Below, in pieces: positions 1 through 64,000 of a stretch of 64,000 nt of DNA. The position numbers and the translations under genes are program-made. The stretch is taken from NCBI RefSeq assembly GCF_016185115.1, contig NZ_JACPOF010000021.1:186001-250000 (forward strand), written 5' to 3'. The notes beneath the pieces are model-generated. The model was given only the letters and a program-made list of their open reading frames with translations, ran no database searches and had not been told where the DNA came from. Position 1 is the first letter of the stretch, and every line of letters starts with the position of its first letter. The stretch is from Polaromonas sp. (GTDB lineage Bacteria > Pseudomonadota > Gammaproteobacteria > Burkholderiales > Burkholderiaceae_C).

Positions 1-1
1 G

Positions 2-271
2 ACCGGCGTGTTCAATTCGCCAAGCCTGGGTGGCCCTGGCTACACCGCTGACTGGGTGACAGCCACCATGGTTACTGCTGCCGATTTCTCCGTGGTGTCG
101 CAACTGTGGATCCAGGCCAAGGCTGTGCTGATCACCATCGTCTGGTCCGGTGTCGTGTCCTTCATCGCTTACAAGGTTGTTGACCTGACCATCGGTCTGC
201 GTGTCAGCGAAGAAGATGAACGCGAAGGCCTGGACATCACGTCCCACGGCGAAACTGCCTACAACCGCTAA
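2..271 (+). CDS. amt: Ammonium channel Amt, C-terminal fragment
   Basis: The frame is open from the left window edge, so only about the last 90 residues of an Amt/MEP/Rh ammonium channel are seen. They contain a final hydrophobic helix (AVLITIVWSGVVSFIAYKVV) and the cytoplasmic tail GLRVSEEDEREGLDITSHGE. In this family the tail is the part contacted by the PII proteins GlnK/GlnB. The channel conducts ammonium across the inner membrane and is usually expressed under nitrogen limitation. A strong terminator follows. Assignment is by recognition of the tail and is secure; start and upstream partner (commonly glnK) lie outside the window. Confidence 0.93.
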   Translation, partial: TGVFNSPSLGGPGYTADWVTATMVTAADFSVVSQLWIQAKAVLITIVWSGVVSFIAYKVVDLTIGLRVSEEDEREGLDITSHGETAYNR

Positions 272-347
272 GAATTAACCGGACTGCCCTGAATTCGAAA
301 GCTTTCAGGGCGCTCTGTTAATAGCTAGAGAGTCTCCTTTGGATGTT

Positions 348-383
348 CAGCCTGCCGGTGCAAACTGGCAGGCTGTTTTTTTT
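348..383 (+). terminator. Rho-independent terminator after amt
   Basis: A perfect 9-bp stem, CAGCCTGCC pairing with GGCAGGCTG across a 10-nt loop, is followed directly by eight T residues. A second perfect 8-bp hairpin (GCCCTGAA/TTCAGGGC, 286-311) lies nearer the amt stop codon but has no T-run. Together they separate amt from the next gene. Confidence 0.9.
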
Positions 384-440
384 GCCTGTACAGTTTGTGA
401 TCACACCCGACCAAGCTGACCAAAGCTGAACAAGGCATCC

Positions 441-1379
441 ATGACCTGGCAAACTGTCGTCACACAACCCTCTGCCCTGGGCGAATCACCCTTCTGGCAC
501 CCTGACGAGCAGATGCTTTACTGGGTGGATATTCCCGGCAGGCAGGTTCACCGCCTCAATGTCTTCATGGGCAGCATTGAAAGCTGGGCCATGCCGTCGG
601 AGCCCGGCAGCATCGCACCCGTGAAAGACGCTGCAGGCGGAAGCGACGGCCTGGTGATCGCCTTGCGCGACGGCATTTACCGCGCGAGGCACTGGGGCGC
701 TGAGCTGCAGTTGATCGCGCCTGCCCTGCATGACCCGGCCAGCAGCCGCTTCAATGACGGTAAAGCCGACCCGGCGGGCCGCTTCTGGGTTGGCACGATT
801 TACGAGCCGCGTAACGCGGCAAAGGCGCAACTTTATTCACTCGATGCCCGGACTCCAATGCCCGGCCAGATGTATGGATTGCGAGTCATGGCCGGTGGCG
901 CCACAACCGCCAACGGACTGGCCTGGTCACCCGATGCCAAAACCATTTACTGGTCAGATACGCCCTCACACACCATACGCGCCTGGGACTGGGACATCGA
1001 TGCCAACACCATGGGCGGCGAGCGCATCTTCAAGCGCTGGCCGGCCAAACCGGCAGGCTGGCAGAGCGGCATGCCCGGCTACGATGGCCGCCCTGATGGT
1101 GCGGCGGTTGATGTGCAGGGCAACTATTACGTGGCCATGTTTGAAGGCGCGCGTGTGCTCAAGCTCTCGCCGCAGGGTGAGGTGCTCACAGACATACCTG
1201 TGCCCACGCAGTGTCCGACCATGCCCTGTTTTGGCGGCGCCGACCTGCATACGCTCTACCTCACCAGCGCGCGCCAGAACCGACCTGATGCCGAGTTGCA
1301 AACCTACCCCGACTCGGGCTGCGTGTTCTCCATGCAGGTCGATGTGCCGGGGATGCCGGTCAATTTTTTCATCGATTGA
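441..1379 (+). CDS. SMP-30/gluconolactonase/LRE family protein
   Basis: This 312-residue protein has the six-bladed beta-propeller signatures of the SMP-30/gluconolactonase (LRE-like) family. These are the early metal-binding glutamate in ALGESPFWHP, then RFNDGKADPAGRFWVGT and NGLAWSPDAKTIYWSDT near residues 102 and 158, and late FGGADLHTLYLTSAR. Family members hydrolyse sugar lactones with a divalent metal in the channel. No signal peptide is seen, so it is probably cytoplasmic. It sits between amt and the glycolate oxidase genes, which does not identify a substrate. The ribosome-binding site is weak. Family is clear; exact substrate is unknown. Confidence 0.88.
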   Translation: MTWQTVVTQPSALGESPFWHPDEQMLYWVDIPGRQVHRLNVFMGSIESWAMPSEPGSIAPVKDAAGGSDGLVIALRDGIYRARHWGAELQLIAPALHDPASSRFNDGKADPAGRFWVGTIYEPRNAAKAQLYSLDARTPMPGQMYGLRVMAGGATTANGLAWSPDAKTIYWSDTPSHTIRAWDWDIDANTMGGERIFKRWPAKPAGWQSGMPGYDGRPDGAAVDVQGNYYVAMFEGARVLKLSPQGEVLTDIPVPTQCPTMPCFGGADLHTLYLTSARQNRPDAELQTYPDSGCVFSMQVDVPGMPVNFFID

Positions 1380-1470
1380 GCAGTTGCATCCGGCGCGCCA
1401 AAAAAACCGAACAGCCCGCGTTCAAAAAATTCAAACTCTGCGACCTGCACCCCGCGTAACATCAAGGCCC

Positions 1471-2580
1471 ATGGATTTCCACGCTAACGCCATTGCTTCC
1501 CTTGCCGACCGCGTGCGCAGCGCCGCTGCAGTCGCAACGCCACTGCGCATCAGAGGCGGGGGCAGCAAGGATTTTTACGGCCAGGCGTTGACAGGCGAGG
1601 TTCTTGAAACAACGACGCTTGCAGGTGTGACCAGCTATGAGCCCAGTGAGCTGGTCGTCACTGCAGGCGCCGGCACACCGCTGGCGGAGCTCGAAGCCTT
1701 GCTGGCCGGGCATGGCCAGTGTCTGCCTTTCGAGCCGCCGCACTTTGCCGGCAAGGCAACGGTTGGCGGCATGGTGGCCAGCGGCTTCAGCGGTCCGGCG
1801 CGTGCCAGTGCGGGGGCGGTGCGCGATTATGTTTTGGGCCTGCAGCTCATCAACGGCAGGGGTGAACACCTTACCTTTGGCGGCCAGGTCATGAAAAACG
1901 TCGCCGGTTACGACGTTTCACGCCTCATGGCCGGGGCCATGGGTACGCTGGGGCTGATCACCGAAGTCAGCCTCAAGGTGTTGCCGGTGGCCCCTGCCGA
2001 AGCGACCTTGCGCTTTGAATGCAGCCAGGCCGAAGCCCTGCAACGCCTCAACGCATGGGGCGGTCAGCCGCTGCCGCTCAATGCCAGCTGCTGGCTTGAG
2101 GAGAACGACACCGGCACGCTTTACCTGCGCCTGCGCGGCGCCATCGCAGCGGTTGAAGCGGCCTGCAAAACGCTGGCTGCCTACGGTGGTGAAAGAAAAG
2201 AAAACGTGGCGTCGGACTGGGATGCCTGCCGTGACCAGCGATTGCCGTGGTTTGTCGAACGCTCTGATACGCATGATCTTTGGCGACTGTCGGTGCCGCA
2301 AACCGCGCCCGTGCTCAACCTGCCTGAGTCCCCCCTCATTGAATGGCATGGTGCGCTGCGCTGGGTACGGGCCTCTGCAGAACATGCACAAAGCCTGCGC
2401 GATGCAGCAGCGGCTGCAGGTGGCCACGCCACGCTGTTCCGCTCTGCCGCCCATGGCGGCAGCAAGCTGGCACGGCTTGATGCGCTCAAGCCGCCGCTTG
2501 ATCGTATTCACCACCGGCTCATGCATGAGTTTGACCCGGCCGGCATCTTCAACCCCGGCCGCATGTATTGCGGGCTGTAA
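1471..2580 (+). CDS. glcE: Glycolate oxidase FAD-binding subunit GlcE
   Basis: The 369-residue protein has an FAD_binding_4 fold: LRIRGGGSKDFYG near residue 25, then YEPSELVVTAGAGTPLAELE, GKATVGGMVASGFSGPAR and VMKNVAGYDVSRLMAGAMGT. It ends with the family tail FDPAGIFNPGRMY. GlcE works with GlcD and the iron-sulphur subunit GlcF to oxidise glycolate to glyoxylate at the inner membrane. The frame is open far upstream, but the family start is MDFHANAIASL at 1471, and the extension would overlap the preceding gene. The next gene starts 3 bp after the stop. No glcD is visible nearby. Confidence 0.92.
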   Translation: MDFHANAIASLADRVRSAAAVATPLRIRGGGSKDFYGQALTGEVLETTTLAGVTSYEPSELVVTAGAGTPLAELEALLAGHGQCLPFEPPHFAGKATVGGMVASGFSGPARASAGAVRDYVLGLQLINGRGEHLTFGGQVMKNVAGYDVSRLMAGAMGTLGLITEVSLKVLPVAPAEATLRFECSQAEALQRLNAWGGQPLPLNASCWLEENDTGTLYLRLRGAIAAVEAACKTLAAYGGERKENVASDWDACRDQRLPWFVERSDTHDLWRLSVPQTAPVLNLPESPLIEWHGALRWVRASAEHAQSLRDAAAAAGGHATLFRSAAHGGSKLARLDALKPPLDRIHHRLMHEFDPAGIFNPGRMYCGL

Positions 2581-2583
2581 CGC

Positions 2584-3351
2584 ATGCGCCGCCTTCGCCA
2601 CCTTACCGGGCAGCACCGCACGCCTGCCACCAACCGCCTGCTGGGGGCCGTGCTGGCCTTTGTGGCTGGCGCCATCAACGCGGGCGGGTTTCTGCTGGTC
2701 AGCATGTACACCTCCCACATGACCGGGTTTGCCTCCATGCTGGCCGACAACCTGGTGCTCGGCAACATGAAGCTGGTGCTGGGTGCGGCGGGTGCTTTGC
2801 TCACCTTCACGGCGGGCGCAGCCACCACAGCCATACTGGTCAACTGGTCCCGCCACCACTGGCTGCGAAGTGAATACGCGCTGCCGCTGATCATCGAGGC
2901 GGCGTTGCTGCTCGTCTTCGGCCTCATGGGGGCCAACATGGGCCACCAGACCCCGTTTGCCGTGCCTATGACCGTCCTGGTCCTCGCCTTCACCATGGGC
3001 CTGCAAAATGCACTGGTGACCAAAATTTCATCGTCCCAGATCCGCACCACCCACATGACAGGCGTGATCACCGACCTCGGCATTGAAATCGGCAAGCTGC
3101 TGTACTGGAACCGCACGTCAAGGCCGCCCGAGTCGCGCGTGCGTGTCAACCGCATCAAGCTCCGGCTCTTCGGTACGCTGGTTGGCATGTTCATCACCGG
3201 TGGGCTGGTGGGGGCGCTGGGCTTCAAGTACGTGGGGTTCATCTGGGTCGTGCCGCTGGCCATCCTGCTGTTTGCCCTGTCGCTGCCGCCGCTTTACTCA
3301 GACTGGCGGCGCAGATTGCGGCGCAAGGCCCTGATTGAGGCCAGGCCCTGA
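2584..3351 (+). CDS. DUF1275 (YoaK-like) membrane protein within the glycolate oxidase operon
   Basis: A 255-residue integral membrane protein with about six hydrophobic segments. It shows the DUF1275/YoaK hallmarks: AGAINAGGFLLV, YTSHMTGFASMLADNL and MGLQNALVTKISSSQIRTTH followed by MTGVITDLGIEIG. The biochemical function of the family is not established. It is packed tightly between glcE (3 bp) and glcF (4 bp), so the three genes are almost certainly cotranscribed. That placement suggests a role connected with glycolate or a related small acid, perhaps transport, but this is inference only. Confidence 0.88.
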   Translation: MRRLRHLTGQHRTPATNRLLGAVLAFVAGAINAGGFLLVSMYTSHMTGFASMLADNLVLGNMKLVLGAAGALLTFTAGAATTAILVNWSRHHWLRSEYALPLIIEAALLLVFGLMGANMGHQTPFAVPMTVLVLAFTMGLQNALVTKISSSQIRTTHMTGVITDLGIEIGKLLYWNRTSRPPESRVRVNRIKLRLFGTLVGMFITGGLVGALGFKYVGFIWVVPLAILLFALSLPPLYSDWRRRLRRKALIEARP

Positions 3352-3355
3352 ACCC

Positions 3356-4579
3356 ATGCAAACCCATCTCGCCCCGCAATACAAAAACACTGCCGACGGC
3401 CAGGAGGCCGAAGCCATACTGCGCAAGTGCGTGCACTGTGGCTTTTGCACCGCCACCTGCCCCACCTACCAGTTGCTCGGTGATGAGCTCGACGGCCCGC
3501 GCGGCCGCATCTACCTTATCAAGCAGGTGCTTGAAGGCGAAACACCCACGCGCAAGACGCAGATGCATCTCGACCGTTGCCTGACCTGCCGCAACTGCGA
3601 GACCACCTGCCCCAGCGGCGTTGAATACGGCCACCTGGTCGACATAGGCCGCAAGCTGGTGGATGAACAGGTCCCCCGCCCTGCCGGTGAAAAAGCCCTG
3701 CGCTGGGCCTTGAAGGAGGGCTTGCCCTCGCCGTTGTTTGCGCCTGCCATGAAGCTCGGGCAATCGGTGCGCGGGTTGCTGTCTGAATCGCTCAAAAACA
3801 AGGTGCCCGCCAAACAGGCGGCTGGCACATGGCCAACGTCCAGGCATGCCCGCAAGGTCTTGATGCTCGAAGGCTGCGTGCAGCCGGCCATGATGCCCAA
3901 CATCAATTCGGCCACGGCCCGAGTGCTTGATGCGGCAGGCATTGAAACCGTGGTGGCGGCCAAGGCCGGTTGCTGCGGCGCAGTGAAGTTTCACCTCAAC
4001 GACCACGAAGGCGGCAAGGCCGAGATGCGGCGAAACATCGATGCATGGTGGCCGCATATTGAGGGCGGAATTGAAACCATCGTCATGAACGCCTCAGGCT
4101 GCGGCGTCACCGTGAGGGACTACGGCCACGTGCTCAAGGACGACGCGCAGTATGCAGCCAAAGCCGCACGCATCAGCGCCCTGACGCGCGATCTCAGCGA
4201 GTTGTTGCCGGAACTGGTCGAGCCGCTGCGCGCACGCGTTGCCGCCAAAGGCGGGCAGATCGCCTTTCACCCGCCCTGCACCCTGCAGCACGGGCAAAAG
4301 CTGCGCGGTGGCGTTGAAAAACACCTGGGCGATCTCGGCTTCAACATCAAGGTGGCCAGTTGCGAGTCGCACCTGTGCTGCGGCTCTGCGGGTACCTATT
4401 CGGTGCTCAACCCTGGCATCGCCTACCAGCTGCGCGACCGCAAGCTGGGCAACCTCGGCGAGATGAAGCCCGAGGTGATTGCCTCTGCCAACATAGGCTG
4501 TATCACGCACCTGCAAAGCGGCACCGCGACACCTGTGCGGCACTGGGTCGAGTTGCTGGACCAAGCACTGATGCGCTGA
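3356..4579 (+). CDS. glcF: Glycolate oxidase iron-sulphur subunit GlcF
   Basis: A 407-residue protein with two 4Fe-4S motifs near the N-terminus, CVHCGFCTATCPTY and CLTCRNCETTCPSG. Two cysteine-rich CCG domains follow (GCCGAVKFHLN near residue 203 and SHLCCGSAGTYSV near 337). This is the GlcF/LutA-type electron-transfer subunit that passes electrons from the GlcDE flavin to the quinone pool. The start MQTHLAPQYK at 3356 is preferred over an in-frame upstream codon at 3335 because that would overlap the DUF1275 gene. It completes glcE-DUF1275-glcF. Confidence 0.94.
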   Translation: MQTHLAPQYKNTADGQEAEAILRKCVHCGFCTATCPTYQLLGDELDGPRGRIYLIKQVLEGETPTRKTQMHLDRCLTCRNCETTCPSGVEYGHLVDIGRKLVDEQVPRPAGEKALRWALKEGLPSPLFAPAMKLGQSVRGLLSESLKNKVPAKQAAGTWPTSRHARKVLMLEGCVQPAMMPNINSATARVLDAAGIETVVAAKAGCCGAVKFHLNDHEGGKAEMRRNIDAWWPHIEGGIETIVMNASGCGVTVRDYGHVLKDDAQYAAKAARISALTRDLSELLPELVEPLRARVAAKGGQIAFHPPCTLQHGQKLRGGVEKHLGDLGFNIKVASCESHLCCGSAGTYSVLNPGIAYQLRDRKLGNLGEMKPEVIASANIGCITHLQSGTATPVRHWVELLDQALMR

Positions 4580-4608
4580 CATGGCGTGAGATCCCTGGTC
4601 TTTTCAAG

Positions 4609-4670
4609 CAGGGGCCGCAGAACCGGCTCTGCCGGGCTGCAGGCGCAGCGGCCCCCTCGGGGGCAGCCAG
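4609..4670 (+). repeat. G+C-rich intergenic repeat, copy A
   Basis: The block contains GCAGGGGCCGCAGAACCGGC, then a CTGCCGGGCTGCAGGCG-like stretch and CCCCCTCGGGGG. The same modules recur at 27310-27411 and, inverted, at 61788-61897; a half of the family recurs at 8959-9030 and 26982-27065. It lies just after glcF and abuts the inverted-repeat element at 4671. I recall this type of repeat from Comamonadaceae genomes; its function is unknown. Confidence 0.6.
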
Positions 4671-4764
4671 TTTTTGGGGTCAGAGCCCAAATTTGCCCAG
4701 CCTTTGGCTTGCCCTGCGGGTGCGGTGCAGACACCGCAGCAAAATTGGTGTCTGACCCCAATAA
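4671..4764. repeat. Small element with GGGGTCAGA terminal inverted repeats
   Basis: Imperfect inverted repeats of 26 bp (about 22 matching) bound a 94-bp unit. The left end contains TTGGGGTCAGAGCCCAAATT (4674-4693). The right end, read on the minus strand, contains TTGGGGTCAGACACCAATTT. No coding potential lies inside. It resembles REP-like palindromic units seen in many proteobacteria, but no REP-type transposase is nearby. Confidence 0.6.
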
Positions 4765-4843
4765 TTGGCGTGGGGCCATACTGACACCACGCTGTCAGTA
4801 GCAGGTCATCATGATCAAGGCTTCTTCAACAAAGGAGCTTCCC

Positions 4844-5221
4844 ATGAAAAATGCCATCAGCTGGTTTGAAATCGGCACCACCAACCTCGCCAAAGCCACC
4901 GCCTTTTACGAGGCCGTGCTGGCCCACAAGCTTCGGCCTGAAAACATGGGGCCATCTGAAGGGGCTGTGTTTGCCTATGACCGGGCGGCAGACGGGATCG
5001 GCGGCGCACTCATGTGCGGCCCGACAGCGCCCACGCCTGGCGCGCAGGGCACGCTGATTTATCTGGACGCGTCGCCTTCACTTGACGCAGCACTGGCAAG
5101 AGCCGCTGCAGCTGGCGGCAAGGTCGCGCTGCCGCGCCAGGCATTGCCGCCGGGCATGGGCTTTTTTGCCCACATCACCGACCTTGACGGCAACCGCGTC
5201 GGTTTGCATGCGCTGGCTTGA
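4844..5221 (+). CDS. VOC family (glyoxalase/bleomycin-resistance-like) protein
   Basis: A 125-residue single-domain protein of the vicinal oxygen chelate superfamily. It begins AISWFEIGTTNLAKATAFYE, with a beta-alpha-beta pattern, and ends FFAHITDLDGNRVGLHALA, the usual end of such domains. A strong ribosome-binding site (AAGGAG, 4832-4837) fixes the start at 4844; an upstream ATG at 4811 has none. The following gene begins 16 bp later on the same strand. Substrate is unknown; members range from enzymes to resistance and binding proteins. Confidence 0.85.
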   Translation: MKNAISWFEIGTTNLAKATAFYEAVLAHKLRPENMGPSEGAVFAYDRAADGIGGALMCGPTAPTPGAQGTLIYLDASPSLDAALARAAAAGGKVALPRQALPPGMGFFAHITDLDGNRVGLHALA

Positions 5222-5236
5222 ACCGGAGTGAATGCC

Positions 5237-5764
5237 ATGACGCAAAAAAACTGGATAGCCGTGGCGAGTGCAGAACATGCCAGGCTGTGTCTTCATTCCA
5301 GGCCGGGCTTCATGCAGGTCAACCACGGCAAACTCGCGCCCTTGAAACGGATTCAGCCCGGCGACCTCGTGGCCTATTACTCGCCCACCGTGGTACGCGG
5401 CGTCAAGGATGCGTTCCAGAGTTTTGTCTCCATCGGCATCGTTCAGCCCGGCCCGCCCTACACAGGCGTCATGGGAAATGGCTTCGTACCCTGGCGGCGC
5501 GATGTGGCCTATGTCAAATCGACAGAAGCCTCCATCCTGCCGCTGCTCGACGACCTTGAGTTCGTGGAAGATCGCCAGCGGTGGGGCTACAAGTTCAGGT
5601 TCGGTTTGTTTGAAGTTAATGACCACGACATGTGCCTGATTGCGCGGGCCATGCAGGTAGATCTATCGGCCATTGATTCCCTCATACAGGTTCAGGCATC
5701 TTCTCGCGCAGAAAACGCAAAAACTGGTCCGGCAGACGGCCACCAGTTGCACGAGCAAGCTTGA
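5237..5764 (+). CDS. EVE domain (UPF0310-like) protein
   Basis: A 175-residue protein whose first 145 residues form an EVE domain of the PUA-like fold. Visible are the opening [34 protein letters not shown] with [16 protein letters not shown] and the late block [23 protein letters not shown] domains bind modified bases or nucleic acid in characterised cases. The role here is unknown. The start is the ATG at 5237 with GGAG at 5225-5228. The last 27 codons or so overlap, tail to tail, the gene on the opposite strand and probably are not part of the folded domain. Confidence 0.85.
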
Positions 5765-6368
5765 CTGATGACCATGCCTGAGCGTACATGCCTCGCCAGT
5801 AATAGGCCGTAGCCATGGACGCGTGGACGTAGCCCTTTTCGGGCTCCCTGGCTAGCGCTTCCGCGTAGAGGCTGTCTGACCGGGCCAGTAGACGTTCCCT
5901 GTCTTCTTGCGACATCTTCTGGTCGTCAACCGCGCACAGCGCCATCACGCGTGCGGCATCGGGTGCCATGCCCCGAACGTATCGGTTAAAGGAAAGTGCC
6001 TTCTCGAACTGCTGCACCGAATCGCAGTTCTTGCCTTTGTCGTGAAGTACAACGGCGAAACCAAAATAAACTTCAGGATTGTCAGGAGCAAGAATCCAGG
6101 CCTGATTGAAACGGCGCATCGCATTTTCGAGGTCGTCGCGGCCATAAAAAGTAAATCCGTTTTCGACGAACGCAGCGCTTGCTCTCTCGCGGCTTCCGTA
6201 CTGGCGCACAGTGTCAAAAATCAGTTTCTCATCAGCCGCACGCAGAGCAGGGTTGGCGCTTCGATCAAGGCCTCTATAGCCCGGGAGTTGATCTGCAGGC
6301 TGGGCGAAAGCAGGCACAGCTACCGAGAGGGGTGTTGCCAGCAATATGGGGATCAAATACTTGCGCAT
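5682..6368 (-). CDS. Exported TPR-like protein of unknown function
   Basis: A 228-residue protein with a signal peptide ([20 protein letters not shown] then FA-Q cleavage site). It has helix-turn-helix repeats of tetratricopeptide type: [20 protein letters not shown] with YFGFAVVLH, and [20 protein letters not shown] with [14 protein letters not shown] domains mediate protein contacts; no enzyme motif is present. The start at 6368 is supported by AGGAG 7 nt upstream and by the signal peptide; an upstream in-frame start at 6437 lacks both. Its 3' end overlaps the EVE gene by 83 bp. Probably periplasmic. Confidence 0.75.
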
Positions 6369-6477
6369 GAAACTCCTGACGATGCGGCATGTGCTGAAGG
6401 CTGCCACGAACCCATTGTCACTTGGCCTTGACCACACGCAAAATGTTAGTTCTACCCACCAAACTTAAACCCGCTTC

Positions 6478-7158
6478 ATGCGCCGCGCAGACCGCCTCTT
6501 TCACCTCGTCCAGCTGATTCGCGGCCGCCGCCTGAGCACGGCTGATTTTCTGGCGCAGCGGCTGGAGGTCTCTGCGCGCACCGTGTACCGCGACATCGCG
6601 GACCTGCAGCATCAGGGTGTGCCGATTGAAGGCGAAGCCGGTGTGGGTTACAGGCTGGGCGCGGGCTTTGATTTACCGCCGCTGATGTTCACCCAGGCCG
6701 AAGCGCGGGCGCTGGTGGCATCAATACGGCTCGCGCAGGCCTGGCTGGACCCGGCGCTGGCGGCAGATGCACAGGCGGCGTGGGGCAAGGTGTTGTCGGT
6801 GCTGCCGGCCGCCGCGCAGGCCGCCGCCGAAAGCCTGCCGGTGTATGCCCCGGTGATTGCGCCGGATGCTGATCTGCAACAGACCCTGCAGCAACTGCGC
6901 GAGGCAGTCCAGTCACGCCACAAGCTCAAGGTGTCTTACCGCGACCTGTCTGGCCAGGCCAGCGAGCGAGTGCTGTGGCCGCTGGGCTGCTTTTACTGGG
7001 GCGCGGTCTGGACGCTGGGCGCCTGGTGCGAGTCGCGGCAGGCGTTTCGCAGCTTTCGCATTGACCGCATGCATGCCGTCACACTCCTCGACGAGCGCTT
7101 CGTGCATGAAGAAGGCCGAACGCTGGCGGATTTTCTGCGTGGGGTGAAGTCGCGTTGA
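6478..7158 (+). CDS. YafY-type transcriptional regulator (HTH + WYL)
   Basis: A 226-residue regulator. The N-terminal winged helix (RRADRLFHLVQLIRGRRLST ADFLAQRLEVSARTVYRDIA) is of the HTH_11/DeoR-like type. From about residue 135 a WYL domain follows (KLKVSYRDLSGQASERVLWP, then LGAWCESRQAFRSFRIDRM). WYL domains are ligand-sensing; close relatives often control neighbouring glyoxalase-like or small-enzyme genes. The neighbouring VOC and EVE genes are possible targets, but no operator was identified. Followed by a composite repeat rather than a classic terminator. Confidence 0.9.
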   Translation: MRRADRLFHLVQLIRGRRLSTADFLAQRLEVSARTVYRDIADLQHQGVPIEGEAGVGYRLGAGFDLPPLMFTQAEARALVASIRLAQAWLDPALAADAQAAWGKVLSVLPAAAQAAAESLPVYAPVIAPDADLQQTLQQLREAVQSRHKLKVSYRDLSGQASERVLWPLGCFYWGAVWTLGAWCESRQAFRSFRIDRMHAVTLLDERFVHEEGRTLADFLRGVKSR

Positions 7159-7183
7159 GATTTGGTTTCCCGGCTGTTGATGA

Positions 7184-7363
7184 TTTGCTACATATTTTGT
7201 AGCGGCTCACGTACGTATTTAAAGGGTTACAGCCTGATTTGATGCTTAAAACAGGCCATTTTCCCCGGTTTTGAGCGGTTTTTTCAGCTCAAGACTGCAA
7301 ACAAGCTCAAAAAGTTAATATGGAAGTTAACTTTCGCTGTATTTTTAACGTATACGTTAAAAA
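7184..7363 (+). repeat. Composite palindromic intergenic repeat, copy 1
   Basis: This 180-bp unit is built of three parts in order. First is a GCTAC...GTAGC stem followed by CACGTACGTATTT. Second is an AGTTAATATGGAAGTTAACT palindrome. Third is a perfect palindrome made of ATTTTTAACG, TATA and CGTTAAAAAT (ending at 7364). Copies 2 and 3 are at 25215-25393 (same strand) and 42975-43151 (inverted). Here it lies between two converging genes. Confidence 0.85.
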
Positions 7364-7404
7364 TTAAACCATTGTCACCGCTGCAACGCCTTTGGCCCGG
7401 CATT

Positions 7405-7899
7405 TCACGCCGCCAGCGCAGTCTCAATGTCCTTGGCCAGGTCTGCCGGTTTGTCGGTGGGCGCGTAGCGGCGAATCACCTTGCCGTCCTTGCCGACCAG
7501 GAACTTGGTGAAGTTCCACTTGATGGACTTGCTCCCCAGCAGGCCGGGAGCTTCCGCGCTCAGCCATTTGTAGAGCGGGTGCGCGGCGGGGCCGTTGACG
7601 TCGATTTTGGACATCATGGGGAAACTTACGCCGTAGTTGAGCTGGCAGAACTGCTCGATTTCCCCATCGGCGCCCGGGTCCTGCGAGCCGAACTGGTTGC
7701 ACGGAAAACCCAGCACAGCCAGGCCCTTGCCGGCGTAGCTCTTGTGCAGATCTTCGAGCCCACCGAACTGCGGCGTGAAGCCGCATTTGCTGGCGGTGTT
7801 CACGATCAGCATCACCTTGCCCTTGAACTCGTCCAGCGGAACGTTCTTGCCATTGATGTTGGTCGCTTCGAAGCCGTAAACCGTGTCTGCGCTGCTCAT
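7405..7899 (-). CDS. Glutathione peroxidase-family thiol peroxidase
   Basis: A 164-residue protein with the complete GPx signature: VNTASKCGFTPQ with peroxidatic Cys39, GFPCNQFGSQDPG with Gln69, and IKWNFTKFLV with Trp128 and Asn129, the usual catalytic tetrad. It has cysteine, not selenocysteine, and is the short monomeric type. Such bacterial enzymes reduce hydroperoxides in the cytoplasm and often use thioredoxin rather than glutathione. No signal peptide. It stands alone, converging on the WYL regulator gene. The start gives a standard length. Confidence 0.94.
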   Translation of the reverse strand: MSSADTVYGFEATNINGKNVPLDEFKGKVMLIVNTASKCGFTPQFGGLEDLHKSYAGKGLAVLGFPCNQFGSQDPGADGEIEQFCQLNYGVSFPMMSKIDVNGPAAHPLYKWLSAEAPGLLGSKSIKWNFTKFLVGKDGKVIRRYAPTDKPADLAKDIETALAA

Positions 7900-7980
7900 G
7901 AGTGCTCCAGTTGTTTTGGCGACTTTAACCCGCGGGGTGGGGAATGGCTAGATGGACGGCGGTCTTGCCCTTCACAACCA

Positions 7981-8067
7981 GGCCGGGACTCGCCCCGGCG
8001 CGCGAGGCACTTTTCTTTGCTTCGCCAAAAGAAAACTAACGAAAAGAAAAGGCGACCCCCGGCCTGG
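7981..8067. repeat. Intergenic palindrome-rich repeat (CTTTTCTTT type)
   Basis: The stretch carries CACTTTTCTTTGCTTCGCCA AAAGAAAACT and GAAAAGAAAAGGCGACC, with flanking CCGGGACTCGCCCCGG. I recall the motif as a widespread intergenic repeat in beta- and gammaproteobacteria. It can fold on itself weakly. It occupies the gap between the glutathione peroxidase start and the end of the DMT transporter gene on the same strand. Confidence 0.5.
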
Positions 8068-8099
8068 TAGTAAAGGGCGCAAATCCTCACCGAGCGCAG

Positions 8100-8957
8100 T
8101 CATTTCTCTGATGCCAAAGCCGCCAGCAAAGCCGCAACAACAATCAATCCCCCACCAACCAGAATCCGCGGCGTAAAAACCGCAGCACCCAGCAAGGCAG
8201 CCGACCCACTGGCAAAAAGAATCTCCGTCAGCATGACCAGCGACGTGGTGCTCGCAGCCAGCCGCGCCGCCCCGTACTGAAGCGCCGCATTGCCCACAAG
8301 AAAAGCCACACTCAAACCAATCGCCACAGGAATGCCTGCAGCGGCAAGTGCAGGCGCCGGAACCGCGTGCTGCGCCATGCCGACTAGCGCCACGCCAGTC
8401 GCGAGCATGGCGCCGCCGCCGAACATCGCCAGCATGCGTGAGCTGTCGGGCACAGCTTTCATTTTGCGCAGCAGTGCGTTGGTCACCGCAAAACTGAAGC
8501 CACCCAGCAGCGCCAGCCAGTCGGCCGCAGTTTGCGGAATCGGCCAGGGTGAATCAGGTGTCTTCAAAACAATGAGCACGCCTGCCATTGCCAGCACCAG
8601 CCTGAGCAATGAGCCCCTCGATGGCTTTTCACCCAGCAGGTACCAGCCCACCAGCACTGACCACGCCGGCATCAGGTAAAACAGCAGCACCACCCGCACG
8701 ACATCGCCTACCGTGACGGCCCAGTTGAAGCCGACGTTGGTGAAGCCTGCAGCAATCGCCAGCAGCCAGAGTTGGGGGTGGGTCAGAAAGCTGCGCCAGC
8801 TCGCTGGATACGCGATGAGCAGCGCGACCAGTGCAAAAACATAAACCAGCGCGGTAGACCAGAGCGGGTGCAGCCCGTGCTCTTGCAACTGCCGGAAGGG
8901 CCACCATGACACGCCCCATACAAAAGCATTGCAAACCAATGCTCCCGCGGCCTTCAT
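8100..8957 (-). CDS. DMT superfamily (EamA) transporter
   Basis: A 285-residue inner-membrane protein with about ten hydrophobic segments forming two EamA repeats. The first starts AGALVCNAFVWGVSWWPFRQ; the second starts near WLALLGGFSFAVTNALLRKM. Family members export or import small metabolites; the substrate cannot be deduced. The frame is open upstream through a G+C-rich repeat, but the membrane protein naturally starts at MKAAGALVCN (8957), so the upstream part is treated as non-coding. Start confidence is moderate because the Shine-Dalgarno sequence (GGGGG) lies in that repeat. Confidence 0.85.
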   Translation of the reverse strand: MKAAGALVCNAFVWGVSWWPFRQLQEHGLHPLWSTALVYVFALVALLIAYPASWRSFLTHPQLWLLAIAAGFTNVGFNWAVTVGDVVRVVLLFYLMPAWSVLVGWYLLGEKPSRGSLLRLVLAMAGVLIVLKTPDSPWPIPQTAADWLALLGGFSFAVTNALLRKMKAVPDSSRMLAMFGGGAMLATGVALVGMAQHAVPAPALAAAGIPVAIGLSVAFLVGNAALQYGAARLAASTTSLVMLTEILFASGSAALLGAAVFTPRILVGGGLIVVAALLAALASEK

Positions 8958-8958
8958 G

Positions 8959-9030
8959 GCCCCCACGCTTTTCACTGCGTGTAATGCGCTGCCCCCCGAG
9001 GGGACTGATTTTCCTTGGGGCGGCCCGGCG
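8959..9030. repeat. G+C-rich intergenic repeat, copy E
   Basis: It reads GCCCCCACGCTTTTCACTGC GTGTAATGCGCTGCCCC and then TTGGGGCGGCCCGGCGG. It matches the arrangement at 26982-27065 (GCCCCCACGCTTGTCACTTC ... GGGGCGGCCCGGCG). It lies directly upstream of the DMT transporter start and after lplT. Confidence 0.6.
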
Positions 9031-9069
9031 GAAAATCGCCCACCGCCTTCCTGCTGCTTCATCAGCTTG

Positions 9070-10350
9070 TCAGTGACTGTTATCGCTGCGGGCGATGGCG
9101 AGCAGATGGTCGACCTGCTCCTTGTGCTTGACGAGGTTGCTCTTGTGCCAGTACTGGATGAGGGCCATGAAGCTGGCCACCACGACGCCGAAGCCGGTGA
9201 TGGCACCGAAGGCCGACAGGCCCATGCCGGTTGACAGGCTGTAGCCTGCGCCCAGCGCAAGAATGCAGGCCTGTTCGTTGAAGTTCTGTACGGCAATCGA
9301 GCGGCCCGCACCCATGAGGTTGTGGCCGCGGTGCTGCAACAGCGCATTCATGGGCACGACCAGGAAGCCGCCCAGGCCGCCCAGCAGGATCAGGAAAGGC
9401 GCAGCCACCCAGACATTGCTGATGAAGTTCATCAAAATGACCAGCACACCCATCGCAATGCCCAGTGGCATGACACTGGTGGCCTGGTCCAGCCGCATCT
9501 TCATGGACGCGACGATGGCGCCGACCGCCGTGCCTATGGCCACCACACCCACCAGTGACGAGGCCTGCGTGGTGCTGTAACCGAGCGCCGCCGCGCTCCA
9601 GGCCAGCACGATGTAGCGCAGGTTGCCCGACACCCCCCAGAACAGCGTGGTGGTAGACAGCGAAATCTGACCAAGCTTGTCGCGCCACAGGGCCGAGTTG
9701 CAGTTCCAGAAGTCAGGCAGCAGTTCAAGTTTGTTGCGCGGCATGGGCCGCATCTCGACGCCGGTATTGGGTATGCGGGTGTTGAACCACGCGGCAACGG
9801 CATACAGCAATATCAGCACGGCAATCGCGGCTTCGGGGGCGGTGTCCACGCCGGTTTCAAGAAACGGCAGGTCTATGGACAGCAGCCTTGAAGACACATG
9901 GTGCCCGACCAGCTGGCCGCCCAGCAGCACGCCCAGAATGATGGATGAAATCGTCAGCCCCTCGATCCAGCCGTTGGCCTTGACCAGTTGCGACGCGGGC
10001 AGCAACTCGGTCAGGATGCCGTACTTGGCCGGCGAGTAGGCTGCAGCGCCCAGGCCGACGATGGCATAGGCCATCAGGGGATGCGTGCCGAACAGCATCA
10101 TCAGGCAGCCCGCCACCTTGATGGCGTTGCTGATGAACATGACCTTGCCTTTGGGCTGCGAGTCGGCAAACGCGCCCACAAATGGTGCGAGCACAACGTA
10201 AAACAGCGCGAACATCGGCACCAGTGCCGCAGGCTGCCACTTGGGCGCACCGCTGGTCTTGAGCAGCTCGACGGCGGCCACAAACAGCGCGTTATCAGCC
10301 AGCGAGCTGAAGAACTGGGCTGCCATGATGGTGTAAAAACCGCGCTTCAT
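9070..10350 (-). CDS. lplT: Lysophospholipid transporter LplT (MFS)
   Basis: A 426-residue major facilitator protein with about twelve hydrophobic segments. It begins [20 protein letters not shown] and contains the characteristic [20 protein letters not shown] with NGWIEGLTI following, and [20 protein letters not shown]. In E. coli LplT flips lysophospholipids across the inner membrane for re-acylation by Aas. No acyltransferase gene is adjacent here. Divergent from alr, an arrangement I recall as typical of Burkholderiales. Assignment secure by family motifs. Confidence 0.92.
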
Positions 10351-10588
10351 TAAACTTCGTGTGTCACTTCATGGGCATGCACCAGCACTATGGGCTGCTG
10401 CAAAAATTGGGGGTGTCTCCAGACCAAGCTGGTTTATAGCATGGGGGCTGCTGTCAAAATCCATAGTGCAGCTGTGTAAAGCACTTAATGTCTGTTTTGT
10501 AAACTTCGGGCTCGGGCTTACCCTGATTCCTGGTGTTGTCAAAATAAACAACGCACCACCCGAATCACCGCCGTCCCCATTTACCCGA

Positions 10589-11683
10589 ATGCCCCGTCCC
10601 ATACTCGCCACCATACACACCGCCGCCCTGGCACATAACCTGGCGCGTATGCGTGCGGCGGCGCCTGACGCGAGGGTCTGGGCCATCGTCAAGGCCAACG
10701 CCTATGGTCACGGTATAGAGCGCACGTTTGATGGCCTGCGCAGCGCCGACGGCTTTGCGCTGCTCGACCTGTCTGAGGCGCAGCGCCTGCGCGCACTTGA
10801 CTGGCGCGGCCCCATTCTTCTGCTGGAAGGCTGCTTCGAACTGCGTGACCTTGAGTTGTGCTCACGCCTGGGCCTGTGGCATGTGGTGCATTGCAACGAG
10901 CAGATCGACATGCTGGCCACCCACAAGACGCAGCTGCCGCACCGCGTGTTCCTGAAGATGAACTCGGGCATGAACCGCCTCGGCTTCACGCCCGAGCGCT
11001 ACCGCGCTGCATGGACGAGGCTCAACGCATTGCCGCAGGTTGAAGAGATTTCGCTGATCACGCATTTCTCTGATGCAGATGGGGCCAAGGGTGTCCAGGC
11101 GCAAGTCGCGGCCTTCGAAGCCGTTACACATGACCTGCCCGGCGAGCGCAGCCTGAGCAACAGCGCCGCCGCCCTGCGGCATGGCGATGTGATGGCGCCA
11201 AAGTCCGACTGGATCCGCCCCGGCATCGCCGTGTACGGCAGCTCGCCTGACTTTCCCGAGCGCAGCGCGGCCGAGTGGGGCTTATTGCCGACCATGACGC
11301 TGGCCTCAAAAATAATTGGCGTGCAGGAGCTGCAGGCCGGTGACACGGTGGGCTATGGCTCCAGCTTCACGGCGGACGGCCCGCTGCGCATAGGCGTGGT
11401 GGCCTGCGGTTATGCAGACGGCTACCCGCGTCACTGCACCACCGGCACGCCGGTGCTGGTTAATGGCGTGCGTACGCGCATGGTGGGCAGGGTCAGCATG
11501 GACATGATCACGGTTGACCTGTCGCCCGTGCCAGATGCCCGCATCGGCAGCGACGTCACGCTGTGGGGCCGGGCAGCCAATGGCGAGGTGCTGTCGATTG
11601 ACGAGATTGCGCTGGCCGCTGGGACGGTCGGCTATGAACTCATGTGTGCGCTGGCGCCGCGGGTGCCTGTGGTTGTGGGTTAG
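10589..11683 (+). CDS. alr: Alanine racemase
   Basis: A 364-residue PLP enzyme making D-alanine for peptidoglycan. Lys35 in [13 protein letters not shown] binds PLP, and Tyr256 in TVGYGSSF is the second catalytic base. The C-terminal domain shows [20 protein letters not shown] and [15 protein letters not shown]. The frame is open upstream to 10361, but [14 protein letters not shown] at 10589 is the standard family start. Cytoplasmic. In related genomes, from memory, radA follows closely; here about 4 kb with an AIPR gene, a DMT transporter and panE separate them. Confidence 0.95.
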
Positions 11684-11780
11684 GTACTCTGTGAGGTTCG
11701 CACTGACTAACCGGTGCAATCGTTAGCCTTGCGTATTGACGACAGATAGCTTGGTGTAACTACCTTAAATTGGAGATGAA

Positions 11781-13517
11781 ATGGCGACTCTCTTGGACTG
11801 GAATGCCCTAGAAACCAAGCTTCAAACTTATAAGGAGCAATATGACTGTGAGAACGTGAGCGCTGCTCTCCCTTGCTTGGTGTTGGAGTACGCACTCGCG
11901 ATAGACCCAGAGGAGGTCGAAGATTCAATTACGGATGGCGGTGATGACCGAGGTGTGGACGCCGTATATGTGGACTCCAGAGAAGGAAGCAACGTAATAC
12001 ATCTTTTCCAGTTTAAGCATGTAACCACCTTCGAAAAATCCAAAAACAATTTCCCCTCGAACGAGATAGACAAGCTTCTTTCTTTTTGTGCCGATCTTCT
12101 TGAGAACGCTCCGGGCTTGAAAAAGACCTGCAATGCGGTGTTATGGGAGAAGGTCCAACAAATCTGGGATGCATTACAAAAACCAAATCCTTCTTTTGAG
12201 ATTCATTTGGCGGGAAACATGCAAAGTCTGTTGCTAGCTCAGAAAAAGAGACTAGAAGGCGCATTAAAGAAATACCGAAGCTTCAGCATTTACGAACACA
12301 CACTCGAATCTATTGTGGCGATGCTGCTACAGCACAAACACGTAAAAGTAGATGCGCATTTGCAGTTGGTCGATACCAATTATTTTGAAAGAACTGACGG
12401 CAATATACGAGGGTTGATTTGTACGGTCGAGGCACAAAGCATAGTCAGATTGATCGCGGATGAATCCCGTGAAGAAGTGAATGCAGCGGTTTTTAATGAC
12501 AACGTGCGCGTGTATCTGACGAAGAAAAATCAGATCAACCGAAAAATAATTAGCTCCGTTGTATCAGATAAAAATTCTGAATTTTGGTATTTGAACAATG
12601 GCATCACCATGACATGTGATTCTTTTGCCTATCAAGCCGGTCAGCGAGCACCACTGGTAACGATTAAGAACCTCCAGATTGTTAATGGCGGACAGACATC
12701 TAATGCGCTGTTTGAGGCCAATCGAGAGCATCCTGACAAAGTGAAGACGGCTTTAGTTCTCGTTCGCATATACGAGACCAAGACTAAAGAGATTAGCAAC
12801 AAAATTGCAGAATCCACAAACAGCCAGACGCCGATCAATACCAGAGATTTGAGGTCGAACGATGAGATCCAAAAAACTCTTGAGTCCACCTTTTTGGACC
12901 TCGGTTATTACTATGAGCGAAAAGCAAAAATGCATGCGGAAGCGCCGAAAGCAGCGCGTATCGACGCGTTAGTGGCAGGACAGGTATGTCTCGCTTATCA
13001 CTTGTGTAAGCCGGAGGTGGCGAAGAAGGATAGGTCGAGAGTTTTTTCTGATCTTTACGATGAGGTGTTCAACGAAGGCTTGACTCCGAAGACGATTCTT
13101 ACGCCATTAAAAGTGCTCGAAAAAATTGAAGAAATAAAAAGAGATTTACAAAGAAAAATCCGAAAACAGGAGAAATTCGATCCGGACAAACGGTTTCTAA
13201 TCGATGGTGCTTACCACGTGCTCTATGCGGTACACGCGCTTTGCGTCCACAGAGAAATCGATCCTTTCGACCAAGTAAAGGCATTTAAACTAATTGAAGA
13301 AGCTACCAAAATTGTTTCTGACTTGGTTAAGGCGGAAGTTCGCGCTGATGACGGCTTTTCTTTCAATAGATTTTTCAAAGACGCGAAAACCCGGATAAAA
13401 ATTGATGGCGCTATTTCAAGCCATCGTTTACGAAAGATAACCTCGAGGGCAACAGCAAAATCTAAAGCTAGCCCAGAAAAATCCATTCGTAAAACAAAGC
13501 AGAGTAAGGTGGCGTAA
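11781..13517 (+). CDS. AIPR-family putative phage-defence protein with PD-(D/E)xK-like N-terminus
   Basis: A 578-residue protein with the AIPR (abortive infection phage resistance, PF10592) core: FNDNVRVYLTKKNQINRKI and EFWYLNNGITMTCD (about residues 239-280), then LQIVNGGQTSNALF (298-310). The N-terminus shows DRGVDAVYVD...VIHLFQFKH, with Asp60, Gln77 and Lys79 arranged like the D...QxK active site of Mrr/PD-(D/E)xK nucleases; this is my inference. The C-terminus is lysine-rich. Base composition is visibly more AT-rich than all neighbours, suggesting horizontal acquisition. GGAG precedes the ATG by 6 nt. A single-gene cassette: no methylase or restriction gene adjoins. Confidence 0.85.
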   Translation: MATLLDWNALETKLQTYKEQYDCENVSAALPCLVLEYALAIDPEEVEDSITDGGDDRGVDAVYVDSREGSNVIHLFQFKHVTTFEKSKNNFPSNEIDKLLSFCADLLENAPGLKKTCNAVLWEKVQQIWDALQKPNPSFEIHLAGNMQSLLLAQKKRLEGALKKYRSFSIYEHTLESIVAMLLQHKHVKVDAHLQLVDTNYFERTDGNIRGLICTVEAQSIVRLIADESREEVNAAVFNDNVRVYLTKKNQINRKIISSVVSDKNSEFWYLNNGITMTCDSFAYQAGQRAPLVTIKNLQIVNGGQTSNALFEANREHPDKVKTALVLVRIYETKTKEISNKIAESTNSQTPINTRDLRSNDEIQKTLESTFLDLGYYYERKAKMHAEAPKAARIDALVAGQVCLAYHLCKPEVAKKDRSRVFSDLYDEVFNEGLTPKTILTPLKVLEKIEEIKRDLQRKIRKQEKFDPDKRFLIDGAYHVLYAVHALCVHREIDPFDQVKAFKLIEEATKIVSDLVKAEVRADDGFSFNRFFKDAKTRIKIDGAISSHRLRKITSRATAKSKASPEKSIRKTKQSKVA

Positions 13518-13646
13518 ATTTGAGCCTAGAGCTTCTGCTCGCTCGCCGAGCTCCGCAAGAGTCTGGAGCTTGAGCTTATGTGTTGCGTTTTAGCAATGCC
13601 GATGATCTGAGAATCGAAGATTGTGATGATGATTTTGAAGAGGAGT

Positions 13647-14591
13647 CTAGTCATCTGCAACGGTGCGGGTTGGCGAGCGCTTGCGTAGCCCCAGTGCCAT
13701 CACCGTACCCACCACCAGCAGCGCACCGGCCACCTGCATCGGTGCAATCGACTGGCCGAGGATCAGCCAGGCCAGCACCATCGCACACACGGGCTCGACA
13801 TTCATGATGGCCGAGTTGCCGGCCACGCCCAGTTTGGGCAGCACGGTGAACATGATGGTGAAGGCCGTGCCGTATAAAAACGTCAGCGCCGCCAGGCCCC
13901 ACCACCCAGCCGCGGCCTGCGGCATGTGAAAGCCGCCCTGCGTGGCGACCATGCCCAGAGCGACGATGCCCGCCAGGCCCAGCGTGCTGGCACTGCGCAG
14001 GCGGCCGTCAAGGCCGGCGGTTTCATGTTGTGTCAGCACCAGCGCAAGCCCGAAGGATGCGGCTGCGGCCATCGCAAACGCCACACCCGCGCCTATGCGC
14101 GCCCACTGGCCTGCCGCGCCAAGTCCCGATGCGGCGCCGAACACATCCAGCGCCATGCACACGCCGACCAGAATGAAAGGCATGGCCAGCAGGGTGGCGC
14201 GCTCGGGTTTGTGGCCGTAAAAAATGCGGTTCCAGATGGCCGTCCACAGCGGGTAGGTGTTGAAGGCCAGCAGCGCCAGCACCACGGGCAGGCGCGCCAC
14301 GCCTGAATAAAGACACAGGCTTTGCACACCTATCAGCAGGCCGATGGCAAGCAGAAAAGTCTTGTGCCTGCCCGTCAGCGCCACCCTGGCGCCGTGAAGC
14401 ATAAAAAGAACCGTCACGATGCCGGCTGTCACAAAGCTGCGAACCGTCACGGCTGTGGCCACATCGACCCCGTTGTTGAACGCAAATCGCGCTGCCACAT
14501 GGTTGGCGCCCATCATCAGTGCGATGAGCAAAAGGGTTGCAAAGGCAGTGCCACTGAGTGCGCGTGTCGGCTTCGCTGCCGTCACCGCCAT
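13647..14591 (-). CDS. DMT superfamily (EamA) transporter
   Basis: A 314-residue inner-membrane protein with two EamA repeats and about ten hydrophobic segments (ATLLLIALMMGANHVAARFA near the start; MNVEPVCAMVLAWLILGQSI near the end). Substrate is unknown. Its ATG overlaps the stop codon of panE by one base (TGA/ATG arrangement at 14589-14593), so the two genes are translationally coupled. The coupling invites the idea that it exports a keto acid or pantothenate-related compound, but that is speculation. It converges on the AIPR gene, 129 bp away. Confidence 0.88.
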   Translation of the reverse strand: MAVTAAKPTRALSGTAFATLLLIALMMGANHVAARFAFNNGVDVATAVTVRSFVTAGIVTVLFMLHGARVALTGRHKTFLLAIGLLIGVQSLCLYSGVARLPVVLALLAFNTYPLWTAIWNRIFYGHKPERATLLAMPFILVGVCMALDVFGAASGLGAAGQWARIGAGVAFAMAAAASFGLALVLTQHETAGLDGRLRSASTLGLAGIVALGMVATQGGFHMPQAAAGWWGLAALTFLYGTAFTIMFTVLPKLGVAGNSAIMNVEPVCAMVLAWLILGQSIAPMQVAGALLVVGTVMALGLRKRSPTRTVADD

Positions 14592-15565
14592 CAGTAAAGT
14601 CCCCGCATGCGCGCATTCAGCCGCGCCAGTCCCAGCAGCGCGTCGGTAAACGGCGTGGCCACACCGGTCAGTTGCCCCAGTTCGCGTACGGCAGAAACCA
14701 GCGCATCAAGCTCAACCGGCTTACCCGCCTCAACGTCCTGCAGCATGGATGTCTTGAACGCGCCCAGCTTGCGTGTGATGACGTGGCGCTCTTCCGGTGT
14801 CTGGTCAATCGGTATGCCGACACGCGCGCCGATTTCTTTTGCCTCAAGCATCACGTTCGAGGTGAAGCCGCACACCAGTTCGTCACCCATGATGAGGTCC
14901 GACGTGGCACCTGTCAGCGCGCTGATGGGGTTCATGGTCATGTTGCCCCAAAGCTTGTACCAGATGTCTTTCTGGATCTGCGCCGACACCGGCACCTCAA
15001 AGCCAGCCCTTGCAAGCAGCGCTGACAGTGCTTCAACGCGCGCTGTCTTCCGGCCCGAGGGTTCGCCGATGATGAGTGTGTTGCCCTTGTGGTGGCGTAT
15101 CAGGCCGGGCTCATCCACCAAGCCACTGGCATGCACCACGCAGCCGATGATGTTCGCCGCGGGTATCGCCTTTTCAAGCGTGCCGTCAGGGTCAACCGTG
15201 CTCAGCCGCTGGTTGGCGCGCGCGCCGCCAAAGCCCTGCAAAAACCACCAGGGCACGCCGTTCATCGCGGTCAGCACGATGGTGTCCGGTCCTATCAGCG
15301 GCGCGATGTGGCGCGCCACTTCAGCCAGGGCCGGGGCCTTGACGGCGAGCACGACCAGGTCCTGCACACCAAGGTCTGCCGGTTGTGCGCTGGCCTGTAC
15401 TTGCTGCGCGGTGATGTTGCCACCGTCGTTCAGCCGCAAGCCGTGCTGCTGCAGGGCTGCAAGCGTCGCGCCGCGCGCCACCACGCTGACATCGCAGCCC
15501 GAAGCGGCCAGTTTGTGGCCAATCCAGCCGCCAATGGCGCCAGCGCCGTAAATACAGACCTTCAT
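14591..15565 (-). CDS. panE: 2-dehydropantoate 2-reductase family protein (PanE/ApbA)
   Basis: A 324-residue NADPH-dependent ketopantoate reductase-type protein. The Rossmann motif is VCIYGAGAIGGWIGHKLAAS at the N-terminus. The catalytic lysine lies in IQKDIWYKLWGNMTMNPISA, with an Asn nearby, and the C-terminal ApbA_C domain includes GAFKTSMLQDVEAGKPVELD. PanE makes pantoate for coenzyme A. Many genomes carry several paralogs acting on other 2-keto acids, so the physiological substrate is not certain. It is the first gene of a two-gene operon with a DMT transporter and is divergent from radA. Confidence 0.88.
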   Translation of the reverse strand: MKVCIYGAGAIGGWIGHKLAASGCDVSVVARGATLAALQQHGLRLNDGGNITAQQVQASAQPADLGVQDLVVLAVKAPALAEVARHIAPLIGPDTIVLTAMNGVPWWFLQGFGGARANQRLSTVDPDGTLEKAIPAANIIGCVVHASGLVDEPGLIRHHKGNTLIIGEPSGRKTARVEALSALLARAGFEVPVSAQIQKDIWYKLWGNMTMNPISALTGATSDLIMGDELVCGFTSNVMLEAKEIGARVGIPIDQTPEERHVITRKLGAFKTSMLQDVEAGKPVELDALVSAVRELGQLTGVATPFTDALLGLARLNARMRGLY

Positions 15566-15606
15566 TGTTTTATTCCTGGTGAGAAGTAGCTGGTAAAAAC
15601 AGTGAG

Positions 15607-15626
15607 TACTGTTTATTTATACAGCC
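15607..15626. promoter_or_regulatory. Putative LexA (SOS) box upstream of radA
   Basis: TACTGTTTATTTATACAGCC fits the CTGT-N8-ACAG consensus used by LexA in gamma- and betaproteobacteria. It ends 19 bp before the radA ATG and contains TATACA, a plausible -10 hexamer, so repressor binding would block the promoter. An adjacent AACAGT-GAGT-ACTGTT palindrome (15599-15614) overlaps it. The gap is shared with divergent panE. Confidence 0.6.
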
Positions 15627-15645
15627 ATGCAGTAACATTGCACGC

Positions 15646-17034
15646 ATGGCAAAAGACAAGACCATTTATACCTGCACCGAGTGTGGCGGTATCAGCCCCA
15701 AGTGGCTGGGCAAGTGCCCGCACTGCAATGCGTGGAACACATTGATTGAATCAGTGGCCGAGAACAGCTCCGGCGTGAAGAACCGCTACAGCAACCAGCA
15801 CCAGGGGCTGGCCAAGGCCTCAGAGCTCACCCTGCTGTCTGACATCGACGCGACCGACATGGAGCGCACACCCACCGGACACGAAGAACTCGACCGCGTG
15901 CTGGGCGGTGGCATTGTTGAAGGCGGTGTGGTGCTGATTGGTGGCGACCCCGGCATCGGCAAATCAACGCTGTTGCTGCAGGCGCTTGATTCATTGCAGC
16001 GTGCGGGTCACAGCACTCTTTACGTTACGGGCGAAGAAAGCGGCGCACAGATCGCCCTGCGCTCGCGGCGGCTTGGGCTTGAAGGTTCGCAGGTAAAAGT
16101 CCTGGCTGAAATCCAGCTCGAAAAAATTCTCGCTACCCTCGAAGCAGAGCGACCCATGATCGCCGTCATTGATTCCATACAGACGGTGTATTCAGACCAG
16201 CTCACTTCTGCACCAGGCTCGGTCGCCCAGGTGCGAGAGTGCGCAGCGCACCTCACACGCGCCGCCAAGGCCAGCGGCGTCTGCATCGTGCTGGTCGGCC
16301 ACGTCACAAAAGAAGGCGCGCTCGCCGGCCCGCGTGTGCTTGAGCACATGGTCGATACCGTGCTGTACTTTGAAGGCGACACCCATTCAAGCTTTCGCCT
16401 GGTGCGCGCCATCAAGAACCGCTTCGGCGCAGTCAACGAGATTGGCGTTTTCGCCATGACCGAAAAAGGCCTCAAGGGCGTCAGCAACCCGAGCGCAATT
16501 TTTCTCAGCCAGCACACAGAACCGGTACCGGGCAGCTGCGTGATGGTCACGCTTGAAGGCACGCGCCCCATGCTGGTCGAAATCCAGGCGCTGGTGGACA
16601 GCGGCGGCCCCAGCCCGCGGCGGCTTTCTGTCGGGCTGGATCGTGACCGCCTGGCCATGCTGCTGGCCGTGTTGCACCGTCACGCCGGTGTCGCCTGCAT
16701 GGACCAGGACGTGTTCGTCAACGCCGTGGGCGGTGTGCGCATCAGCGAACCTGCGGCCGACCTGGCCGTGATGCTGGCCATCACCTCCAGCCTGCGCGGC
16801 CGGCCGCTGCCCAAAGGCTTTATCGCCTTTGGCGAAGTCGGCCTGGCCGGTGAAGTGCGTCCCGCCCCGCGCGGCCAGGAGCGCCTGAAGGAAGCCGCCA
16901 AGCTCGGCTTCAGCATCGCCATCGTGCCCAAGGCCAACGCGCCGAAAAAGAACGACAAGGCTTTCGAAGGCCTGACCATTCACGTGGTCGAACGCATTGA
17001 GCAGGCGCTGGAGGTGGTGCGCAGCCTGAACTGA
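15646..17034 (+). CDS. radA: DNA repair protein RadA
   Basis: A 462-residue RecA-like DNA repair ATPase. A four-cysteine zinc finger (Cys10, 13, 24, 27; CTECGGISPKWLGKCPHC) is followed by Walker A GGDPGIGKST (about 99-108). The RadA-specific KNRFG motif lies in AIKNRFGAVNEIGVFAM. A Lon-like C-terminal domain follows (GGVRISEPAADLAVMLAITS and FGEVGLAGEVRPAPRG). RadA promotes branch migration in recombination and repair. It is monocistronic as far as visible and has a LexA-type box over its promoter. Confidence 0.96.
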   Translation: MAKDKTIYTCTECGGISPKWLGKCPHCNAWNTLIESVAENSSGVKNRYSNQHQGLAKASELTLLSDIDATDMERTPTGHEELDRVLGGGIVEGGVVLIGGDPGIGKSTLLLQALDSLQRAGHSTLYVTGEESGAQIALRSRRLGLEGSQVKVLAEIQLEKILATLEAERPMIAVIDSIQTVYSDQLTSAPGSVAQVRECAAHLTRAAKASGVCIVLVGHVTKEGALAGPRVLEHMVDTVLYFEGDTHSSFRLVRAIKNRFGAVNEIGVFAMTEKGLKGVSNPSAIFLSQHTEPVPGSCVMVTLEGTRPMLVEIQALVDSGGPSPRRLSVGLDRDRLAMLLAVLHRHAGVACMDQDVFVNAVGGVRISEPAADLAVMLAITSSLRGRPLPKGFIAFGEVGLAGEVRPAPRGQERLKEAAKLGFSIAIVPKANAPKKNDKAFEGLTIHVVERIEQALEVVRSLN

Positions 17035-17168
17035 GAAGGTTCTCCGCAACCACCGGCGTTAAGGTAGATGACCGATACCCTCTGGGCATCACTTGTATGT
17101 TTTCGCACTCTGCCCTGAAAAGCTAAGCATGCTTATCGTTTCCTCCATAACAAGGACTGGAGACAAGC

Positions 17169-18206
17169 ATGAAGCCAATGCAATGGCGTCTGAGGAAAAA
17201 ACGCGTGCCCGCCGATGTACTGTTTCCGGGTTTCTGGACAGCCGCCGGAAGACCCCTCTTGGCGGCAGCCCTGCTGGCCGTTTGCCTGGCACCTGCCGCG
17301 CAGGCCCAGACGGCCACCTGGCCTGCCAAACCCATCAAGATCGTCGTGCCCTACCCGCCGGGCAGCAGCCCCGACCTCATGGGCCGGCTGCTGGCGCAGA
17401 GCTTCCAGGCCACGCTGAAACAGACGGTGGTGGTCGACAACAAGGCCGGCGCACTGGGCATCATTGGCACGCAGGAGGTCGCGCGCAGTGCGCCTGACGG
17501 CTACACACTGTTGCTGACCACCAATACCACGCAGGCCGCCAATGTCGCGCTGGTGAAAGACCTGCAGTACGACCCCATCAAGGACTTCGCTGCCATCAGC
17601 CTGCTGGCTACCGCACCCATGATGCTGCTGGTGCCCGCTGATTCGCCCATCAGGAATGTTGATGAACTGGTGCGCCAGGGTCGCGCGGCAGGCAAGGGCC
17701 TGTCTGCCGGTTATGGCTCGGCTGCGTCGCAGGTCTCAACGGCCAAGCTGCGTTTTGCGGGCAAGCTCAACATCGTAGATGTGCCGTACAAGGGCATACC
17801 GCTGGCGGTCAATGACATGCTGGGCGGGCAACTGGCCTTCACCTTTGCAGACCTGCCGCTGGCGCTTCCCCTGCTGCGATCAGGTCGCGCAAAAGGGCTG
17901 GGCGTGACATCGCTGCAGCGCGTCGCAGCAGATCCGCAGATACCTGCGCTGGCTGAAACCTTTCCCGGCTTTGAGGTCACAGGCTGGCAGGGCCTGGTTG
18001 CGCCTGCAGGCACACCCGATGCCGTGATTGAAAAGCTGCATGATGCCGTGAAGAAGGCGCTGGCCGAACCGCAAAACGTCGAACGCATGAAAAGCCTGAG
18101 CTTCACGCCCTCCACGTTCACGGCAAAGCAGTTCTCCGGCTTTATCGTGCAGGAAGTGGCCAAGTGGAAGGAAGACGCCAAACAGGCCGGCATGACGCCG
18201 CAATAA
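17169..18206 (+). CDS. Bug-family (tripartite tricarboxylate transporter) substrate-binding protein
   Basis: A 345-residue periplasmic binding protein of the TctC/Bug family (PF03401). It has a long signal peptide ending AQAQ, then ATWPAKPIKIVVPYPPGSSP, VVVDNKAGALGIIGTQEVAR and SAPDGYTLLL. These are the standard beta1 and ligand-loop motifs. GGAG about 8 nt upstream of 17169 supports the start. No TctA/TctB membrane genes are nearby, which is normal for the expanded Bug family in Burkholderiales. It is followed after 4 bp by a SnoaL-like gene, suggesting cotranscription. Ligand unknown, probably a carboxylate. Confidence 0.9.
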   Translation: MKPMQWRLRKKRVPADVLFPGFWTAAGRPLLAAALLAVCLAPAAQAQTATWPAKPIKIVVPYPPGSSPDLMGRLLAQSFQATLKQTVVVDNKAGALGIIGTQEVARSAPDGYTLLLTTNTTQAANVALVKDLQYDPIKDFAAISLLATAPMMLLVPADSPIRNVDELVRQGRAAGKGLSAGYGSAASQVSTAKLRFAGKLNIVDVPYKGIPLAVNDMLGGQLAFTFADLPLALPLLRSGRAKGLGVTSLQRVAADPQIPALAETFPGFEVTGWQGLVAPAGTPDAVIEKLHDAVKKALAEPQNVERMKSLSFTPSTFTAKQFSGFIVQEVAKWKEDAKQAGMTPQ

Positions 18207-18210
18207 AGAC

Positions 18211-18681
18211 ATGGCGTTTGTTGCTTCAGAAACCTTCAGCTTCGGCACCTGGATGGCCGTACACGAGACCGTGCAGGCCTATGCGAATGCGCTCGACCAT
18301 GGCGACATCGACGGCATCCTCGCGTGTTTCGATGCCAGCGCCGAGTGGCACTATTCCCCGACGGCCATGCGCCGCGGCCACGACGAGATACGCGCATTTT
18401 TTGAAGAGCGCATGAGCGTCTGGGCGCGCACCAGCCATGCCGTCTGCAGCCCGGTGCTCACGCCCGGCAGCCGGCCGGGCGAAGTGCGGTCTTCGGCCTA
18501 CTTCAACTCAGAGCACATCCTGCAGGACGGTTCGCGTTACCGCGGCTGCGGACGTTATGTAGACAACATCGATCTGTCGGGCGAGCGCCCGCTCATCACT
18601 CGCCGGCAGGTGCTGGCCCATATCCTCGAAGGTTCGAACCGCGTCTACAACTATCTGCCGCGACTCGTGCCTGCTTCCTGA
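18211..18681 (+). CDS. SnoaL-like (NTF2-fold) protein, first of a tandem pair
   Basis: A 156-residue protein with an NTF2-like pattern: an N-terminal helix (QAYANALDHGDIDGILACFD), ASAEWHYSPTAMRRGHDEIR with AFFEERM, and a series of beta strands ending ITRRQVLAHILEGSNRVYNY. The cone-shaped fold houses many hydratases, isomerases, cyclases and binding proteins. It is clearly paralogous to the next gene (same length, shared motifs HDEIRAFFEER, WARTSH and NRVYN-LPR). It lies 4 bp after a Bug binding-protein gene. Biochemical activity is unknown. Confidence 0.8.
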   Translation: MAFVASETFSFGTWMAVHETVQAYANALDHGDIDGILACFDASAEWHYSPTAMRRGHDEIRAFFEERMSVWARTSHAVCSPVLTPGSRPGEVRSSAYFNSEHILQDGSRYRGCGRYVDNIDLSGERPLITRRQVLAHILEGSNRVYNYLPRLVPAS

Positions 18682-18710
18682 AATCCAACCACTCACCTGA
18701 AAGAAAATCC

Positions 18711-19181
18711 ATGCCTTCCAGCTCCAGCAAGTTCACCTTTGACACCTGGTACCGCGTCAACGAAGCGCTGCAGGGTTATGCCGATGCGCTGGACCGCGCC
18801 GACATGGACAAGCTGCTCTCGTGGTTCGATGAAAAAGCCAAATGGCTGTATTCACCCACCGCCATGCACCAGGGCCATGACCAGATACGCGCATTTTTTG
18901 AAGAGCGTCTCGGCAAGTTTGCGCGCACCAGTCACAACGTCTGCCCGCCCGTTCTCAAGGCCGGGCCTGAAGAAGGCGTGGTCGAATCCACCGCCTATTT
19001 CACCGCTGAGCACCTGCTGTTTGACGGTTCGCGCTACCGGGTCAACGGGCGTTATGTAGACCTTGTAAAAGTCAGCGGCGAGCGCGGCAGCATCCTGCAG
19101 CGATCAGTGGTTGCCCATGTCACCGAGGGCACAGACCGCGTCTACAACATGCTGCCGCGCAAGGTCTGGCAGCCGAAGTAG
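18711..19181 (+). CDS. SnoaL-like (NTF2-fold) protein, second of a tandem pair
   Basis: A 156-residue paralog of the preceding protein. Matching blocks are FTFDTWYRVNEALQGYADAL, WLYSPTAMHQGHDQIRAFFE, FARTSHNVCPPVL, DGSRYRVNGRYVDLVKVSGE and a shared end (TDRVYNMLPRK). Conservation of Tyr, His and Asp/Arg positions facing the cone suggests both bind similar ligands. It is separated from its partner by 29 bp and from the next Bug protein by 35 bp. A two-subunit (heteromeric) enzyme is one possible reading of the tandem arrangement; no known family assignment is specific enough to name a reaction. Confidence 0.8.
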   Translation: MPSSSSKFTFDTWYRVNEALQGYADALDRADMDKLLSWFDEKAKWLYSPTAMHQGHDQIRAFFEERLGKFARTSHNVCPPVLKAGPEEGVVESTAYFTAEHLLFDGSRYRVNGRYVDLVKVSGERGSILQRSVVAHVTEGTDRVYNMLPRKVWQPK

Positions 19182-19216
19182 GCAGTCGTCGAATCCCACC
19201 TCTTGAAAGCCCGGCC

Positions 19217-20197
19217 ATGAACAAGAAATCCGTGAATGTTTTGTTCAGCGCTGCTGCGCTGATGCTGACGGCGTTTGCCGTATCGCCGGCGCGTGCCGAC
19301 TTTCCCGAGCGCCCGGTGCGCTTCATCGTGCCCGCCACGGCGGGCGGCACGGCCGACATCCTGGCGCGCCTGCTGGCGCAGAAGCTGGGCGATGTATGGG
19401 GCAAGCCGCTCATCGTTGACAACAAGCCCGGCGGTCCGGGCGTGGTGGCCGACGAAACGCTGGCCCGTTCAAAACCCGACGGCTACACCATGGGCCTGGC
19501 GACCAGCAGCCGTGCCATTGCACCGCTGGTCCTCAAGGGCCTGAGCTACGACGTGAAGAAAGATTTCGCCGCAGTGGCAACGGTGGCCACCTCGCCCGGC
19601 CTGCTGGTGGTGAACAGTTCTGCACTCGATGTCAAAACAGCGAAAGAAGCTTTTGACCTCGCAAAGGCCAGCCCCAACAAATACAACTACGCCTCACCCG
19701 TCGCGCTGACCAATGGGCACCGCAGCATGGAACTGCTCAAGCGCGCCTCCGGTGCCCAGATCCAGCACGTGCCCTACAGGGGCGGCGCGCAGGCTGTGAC
19801 GGATCTGGTCGGCGGGCAGGTGCAGTTCCTCGTCATCTCCATCCCCACCATCATCGGCCAGGTCAAGGCCGGCAAGGTGCGCGCACTGGGTGTCACCACA
19901 TTGCAGCGCTTTGAAGGCATGCCCGATGTGCCCACGCTGGCAGAAACCGGCTTTCCCGGTTTTGAGTCGCAGGAGTGGTATGGCATTTACATGCCGGTGG
20001 GCGTTCCGGCGGCCATCATTGACAAGGTGGCGGCGGACGTACAGCGCATCCTGCGCAGTCCTGATGTGCGCGAGCGTTTTATCGCGCTGGGTGCGGTTCC
20101 CGCGCCGGGCGGGCCTGCCGATCTCGACCGTATGTTCCAGAAAGAATCGGACCTGTGGACCCGGCTGGTTGGTGAGATCAAGCTGCAGGCGGACTGA
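19217..20197 (+). CDS. Bug-family (tripartite tricarboxylate transporter) substrate-binding protein
   Basis: A 326-residue periplasmic binding protein: signal peptide ending SPARA-D, then FPERPVRFIVPATAGGTADI, PLIVDNKPGGPGVVADETLA and SKPDGYTMGLATSSRA. These are the Bug-family beta1 and loop motifs. It is the last gene of the Bug-SnoaL-SnoaL-Bug group, all on one strand with short gaps, so the two binding proteins may capture chemically related compounds. It is only moderately similar to the first Bug protein of the group, so this is not a recent duplication. Confidence 0.9.
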   Translation: MNKKSVNVLFSAAALMLTAFAVSPARADFPERPVRFIVPATAGGTADILARLLAQKLGDVWGKPLIVDNKPGGPGVVADETLARSKPDGYTMGLATSSRAIAPLVLKGLSYDVKKDFAAVATVATSPGLLVVNSSALDVKTAKEAFDLAKASPNKYNYASPVALTNGHRSMELLKRASGAQIQHVPYRGGAQAVTDLVGGQVQFLVISIPTIIGQVKAGKVRALGVTTLQRFEGMPDVPTLAETGFPGFESQEWYGIYMPVGVPAAIIDKVAADVQRILRSPDVRERFIALGAVPAPGGPADLDRMFQKESDLWTRLVGEIKLQAD

Positions 20198-20204
20198 GCC
20201 CCTG

Positions 20205-20219
20205 TTAAGAAAGTCTTAA
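20205..20219. promoter_or_regulatory. Palindromic TTAA half-sites upstream of the SHP cytochrome operon
   Basis: TTAAGAAAGTCTTAA is a palindrome whose TTAA steps are 11 bp apart, one helical turn, like the sites of PmrA/QseB-class OmpR regulators. It lies 36 bp before the SHP start. The operon is followed by a QseB/QseC-like pair, making that regulator a candidate binder. Only motif resemblance supports this. Confidence 0.35.
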
Positions 20220-20255
20220 TTTGCGCTGCCTACCATGGCTATCCATGGAGGTGCC

Positions 20256-20657
20256 ATGCATATTTCGTCTCACTTTTTCCGCGCGCTGATCGTCGTCAGT
20301 GCAGCCCTCGGCCCGTTTGCCCACGCCATCACACCGGCAGAGCAGCTTGCCGCGTACACCGCACAGGCCGGTGCGCCCGCGCAGGCTGCACGCGGGCAGC
20401 AACTCTTCAACGCCAGGCATGGCAAGGAGTGGAGTTGTGCCTCCTGCCACACAGGCATGCCTACGGTGGACGGCAAGCACGCCAGCACCGGCAAAACCAT
20501 CGGCCCCCTGGCGCCTGCCTTTAACCCGGAGCGTTTTACGGACACCGCAAAGTCCGACAAATGGTTCCGGCGCAACTGCAATGACGTGATGGGCCGTGAA
20601 TGCACGGCTGCCGAAAAAGCCGATGTGCTGGCCTGGCTGCTGACGCTCAAGCGCTGA
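20256..20657 (+). CDS. shp: SHP-type oxygen-binding cytochrome c (DUF1924)
   Basis: A 133-residue exported monoheme cytochrome: signal peptide ending AHA, heme site CASCH in GKEWSCASCHTGMPTVDG, and a C-terminal block WFRRNCNDVMGRECTAAEKA. In Rhodobacter SHP, the founding member of DUF1924, an asparagine is the exchangeable axial heme ligand next to a disulphide, allowing O2 or NO binding. The RNCND...C pattern fits this. The start at 20256 has GGAGG at 20247-20251. It is followed by a diheme cytochrome and cytochrome b561, the same trio known from Rhodobacter. Confidence 0.82.
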   Translation: MHISSHFFRALIVVSAALGPFAHAITPAEQLAAYTAQAGAPAQAARGQQLFNARHGKEWSCASCHTGMPTVDGKHASTGKTIGPLAPAFNPERFTDTAKSDKWFRRNCNDVMGRECTAAEKADVLAWLLTLKR

Positions 20658-20683
20658 TCTACAACTCTTACCGAAAGACAGCC

Positions 20684-21163
20684 ATGTCACTTTTGCAATC
20701 CAGTCTCTTCGCCGGCGTGTTCACCGGCTTTGCGGTCATCTCCGGCCTTGCCCTGGCGGATGGCCCTGCCAACACCGTGCCGCTGTTGCCCAAATACAAG
20801 CAGGAGTGCGCTGCCTGCCATACGCCTTACCCGGCGGGCATGCTTCCTGCGGGCTCATGGAAACGGGTGATGGCCGGTCTGAACAAACACTACGGCACCG
20901 ATGCGTCGATGGATGAAGCCAGTGTGCGCGAGATCAGTGCCTGGCTGGGCGCGAACGCCGGTACCTACAAGCGCGTGAGCGAGGAACCGCCGCAGGACCG
21001 CATCACCCAGTCAGCCTGGTTTTTGCGCAAGCACAATGCGCGTGAAGTAGCACCCGAGGTGTGGAAGCGTGCGTCTGTGGGCAGTGCCTCCAACTGCGTG
21101 GCCTGCCACACGAATGCGGCGCAGGGCAATTTCAACGAGCGCGACATCCGGATCCCGAAGTAA
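20684..21163 (+). CDS. dhc: Diheme cytochrome c (DHC)
   Basis: A 159-residue exported cytochrome with two CXXCH heme sites, ECAACHTPYPAG near residue 46 and NCVACHTNAAQG near 140. It starts with a signal peptide (MSLLQSSLFAGVFTGFAVIS). In Rhodobacter, DHC is the electron donor to SHP, linking it to a membrane cytochrome b. Here the same order (SHP, DHC, b561) is kept with gaps of 26 and 4 bp. The start at 20684 is chosen because the upstream open frame overlaps shp and has no signal peptide. Confidence 0.88.
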   Translation: MSLLQSSLFAGVFTGFAVISGLALADGPANTVPLLPKYKQECAACHTPYPAGMLPAGSWKRVMAGLNKHYGTDASMDEASVREISAWLGANAGTYKRVSEEPPQDRITQSAWFLRKHNAREVAPEVWKRASVGSASNCVACHTNAAQGNFNERDIRIPK

Positions 21164-21167
21164 CAAC

Positions 21168-21860
21168 ATGGCCAATACCGATAAAAAAATCCTGGTGTGG
21201 GATGCACCCGTGCGCGTTTTTCACTGGCTGATGGTGCTGAGTTTTGCCGGTGCCTGGCTGACGGCTGAAAGCGAACGCTCGCGCCTCATTCATGTGACGC
21301 TGGGCTACACCCTGGGCGGCCTGGTGGCGTTTCGTATCCTCTGGGGGCTGGTGGGTACGCGTTATGCGCGGTTTACAGAGTTTGTGCGTGGCCCGGCTGC
21401 CATCAGGGGTTACCTGACGCACATGCTGCGGCTTGCAGGCCATGTGTTTGCGCCGCGCGCTGATTCCGCGCGTCAGCAGGCGGGCGCTGTCCACACGGCC
21501 CAGCCAGAGCACCATGTGGGTCACAACCCGGCTGGTGCCGTGGCGATAGTGTTGTTGCTGCTCTCCAGCGTGCTTATTGTTGCAACCGGCTGGGCCACCT
21601 ACAACGACATCGGGGGCAACTGGATTGCCGAATTGCATGAAGGTGCTTCGTCGTTCATGCTGGCTTTGGTGTTTGTGCATGTCGCGGGTGTGGCGCTGGC
21701 GAGCTGGCTGCACCGTGAAAACCTGGTGCGCGCCATGCTCGACGGCAAAAAAGACGGCGTGGCCCATCAGGGCATTCGCCGCAGCTGGTCCGTGCTGGCG
21801 GTCATCATGCTGCTGGCAGTCATCGGTTTCTGGTGGCTGCAGTGGCGTGGTGCCGCTTGA
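21168..21860 (+). CDS. Cytochrome b561-type membrane protein
   Basis: A 230-residue protein with four to five hydrophobic segments and membrane-facing histidines: VWDAPVRVFHWLMVLSFAGA, RLIHVTLGYTLGGLVAFRIL, WIAELHEGASSFMLALVFVH. It belongs to the prokaryotic cytochrome b561/Ni-Fe hydrogenase b-subunit family and should carry quinol electrons to the periplasmic diheme cytochrome encoded just upstream. The start MANTDKKILV (21168) comes 4 bp after the dhc stop. Cotranscription with shp and dhc is very likely. Confidence 0.9.
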   Translation: MANTDKKILVWDAPVRVFHWLMVLSFAGAWLTAESERSRLIHVTLGYTLGGLVAFRILWGLVGTRYARFTEFVRGPAAIRGYLTHMLRLAGHVFAPRADSARQQAGAVHTAQPEHHVGHNPAGAVAIVLLLLSSVLIVATGWATYNDIGGNWIAELHEGASSFMLALVFVHVAGVALASWLHRENLVRAMLDGKKDGVAHQGIRRSWSVLAVIMLLAVIGFWWLQWRGAA

Positions 21861-21964
21861 CGGCAGGCCGCACAATACGAGGCCTGGCAGGACTTCGGCG
21901 AAAACATCGCCGGTGCCGGCCATGGCCCCGGCAAAAAACAATGTACTGACACAGGCACGCATCC

Positions 21965-22633
21965 ATGCGCGTACTACTTGCTGAAGACGATCCGATTCTT
22001 GGCGACGGCCTGCAGGCCGGGCTTCGCCAGTTGGGTTTTCAGGTCGACTGGGTGCGTGACGGCCTGGCTGCAACGCGCGAGCTGGCTGGCGGCGCCTATG
22101 CCGCTGCGGTGCTGGACCTCGGTCTTCCCCTCCGGGATGGCCTGGATGTGCTTCGCGCCACACGCTCCCGCAACATCAACACCCCCGTGCTGGTGCTGAC
22201 CGCACGCGACGCCGTGCCGGACCGCATCACAGGCCTTAACCTGGGCGCAGATGACTACGTCGTCAAACCGGTGGACCTGCATGAACTGGCCGCGCGCCTG
22301 CGTTCGCTCGTGCGCCGTGCGAATGGGCAGTCGCAGGGCATCCTGCATTGCGGCGCTGTGTCGCTGGACCCGTCAGCGCGCCAGGTGCTTCATGACGGCA
22401 GGGCTGTAGCCTTGTCGTTGCGCGAGTTCGACCTGCTGCACGCGCTCATGCTGCACCCGGGCCGCGTCATGTCGCGGGAGCAGCTTGAGCAGCAGCTTTA
22501 CAGCTGGGGTTATGAGGTCGACAGCAACGCCGTCGAGGTGCACATCCACCACCTTCGCCGCAAGCTGTACCCTGGCCTGATCCAGACCGTGCGCGGCGTT
22601 GGATACATCATGCCGAAGGAGGTCATTGCGTGA
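21965..22633 (+). CDS. OmpR-family response regulator (QseB-like)
   Basis: A 222-residue two-component regulator. The receiver domain begins MRVLLAEDDPILGDGL, with phosphoacceptor Asp in AAVLDLGLPLRDGLDVL and Lys in DDYVVKPVDLHEL. The winged-helix domain includes LSLREFDLLHALMLHPGRVM and VEVHIHHLRRKLYPGLIQTV. It lies about 100 bp after the cytochrome b561 gene and overlaps the kinase gene by 4 bp. By neighbourhood it should regulate the SHP redox operon. Similarity to the QseB/PmrA subgroup is by overall sequence impression. Confidence 0.92.
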   Translation: MRVLLAEDDPILGDGLQAGLRQLGFQVDWVRDGLAATRELAGGAYAAAVLDLGLPLRDGLDVLRATRSRNINTPVLVLTARDAVPDRITGLNLGADDYVVKPVDLHELAARLRSLVRRANGQSQGILHCGAVSLDPSARQVLHDGRAVALSLREFDLLHALMLHPGRVMSREQLEQQLYSWGYEVDSNAVEVHIHHLRRKLYPGLIQTVRGVGYIMPKEVIA

Positions 22634-23988
22634 CACTCACGGTGCCGCACCAGTGGTCGTTGCAGCGCCGTCTGCTGATGCTGGTGCTTGGCATGGTGGC
22701 CGCCTTGTGGGTGGTTGCAGCAGGCGTGACCTGGTATGACGCCCGCCATGAACTTGACGAACTGCTTGACGGCCACCTCGCGCAGGCAGCCGCCCTGCTG
22801 ATCGTGCAGCAGGCCACCGAAGGGAGTGACGACGGCATTGCAGATGCGCCATCGCTGCACAAATATGCGCCGCGTGTGGCGTTTCAGGTATTTCACGAAG
22901 GGCGGCTGGTCATGCGCTCTGCCAACACGCAGGCCGTGCCCATGTCGCCCGTGAGCGCCGGCTTTGCCACCGTCACCCTGGCCGACGGCCAGGACTGGCG
23001 CGTCTTTGGCGCGAGGGGCGCACACAATGATGTGCAGGTGTATGTCGGTGAGCAGACAGCCGCGCGTCACGAAGTCATGCGCGCCATCCTGCGCAGCGTT
23101 CTCTGGCCGTTGATGGTCGCCTTGCCCCTGCTGGCGCTGGCTGTCTGGTGGGCGGTGCGCCGTGGGCTGCTGCCCCTGTGGCAACTGGGGGATGCGCTGG
23201 GTCAGCGGCAGGCCAGTGACCTTGAGCCCGTGGTGCTGGCCCACATGCCGTCTGAAATGCAGGCGCCCGTCAAGGCGCTCAACGACCTTTTCGCGCGTGT
23301 GGCGCGCATGGTGGAGTCCGAGCGCCGCTTCACTGCTGATGCCGCGCATGAACTGCGCACCCCGATAGCTGCCATTCGTGCCCAGGCCCAGGTCGCGCTA
23401 GGCGCCGGCACGGACACCGCGCAGCGTGAGCATGCGCTGCGGTTCACGCTGGCGGGCTGCGACCGTGCCACCAGGCTTGTAGAGCAATTACTGACGCTGG
23501 CGCGTGTAGAGGCTGCACCTGCGGCGAATGCATCGGCACTCGACATGGCCGAACTGGTGCGCCGCGTGGCAGCCGACCTGGCGCCGGACGCACTGGCACG
23601 CAAGCAGCATCTCGAGCTTGATGCCGCGGACGGCTGCATCCTCATGGGCGACGAGGTGCTGACAGCTGTGCTGGTGCGCAATTTGCTGGACAACGCCATT
23701 CGCTACAGTCCCTTGCAGGGGACTGTCCGCGTGCACGTGGCCACCGGGGACGGGTCGCTGTCACTGCGCGTGGAAGACAGCGGCCCCGGCCTGGATGATG
23801 AAGCCTTGAGCCGCCTGGGCGAGCGGTTTTACCGCCAGCCTGGCCAGGACCAGCCAGGCAGCGGCCTGGGCTGGTCAATAGTAAAAAGAATCGCGGCGGT
23901 CACCGGCGCAGAGCTGGAGTCTGGCCGTTCCCCCGAGCTTGGCGGGCTGGCCGTGAATGTGCGCTGGCCAGTGGCTACCAGGCCATGA
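22630..23988 (+). CDS. Sensor histidine kinase (QseC-like)
   Basis: A 452-residue inner-membrane kinase starting with GTG inside the regulator stop codon (GTGA). It has one N-terminal membrane helix (LLMLVLGMVAALWVVAAGVT), a periplasmic sensor segment of about 130 residues, and a second helix (LWPLMVALPLLALAVWWAV). HisKA follows with the phosphoacceptor His in FTADAAHELRTPIAAIRAQA. The ATPase has N box NLLDNAIRYSP, G1 VEDSGPGLDDEA and G2 GSGLGWSIVKRI. What it senses is unknown; oxygen, NO or redox state would suit the neighbours. Confidence 0.92.
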   Translation: MTLTVPHQWSLQRRLLMLVLGMVAALWVVAAGVTWYDARHELDELLDGHLAQAAALLIVQQATEGSDDGIADAPSLHKYAPRVAFQVFHEGRLVMRSANTQAVPMSPVSAGFATVTLADGQDWRVFGARGAHNDVQVYVGEQTAARHEVMRAILRSVLWPLMVALPLLALAVWWAVRRGLLPLWQLGDALGQRQASDLEPVVLAHMPSEMQAPVKALNDLFARVARMVESERRFTADAAHELRTPIAAIRAQAQVALGAGTDTAQREHALRFTLAGCDRATRLVEQLLTLARVEAAPAANASALDMAELVRRVAADLAPDALARKQHLELDAADGCILMGDEVLTAVLVRNLLDNAIRYSPLQGTVRVHVATGDGSLSLRVEDSGPGLDDEALSRLGERFYRQPGQDQPGSGLGWSIVKRIAAVTGAELESGRSPELGGLAVNVRWPVATRP

Positions 23989-24012
23989 ATGGAATTTTTG
24001 AAGGTTGAAACC

Positions 24013-24420
24013 ATGAACTCCACCCGACTTGCGTGCCTTCCCTTTCTTGCACTGGCGCTGACCCAGCTTCAGACGGCGGGCGCGCAAACCCTTCTGACCG
24101 GCGAGCAGGTCTACAAACAGACCTGTGCGGCCTGCCACGGCAGCGGTGTGGCGGATGCCCCCCAGTTTGGCGACCGCAAAAAATGGAAACCCCTGATCGC
24201 CGAAGGCCAACACGTGCTCACCGCCCATGCCTGGGTGGGGGTGCGAGGCATGCCGTCCAAAGGTGGCCGTGCCGATTTGTCGCTTGAAGAGTTCGCCCGC
24301 GCCGTGGCATTCATGTCACGCGAGGCGGGCGGAAAGTGGCAGGACCCGGACCCCAAAATGATGGAGAAAATCCGGCATGAAGAAAAGCGCCGGATCGCGA
24401 GCGTCAATCACAAGAAGTGA
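24013..24420 (+). CDS. Cytochrome c (c5-like), exported monoheme
   Basis: A 135-residue protein with a signal peptide (MNSTRLACLPFLALALTQLQ, cleavage after GAQ) and one heme site in YKQTCAACHGSGVADAPQFG. A methionine in VGVRGMPSKGGRADLS is the likely sixth ligand, as in cytochrome c5-type class I cytochromes. A weak GAAGG precedes 24013, better than the upstream ATG at 23989 that abuts the kinase stop. It closes the redox and two-component cluster and may be another periplasmic electron carrier for it. Confidence 0.86.
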   Translation: MNSTRLACLPFLALALTQLQTAGAQTLLTGEQVYKQTCAACHGSGVADAPQFGDRKKWKPLIAEGQHVLTAHAWVGVRGMPSKGGRADLSLEEFARAVAFMSREAGGKWQDPDPKMMEKIRHEEKRRIASVNHKK

Positions 24421-24557
24421 CATGCCCAACCACAGGCGTTTGTGCTTGTGCCCGGCGGGGGTGCGTGAAGGCGGTTTTTCCTACAGCTGGCCTGCCCGCG
24501 TGCGGTTAACTTCAATCCTGTCACCACAACATCGCTTGCCGCAGGAGCCAACTTTCC

Positions 24558-25193
24558 ATGCTTGAAAACCTTCCCGATGCCCTTGGCCATGCACTGCGCG
24601 ACCTGCGTGCCGGCATGGACGAGCTTGCCTTCAACACGGCCGGGCTGCGCAGCGGTATGGCGGCCATCACGGTCACCAGCCTGGCATTTGTTGACCACGG
24701 ACCGGTTCCCGCACGTTACACCGCCGATGGCGAAGGCCTGTCACCACCGCTGCAGTGGGGCGGCGTGCCGGCAGGCACCGAGTCGGTGGTGCTGATTGTT
24801 GAAGACGCCGACGCCCCCACGCCGCGCCCGCTGGTGCATGCCATCGTGGTAGATCTGCCCGCGGGTGACGGCGGCCTGCCCGAAGGCGCGCTCAGAAGCC
24901 CCGACCACGAAGGCCAGGAGGTGCATGAGGGCCGCAACTCCTACCTGATGGCCGGCTGGCTACCACCCGACCCGCCGCCCGGCCACGGCAAGCACCGATA
25001 TGCCTTCCAGGTGTTTGCGCTGGGCGCCATAGGCGTGGGCGAGGAATTCGGCGACACCCCCGGCCGCGACGCCCTGATGTACGCCATACGCGAGCGCGCC
25101 ATTGCCAGCGGCCTGTTGATCGGCACCTATGAGCGGCCGGACACGTCCATCCCCATGGACAAGCTGGTGCCTGTGATACCTGCTGGCGCCTGA
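24558..25193 (+). CDS. YbhB/YbcL-type PEBP (Raf kinase inhibitor-like) protein
   Basis: A 211-residue phosphatidylethanolamine-binding-protein family member. The core starts around residue 35 (ITVTSLAFVDHGPVPARYTA) and shows SPPLQWGGVPAGTESVVLIV, EDADAPTPRPLVHAIVV and HRYAFQVFAL. An N-terminal extension of about 34 residues has no obvious signal peptide; AGGAG upstream of 24558 supports this long form. The role of bacterial members is unclear. It is isolated between the redox cluster and a composite repeat. Confidence 0.88.
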   Translation: MLENLPDALGHALRDLRAGMDELAFNTAGLRSGMAAITVTSLAFVDHGPVPARYTADGEGLSPPLQWGGVPAGTESVVLIVEDADAPTPRPLVHAIVVDLPAGDGGLPEGALRSPDHEGQEVHEGRNSYLMAGWLPPDPPPGHGKHRYAFQVFALGAIGVGEEFGDTPGRDALMYAIRERAIASGLLIGTYERPDTSIPMDKLVPVIPAGA

Positions 25194-25214
25194 TTAGCGA
25201 CAGAAGTGAGTAAA

Positions 25215-25393
25215 TTTGCTATAAATTTAGTAGCTGTTCACGTGCGTATTTATTGGCCTGCAGCCCGATTTGATGCCTGAAAATCAGCTTTTTGGGCTGT
25301 TTTTTTCATTTTTTAGCGCCCGCACGGCTTTTGGAGGACGAAAAGTTAATACCTATATTAACTTTTCATAATTTTTAACGTACACATTAAAAA
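25215..25393 (+). repeat. Composite palindromic intergenic repeat, copy 2
   Basis: A 179-bp copy of the unit at 7184: GCTATAAATTTAGTAGC, then CACGTGCGTATTTATTGGCC, GATTTGATGCCTGAAAA, the AAAAGTTAATA/TATTAACTTTT palindrome and a degenerate TTTTTAACGTACACATTAAA. It lies 22 bp after the PEBP gene and nearly fills the gap to the next gene. Most of the 295-bp gap is this repeat. Confidence 0.85.
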
Positions 25394-25488
25394 TATGCCG
25401 TAAAGCGCAAAAAATCTTTTAATGCGCATGGCCTCTATCTAAGCGTTGCCCACAAGTCTGGCTATTTCGGTGCTGCGAAAATAGCCCC

Positions 25489-25923
25489 ATGAACTTTCAA
25501 AAGATATTCGTCCCCATCGCAGGCATCGCCGCCGTCGTCCTGGCTTACCGTTTCTACGGCTGGCAGGGTGTGGCCGGTGTGGTGTCCATGCTGGTGTTCT
25601 GGGTGCTGCTTAACTTCAACCGCATGATGCAGGTGCTCAAGCGCGCCGCCAACCGGCCCATTGGTTATGTTGACAGCGCCGTCATGCTCAACGCCAAACT
25701 CAAGCCCGGCATGACGCTGATGCATGTGATTGCCATGACCAAGGCACTGGGCGAGCTCAAGTCGCCAAAAGACACGCAACCCGAGGTGTTCGCCTGGACG
25801 GATGGTTCCGAGTCGCGTGTGACTGCCACCTTTGTCAGCGGCAAGCTGTCGCACCATGAACTCTTCCGTCCGCAGCCCGAAGACCCGCCGACACCCACCC
25901 CGCCCGAGCTGCCCCCGGCCTGA
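25489..25923 (+). CDS. Conserved hypothetical membrane protein near ilvE
   Basis: A 144-residue protein I do not recognise as a named family. Two short hydrophobic segments lie near the N-terminus (IFVPIAGIAAVVLAYRFYG and VAGVVSMLVFWVLLNFNRM). A soluble part of about 80 residues follows (MTLMHVIAMTKALGELKSPK), with a proline-rich tail (PPTPTPPELPPA). Codon use resembles the neighbours, so it is likely a real gene. It precedes ilvE on the same strand with a 121-bp gap. Possibly a small inner-membrane protein with a cytoplasmic domain. Confidence 0.7.
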   Translation: MNFQKIFVPIAGIAAVVLAYRFYGWQGVAGVVSMLVFWVLLNFNRMMQVLKRAANRPIGYVDSAVMLNAKLKPGMTLMHVIAMTKALGELKSPKDTQPEVFAWTDGSESRVTATFVSGKLSHHELFRPQPEDPPTPTPPELPPA

Positions 25924-26044
25924 TCTGGCGATAGTTCGCCCGCCCCGTAAAATCGTTGTTTCAGGTTTTGCAGCTCCCCGCCGGCCGGCGGGCTGCACCT
26001 GACTGAGCAGAACAACCACGACATCACCACAGGATCACATCACC

Positions 26045-26983
26045 ATGTCCCCAGTAGCACCCTCCATGGCAGACCGCGACGGCAAAATCTGGATGGACGG
26101 CCAGATGGTCGACTGGCGCGACGCCAAGATCCATGTGCTCAGCCACACCCTGCATTACGGCTGCGGCGCGTTTGAAGGTGTACGCGCCTACAAGACCGTG
26201 AACGGCACCGCCATCTTCCGCATGGAAGAGCACACCGAGCGTTTTTTCAACAGCGCCAAGATTCTGCGCATGAAGATTCCCTTCACCCAGCAGGAAATCA
26301 ACGAGGCGCAAAAAGCCGTTGTGCGCGAGAACAAACTTGAAAGCGGCTATCTCCGCCCCCTGACCTGGATTGGCTCGCAAAAGCTGGGCGTCAGCCCGCG
26401 CGGCAACACCATACACGCCATGGTCGCGGCCTGGGAGTGGGGTGCTTACCTGGGTGAAGAAGGCATGAAGCGCGGCATCCGCGTCAAGACCTCCAGCTAC
26501 ACCCGCCACCATGTCAACATCACCATGACGCAGGCCAAGGCCGTCAGCAACTACACCAACTCCATCCTCGCCAACATGGAGGCGCTGGACGATGGCTACG
26601 ACGAGGCCCTGCTGCTCGATGCTTCGGGTTTTGTGAGCGAAGGCGCAGGCGAGAACATCTTTATCGTCAAGGGCGGCGTGGTCTACACGCCCGATCTGTC
26701 GGCCGGCGCACTGAACGGCATCACCCGCAACACCATCCTGCACATCTGCAAGGACCTGGGCCTGGAACTGGTGCAAAAGCGCATCACGCGTGACGAGGTC
26801 TACATCGCCGACGAAGCCTTCTTTACCGGCACGGCCGCTGAAGTCACACCGATTCGCGAACTCGACCGCATAGAGATCGGCATAGGCTCACGCGGCCCCA
26901 TCACCGAGAAAATCCAGAATGCGTTTTTTGACATCGTCAATGGACGTAATCCAAAGTACGCCCACTGGCTCACCAAGGTATGA
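26045..26983 (+). CDS. ilvE: Branched-chain amino acid aminotransferase
   Basis: A 312-residue fold-type IV PLP enzyme: IWMDGQMVDWRDAKIHVLSH, TLHYGCGAFEGVRAY, then the PLP lysine region MTQAKAVSNYTNSILANMEA and the cofactor loop DASGFVSEGAGENIF. Late FFTGTAAEVTPIRELD is typical of IlvE. It interconverts Val, Leu and Ile with their 2-oxo acids using 2-oxoglutarate. Its TGA stop is formed by the first bases of a G+C-rich repeat (TGAGCCCCCACG). Cytoplasmic housekeeping enzyme. Confidence 0.96.
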   Translation: MSPVAPSMADRDGKIWMDGQMVDWRDAKIHVLSHTLHYGCGAFEGVRAYKTVNGTAIFRMEEHTERFFNSAKILRMKIPFTQQEINEAQKAVVRENKLESGYLRPLTWIGSQKLGVSPRGNTIHAMVAAWEWGAYLGEEGMKRGIRVKTSSYTRHHVNITMTQAKAVSNYTNSILANMEALDDGYDEALLLDASGFVSEGAGENIFIVKGGVVYTPDLSAGALNGITRNTILHICKDLGLELVQKRITRDEVYIADEAFFTGTAAEVTPIRELDRIEIGIGSRGPITEKIQNAFFDIVNGRNPKYAHWLTKV

Positions 26984-27065
26984 GCCCCCACGCTTGTCAC
27001 TTCGTGTACTACGCTGCCCCTTTTCACGTTGTAAGGGGCCGTGCCTTGCCTGGGGCGGCCCGGCG
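26982..27065. repeat. G+C-rich intergenic repeat, copy D
   Basis: GAGCCCCCACGCTTGTCACT TCGTGTACTACGCTGCCCC is followed by GGGGCGGCCCGGCGC. It starts inside the ilvE stop codon and ends about 30 bp before the next gene. Closest to copy E (8959-9030); the first 11 bp are shared with copy C at 61788. Confidence 0.6.
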
Positions 27066-27094
27066 CTGCGGCATTCTTTGAAAGCACAACATAT

Positions 27095-27304
27095 ATGACC
27101 ACCACAGCATCCGTTGAACTGCTTGCTTCCGACCTGAACCACCAGGGCGGCGTGTTCTGCCCCAGCCCCAAGGCCGACATGAAGATCTGGAACAGCCACC
27201 CCAAGGTTTACCTGGACGTGGCGCGCACCGGCAGCGCCAAGTGCCCGTATTGCGGCACGGTCTACGCCTTGAAGGCCGGCGAGCATTTCGGTTCTGGCCA
27301 CTAG
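27095..27304 (+). CDS. Zinc-finger CHCC-domain protein
   Basis: A 69-residue protein of the zf-CHCC family (PF10276): one cysteine in GGVFCPSPK, then His in WNSHPKVYLDV and the pair CPYCGTVY, forming the C-H-C-C metal site. In mitochondria the homologous domain is part of the NDUFS6 subunit of complex I; the bacterial stand-alone form is poorly characterised. The start MTTTASVELL at 27095 lies after the repeat. A gene of this family between ilvE and waaF is an arrangement I recall from other Burkholderiales. Confidence 0.85.
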   Translation: MTTTASVELLASDLNHQGGVFCPSPKADMKIWNSHPKVYLDVARTGSAKCPYCGTVYALKAGEHFGSGH

Positions 27305-27309
27305 GACCT

Positions 27310-27411
27310 GCTTGGCCACATCCCTGCAAGCAGCCGCCGCGGAACCGGCTCCGCCGGGCCGCCAGCGGCGCCCCCCCGGGGGGGAGACGGCCGCAGGCCG
27401 TCATGGGGGGG
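27310..27411 (+). repeat. G+C-rich intergenic repeat, copy B
   Basis: CCGCGGAACCGGCTCCGCCG GGCCGCCAGCGGCG is followed by runs of seven C and seven G, and ends GGCCGCAGGCCGTCATGGGG. It resembles copies A and C. Its 3' end overlaps the expected start of waaF. Confidence 0.6.
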
Positions 27412-28421
27412 CTTCGTTAATCATTGCCCCGCAGTGGATCGGCGACGCGGTCATGACCGAGCCGCTCATCCGTCGCCTGGCAGCGCGCGGCGAAAAACTC
27501 ACCGTCGGCGCGCTTCCCTGGGTCGCGCCGGTCTACCGCGCCATGCCCCAGGTGGCCGAGGTCATTGAATTTCCTTTCGCGCATGGCGGCCTGCAGTTCC
27601 GCGAACGGCGTGCGATTGCCAAACGCATTCAGGGCCAGTTCGAAAGGGCCTACGTTCTTCCCAATTCCCTGAAGAGCGCACTGCTGCCTTTTCTGGCCAG
27701 CATCCCCGAACGCATAGGCTATTTCGGCGAGGCACGTGTTGGCCTGCTGACGCATCGCCTCAAGAACCCGAAGAACAAGCCACCCATGGTGGCGTTTTAT
27801 TCGGCCCTCAGCGGTGAGGGCGGACTGGATGCAGACCGTCCGCAACTGCAGATGGGCGAAGCAGACATCGACAAAAGCCTGTCCGAACTCGGCGTGCAGC
27901 GCGGCGGGTTTTACGTGTTTGCGCCTGGCGCTGAATACGGTCCGGCCAAGCGCTGGCCTGCCCAACACTTTTCAGAACTGGCTGCGCAGCTCGACAAGCC
28001 CGTGATGCTGCTCGGCTCCGGCAAGGAGGCCGCGCTGTGCGACGAAATCGCAGCGCCGGTCAATGCCGCGAAGGCAGGCCAGTGCATCAACTTTGCAGGC
28101 CGTACCTCGCTGCTTCAGGCCCTGTGCCTCATCGCCGCAAGCAAGGCCACCATCAGCAACGACTCCGGCCTCATGCATGTGGCTGCAGCATTCGGTGTGC
28201 CGCAGGTGGCCATATTCGGCTCATCAAGCCCGCTGCATACGCCGCCGCTAAGTGGCAAGGCAGCTGTGCTCTGGCTCAAAAATGATTTGACCTATCAGCC
28301 GCCGCTGGACTGCGCCCCGTGCTTCGAGCGCGAATGCCCGCTGGGCCACACGCGCTGCCTCAATGACATCAGCGCGCAGCGCGTGCTTGACGGCTTGCAA
28401 CAGGTCGCTCCGTCAACTTGA
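27312..28421 (+). CDS. waaF: ADP-heptose:LPS heptosyltransferase II (WaaF), 5' end uncertain
   Basis: A GT9-family glycosyltransferase that adds the second heptose to the LPS inner core at the cytoplasmic face. Visible motifs are SLIIAPQWIGDAVMTEPLIR, FAPGAEYGPAKRWPAQHF, LLGSGKEA and TISNDSGLMHVAAAFGVPQV. The open frame begins with TTG at 27312 and runs through a repeat. Homologues start four to six residues before LIIAPQW, exactly where an ATG (27403) sits, but one base out of frame because of a run of seven G (27405-27411). Eight G would give M-G-G-A-S-LIIAPQW. Sequencing error, slippage or a rare start are all possible. Confidence 0.88.
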   Translation: MATSLQAAAAEPAPPGRQRRPPGGETAAGRHGGASLIIAPQWIGDAVMTEPLIRRLAARGEKLTVGALPWVAPVYRAMPQVAEVIEFPFAHGGLQFRERRAIAKRIQGQFERAYVLPNSLKSALLPFLASIPERIGYFGEARVGLLTHRLKNPKNKPPMVAFYSALSGEGGLDADRPQLQMGEADIDKSLSELGVQRGGFYVFAPGAEYGPAKRWPAQHFSELAAQLDKPVMLLGSGKEAALCDEIAAPVNAAKAGQCINFAGRTSLLQALCLIAASKATISNDSGLMHVAAAFGVPQVAIFGSSSPLHTPPLSGKAAVLWLKNDLTYQPPLDCAPCFERECPLGHTRCLNDISAQRVLDGLQQVAPST

Positions 28422-28459
28422 AAGACGCCTGGTGACCGGGCCACATACAGGGGAAACAC

Positions 28460-29512
28460 ATGACTGCAAGGCAAACATCGCTCAAGGCCATGCTGGGCAC
28501 AGAGCTGCCCCTGATCCAGGCGCCCATGGCTGGCGTGCAGGGCAGCGCCATGGCGGTTGCAGTCTGCAACGCTGGCGGCCTGGGGTCCCTGCCCTGCGCC
28601 ATGCTGAGCCTGCAGGCCCTGCAAGGCGAGCTGGACACCATCAGCAAACAAACCAGCAAGCCGTACAACGTCAATTTTTTCTGTCATGAGCCGCCGGTGG
28701 TCAGCACCGAACGCGAGGCGGCATGGCGGCAAGCGCTGGCACCCTATTACGCCGAACTGGGTCTGGATGTAGCCACCGTGCCACCGGGTGCGGGCCGCTC
28801 GCCTTTCAGCCACGAAGCGGCCGATGTGCTGGAGGCCTTCAAGCCCGCTGTGGTGAGTTTTCATTTCGGCCTGCCTTCACCAGACCTGCTGGCCAGGGTG
28901 CGCGCCTGGGGCGCCGTTGTACTGGCATCGGCGACCACGGTGGCTGAAGCGCGCTGGCTGGAAGCGAACGGCGCTGACGCCATCATTGCCCAGGGGCTGG
29001 AAGCGGGCGGCCATCGCGGCATGTTTCTCACGGACGAGGTGAGCACCCAGCTGGGCAGCTTTGCGCTGCTGCCGCAGGTCGTGAATGCGGTGGGTGTTCC
29101 CGTGATTGCCGCAGGCGGTATTGCAGATGCCAGGGGTGTGGCCGCAGCGATGGCGATGGGTGCTTCCGCCGTGCAGGTGGGCACGGCCTATATGTTGTGC
29201 CCGGAAGCCACCACCAGCGCCGTGCACCGGGCGGCGTTCAAAAGCGGGGCTGCCAGCCATACCGCATTGACCAATCTGTTCACCGGCAGGCCGGCGCGAG
29301 GCATCATGAATCGTGTCATGCAGGAACTTGGCCCCCTGAGCGCCGCGCCGCCGGCATTTCCACTGGCCACTGCCGCGATCGCACCGCTGCGCGCGCGCGC
29401 CGAAAGCCTGGGCCTGGGTGATTTCTCGCCCCTCTGGTCTGGGCAGAACAACAGCACTTGCAGAGAAATTCCTGCAGCGCAACTGACACGCGAGCTGATC
29501 GCCGGCGTTTGA
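28460..29512 (+). CDS. Nitronate monooxygenase (2-nitropropane dioxygenase family)
   Basis: A 350-residue FMN-dependent TIM-barrel enzyme: opening LPLIQAPMAGVQGSAMAVAV, AIIAQGLEAGGHRGMF with the conserved GGH, then VPVIAAGGIADARGVAAAMA and GASAVQVGTAYML. It oxidises alkyl nitronates (including propionate-3-nitronate) to carbonyl compounds and nitrite. GGGG lies upstream of the ATG. It stands alone on its strand between waaF and a convergent two-component system. Confidence 0.92.
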   Translation: MTARQTSLKAMLGTELPLIQAPMAGVQGSAMAVAVCNAGGLGSLPCAMLSLQALQGELDTISKQTSKPYNVNFFCHEPPVVSTEREAAWRQALAPYYAELGLDVATVPPGAGRSPFSHEAADVLEAFKPAVVSFHFGLPSPDLLARVRAWGAVVLASATTVAEARWLEANGADAIIAQGLEAGGHRGMFLTDEVSTQLGSFALLPQVVNAVGVPVIAAGGIADARGVAAAMAMGASAVQVGTAYMLCPEATTSAVHRAAFKSGAASHTALTNLFTGRPARGIMNRVMQELGPLSAAPPAFPLATAAIAPLRARAESLGLGDFSPLWSGQNNSTCREIPAAQLTRELIAGV

Positions 29513-29552
29513 TTGGCCCCGGCCAGATTCGGCCCATGGAGAAAAAGAAGGC

Positions 29553-30794
29553 TCAGGCCTGATGCACTGGCAACTCGACAACGAATGAAGCGCCACCGCC
29601 CGGCCTGCCTTCACACCGCGCCGTACCGCCGTGGCGCTGGCTGATGGACTTGACCAGCGCCAGGCCCAGGCCCACACCGCCCTCACGCTCGCTCGCGCCA
29701 GGCAGGCGATAGAAGGGCTCAAAGATGCGCTCGCGCTGGGCTTCGGGCACGCCGGGGCCACGGTCGTTCACCTTGATGACGGCGAGTTCACGGCTGCCCC
29801 GCTTGACCTGCGAGAGCTCAAGGCTGATGTCGCCATTGCTGTATCGCCTGGCGTTCTCAAGCAGGTTGCGGATCAGGCGGCGCAGCAGGCGTGGCGAGCC
29901 CTGCAGCGTCAGGCTGCGGCTGGTGGTGCTTACGCCCAGGCTGGTATTACCCGACTGACCCGACTGGCCCGGCGATGCGGCATCCAGGTCTGCACTCAGT
30001 TCAGCATTGACGCGTGAGCATTCTTCTGCGGCAAGCCCGGTGAGGTCCAGGCGCTCAAAGGGTTCGGCATCGGATTGCCGTGCATCGAGCCGGCTGGCCA
30101 GCAGGATTTCGTCAATCAGCTGGTCGAGCTCGTTGATGCTGCGCGAGATTTCCATGCGCTGCGGCGAGTTGGCATCGGCACCCATCAACTCAAGGCCCAT
30201 GCGTATGCGGGCCAGGGGCGAACGCAACTCGTGCGATGCGTTGGCCAGCAGCGACTTGTGTGAATTCATCAAGGTTTCAATGCGCTCGGCCGCGTGGTTG
30301 AAACGCGCGGCCAGGAAAGCCACCTCATCGCTGCCTTCGGCGCTGACGCGTGCAGACAGGTCGCCTTCGCCCCAGCGCTCGACGCCGCGCTGCAGCGACT
30401 CCAGCCTGAGCGTCAGGCGGCGCATGACCGGATAGGCGCCGACGGCAACAGCCAAGCCGACAACGATGAGCATCCAGCCAAAGTCAAACGGCGGGCGGCC
30501 CCATGGCGGCGGCGGCGGGCGCTTGGGGCGCGGCATCAGCAGCTTCAGGTTCTGGCCATCCCTGGTGACGACGTCGAACTCCAGGTCATCACCCAGCTTG
30601 CGGTCGGGTTTTGTCTGTGCGGTGCCAATGACTTCGCCATTCGTGTTGTGCACCAGCACCTCGCGTATGGGCAGTTGCGGCGGGTCTTTGGTGAAGCGCC
30701 AGGCGGCAGCGACCAGAAAGGTCAGCACCACCACGGTGGCGACCACAGCCAGCCAGATGCGGACATAAAGGTGTGAGGTGAACCGTGTCCACAT
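29553..30794 (-). CDS. Sensor histidine kinase (EnvZ/CpxA-like)
   Basis: A 413-residue membrane kinase: N-terminal helix (IWLAVVATVVVLTFLVAAAW), a short periplasmic loop of about 75 residues, a proline-rich stretch and a second helix (WMLIVVGLAVAVGAYPVM). Then come HAMP, HisKA (LLANASHELRSPLARIRMGL) and the ATPase boxes NLLENARRYSNG, VNDRGPGVPEA and GGVGLGLALVKS. Its regulator gene lies upstream on the same strand, separated by a 146-bp inverted-repeat element. The end of that element supplies the AGGAG ribosome-binding site 6 nt before the ATG. Confidence 0.92.
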   Translation of the reverse strand: MWTRFTSHLYVRIWLAVVATVVVLTFLVAAAWRFTKDPPQLPIREVLVHNTNGEVIGTAQTKPDRKLGDDLEFDVVTRDGQNLKLLMPRPKRPPPPPWGRPPFDFGWMLIVVGLAVAVGAYPVMRRLTLRLESLQRGVERWGEGDLSARVSAEGSDEVAFLAARFNHAAERIETLMNSHKSLLANASHELRSPLARIRMGLELMGADANSPQRMEISRSINELDQLIDEILLASRLDARQSDAEPFERLDLTGLAAEECSRVNAELSADLDAASPGQSGQSGNTSLGVSTTSRSLTLQGSPRLLRRLIRNLLENARRYSNGDISLELSQVKRGSRELAVIKVNDRGPGVPEAQRERIFEPFYRLPGASEREGGVGLGLALVKSISQRHGGTARCEGRPGGGASFVVELPVHQA

Positions 30795-30939
30795 ATGGAG
30801 CTCCTATAAACCCAATTGTCGGGCGCATGGCGTCGTTGCGCGGTGCTCGGAATCCTCATGCACCGAGGTGCATTCCGGTGTCCTGCGCTCCGGGCGCCTC
30901 GCCCTGCATCCCGACAATTGCATTTCTAGAAGCTCCATA
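30794..30939. mobile_element. Miniature inverted-repeat element between regulator and kinase genes
   Basis: A 146-bp unit with 30-bp imperfect terminal inverted repeats (26 of 30 matching). Left: TATGGAGCTCCTATAAACCC then AATTGTCGGG. Right, on the minus strand: TATGGAGCTTCTAGAAATGC then AATTGTCGGG. The core has CGCATGGCGTCGTTGC (30824-30839) and GCGCCTCGCCCTG (30894-30906), shared in inverted form with the element at 46068. No coding region. It fills almost the whole gap between two cotranscribed genes. Confidence 0.75.
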
Positions 30940-30950
30940 GCCATTTTTCT

Positions 30951-31673
30951 TCAGTCTTGTTGTTTGGCGAAAACGTAGCCCACGCCGCGCACCGTCAGTA
31001 TGCGTTTCGGGTCTTTCGGGTCGGCCTCGATGGCGCTGCGTATGCGGCCCATGTGCACGTCGATGGATCGGTCAAAGGCCTCCAGTTCACGGCCGCGCAC
31101 GGCTTCCATGATCTGGTCGCGGCTCAGCACACGGCCGGAGCGTTCGGCCAGCGCCACCAGCAAGTCGAACTGGTATGACGTGAGCTCGCAGGCGTTGCCT
31201 GACACCGTGACAGTGCGCGCGTCGCGGTCGATTTCAAGCGAGCCGAAACGCATGACTTTCTGTACGCCGTTGCTGCCACTTGCGCTGCCGGTTTCGCCGC
31301 CACGGCGCAGCACGGCGCGTATGCGGGCCAGCAACTCGCGCGGCTCAAACGGTTTGGGCAGGTAGTCGTCAGCGCCGATTTCAAGGCCGACGATGCGGTC
31401 CATCGGGTCGCCTTTGGCAGTCAGCATCAGCACGGCGGTGCCGGCCTGCTCGCTGCCCTGACCCTTGATGCGGCGACAGACTTCAAGTCCGTCCATGTCG
31501 GGCAGCATCAGGTCCAGGATGACGAGGTCGGGCGTGCTGGTCTGCAGCGCTGCGAGGCCGCTGTTGCCGTCGGCTGCATGGGTAAAACCATAACCAGACT
31601 GGCGCAGGTATTCACCCACCATGTTGGCCAGGCGGGTATCGTCTTCAATCATTAAAAGTTGCTGTTGAGCCAT
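30951..31673 (-). CDS. OmpR-family response regulator
   Basis: A 240-residue regulator: receiver domain with LLMIEDDTRLANMVGEYLRQ, phosphoacceptor Asp in LVILDLMLPDMDGLEVC and Lys in DDYLPKPFEPREL. A short linker leads to the winged-helix DNA-binding domain (LTSYQFDLLVALAERSGRVL, SIDVHMGRIRSAI). The start at 31673 has AAGGAGG about 8 nt upstream; the frame extends to 31781 without such a site. It precedes the histidine kinase gene in the operon. Target genes are unknown. Confidence 0.93.
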   Translation of the reverse strand: MAQQQLLMIEDDTRLANMVGEYLRQSGYGFTHAADGNSGLAALQTSTPDLVILDLMLPDMDGLEVCRRIKGQGSEQAGTAVLMLTAKGDPMDRIVGLEIGADDYLPKPFEPRELLARIRAVLRRGGETGSASGSNGVQKVMRFGSLEIDRDARTVTVSGNACELTSYQFDLLVALAERSGRVLSRDQIMEAVRGRELEAFDRSIDVHMGRIRSAIEADPKDPKRILTVRGVGYVFAKQQD

Positions 31674-31871
31674 GAGCGAGTCCTCCTTGACGCGGCAAGC
31701 GCGTGAATCGCAATGTGTAAATGGTGCGTTGCACGCAACAAGTGCGCTTGTAGCCACCGTAAAGTTGCGGTAAACCGGCAACGGAGCACGACCTTATAAC
31801 GGCTCCATGCCCTTTGCTGTAAGACAAAAACACCCCTCAACCCAAGCATCCGCGGATGACTTCACGCCTCT

Positions 31872-33257
31872 TCAGGCTCCTTCGGGCTTTTTCATCCGTG
31901 ATGCCAGCCACACCAGTACCAGCACCGGCAGGCCAAGGATCGCAGTGGCGGTGAAGAAGTGCGTATAGCCAAAGGCATCCACATACTTGCCTGAATAACC
32001 CGCCAGGAATTTTGGCAGCAGCAGCATCATGGAGCTGAACAGCGCGTACTGCGTGGCCGAATAATTGATGTTGGTCAGGCTTGAGAGGTAGGCAATGAAT
32101 GCTGCCGATGCGATGCCGCTTGAGAGGTTGTCTGCAGAGATCACAAAGATCAGCGCATTGACGTCATGGCCGCGCGAACCCAGCCAGGCGAACAGCAGAT
32201 TGCTGCCGGCGCTCAGCGCGGCACCCAGCATCAGCACTTTCATCACGCCGAAGCGCATGGCCAGCGCGCCGCCGATAAACGCGCCGGCCAGCGTCATGAT
32301 GACGCCGTAGATCTTGGTGACGGCCGCCACTTCATCCTTGGTGTAGCCCATGTCCACATAAAACGGGTTGGCCATGATGCCCATCACGACATCGCTGATG
32401 CGGTAGATGGCGATCAAAGCAAGTATCAGCACGGCCTGTTTGCCGTAGCGGCGTAAAAAATCGGCGAAGGGCTCGACCAGCGCGCTCTTGAGCCACTCGG
32501 CCGCATTGCGTGACGGCGCAAGCGGCCGCGCTGCAGGTTCTGGCGACAGCAGCACCGTGGCAACGCCCAGCAGCATGGATACCGCCATCACCAGGTAGGC
32601 TGTCTGCCAGGCACCCTGCTGATAGCCCGTGACACCCGCCACCTCTGCACGTGCTGCAATCCACAGCGCGCCTGCACCCGCCCAGATCATGGCGATGCGG
32701 TAACCCGTCTGGTAACTGGCGGCCAGCGCGGCCTGGCGCTGAACATCGGCCGATTCGATGCGATAGGCGTCAAGCGCGATGTCCTGCGTGGCCGAACCAA
32801 AGGCCACGGCCAGAGCACACCACACCACAGGCATCAACGCCAGTCGGGGGTCGGTCAGCGCCATGCCGACAAGTGCGGCAATGATGGTCAGTTGCGACAG
32901 CAGCAGCCAGCTGCGGCGGCGGCCCAGCAGGCGTGTCAGCACCGGGATGGGCAGGCGGTCCACCAGGGGCGCCCAGACCCACTTGAAGCCATAGGCCAGG
33001 CCGACCCAGCTTAAAAACCCGATGGTGGTGCGATCAATGCCGGCTTCGCGCAGCCAGAAGCTCAGCGTGCCGAATACGAGGAGCAAGGGGAGACCGGCAG
33101 AAAAACCCAGCAACAACATGCGCAGGGTGGCTGCTTCCGTATAGACCTTCCAGACATCGCGCCAGCCCGCCTTTGCGGCAGGCGTGGTGCCAGATGTGTT
33201 GACAGAGGGCTCGTGACTGGAAGCGGACGCAGTAAAAGAAGGGGTTTTTTCTGACAT
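31872..33257 (-). CDS. ampG: AmpG-type muropeptide transporter (MFS)
   Basis: A 461-residue membrane protein with about twelve to fourteen hydrophobic segments. Family motifs: LLLGFSAGLPLLLVFGTLSF, WLREAGIDRTTIGFLSWVGL with AYGFKWVWAPLVD, FGSATQDIALDAYRIES and YSATQYALFSSMMLLLPKFL. AmpG imports GlcNAc-anhydromuramyl peptides for cell-wall recycling and influences beta-lactamase induction. An N-terminal soluble extension of about 30 Ser/Thr-rich residues is present. Divergent from the M48 protease gene; the two starts are about 30 bp apart. Confidence 0.93.
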   Translation of the reverse strand: MSEKTPSFTASASSHEPSVNTSGTTPAAKAGWRDVWKVYTEAATLRMLLLGFSAGLPLLLVFGTLSFWLREAGIDRTTIGFLSWVGLAYGFKWVWAPLVDRLPIPVLTRLLGRRRSWLLLSQLTIIAALVGMALTDPRLALMPVVWCALAVAFGSATQDIALDAYRIESADVQRQAALAASYQTGYRIAMIWAGAGALWIAARAEVAGVTGYQQGAWQTAYLVMAVSMLLGVATVLLSPEPAARPLAPSRNAAEWLKSALVEPFADFLRRYGKQAVLILALIAIYRISDVVMGIMANPFYVDMGYTKDEVAAVTKIYGVIMTLAGAFIGGALAMRFGVMKVLMLGAALSAGSNLLFAWLGSRGHDVNALIFVISADNLSSGIASAAFIAYLSSLTNINYSATQYALFSSMMLLLPKFLAGYSGKYVDAFGYTHFFTATAILGLPVLVLVWLASRMKKPEGA

Positions 33258-33288
33258 GGGTCTTTCTGTTTGTCACTATTATTCACGC

Positions 33289-34128
33289 ATGTGCTATCTA
33301 TGTGAGGCCAAAAATTCTGCCTGGGCTGGCCGCCGGGGTTTCATGCTGGGCGCCGGCATTGTGGCCGCCACTGCTGCCGTGCCAGCGCTCGCGCAGGTAG
33401 AGGTCGGTCCGTCGTCCAACTTTCGCAAGCTGATTCCGGCTGAAGACCTGGAAAACGCCGCCTCGCAGGAATACGCCAAGATGATCGCTGAGGCCAAAGC
33501 CAAAGGTGCGCTTGCACCCGCCGGCTACCCCCAGCTCCAGCGGCTGCGCAACATCGCTTCGAAACTGATACCGCAAGCCGCGCAGTGGAACGACCGCGCC
33601 AGACAATGGAACTGGCAGGTCAACCTGCTGGGCAGCAAGGAGCTCAATGCCTTCTGCATGCCGGGCGGCAAGATCGCCTTCTACACCGGCATTCTGGACC
33701 AGCTCAAATTGACCGACGACGAAGCCGCCATGATCATGGGCCACGAAATGGCCCACGCGCTGCGCGAACACGCCCGCGCCCGTATCGCCAAAAGCCAGGG
33801 CACGGGCACGTTGCTGTCGCTCGGTGCACAGCTGCTGGGCCTCGGCCAGATGGGTGATCTGGCCGCCAATGTGGGCACACAATTGCTCACGCTGCGTTTC
33901 AGCCGTGAGGACGAAACCGATGCCGATCTGGTGGGTCTTGAACTGGCCGCGCGCGGCGGCTACAACCCTCAGGCCGCCGTCAGCCTCTGGGAAAAAATGG
34001 GCCAGGCCGGCGGCGGTGCTGGTGGCCCCGGCTTTTTGTCTACCCACCCCTCTGGCCCTGACCGCATCCGCCAGCTACAGGCGAATGTGCCCAAGGTTCA
34101 GGGCCTGTATCAGCGCGCCCGCGGTTAA
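33289..34128 (+). CDS. M48-family metallopeptidase, exported
   Basis: A 279-residue zinc protease: HEMAH in MGHEMAHALREHARA (His152, Glu153, His156) with third ligand Glu209 in SREDETDADLVG. This matches the Oma1/BepA/LoiP-like M48 group acting in the periplasm. The N-terminus has GRRGFMLGAGIVAATAAV followed by PALAQ, a twin-arginine-like signal peptide. The start at 33289 keeps the arginine pair; an earlier in-frame start at 33256 would overlap the divergent ampG start. Early cysteines (MCYLCEAK) precede the signal and are odd. Confidence 0.88.
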   Translation: MCYLCEAKNSAWAGRRGFMLGAGIVAATAAVPALAQVEVGPSSNFRKLIPAEDLENAASQEYAKMIAEAKAKGALAPAGYPQLQRLRNIASKLIPQAAQWNDRARQWNWQVNLLGSKELNAFCMPGGKIAFYTGILDQLKLTDDEAAMIMGHEMAHALREHARARIAKSQGTGTLLSLGAQLLGLGQMGDLAANVGTQLLTLRFSREDETDADLVGLELAARGGYNPQAAVSLWEKMGQAGGGAGGPGFLSTHPSGPDRIRQLQANVPKVQGLYQRARG

Positions 34129-34217
34129 AAGGCAAAACGCAAAAGGCGGAATGTCGCTCATCTGACGTGACGCCGGCTATGGCGGCAGTCCGGGCCGCAG
34201 TGTCCTAAACTCCGCAG

Positions 34218-35417
34218 GTGAGTTTCCCATCTCCACACGCTGACTCCCACGAAGTGCAAGGACGTTCAAACAGCGTGCTGTCGCGCAACTGGTGGCGTGC
34301 CTTTCTTCCCGGCCGTGCAGGCGTTGATGCGCGTGAAGGGCTGCGGCTGGTAGCAGGCGCATTCCTCGGCATAGTGCTCACCGGATGGCTGTGTCACCTG
34401 CTGGGTGTTTCCGCGACGCCCTCCCTGCCCTGGCTGGTCGCACCGCTGGGTGCCAGTGCCCTTCTTGTTTTTACAACCCCCGCCAGCCCCATGGCCCAGC
34501 CCTGGGCGGTTGTGGCGGGCAACACATTGTCGGCATTGGTGGGCATTGCCTTTGCGCATGGCATGGGCTTTCCGCTCCTGCCTGAGCTGGCTGCGGGCAT
34601 GGCGGTCGCTACTGCCATCGTCGTCATGCTGGCCTTGCGCTGCCTGCACCCGCCCGGCGGCGCGATGGCGCTGATGATGGTGCTGGGCGGCATTCGCGAT
34701 CCAGGCTTTGCGCTGTATCCCGTCATGCTCAACTCGGTGTTGCTGGTGCTCATGGGCATTGCCTACAATAACGCCACGCGCAGGCCCTATCCCCATATGC
34801 AGCTGGCTGCCGACGACCATGCCATGTCCGGCCATGAAGACCAGCTTGATGCCGACCTCGACGCCGTGCTGGCGCGCTACAACCAGGTGCTGGACATCAG
34901 CCGTGACGACCTGAAGGCGCTGCTGTCGGAAACGCAACTGCGCGCCTATGACCGCAAGCTGGCCGATGTGCGCTGCGCAGATATCATGTCGCGGCAACTT
35001 GTTACCGTTGAATTCGGCACGCCGCTGCAGGAAGCCTGGGCCCTGCTGCGCGAGCGCCGCATCAAGGCGCTGCCGGTGGTCGACAAGGCCTTTCGCATCG
35101 CCGGCATCATCACCGTGGCCGATTTCATGCGCGCGGCCGAGCTTGATCTGTATGAGGGTTTTGACGAAAAGCTGCGCAAGCTGATTCGCACGACACGCAG
35201 TTCGTATTCAGACAAGCCCGAGGTCGTGGGTCAGATCATGACCCGCAATGTGCGCGTCGCCGGCGAGCAGAAAAGGCTGGTAGAACTGGTGCCGCTGTTC
35301 GGCAGCACCGGCCACCACCACATTCCCATCATCGGTGAGGGCGGCAAGCTCACGGGAATGATCACGCAGTCCGACCTGGTCGCTGCGCTGGGCCGCGCTG
35401 TCGATCCGGCTGCCTAG
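34218..35417 (+). CDS. HPP-family membrane protein with two CBS domains
   Basis: A 399-residue protein: an HPP membrane domain (four to five helices, with the signature LRCLHPPGGAMALMMVLGG near residue 140) followed by a cytoplasmic CBS pair. The CBS motifs are ADIMSRQLVTVEFGTPLQEA ... IAGIITVADFMR and VGQIMTRNVRVAGEQKRL ... LTGMITQSDLV. Some HPP proteins transport nitrite, and CBS pairs usually sense adenine nucleotides. The start is GTG at 34218 with a poor ribosome-binding site, so the N-terminus is uncertain. Confidence 0.88.
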   Translation: MSFPSPHADSHEVQGRSNSVLSRNWWRAFLPGRAGVDAREGLRLVAGAFLGIVLTGWLCHLLGVSATPSLPWLVAPLGASALLVFTTPASPMAQPWAVVAGNTLSALVGIAFAHGMGFPLLPELAAGMAVATAIVVMLALRCLHPPGGAMALMMVLGGIRDPGFALYPVMLNSVLLVLMGIAYNNATRRPYPHMQLAADDHAMSGHEDQLDADLDAVLARYNQVLDISRDDLKALLSETQLRAYDRKLADVRCADIMSRQLVTVEFGTPLQEAWALLRERRIKALPVVDKAFRIAGIITVADFMRAAELDLYEGFDEKLRKLIRTTRSSYSDKPEVVGQIMTRNVRVAGEQKRLVELVPLFGSTGHHHIPIIGEGGKLTGMITQSDLVAALGRAVDPAA

Positions 35418-35486
35418 GCATCTGGACCCTGCTGGGCCCAAAGGGGCTCCCTCTGCATTTCAACACTGACTCCTGAACAACCGGGC

Positions 35487-35504
35487 TTGGCACACCTCTT
35501 GCAT
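35487..35504 (+). promoter_or_regulatory. Sigma-54 (RpoN) promoter of the allophanate/ureide operon
   Basis: TTGGCACACCTCTTGCAT matches the sigma-54 consensus TGGCAC-N5-TTGCW. GG (35489-35490) and GC (35501-35502) are separated by exactly 10 bp. Transcription should start near 35514, about 23 nt before the atzF ATG. An NtrC-type activator site was looked for upstream but not recognised. Sigma-54 control suits a nitrogen-scavenging operon. Confidence 0.8.
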
Positions 35505-35509
35505 CTATT

Positions 35510-35521
35510 CTTGGATACAAG
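35510..35521. promoter_or_regulatory. Putative GntR/FCD operator over the transcription start
   Basis: CTTGGATACAAG is close to TTGTATACAA, a palindrome typical of FadR/FCD-type GntR regulators (one base different in the core). It covers the start predicted from the sigma-54 promoter. A GntR/FCD gene ends the operon (42190-42948), so autoregulation by repression is plausible. Confidence 0.45.
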
Positions 35522-35536
35522 ATTGGATTTCTCAAA

Positions 35537-37294
35537 ATGGTGCACAGCGTCATTCCCGATGTTCAGAAGCCGGCTGCCTCAAATGATGCGAGTGCTGACT
35601 TGCATAGATTCGCTCAGCAGGCTTGGATTTCCCGTTTCGACAAACCCCTGGTTTCGGGTGCGAAGGGCCCGCTGGCCGGTCTGCAATTCGCCGCCAAGGA
35701 CAATATAGATGCACTTGGCCTGCCAACCACGGCAGCCTGCCCGGCCTTCAGTTACCAGCCTGCCGCACATTCGGCGGTGGTGCAAAAACTGCTCGATGCT
35801 GGTGCAGCGCTGGTCGGCAAAACCAATCTTGACCAGTTTGCCTGCGGCCTCAACGGCACGCGCTCGCCCTATGGCGCCGTGCCCAATGCCATCAACCCCT
35901 TATATGTATCGGGCGGCTCCAGTTCAGGCTCGGCCTATGTGGTGGCTACGGGCCAGGTTGAGTTTGCGCTGGGCACCGACACGGCAGGCTCCGGCCGCGT
36001 GCCGGCGGGGCTGAACAACATTGTGGGCCTCAAGCCGTCGCGGGGGCTGATCAGCACGCGCGGTGCCGTGCCAGCGGCGCAGAGTGTCGATTGCATCTCG
36101 ATTTTTGCGCGCACTGTTGCCACGGCGGTGAAGGTGCTGGAAGCCGCCATGGGCCACGACCCGCTCGATGCGTACTCGCGCAAGCTGACCATGACGAGCA
36201 AGGCCTTTGGAGCCAGCTTCCGTTTTGGTGTGCCTTCAGCCGTGACCTTTATGGGCGACGCCGCTGCGCAGGACGCATTTGATCTGGCCATCAAAAAACT
36301 GGAAGCCATGGGCGGCAAGGCCGTGCGCATCAACTTCGCTCCGCTGGCCGAAGCCGCTGCGCTGCTCTATGAAAGCGCACTGGTCGCAGAACGCTACACC
36401 GCCATCAAAAGCTTTTTTGACGCGCATGAAGCCGAGGTGATAGAGCCGGTGCGCAGCATCATTGCCGCAGGCCGCAACTACAGCGCGGCTGACCTGTATG
36501 AAGCGCAGACAAAACTGAAAAGCCTGGGCCAGCAGGCCAATGCCATGTGGCAGGACATTGACGTGCTGCTGGTGCCAACTGCGCCCACGCATTACACGAT
36601 TGCACAGATGCAGGCCGACCCGGTGGCGCTCAACCGCAACCTCGGCGCGTACACCAACTTCGTCAACCTGCTCGACTACGCTGCGCTGTCCGTGCCCAGC
36701 AGCATGCGTGCCGATGGCCTGCCCTTTGGCATCACCCTGATTGGCCCCTGCGGAAGTGACTGGCAGCTCGCCGACCTGGGCCAGCGCTACCACCATGCCA
36801 CCGGTCTCACGCTGGGCGCCACCGGACAGCCCCTGCCTGCGCCGTCAAACATTCACGGACTGAAAACTGAGGCGATGGTTCGCGTGGCCGTGGTCGGCGC
36901 GCACCTCTCGGGCATGCCGCTCAACATACAGCTCACTGAACGCGGCGCATCGCTGGTGGGCGAAGCAAAAACGTCAGCCGATTACCGCCTCTATGCCCTG
37001 CCAGGAACGACCCCACCCAAACCCGGCATGCTGCGCGTCGCACCAGGCCAGGGCGCATCGATTGCGCTTGAGATCTGGCAGATGCCTGCCGCGCATTACG
37101 GCTCGTTCGTCGCGCTGATTCCCGCGCCGCTGGGCATAGGCATGCTGGCGCTCGAAGACGGCAGCAGCGTGCAGGGTTTTGTATGCGAGCCCGAAGCCCT
37201 CAAGGGCGCAGAAGACATCACACAACACGGTGGCTGGCGTGCCTTCATGGCATCGCTGAAAAACGCAAAAGCCGCCACAACAACGACAGCCTGA
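35537..37294 (+). CDS. atzF: Allophanate hydrolase AtzF
   Basis: A 585-residue enzyme cutting allophanate to ammonia and CO2. The amidase-signature domain has Lys54 (FAAKDNID), cis-Ser128 (SGGSSSGSA) and nucleophile Ser152 (GTDTAGSGRVPA), with the family spacing. A C-terminal domain from about residue 445 (VAVVGAHLSGMPLNIQLTER ... GSSVQGFVCEPEAL) is the allophanate-hydrolase-specific one. It is the first gene of a long one-strand operon with an ABC importer and atzG-atzE-atzH. No urea carboxylase gene is present, so the allophanate must come from another route. No clear Shine-Dalgarno sequence. Confidence 0.93.
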   Translation: MVHSVIPDVQKPAASNDASADLHRFAQQAWISRFDKPLVSGAKGPLAGLQFAAKDNIDALGLPTTAACPAFSYQPAAHSAVVQKLLDAGAALVGKTNLDQFACGLNGTRSPYGAVPNAINPLYVSGGSSSGSAYVVATGQVEFALGTDTAGSGRVPAGLNNIVGLKPSRGLISTRGAVPAAQSVDCISIFARTVATAVKVLEAAMGHDPLDAYSRKLTMTSKAFGASFRFGVPSAVTFMGDAAAQDAFDLAIKKLEAMGGKAVRINFAPLAEAAALLYESALVAERYTAIKSFFDAHEAEVIEPVRSIIAAGRNYSAADLYEAQTKLKSLGQQANAMWQDIDVLLVPTAPTHYTIAQMQADPVALNRNLGAYTNFVNLLDYAALSVPSSMRADGLPFGITLIGPCGSDWQLADLGQRYHHATGLTLGATGQPLPAPSNIHGLKTEAMVRVAVVGAHLSGMPLNIQLTERGASLVGEAKTSADYRLYALPGTTPPKPGMLRVAPGQGASIALEIWQMPAAHYGSFVALIPAPLGIGMLALEDGSSVQGFVCEPEALKGAEDITQHGGWRAFMASLKNAKAATTTTA

Positions 37295-37346
37295 GACATA
37301 CAGCTTCCCAATTTTTTTAACCATCACGTAAACCCAGGAGCCCTTC

Positions 37347-38354
37347 ATGACCAAGCCAGTCCAGACATCCGCCCCAGCTGCAACCCGCAGAAAAGTCCTC
37401 CAGACCGGCGCTGCTGCGCTGGGCGTGATGGGCATGCCCGCCATCGTGCGTGCACAAAGCGGCCCCAAGATCCGCATCGGCTTCTGGCCAGTTGCCGCAG
37501 GCTTGCCGTTCTTCGCTGCGATTGAAAAAGGCTACTTCAAGCAGGCGGGTCTTGACGTCGAGCCGCTGAAGTTTGCAGGCGCACAGCAGGTGATGGAAGC
37601 CATGCTCTCGGGCCGCTCCGACGGCAGCTCCAACGGCACCGGGTCGGCCAATCTCGGCATCGGTGAAATTGCCCAGCCCGGCCTCTTCAAGATCTTCGCC
37701 ACCAACCCCAGCAATGCGAAGTTTGTGCTCGATGAATTCATCGTGCCGAAAGACAGCCCGGTCAAGACCATGGCTGACCTGAAGGGTAAAAAGATAGGGT
37801 CAGGCCCCGGCATACAGAACGTCACCCTGTGCAAGACCATGCTGGAGCGCGCAGGCGCCAGCGGCACCACGGTGGTTGAACTGCCGATTGGCCAGCACGT
37901 CGCCTCGCTGGTCGCCGGCCAGGTTGACGCCTGCTACACGCTGGAGCCTACAGGCACCATTGGCCGCATGAACGGCACCACGCGGGTGCTTGAAGCCGGT
38001 GTGGTTGCCAAGTACATCCTCGGTGATGCGATGGCCCCGTGGCATGGTGGTGCCGCCAGCCTGACGACGGAGTTCATCACCAAGAACCCCGACGTCGCCA
38101 AAAAGTTCATCGCCGCCTACGCGAAAGGCATAGAGCTGGTGCGCACGCAGCCGGCAGAGGCCCGCCAGTACATGAAGGGCTACACAGCTATTGAGGGTCC
38201 GCTGACCGGCGAGGTGCCGCTGGCATCCTACATGCTTTACAACGAGTTCAAGCCCAGTGACGTCGCCTACTTCCAGAAGTTCTACGACCTGTTCACTGAG
38301 AAAGGCATTTTCAACAAGAAGGTCGTTGTCGACGGCCTGCTCTACAAGGGCTGA
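37347..38354 (+). CDS. ABC transporter substrate-binding protein (NMT1/SsuA-like)
   Basis: A 335-residue periplasmic binding protein with a twin-arginine-type signal peptide (ATRRKVLQTGAAALGVMG ... VRAQ). The mature part starts KIRIGFWPVAAGLPFFAAIE, followed by KGYFKQAGLDVE, typical of the NMT1/THI5-like group that binds nitrate, sulphonates, taurine or ureides. Gap to atzF is 52 bp, to the permease 2 bp. Placed in a ureide-degrading operon, it should bind the nitrogen compound broken down by AtzE/AtzF, but the ligand cannot be read from sequence. Confidence 0.9.
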   Translation: MTKPVQTSAPAATRRKVLQTGAAALGVMGMPAIVRAQSGPKIRIGFWPVAAGLPFFAAIEKGYFKQAGLDVEPLKFAGAQQVMEAMLSGRSDGSSNGTGSANLGIGEIAQPGLFKIFATNPSNAKFVLDEFIVPKDSPVKTMADLKGKKIGSGPGIQNVTLCKTMLERAGASGTTVVELPIGQHVASLVAGQVDACYTLEPTGTIGRMNGTTRVLEAGVVAKYILGDAMAPWHGGAASLTTEFITKNPDVAKKFIAAYAKGIELVRTQPAEARQYMKGYTAIEGPLTGEVPLASYMLYNEFKPSDVAYFQKFYDLFTEKGIFNKKVVVDGLLYKG

Positions 38355-38356
38355 TC

Positions 38357-39238
38357 ATGGCTGAACTCACTTCTTCATCTGTGGTGGTGCCGGTTGCACC
38401 GGCGGCCACATCACCTGCGCCATCCAGGCCAGCGGTCAAGGCCTGGACGCCACCGGCAGGCGCCGCGAGCATCCCGCGCAAGAAAGCCAGCTGGGGCAAG
38501 CTGCTGCCCTTCATAGGGCCGATTGCGCTCTTCATCATCTGGGACCTGGTGGTGCGCTTCGGCCTCATCAAGGCCATCCTGCTGCCCAGCCCCGGCGACA
38601 CCGTCGTGGCGCTGGTCACCGGGCTGGCTGGCGGCGCGCTGCTGCTCGACTTTGGCGTTACCGTGCTGCGCACACTCGAAGCCTTTCTGCTGGCTGCGGT
38701 AGTTGGTGTGCCTTTGGGCGTGCTGCTCGGCAGCAATGAAAAAGCCTACCGCAGCGTCGAATTTTTGATCGACTTCTTCCGGTCCACACCGTCGTCGGCA
38801 TTGATCCCGCTCTTTCTGCTGATCTTTGGTGTATCAGACATCAACAAGGTGGCGATTGCGGCTTTCGGTGCCTTCCTCATCGTGGTCTTCAACAGCGCCT
38901 ACGGTGTGATCAACGCGCGCAAGCAGCGCGTGATGGCGGCCAGGGTGATGGGCGCTTCGCGCTGGCAGGTCTTCAAGGACGTGCTGATCTGGGAAAGCCT
39001 GCAGCCTTCGTTTGTCGGCCTGCGCTCGGCGGTGTCGATGGCGCTGGTGATTGTGATCGTGGCCGAAATGTTCATCGGCTCCGACAACGGCCTGGGCCAC
39101 CGCATCATCGATGCGCAGCAGGTGCTCAACGTCAAGAGCATGTACGCGGCCATCCTGGCTGCCGGTGCCCTCGGCTATGCGCTGAATATTCTGTTTCTGG
39201 TCGCCGAACGCAAGATCGTTCACTGGAGTGGAAGATGA
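38357..39238 (+). CDS. ABC transporter permease (SsuC/TauC-like)
   Basis: A 293-residue inner-membrane permease with about six hydrophobic segments after a long N-terminal cytoplasmic stretch (about 50 residues, Pro/Ala-rich). The EAA-type coupling loop is ARVMGASRWQVFKDVLIWES. Other family motifs are FLIDFFRSTPSSALIPLFLL and MALVIVIVAEMFIGSDNGLG. It forms a dimer that pairs with the ATPase encoded next; the two genes overlap by 4 bp (ATGA). Confidence 0.92.
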   Translation: MAELTSSSVVVPVAPAATSPAPSRPAVKAWTPPAGAASIPRKKASWGKLLPFIGPIALFIIWDLVVRFGLIKAILLPSPGDTVVALVTGLAGGALLLDFGVTVLRTLEAFLLAAVVGVPLGVLLGSNEKAYRSVEFLIDFFRSTPSSALIPLFLLIFGVSDINKVAIAAFGAFLIVVFNSAYGVINARKQRVMAARVMGASRWQVFKDVLIWESLQPSFVGLRSAVSMALVIVIVAEMFIGSDNGLGHRIIDAQQVLNVKSMYAAILAAGALGYALNILFLVAERKIVHWSGR

Positions 39239-40056
39239 CTGAAGTCCTCAATGCACCTGTATTTGCCGATGTCCCCACCGTGCCCTTCGCACCCGGCCCG
39301 GCAGGCACAAACATCACGATTCGCGGCCTGACCAAATACTTTGCGGGCTGGCCGCTGTATGAGGACTTCAACCTCGACATCCCCAAGAACAAGATCGTCT
39401 CCGTCTTCGGGCCCAACGGTTGCGGCAAGTCGACGCTGATCAACATGATCGCCGGGCTGGTGCCGATTGATTCGGGCGAGATATTGTTCGACGGCAAGTC
39501 GCTCAAGGACACCAAGATAGGCTACGTCTTCCAGAACTACCGCGAAGCCATGTTCCCGTGGATGCGGACCATAGACAACATCGCCTACCCGCTCAAGCTC
39601 GAAGGCAAGTCAAAGGCGCAGGTCGACAAACGCATGGCCGAGCTGGTCGCCTCGTTTGACGTGAAGTTCGATTTGAACCGCTACCCGTATGAACTGTCAG
39701 GTGGGCAGCAGCAGACCGCATCCATCATGCGTGCGCTCGCACCCAACCCCGAGGTGCTGTTTCTCGACGAACCTTTTTCTGCACTTGATTTCGAGATGAC
39801 TTTGTTCATCCGCGAGAAGCTGCAGGAAGTCTTCATGCAGACCGGCACCACCATGCTGCTGGTCTCGCACGATCTTGAAGAAGCCGTTTACCTGGCCGAC
39901 CAGGTGCTGCTGCTGACCAAGCGCCCGACCAAGGTGGCCGAGATTCTGAACTACGGCGACGCGCGCCCGCGTACGCTGGAGACATTGAGTTCTGCCAGTT
40001 TTGTCGACATGAAAAAGCTCAGCCTGGAGATCTTCCAGCGCGAAGTGCGCCGGTAG
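39235..40056 (+). CDS. ABC transporter ATP-binding protein (SsuB/TauB-like)
   Basis: A 273-residue ATPase: Walker A GPNGCGKST, Q-loop QNYREAMFPW, signature LSGGQQQT, Walker B VLFLDEPFSALDFE and switch HDLEEAV. The N-terminus carries about 25 extra residues before the domain begins (ITIRGLTKYFAGWPLYEDFN). It powers the importer formed with the upstream permease and binding protein. Start overlaps the permease stop; atzG follows after 8 bp. Confidence 0.94.
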   Translation: MTEVLNAPVFADVPTVPFAPGPAGTNITIRGLTKYFAGWPLYEDFNLDIPKNKIVSVFGPNGCGKSTLINMIAGLVPIDSGEILFDGKSLKDTKIGYVFQNYREAMFPWMRTIDNIAYPLKLEGKSKAQVDKRMAELVASFDVKFDLNRYPYELSGGQQQTASIMRALAPNPEVLFLDEPFSALDFEMTLFIREKLQEVFMQTGTTMLLVSHDLEEAVYLADQVLLLTKRPTKVAEILNYGDARPRTLETLSSASFVDMKKLSLEIFQREVRR

Positions 40057-40064
40057 GGGCAATC

Positions 40065-40271
40065 ATGGACGACACCGAAGCCCTGGCATTTGTAAAAGCC
40101 GCAGCAAAAGCCGTCTCGCTGCCGCTGGATGAGGCGCAGGCCCAGCGGGTAGCGGTGCACATGCAGCGCACGTCTTTGATGGCGGCGCAGCTTGATGCCT
40201 TCAGCATGCATGTCGACATGGAGCCGGCCGAGGTCTACAGCCCCGCGCCCTTTCCGAAAAAGCCCGCATGA
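40065..40271 (+). CDS. atzG: AtzG-like small subunit (DUF4089)
   Basis: A 68-residue protein of the DUF4089/AtzG family, homologous to GatC: an N-terminal helix (FVKAAAKAVSLPLDEAQAQR) with VAVHMQRTSLMAAQLDAFSM, then a short extended tail ending in a Pro/Lys-rich segment (AEVYSPAPFPKKPA). In the atrazine degrader Pseudomonas ADP, AtzG binds and stabilises the amidase AtzE. Here its stop overlaps the atzE start by 4 bp, as expected for a 1:1 complex. The equivalent in Klebsiella is HpxX. Confidence 0.9.
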   Translation: MDDTEALAFVKAAAKAVSLPLDEAQAQRVAVHMQRTSLMAAQLDAFSMHVDMEPAEVYSPAPFPKKPA

Positions 40272-41665
40272 AAAATATCGCCTTCGGCAGCGCCGAACTG
40301 ATACGCGGCATCGCTGCCGGAGAGTTCAGTGCGCAGGAGGTGCTGGCCTCTTCCATTGAGCGCATTGAAGCCACCGACGGACGTGTCAACGCCTTCACCG
40401 GTAAAAGCTATGAGCGCGCAAGGCGCGAAGCCGCGGCCATTGACCGCATGCGCGCGCGTGGCGAAAAATTGCCGCCGCTGGCTGGCTTGCCCTATGCGGT
40501 GAAAAACCTGTTTGATGTGGCCGGTGAAGTCACGCTGGCAGGCTCACGCATCAACCGCGGCAACGCGCCTGCGCATGAAGACGCGTTTCTGGTACAGCGC
40601 CTGCAGGCCGCGGGCGCGGTGCTGGTGGGCTCGCTCAACATGGACGAGTACGCCTATGGCTTCACGACAGAAAACACCCATTACGGCCCCTGCCATAACC
40701 CGCATGACCTCAACTGCGTCGCCGGTGGTTCATCGGGCGGTTCGGGTGCGGCGGTGGCGGCGCAACAGGTGCCGCTGACGCTGGGGTCGGATACCAACGG
40801 CTCTATACGTGTGCCCGCATCGCTGTGCGGCGTCTGGGGGCTCAAGCCGACTTTTGGCCGCCTCTCGCGGCGCGGAACCTACCCTTTTGTCCACAACGTT
40901 GACCATCTCGGCCCGCTGGCAGACAGCGTTGAAGGCCTGGCACTCAGTTATGACGCCATGCAGTCACCCGACGCGCTGGATGCAGGCTGCCATGCGTTGT
41001 CGGTACAGCCCGTCGCCGCAGATCTGCGACGGGGCATTGACGGCCTGCGCATTGGTTTGCTGGGCGGCTACTTTGCCGACAACGCCAGCGCCCCGGCACA
41101 GCTCGTGGCACGGCAGGCGGCCAGTGCGCTGCGTGCGGGGGATGGCGTTGAGTGGCCAGACCCGGCGCTTGCACGGGCGGCGGCATTCATCACCAGCGCC
41201 AGCGAGGGCGGTGCGCTGCACCTGGCTGACCTGCGCACGCGTGCAGATGAGTTCGAGCCGCTGTCGGTGGATCGTTTCATATCAGGCGCGCTGCAGCCGG
41301 CAGCCTGGTATGTGCGCGCCCAGCGTTTCCGCCGCCATTACCGCGAGAAGGTCAACGCGCTGTTTCGCCACTGGGATGTGCTCATCGCCCCGGCCACACC
41401 GGTCAGCGCGCCTGTCATAGGCACCGAATGGCTGGACATCAACGGCATGAAGCTGCCCTGCCGGCCCAGCGTTGGCCTGCTGACGCAGCCCATCTCGTTT
41501 GCCGGTTGCCCGGTGGTCGCCGCGCCCATGTGGCCCGAAGGCAAAACCGGCATGCCGATCGGCGTGCAGCTGATTGCCGCCCCCTGGCGTGAAGACCTGG
41601 CGCTGCGTGCGGCCTGGGCCCTGCAACAGGCTGGTGTAGCCCACCTGAAAGTTTCAAAACTGTGA
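40268..41665 (+). CDS. atzE: AtzE-family amidohydrolase (1-carboxybiuret hydrolase-like)
   Basis: A 465-residue amidase-signature enzyme with the full triad: Lys79 (PYAVKNLFDVAG), cis-Ser155 (AGGSSGGSGAA) and nucleophile Ser179 (GSDTNGSIRVPA). Closest recognised type is AtzE/HpxY, which deaminates 1-carboxybiuret in cyanuric acid breakdown. Partner AtzG is encoded immediately upstream, and AtzF, which would take the product onward, is the first gene of the operon. Because no cyanuric acid hydrolase is present, the true substrate may instead be another ureide such as an oxalurate-related compound. Confidence 0.9.
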   Translation: MKNIAFGSAELIRGIAAGEFSAQEVLASSIERIEATDGRVNAFTGKSYERARREAAAIDRMRARGEKLPPLAGLPYAVKNLFDVAGEVTLAGSRINRGNAPAHEDAFLVQRLQAAGAVLVGSLNMDEYAYGFTTENTHYGPCHNPHDLNCVAGGSSGGSGAAVAAQQVPLTLGSDTNGSIRVPASLCGVWGLKPTFGRLSRRGTYPFVHNVDHLGPLADSVEGLALSYDAMQSPDALDAGCHALSVQPVAADLRRGIDGLRIGLLGGYFADNASAPAQLVARQAASALRAGDGVEWPDPALARAAAFITSASEGGALHLADLRTRADEFEPLSVDRFISGALQPAAWYVRAQRFRRHYREKVNALFRHWDVLIAPATPVSAPVIGTEWLDINGMKLPCRPSVGLLTQPISFAGCPVVAAPMWPEGKTGMPIGVQLIAAPWREDLALRAAWALQQAGVAHLKVSKL

Positions 41666-41697
41666 AATACAAGATGGCCAGTGGCCTGCAAGTGAGA

Positions 41698-41780
41698 TGT
41701 CATTGCGGACTTGATCCGCAATCCATGTTTGATGGGTGTGCATTCGGGGTCATGGATCCCGGATCAAGTCCGGGATGACA
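41698..41780. repeat. REP-like doublet inside the ureide operon
   Basis: Two inverted arms, GTCATTGCGGACTTGATCCG (41699) and, on the other strand, GTCATCCCGGACTTGATCCG, each able to form its own hairpin, are separated by a short spacer. The unit ends 4 bp before the atzH ATG. A second copy is at 55604-55693. Such units are widespread in proteobacteria; they often act on mRNA stability. Confidence 0.75.
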
Positions 41781-41784
41781 AGCC

Positions 41785-42159
41785 ATGGAAATTAACCTCC
41801 CCCAGGTGGTGGCCGAAGTCACGGCCGCTTTTGAGCGTTATGAAGCCGCGCTGGTGAGCAACGACGTGGCCGTGCTCGATGAACTCTTCTGGCAGAGCCC
41901 GCACACGCTGCGTTACGGCGCAACTGAAAACCTGTATGGCTACGACGCCATCCAGGCCTTCCGCGCGGGCCGGCCTTCTGCAGGACTTGAGCGCAGGCTT
42001 TTAAAAACCGTCATCACTACATACGGCCATGACTTTGCAACAGCCAATGTCGAGTTCCAGCGCACAGGCGGCGCCAAACCCGGCCGCCAGAGCCAGACCT
42101 GGATGCGCACGGCGGACGGCTGGCGGGTGGTTTCTGCACATGTCAGTCTGCTGGGCTGA
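41785..42159 (+). CDS. atzH: AtzH/HpxZ-like protein (DUF3225, NTF2 fold)
   Basis: A 124-residue NTF2-fold protein of the DUF3225 family: [40 protein letters not shown] then [10 protein letters not shown], and the end [25 protein letters not shown]. AtzH from Pseudomonas ADP acts as a decarboxylating amidohydrolase on 1,3-dicarboxyurea, a side product of the AtzE reaction; HpxZ is the oxalurate-pathway namesake. Context with atzG-atzE-atzF favours the AtzH role. The REP-like unit directly in front may weaken its translation, as only GGGA 10 nt upstream resembles a ribosome-binding site. Confidence 0.88.
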
Positions 42160-42189
42160 ACCCGTTGCCCGCACTATGATTGAAAGCTC

Positions 42190-42948
42190 ATGAAGAGCGT
42201 TGCTTCCCCCGCCACCCCGGCTGCCAAGGCTGATTTCGTGCCTTACGGCTCGGGCAAACCGCAGCATTTCTCGCGCGCCGATGAGGTGTATGAGCAGCTC
42301 AAGCGCGATGTGTCCGACTTCAAGCTGCTGCCCGGCGACCGCTTCACCGAAACCGAAGTCAGCGCGCGTCTCGGCGTCTCGCGCACGCCGGTGCGGCAGG
42401 CGCTGTTCAGGTTGCAGCAGGAGGGTTTTGTCGAGGTGCTGTTTCGCAGCGGCTGGCGCGTGCTGCCCTTTGACTTCAACCAGTTTGAAGACCTCTACGA
42501 CCTGCGCATGGTGCTGGAGACCACGGCCGTGCACCGCCTCTGCGAAGACGCCGTCAAGGTCAACCAGCACCTGCTCGACGAACTCGCCGCCATCTGGCTG
42601 GTCGCGCCCGGGGAGCGCAGCAGCGACATGGACCAGGTTGCGCGCTGGGACGAATCCTTTCACTGCTCCCTGGTCGCGGCCGCCGGCAATGCCGAAACCG
42701 CGCGCGTGCACGGCGACGTGACCGACCGCATACGCGTGATACGCCGGCTCGACTTCACCCAGCAGCCGCGCATAGACGCCACCTATGACGAGCACGCCAA
42801 GATCCTGAAAGCCATACAGCACAAGCGCGGCGACCAGGCCGCCATGCTGCTGCGCGCCCACATCGAGACCAGCCAGGCCGAAGTGCGCAAGATCACGCTG
42901 CACCAGGTGCACATGGCGCGGCAGCAGGGCAAGTCGTCGGGCCGCTGA
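42190..42948 (+). CDS. GntR-family regulator (FCD/FadR type)
   Basis: A 252-residue regulator: winged helix DRFTETEVSARLGVSRTPVR then QALFRLQQEGFVEV, followed by an all-helical FCD ligand domain (LYDLRMVLETTAVHRLCEDA; metal-ligand-type residues in WDESFHCSLVAAAGN and YDEHAKILKAIQ). FCD regulators usually sense carboxylic acids. It is the last gene of the operon, 30 bp after atzH, and the FadR-like palindrome at 35510 is a likely operator. A composite repeat follows in place of a terminator. Confidence 0.92.
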   Translation: MKSVASPATPAAKADFVPYGSGKPQHFSRADEVYEQLKRDVSDFKLLPGDRFTETEVSARLGVSRTPVRQALFRLQQEGFVEVLFRSGWRVLPFDFNQFEDLYDLRMVLETTAVHRLCEDAVKVNQHLLDELAAIWLVAPGERSSDMDQVARWDESFHCSLVAAAGNAETARVHGDVTDRIRVIRRLDFTQQPRIDATYDEHAKILKAIQHKRGDQAAMLLRAHIETSQAEVRKITLHQVHMARQQGKSSGR

Positions 42949-42974
42949 GGCCTGCCAGCTGCCCGAAAAGGCAG

Positions 42975-43151
42975 TTTTTAACGTATACGTTAAAAAATCA
43001 GCAAAAGTCAAGTTCCATATTAACTTTTGCCTGTTTGGCGGCTGTTTTTGCGTCCGCAAGGCCAAAAAAGCCCTGAAAAAGGCCATTTTCAGGTGCCAAA
43101 TCGGCCTCCAGGCCAATAAATACGTGCGTGAGCAGCTATGTTTTTAATAGC
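42975..43151 (-). repeat. Composite palindromic intergenic repeat, copy 3 (inverted)
   Basis: A 177-bp copy of the unit at 7184, in reverse orientation: it begins with the TTTTTAACG...CGTTAAAAA palindrome. Next is a CATATTAACTTTTGC half-palindrome, and it ends CAATAAATACGTGCGTGAGC AGC followed by a TAGC stem remnant. It lies between the converging GntR and aldo/keto reductase genes. Confidence 0.85.
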
Positions 43152-43162
43152 GGCTGACTGCT

Positions 43163-44041
43163 TTATTTTGCAATCGTGTCCAGCTGCGCCAGCGCTTCAG
43201 GCGTCAGTTTGAGCTGTCCGGCGGCCAGGTTCTCGCGCAGGTGGGTCACCGACGATGTTCCGGGTATCAAGAGGATGTTGGGCGAGCGCTGCAGCAGCCA
43301 GGCGAGCGCCACCTGCATGGGCGTGGCGCCCAGTTGCTGCGCGACATCCGACAGGGCGGAGGATTGCAGCGGCGTAAAACCACCCAGCGGGAAGAAGGGC
43401 ACATAGGGAATGCCCAGGCCAGCCAGTTCGTCAATCAGCGCGTCGTCTTCGCGGTGGGCGAGGTTGTACTGGTTCTGCACGCAGACGATGTCGCAGATCG
43501 AGCGCCCCTGAGCGACCTGTTTCGAGGTCACGTTGCTCAGCCCGATGTGGCGTATCAGGCCTTTTTGCTGCAGGCCGGCCAGCACGGTCAGCGGCTCTTC
43601 CAGCGAGCCTTCGGCCGGGCCGTGCACGTCGAACATGCTGCGCAGGTTGACGGTGTCGAGCACGTCCAGGCCGAGGTTGCTGAGGTTGTCGTGCACCGCC
43701 TGGGTCAGCTCTTCAGGCGACATCGCCGGTATCCAGGATCCGTCTGCGCCGCGGCGTGCACTCACTTTGGTGACGATGGCCAGGTTGGCCGGGTAGGGGT
43801 GCAAGGCCTCGCGGATGATCTGGTTGGTGATGTGCGGGCCGTAGAAGTCGGAGGTGTCGATATGGTCGACGCCGCTGGCCACGGCCTCGCGCAGCACGGC
43901 CAGGGCGGCGGCCCTGTCTTTTGGCGGGCCGAACACGCCCGGCCCTGCAAGCTGCATGGCGCCGTAGCCCAGGCGTTTGACCTGGCGGTGGCCGAGTTTG
44001 TAGGTGGCGGTCTGGCTGGCGTTAACGGTGGTGATGGACAT
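43163..44041 (-). CDS. Aldo/keto reductase
   Basis: A 292-residue NADPH-dependent oxidoreductase of the AKR fold: GYGAMQLAGPGVFGPP near residue 25, VDHIDTSDFYGP with catalytic Asp and Tyr, AIVTKVSARRG with the Lys, then IRHIGLSNVTSKQ and the coenzyme segment ILLIPGTSSVTHLREN. Cytoplasmic; substrate unknown. It is transcribed divergently from a LysR regulator, the usual arrangement for regulator and target. The shared 130-bp gap contains a CGAAATTTCG palindrome (44129-44138). Confidence 0.92.
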   Translation of the reverse strand: MSITTVNASQTATYKLGHRQVKRLGYGAMQLAGPGVFGPPKDRAAALAVLREAVASGVDHIDTSDFYGPHITNQIIREALHPYPANLAIVTKVSARRGADGSWIPAMSPEELTQAVHDNLSNLGLDVLDTVNLRSMFDVHGPAEGSLEEPLTVLAGLQQKGLIRHIGLSNVTSKQVAQGRSICDIVCVQNQYNLAHREDDALIDELAGLGIPYVPFFPLGGFTPLQSSALSDVAQQLGATPMQVALAWLLQRSPNILLIPGTSSVTHLRENLAAGQLKLTPEALAQLDTIAK

Positions 44042-44171
44042 GGTCTTGGGTTCCTGCTGTGTGAATGTGAGCGAATGGTAGGGACGTGCAGGCCGTTCGA
44101 CAATCCATCACAATCGGCACGGGTCGTGCGAAATTTCGAACAATGCGCGGCCGAACAATACCCATCAAACC

Positions 44172-45086
44172 ATGGACGCCAACCTCGCCGACCTGAATGC
44201 CTTTCTTGCCGTGGCACGTGCCAAAGGCTTTCGCGAGGGCGCGCGCGCCAGCGGCGGCAGTGCCTCCGGCCTCAGCGAAGCGGTGCGCCGGCTGGAGACA
44301 CAGCTGGGCGTGCGCCTGCTGCATCGCACCACGCGCACCGTGTCACTGACCGAGGCCGGCCAGCGGCTGATAGAGCGGCTGGCGCCCGCACTGACCGAGG
44401 TGCAGGCCGCGCTGGATGTGGTCAACGGTTTCCGTGACCGGCCTGCCGGCACCCTGCGCCTGAATGTGGCGGTCAGCGCCGCGCGTTTGACGCTGCCGGC
44501 CATTGTTCCGGCCTTTCTTGCCGCCTACCCCGACATCCAGCTGGAGGTGTTTGCCGACGACACCTTTGTCGATGTGCTGGCCGCTGGCTGTGATGCCGGC
44601 ATACGCTACGAAGAGCGGCTTGAAAAAGACATGATTGCCGTGCCCATAGGCCCGCGCGTACAGCGGTTTGCGCTGGCGGCATCAACAGCGTACCTGGACA
44701 AACACGGCCAGCCGCAGCACCCGGGCGAACTGGTCAACCACGCCTGCCTGCGCGGCCGGTTTGCCAGCGGCGCCATGCCGCCCTGGGAGTTTGAAAAGGG
44801 CGGCGAGGTGGTGCGCATCACGCCGAACGGCCCGCTCATCGTGCAGATAGGTTCTGCCGTTGACCTGGTGGTGGATTCGGCCGTGGCAGGCACGGGGCTG
44901 GTATACCTGTTTGAGGACTGGCTGCGCCCGCAACTTGTCAGCGGTATGCTGGAGCCGGTGCTCAAGGACTGGTGGCCGAGTTTCTCGGGGCCATTTTTGT
45001 ACTACCCGGGCCACCGGCTGCCACCTGCACCGCTGCGCGCGTTTATCGATTTCATCAGGGCGCAGGCTGCGGCGACCGCGCCCTAG
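44172..45086 (+). CDS. LysR-family transcriptional regulator
   Basis: A 304-residue regulator: HTH LADLNAFLAVARAKGFREGA RASGGSASGLSEAVRRLETQ LGVRLLHRTTRTVSLTEAGQ, then a co-inducer domain of two alpha/beta lobes (GTLRLNVAVSAARLTLPAIV ... GSAVDLVVDSAVAGTGLVY). It resembles the CrgA/AaeR-type LysR group. It is divergent from the aldo/keto reductase gene, its probable target, and converges with the phosphagen kinase gene 10 bp away. Confidence 0.93.
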   Translation: MDANLADLNAFLAVARAKGFREGARASGGSASGLSEAVRRLETQLGVRLLHRTTRTVSLTEAGQRLIERLAPALTEVQAALDVVNGFRDRPAGTLRLNVAVSAARLTLPAIVPAFLAAYPDIQLEVFADDTFVDVLAAGCDAGIRYEERLEKDMIAVPIGPRVQRFALAASTAYLDKHGQPQHPGELVNHACLRGRFASGAMPPWEFEKGGEVVRITPNGPLIVQIGSAVDLVVDSAVAGTGLVYLFEDWLRPQLVSGMLEPVLKDWWPSFSGPFLYYPGHRLPPAPLRAFIDFIRAQAAATAP

Positions 45087-45096
45087 CGGCGACGCA

Positions 45097-46143
45097 TCAG
45101 GCGGGAAGCTTCTGCATCGCCAACAGCAGCTCCATGTCCCGCAGCATCTGCGTTTCTGAAATGCCCACACGGTTGCCAAAGCTGACGTCCACAAGTCCAC
45201 CTGCGCGAGGCGAGTGTTCCCCTTGCGCGCTGCGGACCTGAATCAGGCCAGCGGCCTCCAGCCGTTCCAGCGGCGCCTGCTGTGAGGTGTCCAGGCGAAG
45301 ATCCACGCGAAAGCTCACCCGCATGGCGCAGCCCACGTTGCTGGGGCAACTGGTGAGATAACCGAGTTGCGGGTCTTCACAAAAATCGAGCTGCGCCGCC
45401 AGCAATGACATGACCTGGCGCATGAGCGCATGGCAGGCCGCAGCACTGGCTCCCGGAAGGACAAGGGCCACACGCAGGTGGTCTTCTTCATTGATCCAGA
45501 TAGACAGCTGCCGGTTGTGTGTATTGAAGACGCTTCTGCCCGCCGGCCAGTCTGCGTGAATGCCTGCAGCTGCCATGTATTTGTCGTGCGGCCCGAAGGC
45601 AAGGCGCTCCGAGATCATGGCGTCAAGCTGGCTGGCGGGTATGTCCCCGAATTGCGCTGTGCTGCCATCAAAGTGGGGCGCCAGCGACCTGCATGCATGT
45701 GTGATTTTTTCTTCCACACGGATCCGCTCGGCCTTTGACATGCCGGCGGGGAAAACATGGCCTGCAAGATTGCGCGCCACCCTGATGCGGGTGGAGACAA
45801 CAGCTGCCGGATTGATGCATGCCAGGTCAGTGCGGTGCGTCAGGGACGGTGCCTGAAAACTTTCAACAATGTGATCGAACAGTTCGTGAAAGACGCCGTA
45901 GCTCTGAAAGTCGGGCGCGTAGATGCCAATCAAGCTGTCGGGGTAGCGCCGGCCGGAGCGAATCACGTCCGCCAGGCGGAAGCCGTTTGGTGTCACCCGC
46001 TTTGACAACTCTGCGCTATAGGCGTTGGTAAGGTAGCGGCTTAACAGGGACACCGAAATCGATTCGACTAGTACTGCGACCCGGAAGTAGCGAAACAAAA
46101 TGAAAGCGATGGATTCGCGCCCAGGGCAAGACGCAAGCCGCAA
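45097..46143 (-). CDS. Bacterial phosphagen (arginine-type) kinase, 5' end remodelled
   Basis: An ATP:guanidino phosphotransferase with both domains. N-terminal helical part: SLLSRYLTNAYSAELSKRV and IGIYAPDFQSYGVFHELFD. Catalytic part (numbering of the 348-residue frame): Arg119/121 in VVSTRIRVAR, Glu220 and Arg224 in NEEDHLR, Cys266 and Arg275 in YLTSCPSNVGCAMR, Arg304, Glu309 and His310 in VRSAQGEH. All five phosphate-binding Arg, both catalytic Glu and the Cys of arginine kinase are kept. The presence of the N-terminal domain rules against McsB. There is no in-frame ATG near the start: TTG 46143 and 46098 or GTG 46053 remain, and the first two lie in a palindromic element. Last gene of a binding-protein operon. 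Confidence 0.88.
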   Translation of the reverse strand: MRLASCPGRESIAFILFRYFRVAVLVESISVSLLSRYLTNAYSAELSKRVTPNGFRLADVIRSGRRYPDSLIGIYAPDFQSYGVFHELFDHIVESFQAPSLTHRTDLACINPAAVVSTRIRVARNLAGHVFPAGMSKAERIRVEEKITHACRSLAPHFDGSTAQFGDIPASQLDAMISERLAFGPHDKYMAAAGIHADWPAGRSVFNTHNRQLSIWINEEDHLRVALVLPGASAAACHALMRQVMSLLAAQLDFCEDPQLGYLTSCPSNVGCAMRVSFRVDLRLDTSQQAPLERLEAAGLIQVRSAQGEHSPRAGGLVDVSFGNRVGISETQMLRDMELLLAMQKLPA

Positions 46144-46234
46144 CGAAGGCTGGACGCCTTGGTAAGGCTGGCAACGCCGCCATGGGTGCGAAGACGCGCT
46201 TTCATGTTTCGATATTTTCGGGTTGCAGTGCTAG
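46068..46234. mobile_element. Miniature inverted-repeat element at the 5' end of the phosphagen kinase gene
   Basis: A 167-bp unit with imperfect terminal inverted repeats of about 40 bp. Left begins CTAGTACTGCGACCCGGAAG; right, on the minus strand, begins CTAGCACTGCAACCCGAAAA; both continue ...CGAAACA...TGAAAGCG. The core holds CAGGGCAAGACGC (46122-46134) and GCAACGCCGCCATGGG (46171-46186), shared with the element at 30794. Its right end includes the stop codon of the lipoprotein gene. Confidence 0.7.
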
Positions 46235-46989
46235 GGTGCTGTGCAGTAAGCGTCGGTATCCTGCTGCGTGATGACTGCTGCCGGCGTGCTGGCCTGCACC
46301 AGGAACTCTGACGCGCCGTAGTGGTTGGGCCGGGCGTTGACCTGGTTCCAGTCGTAGGTGTAACCCAGGCGTGTGAAGGGGTAGCCGGGGCCGCCAGCGC
46401 CGTCGACCACGAAGGAGTCTGCCATCTGCCTCAAGACGTAGTCACGCACATCCGGCGCGCGGCTGGCCTGTATGCCAACGGTGCAGACGGGGCTTTGCGG
46501 ATTGGTTTCATCAACGCCAAGGCAGGGCCTGTCGAGGCGATCACGGGCGAGCTCCATGGTCACAAACTTCGCCTTGCGAAACTGCGGCGGCGGGTCCATG
46601 GGCAGGCCCAGCAGCTGTTCAATGCGCTGGCGCAATGCGTCGCCCTTCAAGCCCCAGGCGCGGCAACTCGCCTGCACCTCGCCGGCCAGCGTGACCCAGA
46701 TGCGGTCTGGCGGCGTGGTGGTGGCGCAGCTGGTGTCCGGCGCCTTGCAGGGCGTGCGGCTTTCAGTCACCCATGACACCACGCGAACCTTGTCACCTTG
46801 CGGCAGCGGCATCAGGGGCGTGACCTTGCGTGGACTGGCTACCGCTGCGTCGGCAATCGCGGCTTCATAGACCGCCTTTGTCGAGTCGGCAGATGGCGCA
46901 ACAGTAGCGCAACCAGCCAGTGCAATAGCTGCCGCCCAGATGAGGGCAGCGCCCACGCGGCGCATGTTGTGGGAAAGGTGTGTTGTCAT
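46231..46989 (-). CDS. Lipoprotein of unknown function
   Basis: A 252-residue protein with a lipoprotein signal peptide (RRVGAALIWAAAIALAGC, lipobox LAGC). The rest shows no family I recognise: several cysteines (RTPCKAPDTSCATT, ASCRAWG, RPCLGVDE, SPVCTVG) suggest disulphides in the periplasm, and the end is GYTYDWNQVNARPNHYGASE followed by FLVQAS. Its ATG overlaps the stop of the TAXI gene by 4 bp, so the two are coupled. A second ATG at 46965 would still keep the lipobox. The stop codon lies in the inverted repeat of a small element. Confidence 0.75.
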   Translation of the reverse strand: MTTHLSHNMRRVGAALIWAAAIALAGCATVAPSADSTKAVYEAAIADAAVASPRKVTPLMPLPQGDKVRVVSWVTESRTPCKAPDTSCATTTPPDRIWVTLAGEVQASCRAWGLKGDALRQRIEQLLGLPMDPPPQFRKAKFVTMELARDRLDRPCLGVDETNPQSPVCTVGIQASRAPDVRDYVLRQMADSFVVDGAGGPGYPFTRLGYTYDWNQVNARPNHYGASEFLVQASTPAAVITQQDTDAYCTAP

Positions 46990-48332
46990 GCTTTGTCCCT
47001 CATAAATTCAAGCCGGGCCCGCGAATCTGCGATGGCCGAAAAAAGCTGCGGCACCAGGTTGGCATTGGCCAGCGGTCCGTTGGCCGTCAGGCGGCGCATG
47101 GCGGTGGCCTTGATGTCCGTGAGTTCTTTTTGCCACGCTGCAAGCTGCGACGGGGGCGGCGGGTCGTCCGGCACGGCGTCGACAGCGGCATCGACGGCAA
47201 GCACACGTTCAATCAGGGCAACAAAAAATGCATCGTCGGTTTCGGCTTTGACAGGCTCGGGCGGGGCGCCCTTGAACCACTTGAACACCACAATCAATGT
47301 CGAGGCGACTGAAAGTACCAGGCCGAAAAGCGCTTCAACCTTCTTGAGCGTGGCCTGCGACAGGAAGGGGTTCTTGCGGTCCATGAACATCCGCGTGCCT
47401 GCGGACAGCGGGTAGCTCGAAGATTCGAGAATCTTGTCTTCATCAAACTTCATCTTCAGGTGCATCTGCAGATCCGGGCTGTACACGCCCTCAAGCACCT
47501 TGAACACGGCGCGCGGGTCGAGATTTGAATTGGCCACCAGCTGCAGGTTGACACCCACAGTCCTCACATCGCGCGGCGGCACCGGCGGCTGGACGCTGTA
47601 CATATAGGCCATGACTTTGGTGTCGGCCACCCAGCCCTGGCGCAAGGCGAGTGCGCTGGGGAAAGGAATCTCCAGCAGGCTGTAGCCATACTGCTTGACG
47701 ATGTAGTCCGCCACGTTGGAAGGCGCAAACGAGGTGATGACGATGACCTCAGGCACCCGGTCCTTGCGCAGGGCCAGCAGGTCTTCGGTGCTCAGGTTTG
47801 TTTCAACATAGTCCACGCCATCGCGCATGCCCGAAAACTCCAGCAGCTGTTTGCCGATCACCCGTGTGCCGCCTTTTTTGCTGCCCAGATTGATGCGCTT
47901 GCCGCGCATGCCGGCGATGTCCTTGATGTCGGGGCTGACCAGGAAGTGCAGCAGCTCGGGCGCGAGGTTGGCGACATGGCTCACGTTCGGAAAGGGCAGC
48001 TCCAGGCCGCCCTGTATCAGCGCGAAATCCAGCTTGCCCTGGGACACCAGCGACAGCGCCTCCTGCGAACCATCTGTCGGCAGCACGTCAAGACGCACGC
48101 CCAGCGGCAGGATGTCGTCGCGCAGGGTGCCGGCCAGGTAGTGCCGGTTGCCCAGGATGTCGCCGCCCGTGATCTTCAGCGAATAGGTTCTGGGCAGCAC
48201 CTCGTAGACATAGTGGCCGGCGATGCCCAGCAGCACAATGACAAGCAGGCAGGCCAGCGTCTTTCGCACGCGTTCATGGCGCTGCATGCGATTGAGCCAG
48301 TCGTTGAGTATTCCGCGTGCTTCGTTGGCCAT
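46986..48332 (-). CDS. TAXI-family substrate-binding protein, membrane-anchored
   Basis: A 448-residue protein: an N-terminal membrane helix (TLACLLVIVLLGIAGHYVYE), then a TAXI/NMT1-like periplasmic binding domain (YSLKITGGDILGNRHYLAGT ... INLGSKKGGTRVIGKQLLEF). A second membrane helix follows (LFGLVLSVASTLIVVFKWF) and then a cytoplasmic tail of about 85 residues. TAXI proteins normally serve TRAP transporters, but no DctQ/DctM gene is present and this protein is anchored at both ends. A sensory or scaffolding role is therefore possible. It starts 10 bp after the PstS-like gene; frame extension to 48419 would overlap that gene. Confidence 0.85.
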   Translation of the reverse strand: MANEARGILNDWLNRMQRHERVRKTLACLLVIVLLGIAGHYVYEVLPRTYSLKITGGDILGNRHYLAGTLRDDILPLGVRLDVLPTDGSQEALSLVSQGKLDFALIQGGLELPFPNVSHVANLAPELLHFLVSPDIKDIAGMRGKRINLGSKKGGTRVIGKQLLEFSGMRDGVDYVETNLSTEDLLALRKDRVPEVIVITSFAPSNVADYIVKQYGYSLLEIPFPSALALRQGWVADTKVMAYMYSVQPPVPPRDVRTVGVNLQLVANSNLDPRAVFKVLEGVYSPDLQMHLKMKFDEDKILESSSYPLSAGTRMFMDRKNPFLSQATLKKVEALFGLVLSVASTLIVVFKWFKGAPPEPVKAETDDAFFVALIERVLAVDAAVDAVPDDPPPPSQLAAWQKELTDIKATAMRRLTANGPLANANLVPQLFSAIADSRARLEFMRDKA

Positions 48333-48342
48333 GTGCTGCCTG

Positions 48343-49176
48343 CTATCTGACCGGGATGAACCCGGCGCGGTCAATGATGGCCTGCCCTTCGGGCGATTCC
48401 GCCAGGGCGATGAAGTCAAGCGCCTGCTGACGTGCGCGGCCGAAAGTCATCAGGTACAGCGAGCGCTCGAACGGGTAACGGCCGCTGAGAATGGTCTCGC
48501 GCGTGATCGGAATGTTGTCTATCTCAAGGGCCGGAATGTCGGCCGGCAAGCCGCCATCGTCAGTCGCCACACAACCTATGGCGTTGGGGTGCTGGCGAAT
48601 GAAGTCCAGCAGTTCGTCCCGCGTCTTCCTGAAGTTCGACTTCAGTGAGAGGTCTGCACCGGCAAGGACAACCTCGCTGACATAACGGCTGGTGGATGTA
48701 TGGCGCGGGCGCATCACTACCTCTATGGGGCTGTCGGTGCCGCCCAGTACTTTCCAGTTGTTGATTTTGCCCGTCAGCACATCGCGCACCAATGACTGCC
48801 TGATTTGCCTGACCGGGTTTTTGGCATTCACCACCACTGCAATCGCATCCCTCGCAACCAGGTGGTTGTGTGCCTGCGGCTCCGCTTCCGCGCCTTCCAG
48901 GTCGCGCGCCATGGCTGCAATGTCGATGGCATGGCGCTTGACGGCGAGCAGGCCCTGCAATGAACCACCGCGCTCCACAATGACTTTCACGCCGTAGCGC
49001 TTTTCGAATTCCCTGCCCAGCGCGATGTTCATCTCATACATGGCCGACGCGCCGCCTATGAGCAGCGCATTCTTGCCTGCAGGCGTGCGGCGAAGCTGTA
49101 CCCATTGCCACGCCGGGTAGGCGGTAGCCCCGGCAATGGCCGCGACAAATCCGCCGGCGAGGTAGCGTCTTTTCAT
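48343..49176 (-). CDS. PstS-like substrate-binding protein, second of two
   Basis: A 277-residue protein with an uncleaved-looking N-terminal helix (RRYLAGGFVAAIAGATAYPA). A PBP-like fold follows, related to phosphate-binding PstS: LLIGGASAMYEMNIALGREF, VERGGSLQGLLAVKRHAIDI with AAMARDLE, and VLTGKINNWKVLGGTDSPIE, where GxIxNWxxxGG is the PstS hallmark. Its ATG overlaps the stop of the first PstS-like gene by 4 bp. No pstCAB genes are present, so transport by a classic Pst system is not encoded here. Confidence 0.86.
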   Translation of the reverse strand: MKRRYLAGGFVAAIAGATAYPAWQWVQLRRTPAGKNALLIGGASAMYEMNIALGREFEKRYGVKVIVERGGSLQGLLAVKRHAIDIAAMARDLEGAEAEPQAHNHLVARDAIAVVVNAKNPVRQIRQSLVRDVLTGKINNWKVLGGTDSPIEVVMRPRHTSTSRYVSEVVLAGADLSLKSNFRKTRDELLDFIRQHPNAIGCVATDDGGLPADIPALEIDNIPITRETILSGRYPFERSLYLMTFGRARQQALDFIALAESPEGQAIIDRAGFIPVR

Positions 49177-50081
49177 CGTGTGGCCGATGCAGCGGTTTTG
49201 GCCGTTGGGGCCGGCAAGGCAAATACCGAATTGGAAATGGGCGCTGACAGGCCGGTCACAAACTGCAGGAACTTCTGCGCCTCTGCCGACGGTTTTTCAC
49301 GTGTCACAAACATCAGCGGAGCCAGCAGTGTGTAGCGGCCGCTTTGCACGCTGTCTGCACCGGCAATGACCTTGTCCACCGACAGAATCTTGAGTGCCCG
49401 GTCCTTGACTGATTCGGTCGCCATGTAGGTGACGCCGAAGGGGTCGCTGCCCACGCCGGCTACACGCTGCTCCAGCTCGGCGTTGCGGGCTCTGGGTGTG
49501 AAGGTGTCCGTATCGCCGAGAACCTTGTCGTTCCAGGTGTTGGTAATGCCGTCGCCCGGCGGGCCGATGTAAACGTTGATGGGGGCGTCTTTTCCGCCCA
49601 CGGCCTTCCAGTTGTTGATGCGCCCCGAGAAGATTTCCCGCAGTTGCACCATGCTGAGGTCGTTCACGGGGTTGCTGAAATGAACCGCAGGCGCCATCGC
49701 CACCTGCCGGAAGGGCACATTGACCAGTTTTACGCCGCTGCGGACGATCTCGTCCTCGGTGTCGTCAGAGGCCGAGCCACTGACGATGGCCATGTCGGCC
49801 GTGTTGTCCAGCAGCGTCAGGTAGCCGCGCGATGTGCCGCCACCACTGACCACCACCGACGACTTGGGGTTGCTTCGCATGTACTGTTCGGCCAGGGATT
49901 GCACGATGGAGCCGAATGCAATCGAGCCCCGGATGTGCACCGTGCGCGGGGCGGGGGTTTTATCAGCCGACAGGGCCGGGGAGGGCAGGACTGCCATCGT
50001 TGCTGCCATCACTGGCGCCAGCGCCGCAAGCATGAATGCACGCCTGGATGTCCCCGCCAGCCTGTAGTCGCAAGTTTTCAT
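49173..50081 (-). CDS. PstS-like substrate-binding protein, first of two
   Basis: A 302-residue exported protein with a twin-arginine-type leader (TSRRAFMLAALAPVMAATMA). PstS-like motifs: VHIRGSIAFGSIVQSLAEQY, VVSGGGTSRGYLTLLDNTAD, LREIFSGRINNWKAVGGKDA. It is more PstS-like than the next gene and may bind phosphate or another oxyanion. The start MKTCDYRLAG at 50081 keeps the arginine pair near the N-terminus; the frame is open to 50129. It is the first gene of the minus-strand string that ends with the phosphagen kinase. Confidence 0.87.
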   Translation of the reverse strand: MKTCDYRLAGTSRRAFMLAALAPVMAATMAVLPSPALSADKTPAPRTVHIRGSIAFGSIVQSLAEQYMRSNPKSSVVVSGGGTSRGYLTLLDNTADMAIVSGSASDDTEDEIVRSGVKLVNVPFRQVAMAPAVHFSNPVNDLSMVQLREIFSGRINNWKAVGGKDAPINVYIGPPGDGITNTWNDKVLGDTDTFTPRARNAELEQRVAGVGSDPFGVTYMATESVKDRALKILSVDKVIAGADSVQSGRYTLLAPLMFVTREKPSAEAQKFLQFVTGLSAPISNSVFALPAPTAKTAASATR

Positions 50082-50229
50082 CGTTATGGTGCGATGCGCA
50101 GCCAGGAGATCATTTCCCTGTGCACACACTGTAACTCCCTGTTACAGACCGATGGTACGCGTTTGGCAGCGTAACCGGAAGGGGATTTGCGCGGCCTTCG
50201 CTGTTGCTACAACAGCGAAGTGCGCCAGT

Positions 50230-51111
50230 TCAGAGCTGGAAGTCGTAGTCGACGGTGATGGGCGCGTGGTCGGAAAAGCGCTGTTCGCGGAAGATGTGTT
50301 CGGTTTTGGCGAGCGCCGCCATCGCGGGCGTGGCCAGGTGGTAGTCCAGCCGCCATCCCACATTCTTGGCATAGGCCTGGCCGCGGTTGCTCCACCAGGT
50401 ATAGGCTTCGTCGGTGGTTGTCGGCTGCAGCTTGCGGTAGACGTCGACCACGCCGCCGCCGGGGCTGGTCAGTTCGTCGGCTGCCTTGTTGGCCTCTTCT
50501 GCGTCTTCGGCAGCTTCTTTTGCCTCTTCAAGGCGCAGCAGTTCCGTCATCCAGGCGCGTTCTTCAGGCAGAAAGCCGCTGTTCTTCCTGTTGCCCTTGA
50601 AGTTCTTCAGGTCGATTTCCTGGTGTGCGATATTGATGTCGCCGCAGAGCACGAAGTCGCGGTCTTTTTTCAGGTTCAGCAGGTAGGGATAAAACTCGGC
50701 CAGGAAGCGGAACTTGGCGGCCTGCCGCTCCTCGCCGGATGAACCACTCGGAAAATAGGCGCTGATGATGGAGAGCTTGGGCAGGTTTTTGCGGCCCGGG
50801 CGGTCAAAACGCAGTTCGACATACCGGCCTTCGGCGTCGAATTCGCTCGAGCCGTAGCCGACGATGACGTCGCTGGGCTCGTGTTTTGTGTAGACGGCGA
50901 CGCCGGAGTAGCCCTTCTTCTCGGCAAAGTGAAAATGCCCTTTCAGCCCCGCCATTTCCTCAAAACGCTCGCTGATGTCGGCGGCCTGGGCCTTGAGCTC
51001 CTGCACGCAAATACAATCCGGCATGGATTTCGCAAGCCATTCTTCGAGGCCCTTGCTGGTCGCGGAACGGATGCCGTTGAGGTTCAGGCTGGTCAATTTA
51101 AACAAGGACAT
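50230..51111 (-). CDS. xth: Exodeoxyribonuclease III (xth)
   Basis: A 293-residue AP endonuclease/exonuclease of the EEP superfamily: [30 protein letters not shown] (catalytic Glu), [18 protein letters not shown] (Asp, Asn) and the end [14 protein letters not shown] (Asp-His). It cleaves DNA at abasic sites in base excision repair. A Glu/Ala-rich insertion ([20 protein letters not shown]) lies in the middle. The start at 51111 is only 5 bp from the divergent pyrE start, so each gene's control region overlaps the other gene's first codons. Confidence 0.94.
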
Positions 51112-51116
51112 CTCCA

Positions 51117-51863
51117 ATGAGCACCCCAACGGCAGCGCCAGGGCAAAAAAACAACGATACAGTCCCGAAAGCTGACAGCCAGCTGGCACTTGAGTTTGTG
51201 CAGTTTGCGGTCGAGTCCGGGGTGCTGCGGTTTGGCGAGTTCAAGACCAAGGCGGGGCGCCTGAGCCCCTACTTTTTCAACGCGGGCCTGTTCGACGACG
51301 GCGCCAAGCTGGGCCGCCTGGCGCAATTTTATGCGCAGCAATTGCTGATCGAAGAGAAGACCACGGGCCTGCAGTTCGACATGATTTTCGGGCCGGCCTA
51401 CAAGGGCATTCCCCTCGCGGCAGCAGTGGCGGTCGAAATGGCAAGGCTGGGCCGTAACATGCCATTCGCCTACAACCGCAAGGAGGCCAAGGACCACGGC
51501 GAAGGCGGTTCGCTGGTCGGCGCGCCGGTCAGGGGCCGGGTGCTGATCATTGATGATGTGATGTCAGCCGGCACAGCCGCCCGGGAGTCAATTGCCATCA
51601 TCAAGGCGGCCGGCGCCACCCCCCATGCCGTGGCTATTGCGCTCGACCGGCAGGAAAAAGCGACCGAAAACGGTCTTGACGTGGATTACAGCGCTGTGCA
51701 ATATGTCACAAATCAGTTGGGTCTGCATGTGTGCTCGATTGCCCGCCTGACCGACTTGCTTCAGTATCTGGCAGCGCAAGGTGGCAGCGACGTCGTCAAC
51801 GCTTCGCTTGGCGGTCATTACAAGGCGGTTTTGGCATACAGGGAACGATACGGCGTGGAATGA
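51117..51863 (+). CDS. pyrE: Orotate phosphoribosyltransferase
   Basis: A 248-residue enzyme making OMP from orotate and PRPP. It shows [57 protein letters not shown] (catalytic Lys/Asp loop) and the PRPP motif [18 protein letters not shown]. The N-terminus has an extra 20 residues compared with the shortest family members. AAGGA lies 9 nt before the ATG, inside the xth coding sequence of the opposite strand. It is coupled to the following DUF4124 gene by an ATGA overlap. Confidence 0.95.
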
Positions 51864-52534
51864 GGCTTCCTTTGGTTTTTTCTGCAACCTTGTTTTTGAC
51901 TTCCGGGTGCGCGCTGCTGATGCTGGCGTCTGGCGGAGCCCTGGCCCAGGGCGTATTCACCTGCGTGGACAGCAAGGGCCGCAAGATCACGTCTGACCGC
52001 CCGATAGCAGAGTGCATGGACCGCACCCAGCAGGAAATCTCCCCGACCTCCGGTGCTGTCAGGCGCGTGATTCAGCCCCAGTTGACGGCCGCCGAACGTA
52101 CCGCCGCCGAGGAGAAGGAAAAAGCCGCTGCCGAGGCCCGGGCCCAGGCGGCGGAAGAGAAAAAACGGGAGCGGGCGTTGCTGCAACGTTATCCCAACAA
52201 GCCGGCGCACGACAGGGAGCGCGCCGTGGCGCTGGTACAGGTCGAGGAGGCGATGAAGACGGCAGCCAGGCGCGTCCAGGAACTCACCGAGCAACGCAAG
52301 GCCATCAACGCCGACATGGAGTTCTACAGCAAGGACCCGGGACGTGCACCACCTTCGCTGCGGCGCAGGGTGGACGAAAACGAGATGAGCATCGCCTCAC
52401 AAAAGCGGGTCATCGCCGATCAGGAGAGCGAGAAAAAGCGCGTCAACGCGCGTTTTGACGAAGAGCTTGCCAGGCTCAGGCCGTTGTGGGCCGCATCGAG
52501 CGTGCCAGCGGCCGCTGCTGCTGCCAAATACTGA
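51860..52534 (+). CDS. Exported DUF4124-domain protein with coiled coil
   Basis: A 224-residue protein with a signal peptide ([20 protein letters not shown] ... ALAQ) and an N-terminal DUF4124 segment ([20 protein letters not shown] with ECMDRTQQE). From residue 85 on it has a long charged helix rich in Ala, Glu, Lys and Arg, probably a coiled coil. DUF4124 proteins are common periplasmic proteins of unknown function. The start overlaps the pyrE stop (ATGA), and an internal lipobox-like TSGC may or may not be used. Confidence 0.85.
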
Positions 52535-52603
52535 CGGCTGACCCTGGAACGCTTGCGGCGGGCCGGTGCCGCCACCAAAAACCTTATCCTGCCGGCACCT
52601 GCG

Positions 52604-53587
52604 TCAGTCAACCTGGACTTTGGCTTTCTTCACCACCTCGGTCCATTTGGCAATGTCCTTGCGCGTGTAGGCGTCAAAGCCTTCCGGTGTAGAGCTGGTG
52701 GCGTCGGTGCCCAGTGTCTTGAGGATCTCCAGGTAGGCCGGGTCTTTGGCGATGCGCACGGTTTCAGCGTTCAGGATGGCGATGACGGCCCTGGGTGTTG
52801 CCAGCGGCGCTGACAGACCCGTCCACGAACTGGCGTCAAAACCGGGCAGACCCGATTCGGCAATGGTCGGAATATCGGGGGCGGCCGATGAGCGCTTGCC
52901 GGAGGTCACGGCCAGTGCCGTGAGCTTGCCGCCGCGAACCTGCGCCAGCGCATTCGGAATGGTCTCCAGCATCATCGACACCTGGCCGGAGATCAGGTCG
53001 GGTACGGCCGCGCTGCCGCCCTTGTAGGGCACATGAACCATGTCGATGCCGGCAGAAATCTGGAACAGTTCGCCAAACAGGTGTGAGGCCGAGCCGTTGC
53101 CTGCGGACGCAAAGTTGAGCTGGCGCGGGTGGGCTTTGGCGTAGGCGATGAGCTCGCCCACATTTTTGACCGGCACCTTGGGGTTGATCAGCAGGACGTT
53201 GGGCAGCGTGTGCAGCAGGCCGACAGGCGCGAGGTCTTTCACCGGGTCAATCTTGCGTGCCGGGTAAAGCGCCGGGCCTATGCTGTGCGTGCCGTTGGTG
53301 GCGAACAGCAGCGTGTAGCCGTCGGCGGGGGCCTGGGCCACGGCTTCCATGGCAATCACGCCGCCGGCGCCGGGCTTGTTCTCGACCACCACCGGGCCCT
53401 TGAGCCCTTCGGACATGCTGCGGGCGACGGCGCGCGCCAGCAGGTCGGATGAGCCGCCGGCCGCAAACGGCACGATGATGCGTATCGGCTTGGCCGGGAA
53501 GGCCTGTGCTGTGGCCAGCAGCGGTGCGGCCAGTGTGGTGGTCGCCACAGCGATGGCGGCAATGATTCGGGACAGTGGTTTCTTCAT
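52604..53587 (-). CDS. Bug-family (tripartite tricarboxylate transporter) substrate-binding protein
   Basis: A 327-residue periplasmic binding protein: signal peptide ending ATAQA, then FPAKPIRIIVPFAAGGSSDL, VVVENKPGAGGVIAMEAVAQ and APADGYTLLFATNGTHS, the Bug-family landmarks. A GGAG 6 nt before 53587 supports the start. It is transcribed divergently from a LysR regulator, and a TauD-type dioxygenase gene lies beyond that regulator, so the three may serve one catabolic pathway. No TctAB genes are nearby. Confidence 0.92.
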   Translation of the reverse strand: MKKPLSRIIAAIAVATTTLAAPLLATAQAFPAKPIRIIVPFAAGGSSDLLARAVARSMSEGLKGPVVVENKPGAGGVIAMEAVAQAPADGYTLLFATNGTHSIGPALYPARKIDPVKDLAPVGLLHTLPNVLLINPKVPVKNVGELIAYAKAHPRQLNFASAGNGSASHLFGELFQISAGIDMVHVPYKGGSAAVPDLISGQVSMMLETIPNALAQVRGGKLTALAVTSGKRSSAAPDIPTIAESGLPGFDASSWTGLSAPLATPRAVIAILNAETVRIAKDPAYLEILKTLGTDATSSTPEGFDAYTRKDIAKWTEVVKKAKVQVD

Positions 53588-53706
53588 GAGGGGCTCCAGG
53601 GCGTTGCGATGCATTCAGCGATGCAAGTTTCGCTCCACGCCGCGCGTCTGCAAGCGGGTTTTCGCCCCTTGTGGCCGCATGGCTGGTCGTGTGCCTCACT
53701 AGCAGT

Positions 53707-53723
53707 TATGCCCTCAGTGCATA
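53707..53723. promoter_or_regulatory. LysR-type T-N11-A operator candidate
   Basis: TATGCCCTCAGTGCATA is an inverted repeat (TATGC-N7-GCATA) containing the T-N11-A core typical of LysR regulators. It lies 47 bp before the LysR gene at 53771 and in the gap shared with the divergent Bug-protein gene, so it may serve both. Confidence 0.5.
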
Positions 53724-53770
53724 CGACCCCGGAGGCGCCGTGTTAATGTCCGGCGGATCAGGACGCCAAC

Positions 53771-54676
53771 GTGGAACTCAGCCAACTCAACTATTTTGTA
53801 CAGGTCGCCGCGCACGGCAGCTTCTCGCGCGCAGCAGCCGTGCTGGAGGTGACCCAGCCCTTCCTGAGCCGGCAGATCCGCCGTCTGGAAGTCGAGCTGC
53901 ACCGCCACCTTTTTTATCGCCATGGGCGCGGCATTTCACTGACCGACGACGGGCAGAATTTCTTGCTGATTGCCAAGAGCGTGCTGCACCAGCTGGAGCT
54001 GGCGACGCAGGTCAAGGCCGCCAGCGAAACCGAACTGACGGGCCGTTTTGTGCTGGGGCTGACGCCTTCGCTGGCGCGCATCCTGACGGTGCCGCTGGTG
54101 CGGGCCTTCACTGCGCGTTTTCCGATGGCGCAGCTGTCGATTGTGGAAGGTCTGTCGCGCAGCCTTCACGAGATGATTCTTGTCGAACGGGTTGACGCCG
54201 CGGTGCTGCACGACCAGGCGCCGTCCTCACTAATCAACATCGAGCCGGTGCTGATGGATGCGCTGTGCCTGATTGCGCCGCTTGGCCGGCCTGAAGACGC
54301 GCGCGCATCGATTCCGTTTGACGAACTGGCGAAGTTGCCGATGATCTTCCCGAGCGCGCCGCACCCGCTGCGCTCCATCGTGGAGGCCCAGGCCACCAAA
54401 AACGGCGTCAAGCTGAACGTGGCGCACGACATTGATGGCGTCGAGACCATCCTGGAACTGGTGCAGGAGGGCTTTGGCCACACGGTGGCATCGGCCATCG
54501 TGCTGAAGGCCGGGCGCTGGTCGCAGACGCTGTCAGCCGTGCCCGTCACCGAGCCGGCCATGACGACCACGCTCTCGCTGGCAACACCGCTGCGGCAGCG
54601 GCCTTCGGCGCTTCACCGCATCACGCTGGACATCATCCGCGAGTTGTTTGGCCGGCTGGTGCCGCACGGCCTGTAG
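53771..54676 (+). CDS. LysR-family transcriptional regulator
   Basis: A 301-residue regulator: HTH LSQLNYFVQVAAHGSFSRAA AVLEVTQPFLSRQIRRLEVE, then wing HRHLFYRHGRGISLTDDGQ. A C-terminal ligand domain follows (VLGLTPSLARILTVPLVRAF, GVETILELVQEGFGHTVASA). It is of the CbbR/CatR-like general type; the inducer is unknown. It is divergent from a Bug binding-protein gene and converges with a TauD-type dioxygenase gene 9 bp away. It probably regulates one or both. Confidence 0.93.
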   Translation: MELSQLNYFVQVAAHGSFSRAAAVLEVTQPFLSRQIRRLEVELHRHLFYRHGRGISLTDDGQNFLLIAKSVLHQLELATQVKAASETELTGRFVLGLTPSLARILTVPLVRAFTARFPMAQLSIVEGLSRSLHEMILVERVDAAVLHDQAPSSLINIEPVLMDALCLIAPLGRPEDARASIPFDELAKLPMIFPSAPHPLRSIVEAQATKNGVKLNVAHDIDGVETILELVQEGFGHTVASAIVLKAGRWSQTLSAVPVTEPAMTTTLSLATPLRQRPSALHRITLDIIRELFGRLVPHGL

Positions 54677-54685
54677 CTGGCAAAC

Positions 54686-55501
54686 CTAGCCGGCGATGGG
54701 TGCAGCCGTGCCCTCGATCTGCACACGAAAGCCGGAGCGCACGGCAGGCCAGTAATCCCAGATCGCCTTGTGGTGGGCGCAGCGGTTGTCCCAGAAGGCA
54801 ATGGAATGCGCGCGCCAGCGGAAGCGGCAGGTCCATTCCATGCGGCCGCAGTGGTCGTAGAGAAACTGCAGGATGTGCCGGCTCTCCTCGCGCGACACCT
54901 CGTTGATGTGCGAGGTGAAGTCGGTGTTCACGTAGATCAGTTTTTTGCCGGTCTCGGGGTGCTGCGTGATCACCGGGTGCACCGAGATCGGCGTGCCCGG
55001 GCCGAAGACGCGCGTGCCGTCATGGGTAGCGGTCATGCCATCGAGGTACTGCTTCATCTTCGGCGACAGCGCGTCATAGGCCGAGTACATGCTGGCAAAC
55101 ATGGTGTCGCCGCCGCCATCCGGCGGGACGGTGTGGTTGTAGAGCATGCTGCCCAAAGGCGGAACGGCCGCACAGGACTGGTCGCTGTGCCAGTTCTCAC
55201 CCGAGATGCGTTTGGAGGTTTCGTCGTAGTGAAAGCGGCGCACCAGCGGGTGGTCGGTCGGCTTGCTGATGGTGTTGACGCCGACGTGCTTGCCAAGGGG
55301 GCCGAAGTAACTGGCCACGCGGATCTGGTCTTCAAAGCTGATTTTCTGCTCGCGGAAAAAGATCACCTGGCGTTCGAGGAAGGCGCGCTTGAGTTCGGCC
55401 ACTTCAGCGTCAGACAGGGGTTTGGTGAGGTCGATGTTGCCGATCTCTGCACCGATGTGCGGTGACGATGGCGTGACGGTGATGTGCTGGTAGGCGGTCA
55501 T
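54686..55501 (-). CDS. TauD/TfdA-family Fe(II)/2-oxoglutarate dioxygenase
   Basis: A 271-residue enzyme with the iron-binding triad His105 and Asp107 (GENWHSDQS) and His244 (WDNRCAHHKAIWDY), and a 2-oxoglutarate-binding Arg in AVRSGFRVQIEG. The N-terminal TPSSPHIGAEIGNIDLTKPL is typical. Members hydroxylate taurine, alkyl sulphates, 2,4-D and similar compounds. Adjacent LysR and Bug-type genes suggest uptake and oxidation of an organic acid or ether, but the substrate is undefined. Cytoplasmic. Confidence 0.92.
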   Translation of the reverse strand: MTAYQHITVTPSSPHIGAEIGNIDLTKPLSDAEVAELKRAFLERQVIFFREQKISFEDQIRVASYFGPLGKHVGVNTISKPTDHPLVRRFHYDETSKRISGENWHSDQSCAAVPPLGSMLYNHTVPPDGGGDTMFASMYSAYDALSPKMKQYLDGMTATHDGTRVFGPGTPISVHPVITQHPETGKKLIYVNTDFTSHINEVSREESRHILQFLYDHCGRMEWTCRFRWRAHSIAFWDNRCAHHKAIWDYWPAVRSGFRVQIEGTAAPIAG

Positions 55502-55603
55502 GAAAGCTCCTGGACTGGGGTGTTGCCAAATTCTAGGAGCGGGGTGACGGATGGCCTAGCCTCGCCCTGGACTACTAGGTATGCAGTGGGTGCATGGCTT
55601 GGC

Positions 55604-55693
55604 TGTCATTGCGGACTCGATCCGCAATCCATGACCCCGTGTCCTGATGCCACTGCAGCCGGGGATGGATCCCGGATCAAGTCCGGGATGACA
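55604..55693. repeat. REP-like doublet, second copy
   Basis: TGTCATTGCGGACTCGATCC GCAATCCATG and, inverted, TGTCATCCCGGACTTGATCC GGGATCCATC frame a 30-bp spacer. The arrangement is the same as at 41698-41780. It ends 9 bp before the gatB stop codon and may act as the 3' boundary of the gatCAB transcript. Confidence 0.75.
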
Positions 55694-55702
55694 AGGGAGT
55701 TC

Positions 55703-57202
55703 TCAGCCCAGCTTTTTCTTCAGCAGCTCGTTGACCTGCGCCGGGTTGGCCTTGCCCTTGGTGGCTTTCATAGCCTGGCCGACCAGTGCATTCATCGCCT
55801 TGGCATTGCCGGCCTTCACCTCTTCGACGTTCTTCGCGTTGGCGGCGAGAACATCATCGATGATTTTTTCGAGTTCGCCGCTGTCGTTCATCTGCTTGAG
55901 GCCTTTGGCTTCGATGACAGCGTCAACGTCCTGGCCTTCGCCTGTCCACAGCGCATCAAACACCTGTTTCGCGGCGTTGTTGGAGATGGTGCCATCGGCA
56001 ATCCGCATGATGAGGCTGGCCAGCTGGGCGGCATCTACCGTGGAAGATTCGATGGACTTCTCTTCTGCATTCAGACGTTTTGACAACTCGCCCATGACCC
56101 AGTTGCTGGCCAGCTTGGGTTGCTTGCTGGCATCGGCAACGGCTTCAAAATAAGCTGCGGTGGCTTTGCCCTGCGTTAACTGGCCGGCATCGTATTCAGG
56201 CAAGCCATAGTCGGCCACAAAACGCGCCGCCATCACCCGCGGCAATTCACTCATTTCAGAGCGCGTCTTCTCAACCCAGTCACGGCCAATCACCAGTGGC
56301 GGCAAATCGGGGTCCGGGAAGTAGCGGTAATCGGCCGCGTCTTCCTTGGTGCGCATAGCACGCGTTTCGCCGGTATCGGGGTCGAACAGCACGGTCGCCT
56401 GCTCAATGGCCTTGCCGTCTTCAATCTGTTCGATCTGCCAGCGCACTTCAAAGTCAATCGCCTGCTGCATGAACCTGAAGCTGTTCAGGTTCTTGATCTC
56501 GCGGCGTGTGCCCAGGGGTGCGCCGGGCTTGCGCACGGAGACGTTGGCATCGCAGCGAAAGCTGCCTTCCTGCATGTTGCCGTCGCAGATGCCTATCCAG
56601 GTGACGATCTTGTGCAGCTCTTTGGCATAGGCCACGGCCTCTGCAGATGAACGCATGTCGGGCTCGGTCACGATCTCAAGTAACGGTGTACCTGCGCGGT
56701 TCAGGTCAATGCCGCTCATACCGACGAAGTCTTCGTGCAGCGATTTGCCGGCGTCTTCTTCAAGGTGCGCTCGTACCAGGCGCACTGCTTTCTTTTCACC
56801 GTCGAGGAAAAACTCCACGCTGCCGCCCTGCACAACGGGTATCTCGAACTGGCTGATCTGGTAGCCCTTGGGCAGGTCGGGGTAGAAATAATTCTTGCGT
56901 GCAAACACACTGCTCTCGGCAATGTGCGCACCGACGGCCAGGCCAAACTCGATGGCGCGTTGCACAGCGCCCTTGTTCATCACCGGCAGTGCGCCGGGCA
57001 GTGCAAAGTCAACCGCCGAAGCATTGGTGTTGGGCTCGGCGCCGAACGATGTTGATGCGCGGCTGAAGATTTTTGATTGCGTGGTCAGCTGGGTGTGGGT
57101 CTCGAAGCCGATGATGACTTCATAGCCCTGCACCAGCGGCCCGGTGGGCCGTCCGACCTGCATTTGGGCAAAGGGGTTCGCGATGGTTTGGGTCTGGCTC
57201 AT
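55703..57202 (-). CDS. gatB: Aspartyl/glutamyl-tRNA amidotransferase subunit B
   Basis: A 499-residue subunit of the GatCAB complex that converts Glu-tRNA(Gln) or Asp-tRNA(Asn) to the amidated form. N-terminal kinase-like domain: [55 protein letters not shown]. The C-terminal YqeY-like tail, which contacts tRNA, ends [20 protein letters not shown]. It is the last gene of a gatC-gatA-gatB operon, starting 10 bp after gatA. Confidence 0.96.
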
Positions 57203-57212
57203 GTCAAATCAC

Positions 57213-58697
57213 TCAAATGCCCTGGGGCTTGCGCTGGTGCCAGTCGGTCGCCAGCTGGAACTGGTGGGCCGTGCCCAGCAGTTGCGCTTCCTTGAAGTAG
57301 TTGCCAATCAGCTGCAGGCCGACGGGCATGCCGTGTGCGCCCAAACCGGCAGGCACGCTCATGCCGGGCAGGCCCGCGAGGCTGGACGACAGCGTGTAGA
57401 TGTCGGCCAGATAGTTGGCGACCGGGTCACTGGAATTTTCGCCAATCTTCCAGGCGACGGTAGGTGATACCGGGCCGGCAATGATGTCGCACTGCGTGAA
57501 GGCCTTCTGAAAATCCTCTGCAATCAGGCGGCGGATTTTTTGCGCCTTGAGGTAGTAGGCGTCGTAGTAGCCGTGTGACAGCACATAGGTGCCAATCATG
57601 ATGCGGCGTGTGACCTCATCGCCAAAACCTTCGGAGCGCGACTTCTTGTACATGTCGGTCAGGCCGCTGTAGTTTGCAGCGCGGTGACCGTAACGTACGC
57701 CGTCAAAACGGCTCAGGTTGCTGCTGGCCTCGGCGGGTGCAATCACGTAGTACACGGGAATCGACAGTTCGGTCAGCGGCAAATCCACATCAACCAGCGT
57801 GGCGCCCAGCTTTTCAAATTCAGCCAGCGCGGCGCGCACGGCCTTGATGACGTCTTCTGCACAACCGGCTCCGAAAAACTGCTTTGGCAAGCCGATGCGC
57901 AGGCCCTTGAGCGGGATGGCGCTGCTGGCGTTGGTGGTCAAGCCGGCCGCGTAGTCGGTAACCGGAAGGTCCAGCGAGGTCGAGTCACGGTCCAGGTCGG
58001 GGCCGGCCATGGCGGAAAGCAGCAGGGCGCAATCCAGCGCGCTGCGTGCCATGGGGCCGGCCTGGTCCAGGCTGGAGGCATAAGCCACCATGCCGTAACG
58101 CGAACAACGACCGTAGGTGGGTTTGATACCAGTAATGCCTGTCAGTGATGCGGGCTGGCGAATCGAGCCACCGGTATCTGTGCCAGTGGCCGCAGGCGCC
58201 AGCCCGGCTGCGATGGCTGCTGCAGAGCCGCCCGATGAGCCGCCCGGAATGCGCGTGACATCCCAGGGGTTTTGCACCGGCTTGTACGCACTGTTTTCGT
58301 TGCCCGAGCCCATGGCGAATTCATCGCAGTTGAGTTTGCCCAGCGTGACCATGCCCGATGCTGCGAGCCTGCCGACGACGGTGGCGTCGAACGGGCTGCG
58401 GTAGTTCTCCAGCATTTTTGAGCCGGCGGTGGTCGGGAAGTCGCGGGTTACAAAAACGTCCTTGTGCGCCAGCGGCACGCCAAGCAAAGGAGTACGCTCG
58501 CCGGCAGCGATGCGCGCATCGGCGGCTTTGGCCTGAGCCAGTGATACATCGTTGTCTGTCGCGAGGAAGGCGCCCAGCGCGTCCTGTGCCTTGATGCGCG
58601 AGAGGAAGTGCTGCGTCACCTCGACGCTTGAGATCTCTTTGGCAGCCAGTTTTGCGGCGAGCTGCGCCACGCCCAGATCATGCAGGTTGGCGCTCAT
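57213..58697 (-). CDS. gatA: Aspartyl/glutamyl-tRNA amidotransferase subunit A
   Basis: A 494-residue amidase-signature glutaminase subunit: Lys79 ([12 protein letters not shown]), cis-Ser154 ([13 protein letters not shown]) and nucleophile Ser178 ([12 protein letters not shown]). It releases ammonia from glutamine and passes it to GatB. It overlaps gatC by 4 bp. It is a homologue of AtzE and AtzF elsewhere in this window; the tRNA-amidotransferase identity is set by the gatC/gatB neighbours and by [20 protein letters not shown] with ASSLDQ. Confidence 0.96.
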
Positions 58698-58993
58698 TCG
58701 ATCACCCTGGGCACGAGAAACAGGCCACGTTCGACAGCCGGCGCACTGACCTGGCTGGCCTCGCGCTGGTTGGGCTCGCTGGCGATATCGTCGCGCAGGC
58801 GCAGGGCGACATCGCCCAGCACCGCCGCGGGATGTGCCAGCGGCTCGACGCCGTCGGTGTTGACGGCGTCCATCTGATCGACCAGCGTAAAAAAGCCGTT
58901 GAGCTGGGTCAGCACACGCTCGGTTTCGTCGGGGCGCAATTCAAGCCGGGCCAGATTGGCGACTCTTGCAATTTCCTGGGGTGTCAGTGCCAT
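58694..58993 (-). CDS. gatC: Aspartyl/glutamyl-tRNA amidotransferase subunit C
   Basis: A 99-residue small subunit that wraps around Gat[21 protein letters not shown], then [28 protein letters not shown] and the C-terminal tail [20 protein letters not shown]. The start at 58993 gives the standard length; the open frame runs to 59122 but is not supported. First gene of the gat operon, divergent from mreB across a 256-bp gap that contains an ATCCCGCC/GGCGGGAT inverted repeat (59087-59118). Confidence 0.95.
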
Positions 58994-59198
58994 GAATAAA
59001 TGAGCTGAAAAATCAAGCTGAAACGGGGTGTAAAGATGGGGCAATGCGCCTGATAATGGCCATTGGTGAAAAGGGGATGCGTTATTATCCCGCCTTTGGT
59101 GTGAAATCAGGGCGGGATGCACTCTTTAGGCGTTTTTTAAAGGCTTGAAACCTGTTTTCCAGTGTCCCCTTCCCTTACCAGTCATCGATCAATCATAA

Positions 59199-60293
<1,095 letters not shown>

Positions 60294-60327
60294 TCCCGCC
60301 CCAGGTCTCCAACCGACCTGACGATTC

Positions 60328-61251
60328 ATGCCTTTAGGAACCCTGGACAGATCGCCGCCATCCTTCTTCAAGCAGGGACCTTCGGCGCTGTCCAAGCTGA
60401 TGTTCTTCAGCGCCCTGGCGCTGTTCCTGATGGTCGCCGACACACGTTTTCGCATCACGCAGCCGGTGCGTGCCGTGCTGGCTACGGCGCTTTACCCGGT
60501 GCAGTGGCTGGCCCTGCAACCCGTGCGTGCCGTGCGCGGTACCAGCGAATATTTCACCAGCCTGAGCCAGGCCAATTCGAGCAGCGAGGAAGCGCGCAAA
60601 AAACTCGCGCTGCAATCGCTGCGCGCCGGCCAGGTCGAACAGCTGCTGCAGGAAAACGACCGGCTGCGCAAACTGCTGGGGCTGCGCGAACAGCTGGCCA
60701 CATCGGTGATGGCTGCCGAAGTTCTTTATGACGCTGCCGACCCATACACGCGCAAGGTCATCATCGGCAAGGGCATGCTGCAGGGCGTTGACCTCGGCTC
60801 GCCGGTGCTTGATGAAGCCGGTGTTCTGGGCCAGGTCACGCGCGTTCATCCCCTGGTCAGCGAGGTGACGCTGGTCAATGACCGCGACCTCGCCATTCCG
60901 GTGCTCAATGCACGTACAGGCGCACGAAGCGTTGCCTATGGGGATCCCTCTGCCGGCGGCAGCGGGCTTGAGCTTCGCTTCATGGGCAGCAATTCGGATG
61001 TGAAGGAAGGCGACCTGCTCACGACCAGCGGCGTCGACGGCGTTTACCCGCCCGGGCTGCCGGTGGCAAAAATCACCCGTATCGAGCGGCGTGCCGAATC
61101 TGCATTTGCAAAAATCTATTGCACCCCGCAGGCGCTTGTGACGGCAGCCCGCCATGTGATGGTGGTCAAGCCCGTGTCCGGCCAGATACCGCCAAGGCCG
61201 GAAGCCACGGCCGAGGCGCCGGTTGCCGGCAAAAAGGGTGCCGCCCGATGA
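60328..61251 (+). CDS. mreC: Rod shape-determining protein MreC
   Basis: A 307-residue bitopic protein: short cytoplasmic part, one membrane helix (LSKLMFFSALALFLMVADTR), a periplasmic coiled coil (SSEEARKKLALQSLRAGQVE) and beta domains with the family motif VLDEAGVLGQVTRVHPLVSE. The N-terminus is longer than the shortest family members by about 15 residues, and an Ala/Pro-rich tail ends the protein. Links MreB filaments to the penicillin-binding proteins. Follows mreB after 34 bp. Confidence 0.95.
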   Translation: MPLGTLDRSPPSFFKQGPSALSKLMFFSALALFLMVADTRFRITQPVRAVLATALYPVQWLALQPVRAVRGTSEYFTSLSQANSSSEEARKKLALQSLRAGQVEQLLQENDRLRKLLGLREQLATSVMAAEVLYDAADPYTRKVIIGKGMLQGVDLGSPVLDEAGVLGQVTRVHPLVSEVTLVNDRDLAIPVLNARTGARSVAYGDPSAGGSGLELRFMGSNSDVKEGDLLTTSGVDGVYPPGLPVAKITRIERRAESAFAKIYCTPQALVTAARHVMVVKPVSGQIPPRPEATAEAPVAGKKGAAR

Positions 61252-61270
61252 GCATGAAAGGATTGACAAC

Positions 61271-61789
61271 ATGATCATGCGATCAGGCCAGCAACTGCTG
61301 TTGCCCGCCAACCCGGTGTTCATCTGGTGCAGCCTCATCGCGGCCCTGCTGCTTGACATGCTGCCGCTGGGGCGCACGCCCTGGATGCCGGACTTTCTGG
61401 CGCTGGTGCTGGTGTTCTGGAATGTGCACCAGCCGCTGCGCATAGGCATAGGCGTGGCCTTCATGTTCGGGCTGGGCATGGATGTGCACCAGTCCTCGCT
61501 GATGGGACAGCACGCGCTGTCGTACACGGCCCTGAGCTTTTTTGCGACCATGATCCACAGGCGCCTGCTGTGGTTTCCCGTCCCGTCACAGGCGCTGCAG
61601 GTGCTGCCGCTGTTTGCCATTGCACATGGCGTGGAAATCATCATCCGCATGGTGGGTGGCGGCATGTTTCCCGGCTGGCTGATCGTGCTGGCGCCGGTGC
61701 TTGAGGCCCTGCTCTGGCCGGTGGTGAGTGTGCTGCTGCTGGTGCCGCAGCGCCGCGCGCCCAATCCGGATGAGAATAGACCTTTATGA
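61271..61789 (+). CDS. mreD: Rod shape-determining protein MreD
   Basis: A 172-residue inner-membrane protein with five to six hydrophobic segments (FIWCSLIAALLLDMLPLG, PDFLALVLVFWNVHQPLRIG, VAFMFGLGMDVHQSSLMGQH). The start at 61271 has AAGGA 10 nt upstream; an in-frame start at 61223 would overlap mreC. Its TGA stop is formed by the first bases of a G+C-rich repeat (TGAGCCCCCACG), as at ilvE. Part of the elongasome operon. Confidence 0.93.
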   Translation: MIMRSGQQLLLPANPVFIWCSLIAALLLDMLPLGRTPWMPDFLALVLVFWNVHQPLRIGIGVAFMFGLGMDVHQSSLMGQHALSYTALSFFATMIHRRLLWFPVPSQALQVLPLFAIAHGVEIIIRMVGGGMFPGWLIVLAPVLEALLWPVVSVLLLVPQRRAPNPDENRPL

Positions 61790-61897
61790 GCCCCCACGTT
61801 CGCTTACGGCATGTAGCTCTCTGCCCCTCGACGGGGTGGCCGAGCCTGCGGCCTGGCAGAGCCAGTTCCGCGGCCCCTGCTTGCATTGAAGGGAGTG
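61788..61897 (-). repeat. G+C-rich intergenic repeat, copy C
   Basis: It begins GAGCCCCCACGTTCGCTTAC in the mreD stop codon. On the minus strand it reads AGCAGGGGCCGCGGAACTGG, CTCTGCCAGGCCGCAGGC and CGAGGGGCAGAGAGC. It combines the modules seen in copies A/B with the end seen in D/E. It fills the gap to mrdA. Confidence 0.65.
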
Positions 61898-61921
61898 CCG
61901 GCCGTGGAGGCACTTCGGATC

Positions 61922-64000
61922 ATGACTGAGCTTCGCAATGTTGAAGCTGACCTGTCGCGCTTTCGTGCGCGTGTACTGGTGGCGAGCGTGGCTGTGCTGT
62001 TTGCGTTTTCGTTGCTGGGTGCGCGCCTGGTTTACCTGCAGGTCTATCGCCACGCCGACCTGAACGAGCAGGCCGAGAACAACCGGACGGCGGTGGTTCC
62101 CATCGTGCCGAATCGCGGGCTGATTCTTGACCGCAACGGCGTGGTGCTGGCCACCAACTACTCTGCCTATACGCTGGAAATCACGCCCTCCAGGGTCGAT
62201 AACCTTGAGGAGACCATCGCTGCACTTGAGAAAGTCGTTGACATCCAGCTGCGCGACAAGCGCCGGTTCAAGCGCCTGCGCGAAGAATCCAAGAATTTCG
62301 AATCGCTGCCGATACGCACGCGCCTGACCGACGAAGAGGTCGCCCGGTTTGCTGCGCAGCGTTTCCGCTTTCCGGGGGTTGACATCAAGGCCCGGCTGTT
62401 TCGCAACTACCCCTATGGGGAGCTCGGCAGCCATGTGGTGGGTTATATCGGCCGCATCAACCAGACTGAAAAGGAAGCCATTGAAGAGGGCGACGACGAG
62501 GGCAATTACCGCGGCACCGACTACATAGGCAAGCTGGGTGTCGAGCAGAGTTTCGAGCAGCAATTGCATGGCACCACGGGCGTCGAGCAGGTTGAGACCT
62601 CGGCTGGCGGGCGTGCAGTGCGCAAGCTGGCCACCAACCCGGCGACCCCCGGTAACACCGTCATGCTGTCGCTGGACATCAAGCTGCAAAAGCTGGTGGA
62701 AGACATGTTCGGCGACAGGCGCGGCGCACTCGTGGCGCTGGACCCCAAGACCGGCGATGTCCTGGCCTTTGTCAGCAAGCCGACCTTTGACCCCAACCTG
62801 TTTGTGGATGGCATAGACACCGAGAGCTGGGAGTCGCTCAACGAGTCGATAGACAAGCCCTTGCTCAACCGTGCCTTGCGCGGCACTTACCCGCCGGGCT
62901 CCACCTACAAGCCCTTCATGGCCATGGCCGCCCTGCAGACCGGCGCCCGTTCACCGACCACGCTGATCAACGACCCGGGCTTCTACATGTTTGGCGGCCG
63001 GCGTTTTGGCAGCCCTGAAAACGAGAAGGGCGGCATCATGGACATGAACCGCGCCATCGTTGAGTCCAGCAACGTGTATTTCTATTCCCTGGCCAACGAG
63101 ATGGGCGTGGACAGCATCCATGACTTCATGAAGCCGCTGGGTTTTGGCCAGACAACGGGCATAGACATCAACGGCGAAGTCCGCGGCATTTTGCCCAGCC
63201 AGGCCTGGAAGCGCGCCTACTTCAAAAAGCAGGAGCAGCAGAAGTGGTTTGCAGGCGAAACCATATCGCTGGGCATAGGCCAGGGCTACAACAGCTTCAC
63301 CATGCTGCAGCTGGCACAGGCGACGGCCATCATTGCGAACAACGGCGTGAAGCACAAGCCTCGCCTGGTCATCGGCACGCAGGACCCGGTCACGCGTGTC
63401 ATGCACCCGCTTCCGATGGCTCCTGCAGAAGATCTGGGTTACAAGCCTGAAAACGTGGCCATCATCCGCAAGGCGCTGCTCGGCGTGACCCAGGGCGGCA
63501 CCTCGACGCGGGTCTTTGCCGGTGCGGGTTACCTCAGCGGCGGCAAGACCGGGACGGCACAGGCGGTGACCATGGCGGCCAAGGGCAAATACAACAGCGC
63601 CAAGATGGAAGAGCACCAGCGCGACCACGCTCTTTACATCGCCATGGCGCCTGCGGATGACCCGAAAATCGCGCTGGCCGTGATTGTGGAGAACGCGGGC
63701 TGGGGCGCGGGCGCTGCCGCACCCATTGCACGGCGCGTGTTTGACTACATGCTGATGGGCCTTTACCCCAGCGAGGAAGACATGGCTGCGGTGCAAAAGG
63801 GCATGGCCGCCGCACCCATTGGCAAGCCGCGTCGCGTTGCCGAGATGACGGCGCTTCTGCCAGCCGTCAATGGTGCGCCAGCGCCCGATGTGGTGAAGGC
63901 GGCAGCGCCGGCTGCCTCATCTGCCGCCGGGCAGCCCGCAACGGCTGTAGCGCGAGTTGCCGTGCCGGCGCCGCCCCAGGCCGTGGCCCGTCTCGCGTCG
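61922..64000 (+). CDS. mrdA: Penicillin-binding protein 2 (MrdA), C-terminus beyond the window
   Basis: A class B transpeptidase for lateral cell-wall synthesis, open for 693 codons to the right edge. One N-terminal membrane helix (VLVASVAVLFAFSLLGARLV), a dimerisation domain with VPNRGLILDRNGVVLATN, and the transpeptidase domain: Ser327 in GSTYKP, Ser382-x-Asn384 in ESSNVYFY and Lys542-Thr-Gly in GGKTGTAQ. After about residue 640 the sequence becomes Ala/Pro/Val-rich and runs off the window, so the protein is longer than the E. coli enzyme (about 630). The start at 61922 follows GTGGAGG. rodA would be expected next. Confidence 0.96.
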   Translation, partial: MTELRNVEADLSRFRARVLVASVAVLFAFSLLGARLVYLQVYRHADLNEQAENNRTAVVPIVPNRGLILDRNGVVLATNYSAYTLEITPSRVDNLEETIAALEKVVDIQLRDKRRFKRLREESKNFESLPIRTRLTDEEVARFAAQRFRFPGVDIKARLFRNYPYGELGSHVVGYIGRINQTEKEAIEEGDDEGNYRGTDYIGKLGVEQSFEQQLHGTTGVEQVETSAGGRAVRKLATNPATPGNTVMLSLDIKLQKLVEDMFGDRRGALVALDPKTGDVLAFVSKPTFDPNLFVDGIDTESWESLNESIDKPLLNRALRGTYPPGSTYKPFMAMAALQTGARSPTTLINDPGFYMFGGRRFGSPENEKGGIMDMNRAIVESSNVYFYSLANEMGVDSIHDFMKPLGFGQTTGIDINGEVRGILPSQAWKRAYFKKQEQQKWFAGETISLGIGQGYNSFTMLQLAQATAIIANNGVKHKPRLVIGTQDPVTRVMHPLPMAPAEDLGYKPENVAIIRKALLGVTQGGTSTRVFAGAGYLSGGKTGTAQAVTMAAKGKYNSAKMEEHQRDHALYIAMAPADDPKIALAVIVENAGWGAGAAAPIARRVFDYMLMGLYPSEEDMAAVQKGMAAAPIGKPRRVAEMTALLPAVNGAPAPDVVKAAAPAASSAAGQPATAVARVAVPAPPQAVARLAS

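Follow-up and report, generated by a model that had tools for sequence, protein, structure and literature searches.

The window, i.e., the whole stretch of 64,000 nucleotides analyzed here, carries on its minus strand a gene for a phosphagen kinase that follows, on the same strand, genes for two PstS-like proteins, a TAXI/NMT1-like protein and a 252-aa protein, in this order. These features are the following.

45097..46053, minus strand: phosphagen kinase (guanidino kinase), 318 aa, GTG start (model P0001 and starts in alignment A1)
46054..46143, minus strand: in-frame upstream extension with a TTG start, probably untranslated (missing from the 318-aa model and judged against 27/32 A1 rows)
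46231..46989, minus strand: 252-aa gene, lipoprotein-like by eye, upstream neighbor of the kinase (no Pfam/NCBIfam match)
46986..48419, minus strand: TAXI/NMT1-like solute-binding protein (NMT1_3), membrane-anchored by eye (PF16868; TRAP_TAXI below cut-off)
48343..49176, minus strand: PstS-like periplasmic binding protein (PF12849; TIGR02136 below cut-off)
49173..50129, minus strand: second PstS-like periplasmic binding protein (PF12849; TIGR02136 below cut-off)

The kinase open reading frame, whose presence on the minus strand was checked in the ORF reading, had been taken in the first-pass annotation as a 348-aa protein starting at the TTG at 46143. The frame itself is real, but this start is not the preferred one: the protein collection's own model of the kinase (P0001) has 318 aa, and 27 of the 32 rows of A1 begin at the column of this shorter form (two of the remaining rows begin one residue earlier, and three carry longer extensions). 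The preferred gene is thus 45097-46053, starting at a GTG. Both domains of the phosphagen (ATP:guanido) kinase family were recognized in its product above the curated gathering cut-offs, namely, the N-terminal domain (PF02807, E = 4.8e-19), which bears out the guanidino-specificity domain initially proposed, and the C-terminal catalytic domain (PF00217, E = 1.7e-35). The fold is that of the family, and the gene is the single match to the catalytic domain in the 4.8-Mb source genome.

Among the best 120 of 322 matches in the protein collection, 86 proteins (P0001-P0086, the kinase included) stand above a gap in identity: the 85 further relatives are 49-78% identical to the kinase, and the next matches fall to 33-38%. 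We refer to these 86 proteins as the clade. Residues were counted over 85 of them (P0085 is broken and was left out; P0084 lacks the N-terminal domain) and were numbered as in Limulus arginine kinase, mapped via chain 7re6 (offset 18). In the alignment, R124, R126, E225, R229, C271, R280, R309, and E314 were present in all 85 members, including the kinase. These are the five phosphate-binding arginines (124, 126, 229, 280, and 309), the catalytic Glu225 and Glu314, and Cys271, which corresponds to Cys266 in the 348-aa numbering and to Cys236 in the 318-aa form. All eight, as named in the first-pass annotation, are there. Its statement that every key residue is kept proved too wide, since residues on the adenine side are changed in the kinase. 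The Gln for Arg replacement that it had pointed out at Gln307 (Gln277 in the 318-aa form, position 312) is real as well, but the weight placed on it is not supported. The tick reference has Arg at this position, the sea-anemone and Schistosoma references have His, as do 92/93 and 28/34 bacterial rows in two sets, and 50/85 clade members have Ala. The position also lies outside the set of five phosphate-binding arginines.

The specificity loop (positions 62 to 68) of the kinase reads D, S, L, I, G, I, Y, is ungapped compared to 7re6, and is of the arginine kinase type (Asp62, Ser63, Tyr68). Ser63 and Tyr68, which we take to be the arginine-contacting residues, are each conserved in 83/85 clade members. 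Such a loop suggests arginine as a substrate and does not prove it. Sequence and model together give a two-domain protein in which all five phosphate-binding arginines, both glutamates, and the cysteine accompany this loop (Ser63, Tyr68). Nothing in its sequence speaks against the chemistry of the family, in which arginines bind the phosphates of the nucleotide, a pair of glutamates positions the guanidinium, and the phosphate passes in line, and reversibly, between them.

The same catalytic domain could be that of an McsB-type protein-arginine kinase tagging proteins for degradation. The source records of some relatives bear the name protein-arginine kinase, and the catalytic domain, which is homologous to that of McsB, matches McsB models weakly; the best score was 99.8 bits, against a cut-off of 385 for the NCBIfam McsB equivalog. 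McsB, which acts on proteins, lacks the N-terminal phosphagen kinase domain that the kinase has (gaps fill the tabulated positions in all three McsB rows). Its gene lies between mcsA and clpC in B. subtilis, and none of the 8 neighbors of the kinase that were scanned matched McsA or ClpC. Furthermore, in three IQ-TREE runs with 17, 12, and 12 clade rows and three McsB rows each, the clade was monophyletic (100/99 to 100/100) and the McsB rows formed their own group (100/99 to 100/100); in the smaller tree, which lacked Chloroflexota and cyanobacteria, the program warned that the long branches of McsB and of the clade meet. Placement among McsB proteins was thus not observed. Model scores, N-terminal domain, and trees agree with the initial view that the protein is not McsB, and we regard an McsB-type function as extremely unlikely. 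Domains, aligned residues, and trees also support the initial reading, a phosphagen kinase whose phosphoryl-transfer site is complete.

Within the family, Chloroflexota and cyanobacterial kinases (P0238-P0247, L031, L034) were sister to the clade in the two trees in which they were sampled, with modest support (96/72 in the first tree and 83/62 in the larger one). In the smaller tree without them, an alliance with Desulfobacterota was not rejected (AU p = 0.28). A link to the animal enzymes is not supported: with 6 animal rows, the larger set rejected a clade + animal grouping (AU p = 0.025), and we discarded a recent transfer from animals, though the grouping was not rejected in the earlier, smaller set (3 animal rows, AU p = 0.104). 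Because the stem of the clade is long (1.2-2.0 changes per column), its placement has to be taken cautiously.

The nucleotide-base pocket of the clade is rewritten. PMC12467219 describes Ser122, His185, and His284 as taking part in the nucleotide-ring interactions of arginine kinase. In the alignment, the kinase retains Ser122 and has Arg instead of His at positions 185 and 284, at the following codons.

45604..45606, minus strand: codon of Arg150, at the arginine kinase His185 position (nucleotide-ring residue; position from the alignment, role from PMC12467219)
45307..45309, minus strand: codon of Arg249, at the arginine kinase His284 position (nucleotide-ring residue; position and role as above)

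Because of these two arginines, we filed the kinase in the wider family and not as a canonical arginine kinase, for which Ser122/His185/His284 is typical, if not strictly defining. Across the clade, Ser122 occurs in 83/85 members, His185 in 2/85, and His284 in 0/85; position 185 is mostly Arg (60/85), and position 284 is mostly Arg (43/85) or Met (36/85). Outside the clade, His284 is present in 34/34, 92/93, 12/15, and 94/97 rows of four sets. The corresponding counts for His185 are 31/34, 93/93, 8/15, and only 67/97, so that its loss alone is not unusual. Both histidines together are found in 31/34, 92/93, and 7/15 of the other aligned bacterial rows (three sets). In addition, the kinase departs from the other sets at Tyr89, Val283, and Asn327, each conserved in 141 or more of their 144 rows; the clade has mostly Phe, Tyr, and Phe, respectively. 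The linker from position 89 to position 122 measures 21 residues in 80/86 clade members, compared to 29-35 elsewhere (29-34 in the other aligned bacterial rows, apart from one row with 47), and the clade has a deletion of 11 positions there.

Relative to Limulus arginine kinase (EC 2.7.3.3; 1bg0), to which it is ~30% identical, the kinase thus has His185 and His284 replaced, Asn327 changed to Phe, Tyr89 changed to Phe, and 11 linker positions missing. The Chloroflexota/cyanobacterial sister group shares part of this pattern: position 284 is non-His in 8/10 and Arg in 5/10 of P0238-P0247, and Asn327 is mostly lost in the Chloroflexota set. However, P0238-P0247 differ from the clade in their linker (30-35 residues), in Tyr/Cys at position 89, and in Val/Leu at position 283. 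McsB, which uses ATP, has Met at position 284 (3/3 rows), like the 36 clade members counted above. Loss of His284 therefore need not change the donor, and the clade kinase could possibly still use ATP.

The existence of an arginine kinase in bacteria is in itself nothing new. According to PMC6429109, the enzymes of Desulfotalea, Myxococcus, Moritella, and Sulfurovum are already in print; it names only a few bacterial members of the family and treats their origin as a matter of debate. We liken the kinase to these four as bacterial members of the same family; they lie outside our alignment. Among the literature matches listed, no title or abstract reported a betaproteobacterial or MscS-linked phosphagen kinase. 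The kinase is a genuine phosphagen-family member of a distinct bacterial lineage, ordinary in kind and unusual in its nucleotide site and gene company.

Phosphagen kinases had been called rare in bacteria. This holds per genome in our samples, but the members are spread over several phyla, according to record titles and protein names. A strong match was obtained in 3/87 genomes of the host genus, source genome included (a fourth match, with E = 8.9e-4, was left out of the count), and in 3/103 genomes of the genus of Rhodoferax record L009. The source genome alone matched in the family sample (PF02807, 1/399) and in the order sample (protein search, 1/399). A scan of 84,980 species genomes, which requires an exact short peptide pattern, gave 32 loci, 6 of them clade-like (L007-L011 and L038, the last being only 68 residues long). 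Named relatives among the matches listed belong to Polaromonas, Rhodoferax, Caenimonas, Burkholderiales, or Pseudomonadota, one of the records being that of the cultivated Caenimonas aquaedulcis. Loci L003 and L004 of the genus-mates G033 and G046 have the same match identities as the Polaromonas MAG records L007 and L010, which points to Polaromonas as the probable genus and thereby to the betaproteobacterial host assumed from the start. For the Chloroflexota lineage, 396 genomes of one class gave 1 further match (37%), and 388 genomes of a second class gave none beyond the genome of L034 itself.

A mobile or phage origin was dismissed: 4 pattern matches fell in viral_contigs and 0 encode a relative, and 9 unannotated phage records gave partial matches (52-76% of the query, none reaching 80%) that we read as McsB-like. 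The same applies to a plasmid origin: of 21 records, 20 were listed, a distant phosphagen kinase (Bandiella) accounting for one and partial matches for the others, of which 16 are annotated as protein arginine kinase. This distant kinase (L046:2872-3969) is encoded by a plasmid from Candidatus Bandiella woodruffii, a ciliate endosymbiont, and adjoins transposase genes.

In Polaromonas, the gene order of the window recurs in L010, where the 252-aa gene is 75% identical over 253 aligned residues; the PstS-like pair has the same order in L010 and L062. The 252-aa gene is separated from the kinase by 24 bp in L010 and by 177 bp in the window, so that co-transcription in the window is not certain. 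A scan found no promoter-like site at the window kinase. In G033, one contig starts 567 bp from the TAXI-like gene and also holds part of the 252-aa gene, and another starts 122 bp from the kinase; these pieces, on unjoined contigs, fit the same operon split by assembly. The TAXI-like gene (E <= 1e-40) was found in 4/87 genus genomes, namely, the 3 kinase carriers and G010, whose relative (56%) comes without a kinase. By eye, the TAXI/NMT1-like protein has two hydrophobic segments and a cytoplasmic tail, and it may be a sensor. The immediate kinase neighbors that were scanned include neither a permease nor an ATPase gene.

On the plus strand of the window, positions 35537-42948 hold a ureide-degrading cluster with genes for an allophanate hydrolase, an SsuA-type ABC transporter, an AtzE amidohydrolase, an HpxZ/AtzH-like protein, and a GntR regulator. 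Such a cluster also lies near the kinase in L007, and this may be plain genus synteny.

The partner is a different one in the Rhodoferax genus, where the kinase lies, in three loci, 3-30 bp downstream of a 489-490-aa MscS channel with a cyclic-nucleotide-binding domain.

L008:8501-9970: channel gene (MscS plus cyclic-nucleotide-binding domain) immediately preceding the kinase
L009:8525-9997: channel gene (MscS plus cyclic-nucleotide-binding domain) immediately preceding the kinase
L011:8524-9996: channel gene (MscS plus cyclic-nucleotide-binding domain) immediately preceding the kinase

By eye, L008 and L009 share their downstream genes and L011 does not, so the kinase-MscS pair is kept in two settings. 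MscS relatives at E <= 1e-60 were found in 4/103 Rhodoferax-genus genomes, 3 of these 4 with the kinase; G962 has a similar MscS gene (37%) and no kinase. The Polaromonas source genome gave 4 partial matches to the MscS partner (three to the cyclic-nucleotide part and one to the channel part) and 0 of full length. In L038, the upstream gene, 19 bp off, encodes a 358-aa protein that begins with a hydrophobic stretch and matches a zinc ribbon below threshold. In L031, a Chloroflexota MAG, an ABC transporter fused to a cyclic-nucleotide-binding domain (714-3014) lies 573 bp upstream of the related kinase. Among the 32 pattern-scan loci, many of which have short flanks, a home-made profile of this domain found it immediately before the kinase in L008, L009, L011, and L031 only, and we thus discarded the idea that it accompanies bacterial phosphagen kinases generally. 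L011 holds a second, distant cyclic-nucleotide domain elsewhere in the locus. A defense system was also considered and rejected: the match of the Rhodoferax MscS to Pycsar effector models (best E = 1.9e-14) is confined to its cyclic-nucleotide domain, and PADLOC gave no defense match for the kinase, the two window neighbors tested, or the L038 neighbor. Overall, partner genes differ between genera, the loci are only a handful, and their shared presence is not phylogenetically independent.

Pairwise comparison of six clade genes gave a dN of 0.16-0.32, a dS of 1.1-2.5, and a dN/dS of ~0.11-0.27, a ratio that is rough because dS is near saturation. These genes are clearly under purifying selection, and together with the 85 relatives (among the best 120 of 322 matches) this places the reading frame, as a real gene, far beyond chance. 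A decaying or inactive pseudo-enzyme, acquired sporadically, would explain the patchy presence (3/87 and 3/103 genomes) and the lower conservation of the kinase (69-76% identity) compared to its MscS neighbor (83-86%) in the same three Rhodoferax-genus genomes. Nevertheless, with eight catalytic residues invariant in 85/85 members, a dN/dS well under 1, and many environmental relatives, such decay is very unlikely.

Another reading is that of a guanidino kinase repurposed for signaling or catabolism, with a guanidine or ureido acceptor other than arginine or with a donor other than ATP. The clade-wide rewriting of nucleotide-side residues with the 11-position linker deletion, the adjoining sensor or channel genes, and the nearby allophanate hydrolase/AtzE/ABC transporter cluster in the window and L007 are in line with it. 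The conservation of both Ser63 and Tyr68 argues against another acceptor, McsB is a precedent for ATP use with Met at position 284, and the ureide cluster may merely reflect synteny, which leaves repurposing possible but rather unlikely. We favor, as the probable explanation, an active small-molecule guanidino kinase of the phosphagen kinase family in a separate bacterial lineage. Such an enzyme would transfer the gamma phosphate of a nucleoside triphosphate, reversibly, to L-arginine or a close guanidine (the conserved Ser63, Tyr68, and loop length make arginine the most likely acceptor), and the phosphorylated guanidine would serve as a short-term energy or phosphate buffer. As both nucleotide-ring histidines are replaced, the base would be held unlike in characterized arginine kinases, and a different base preference or affinity is to be expected. 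From gene order, the kinase may work with a membrane sensor or channel, i.e., the solute-binding cluster in Polaromonas and the MscS channel with its cyclic-nucleotide domain in Rhodoferax, perhaps buffering energy under osmotic or nutrient shocks.

More speculatively, and with considerable doubt, the lineage might have kept the transfer machinery and rebuilt the base site, with a different donor or regulation, to act as the cytoplasmic output of membrane sensors. If this is true, phosphagen chemistry would here be wired to membrane sensing, through anchored binding proteins and MscS channels, rather than to muscle-like energy buffering. Transfer chemistry that is kept beside a changed base pocket would allow base recognition and catalysis to be studied separately, and the close sensor and channel neighbors give a concrete hint of what the enzyme may serve in its carriers.
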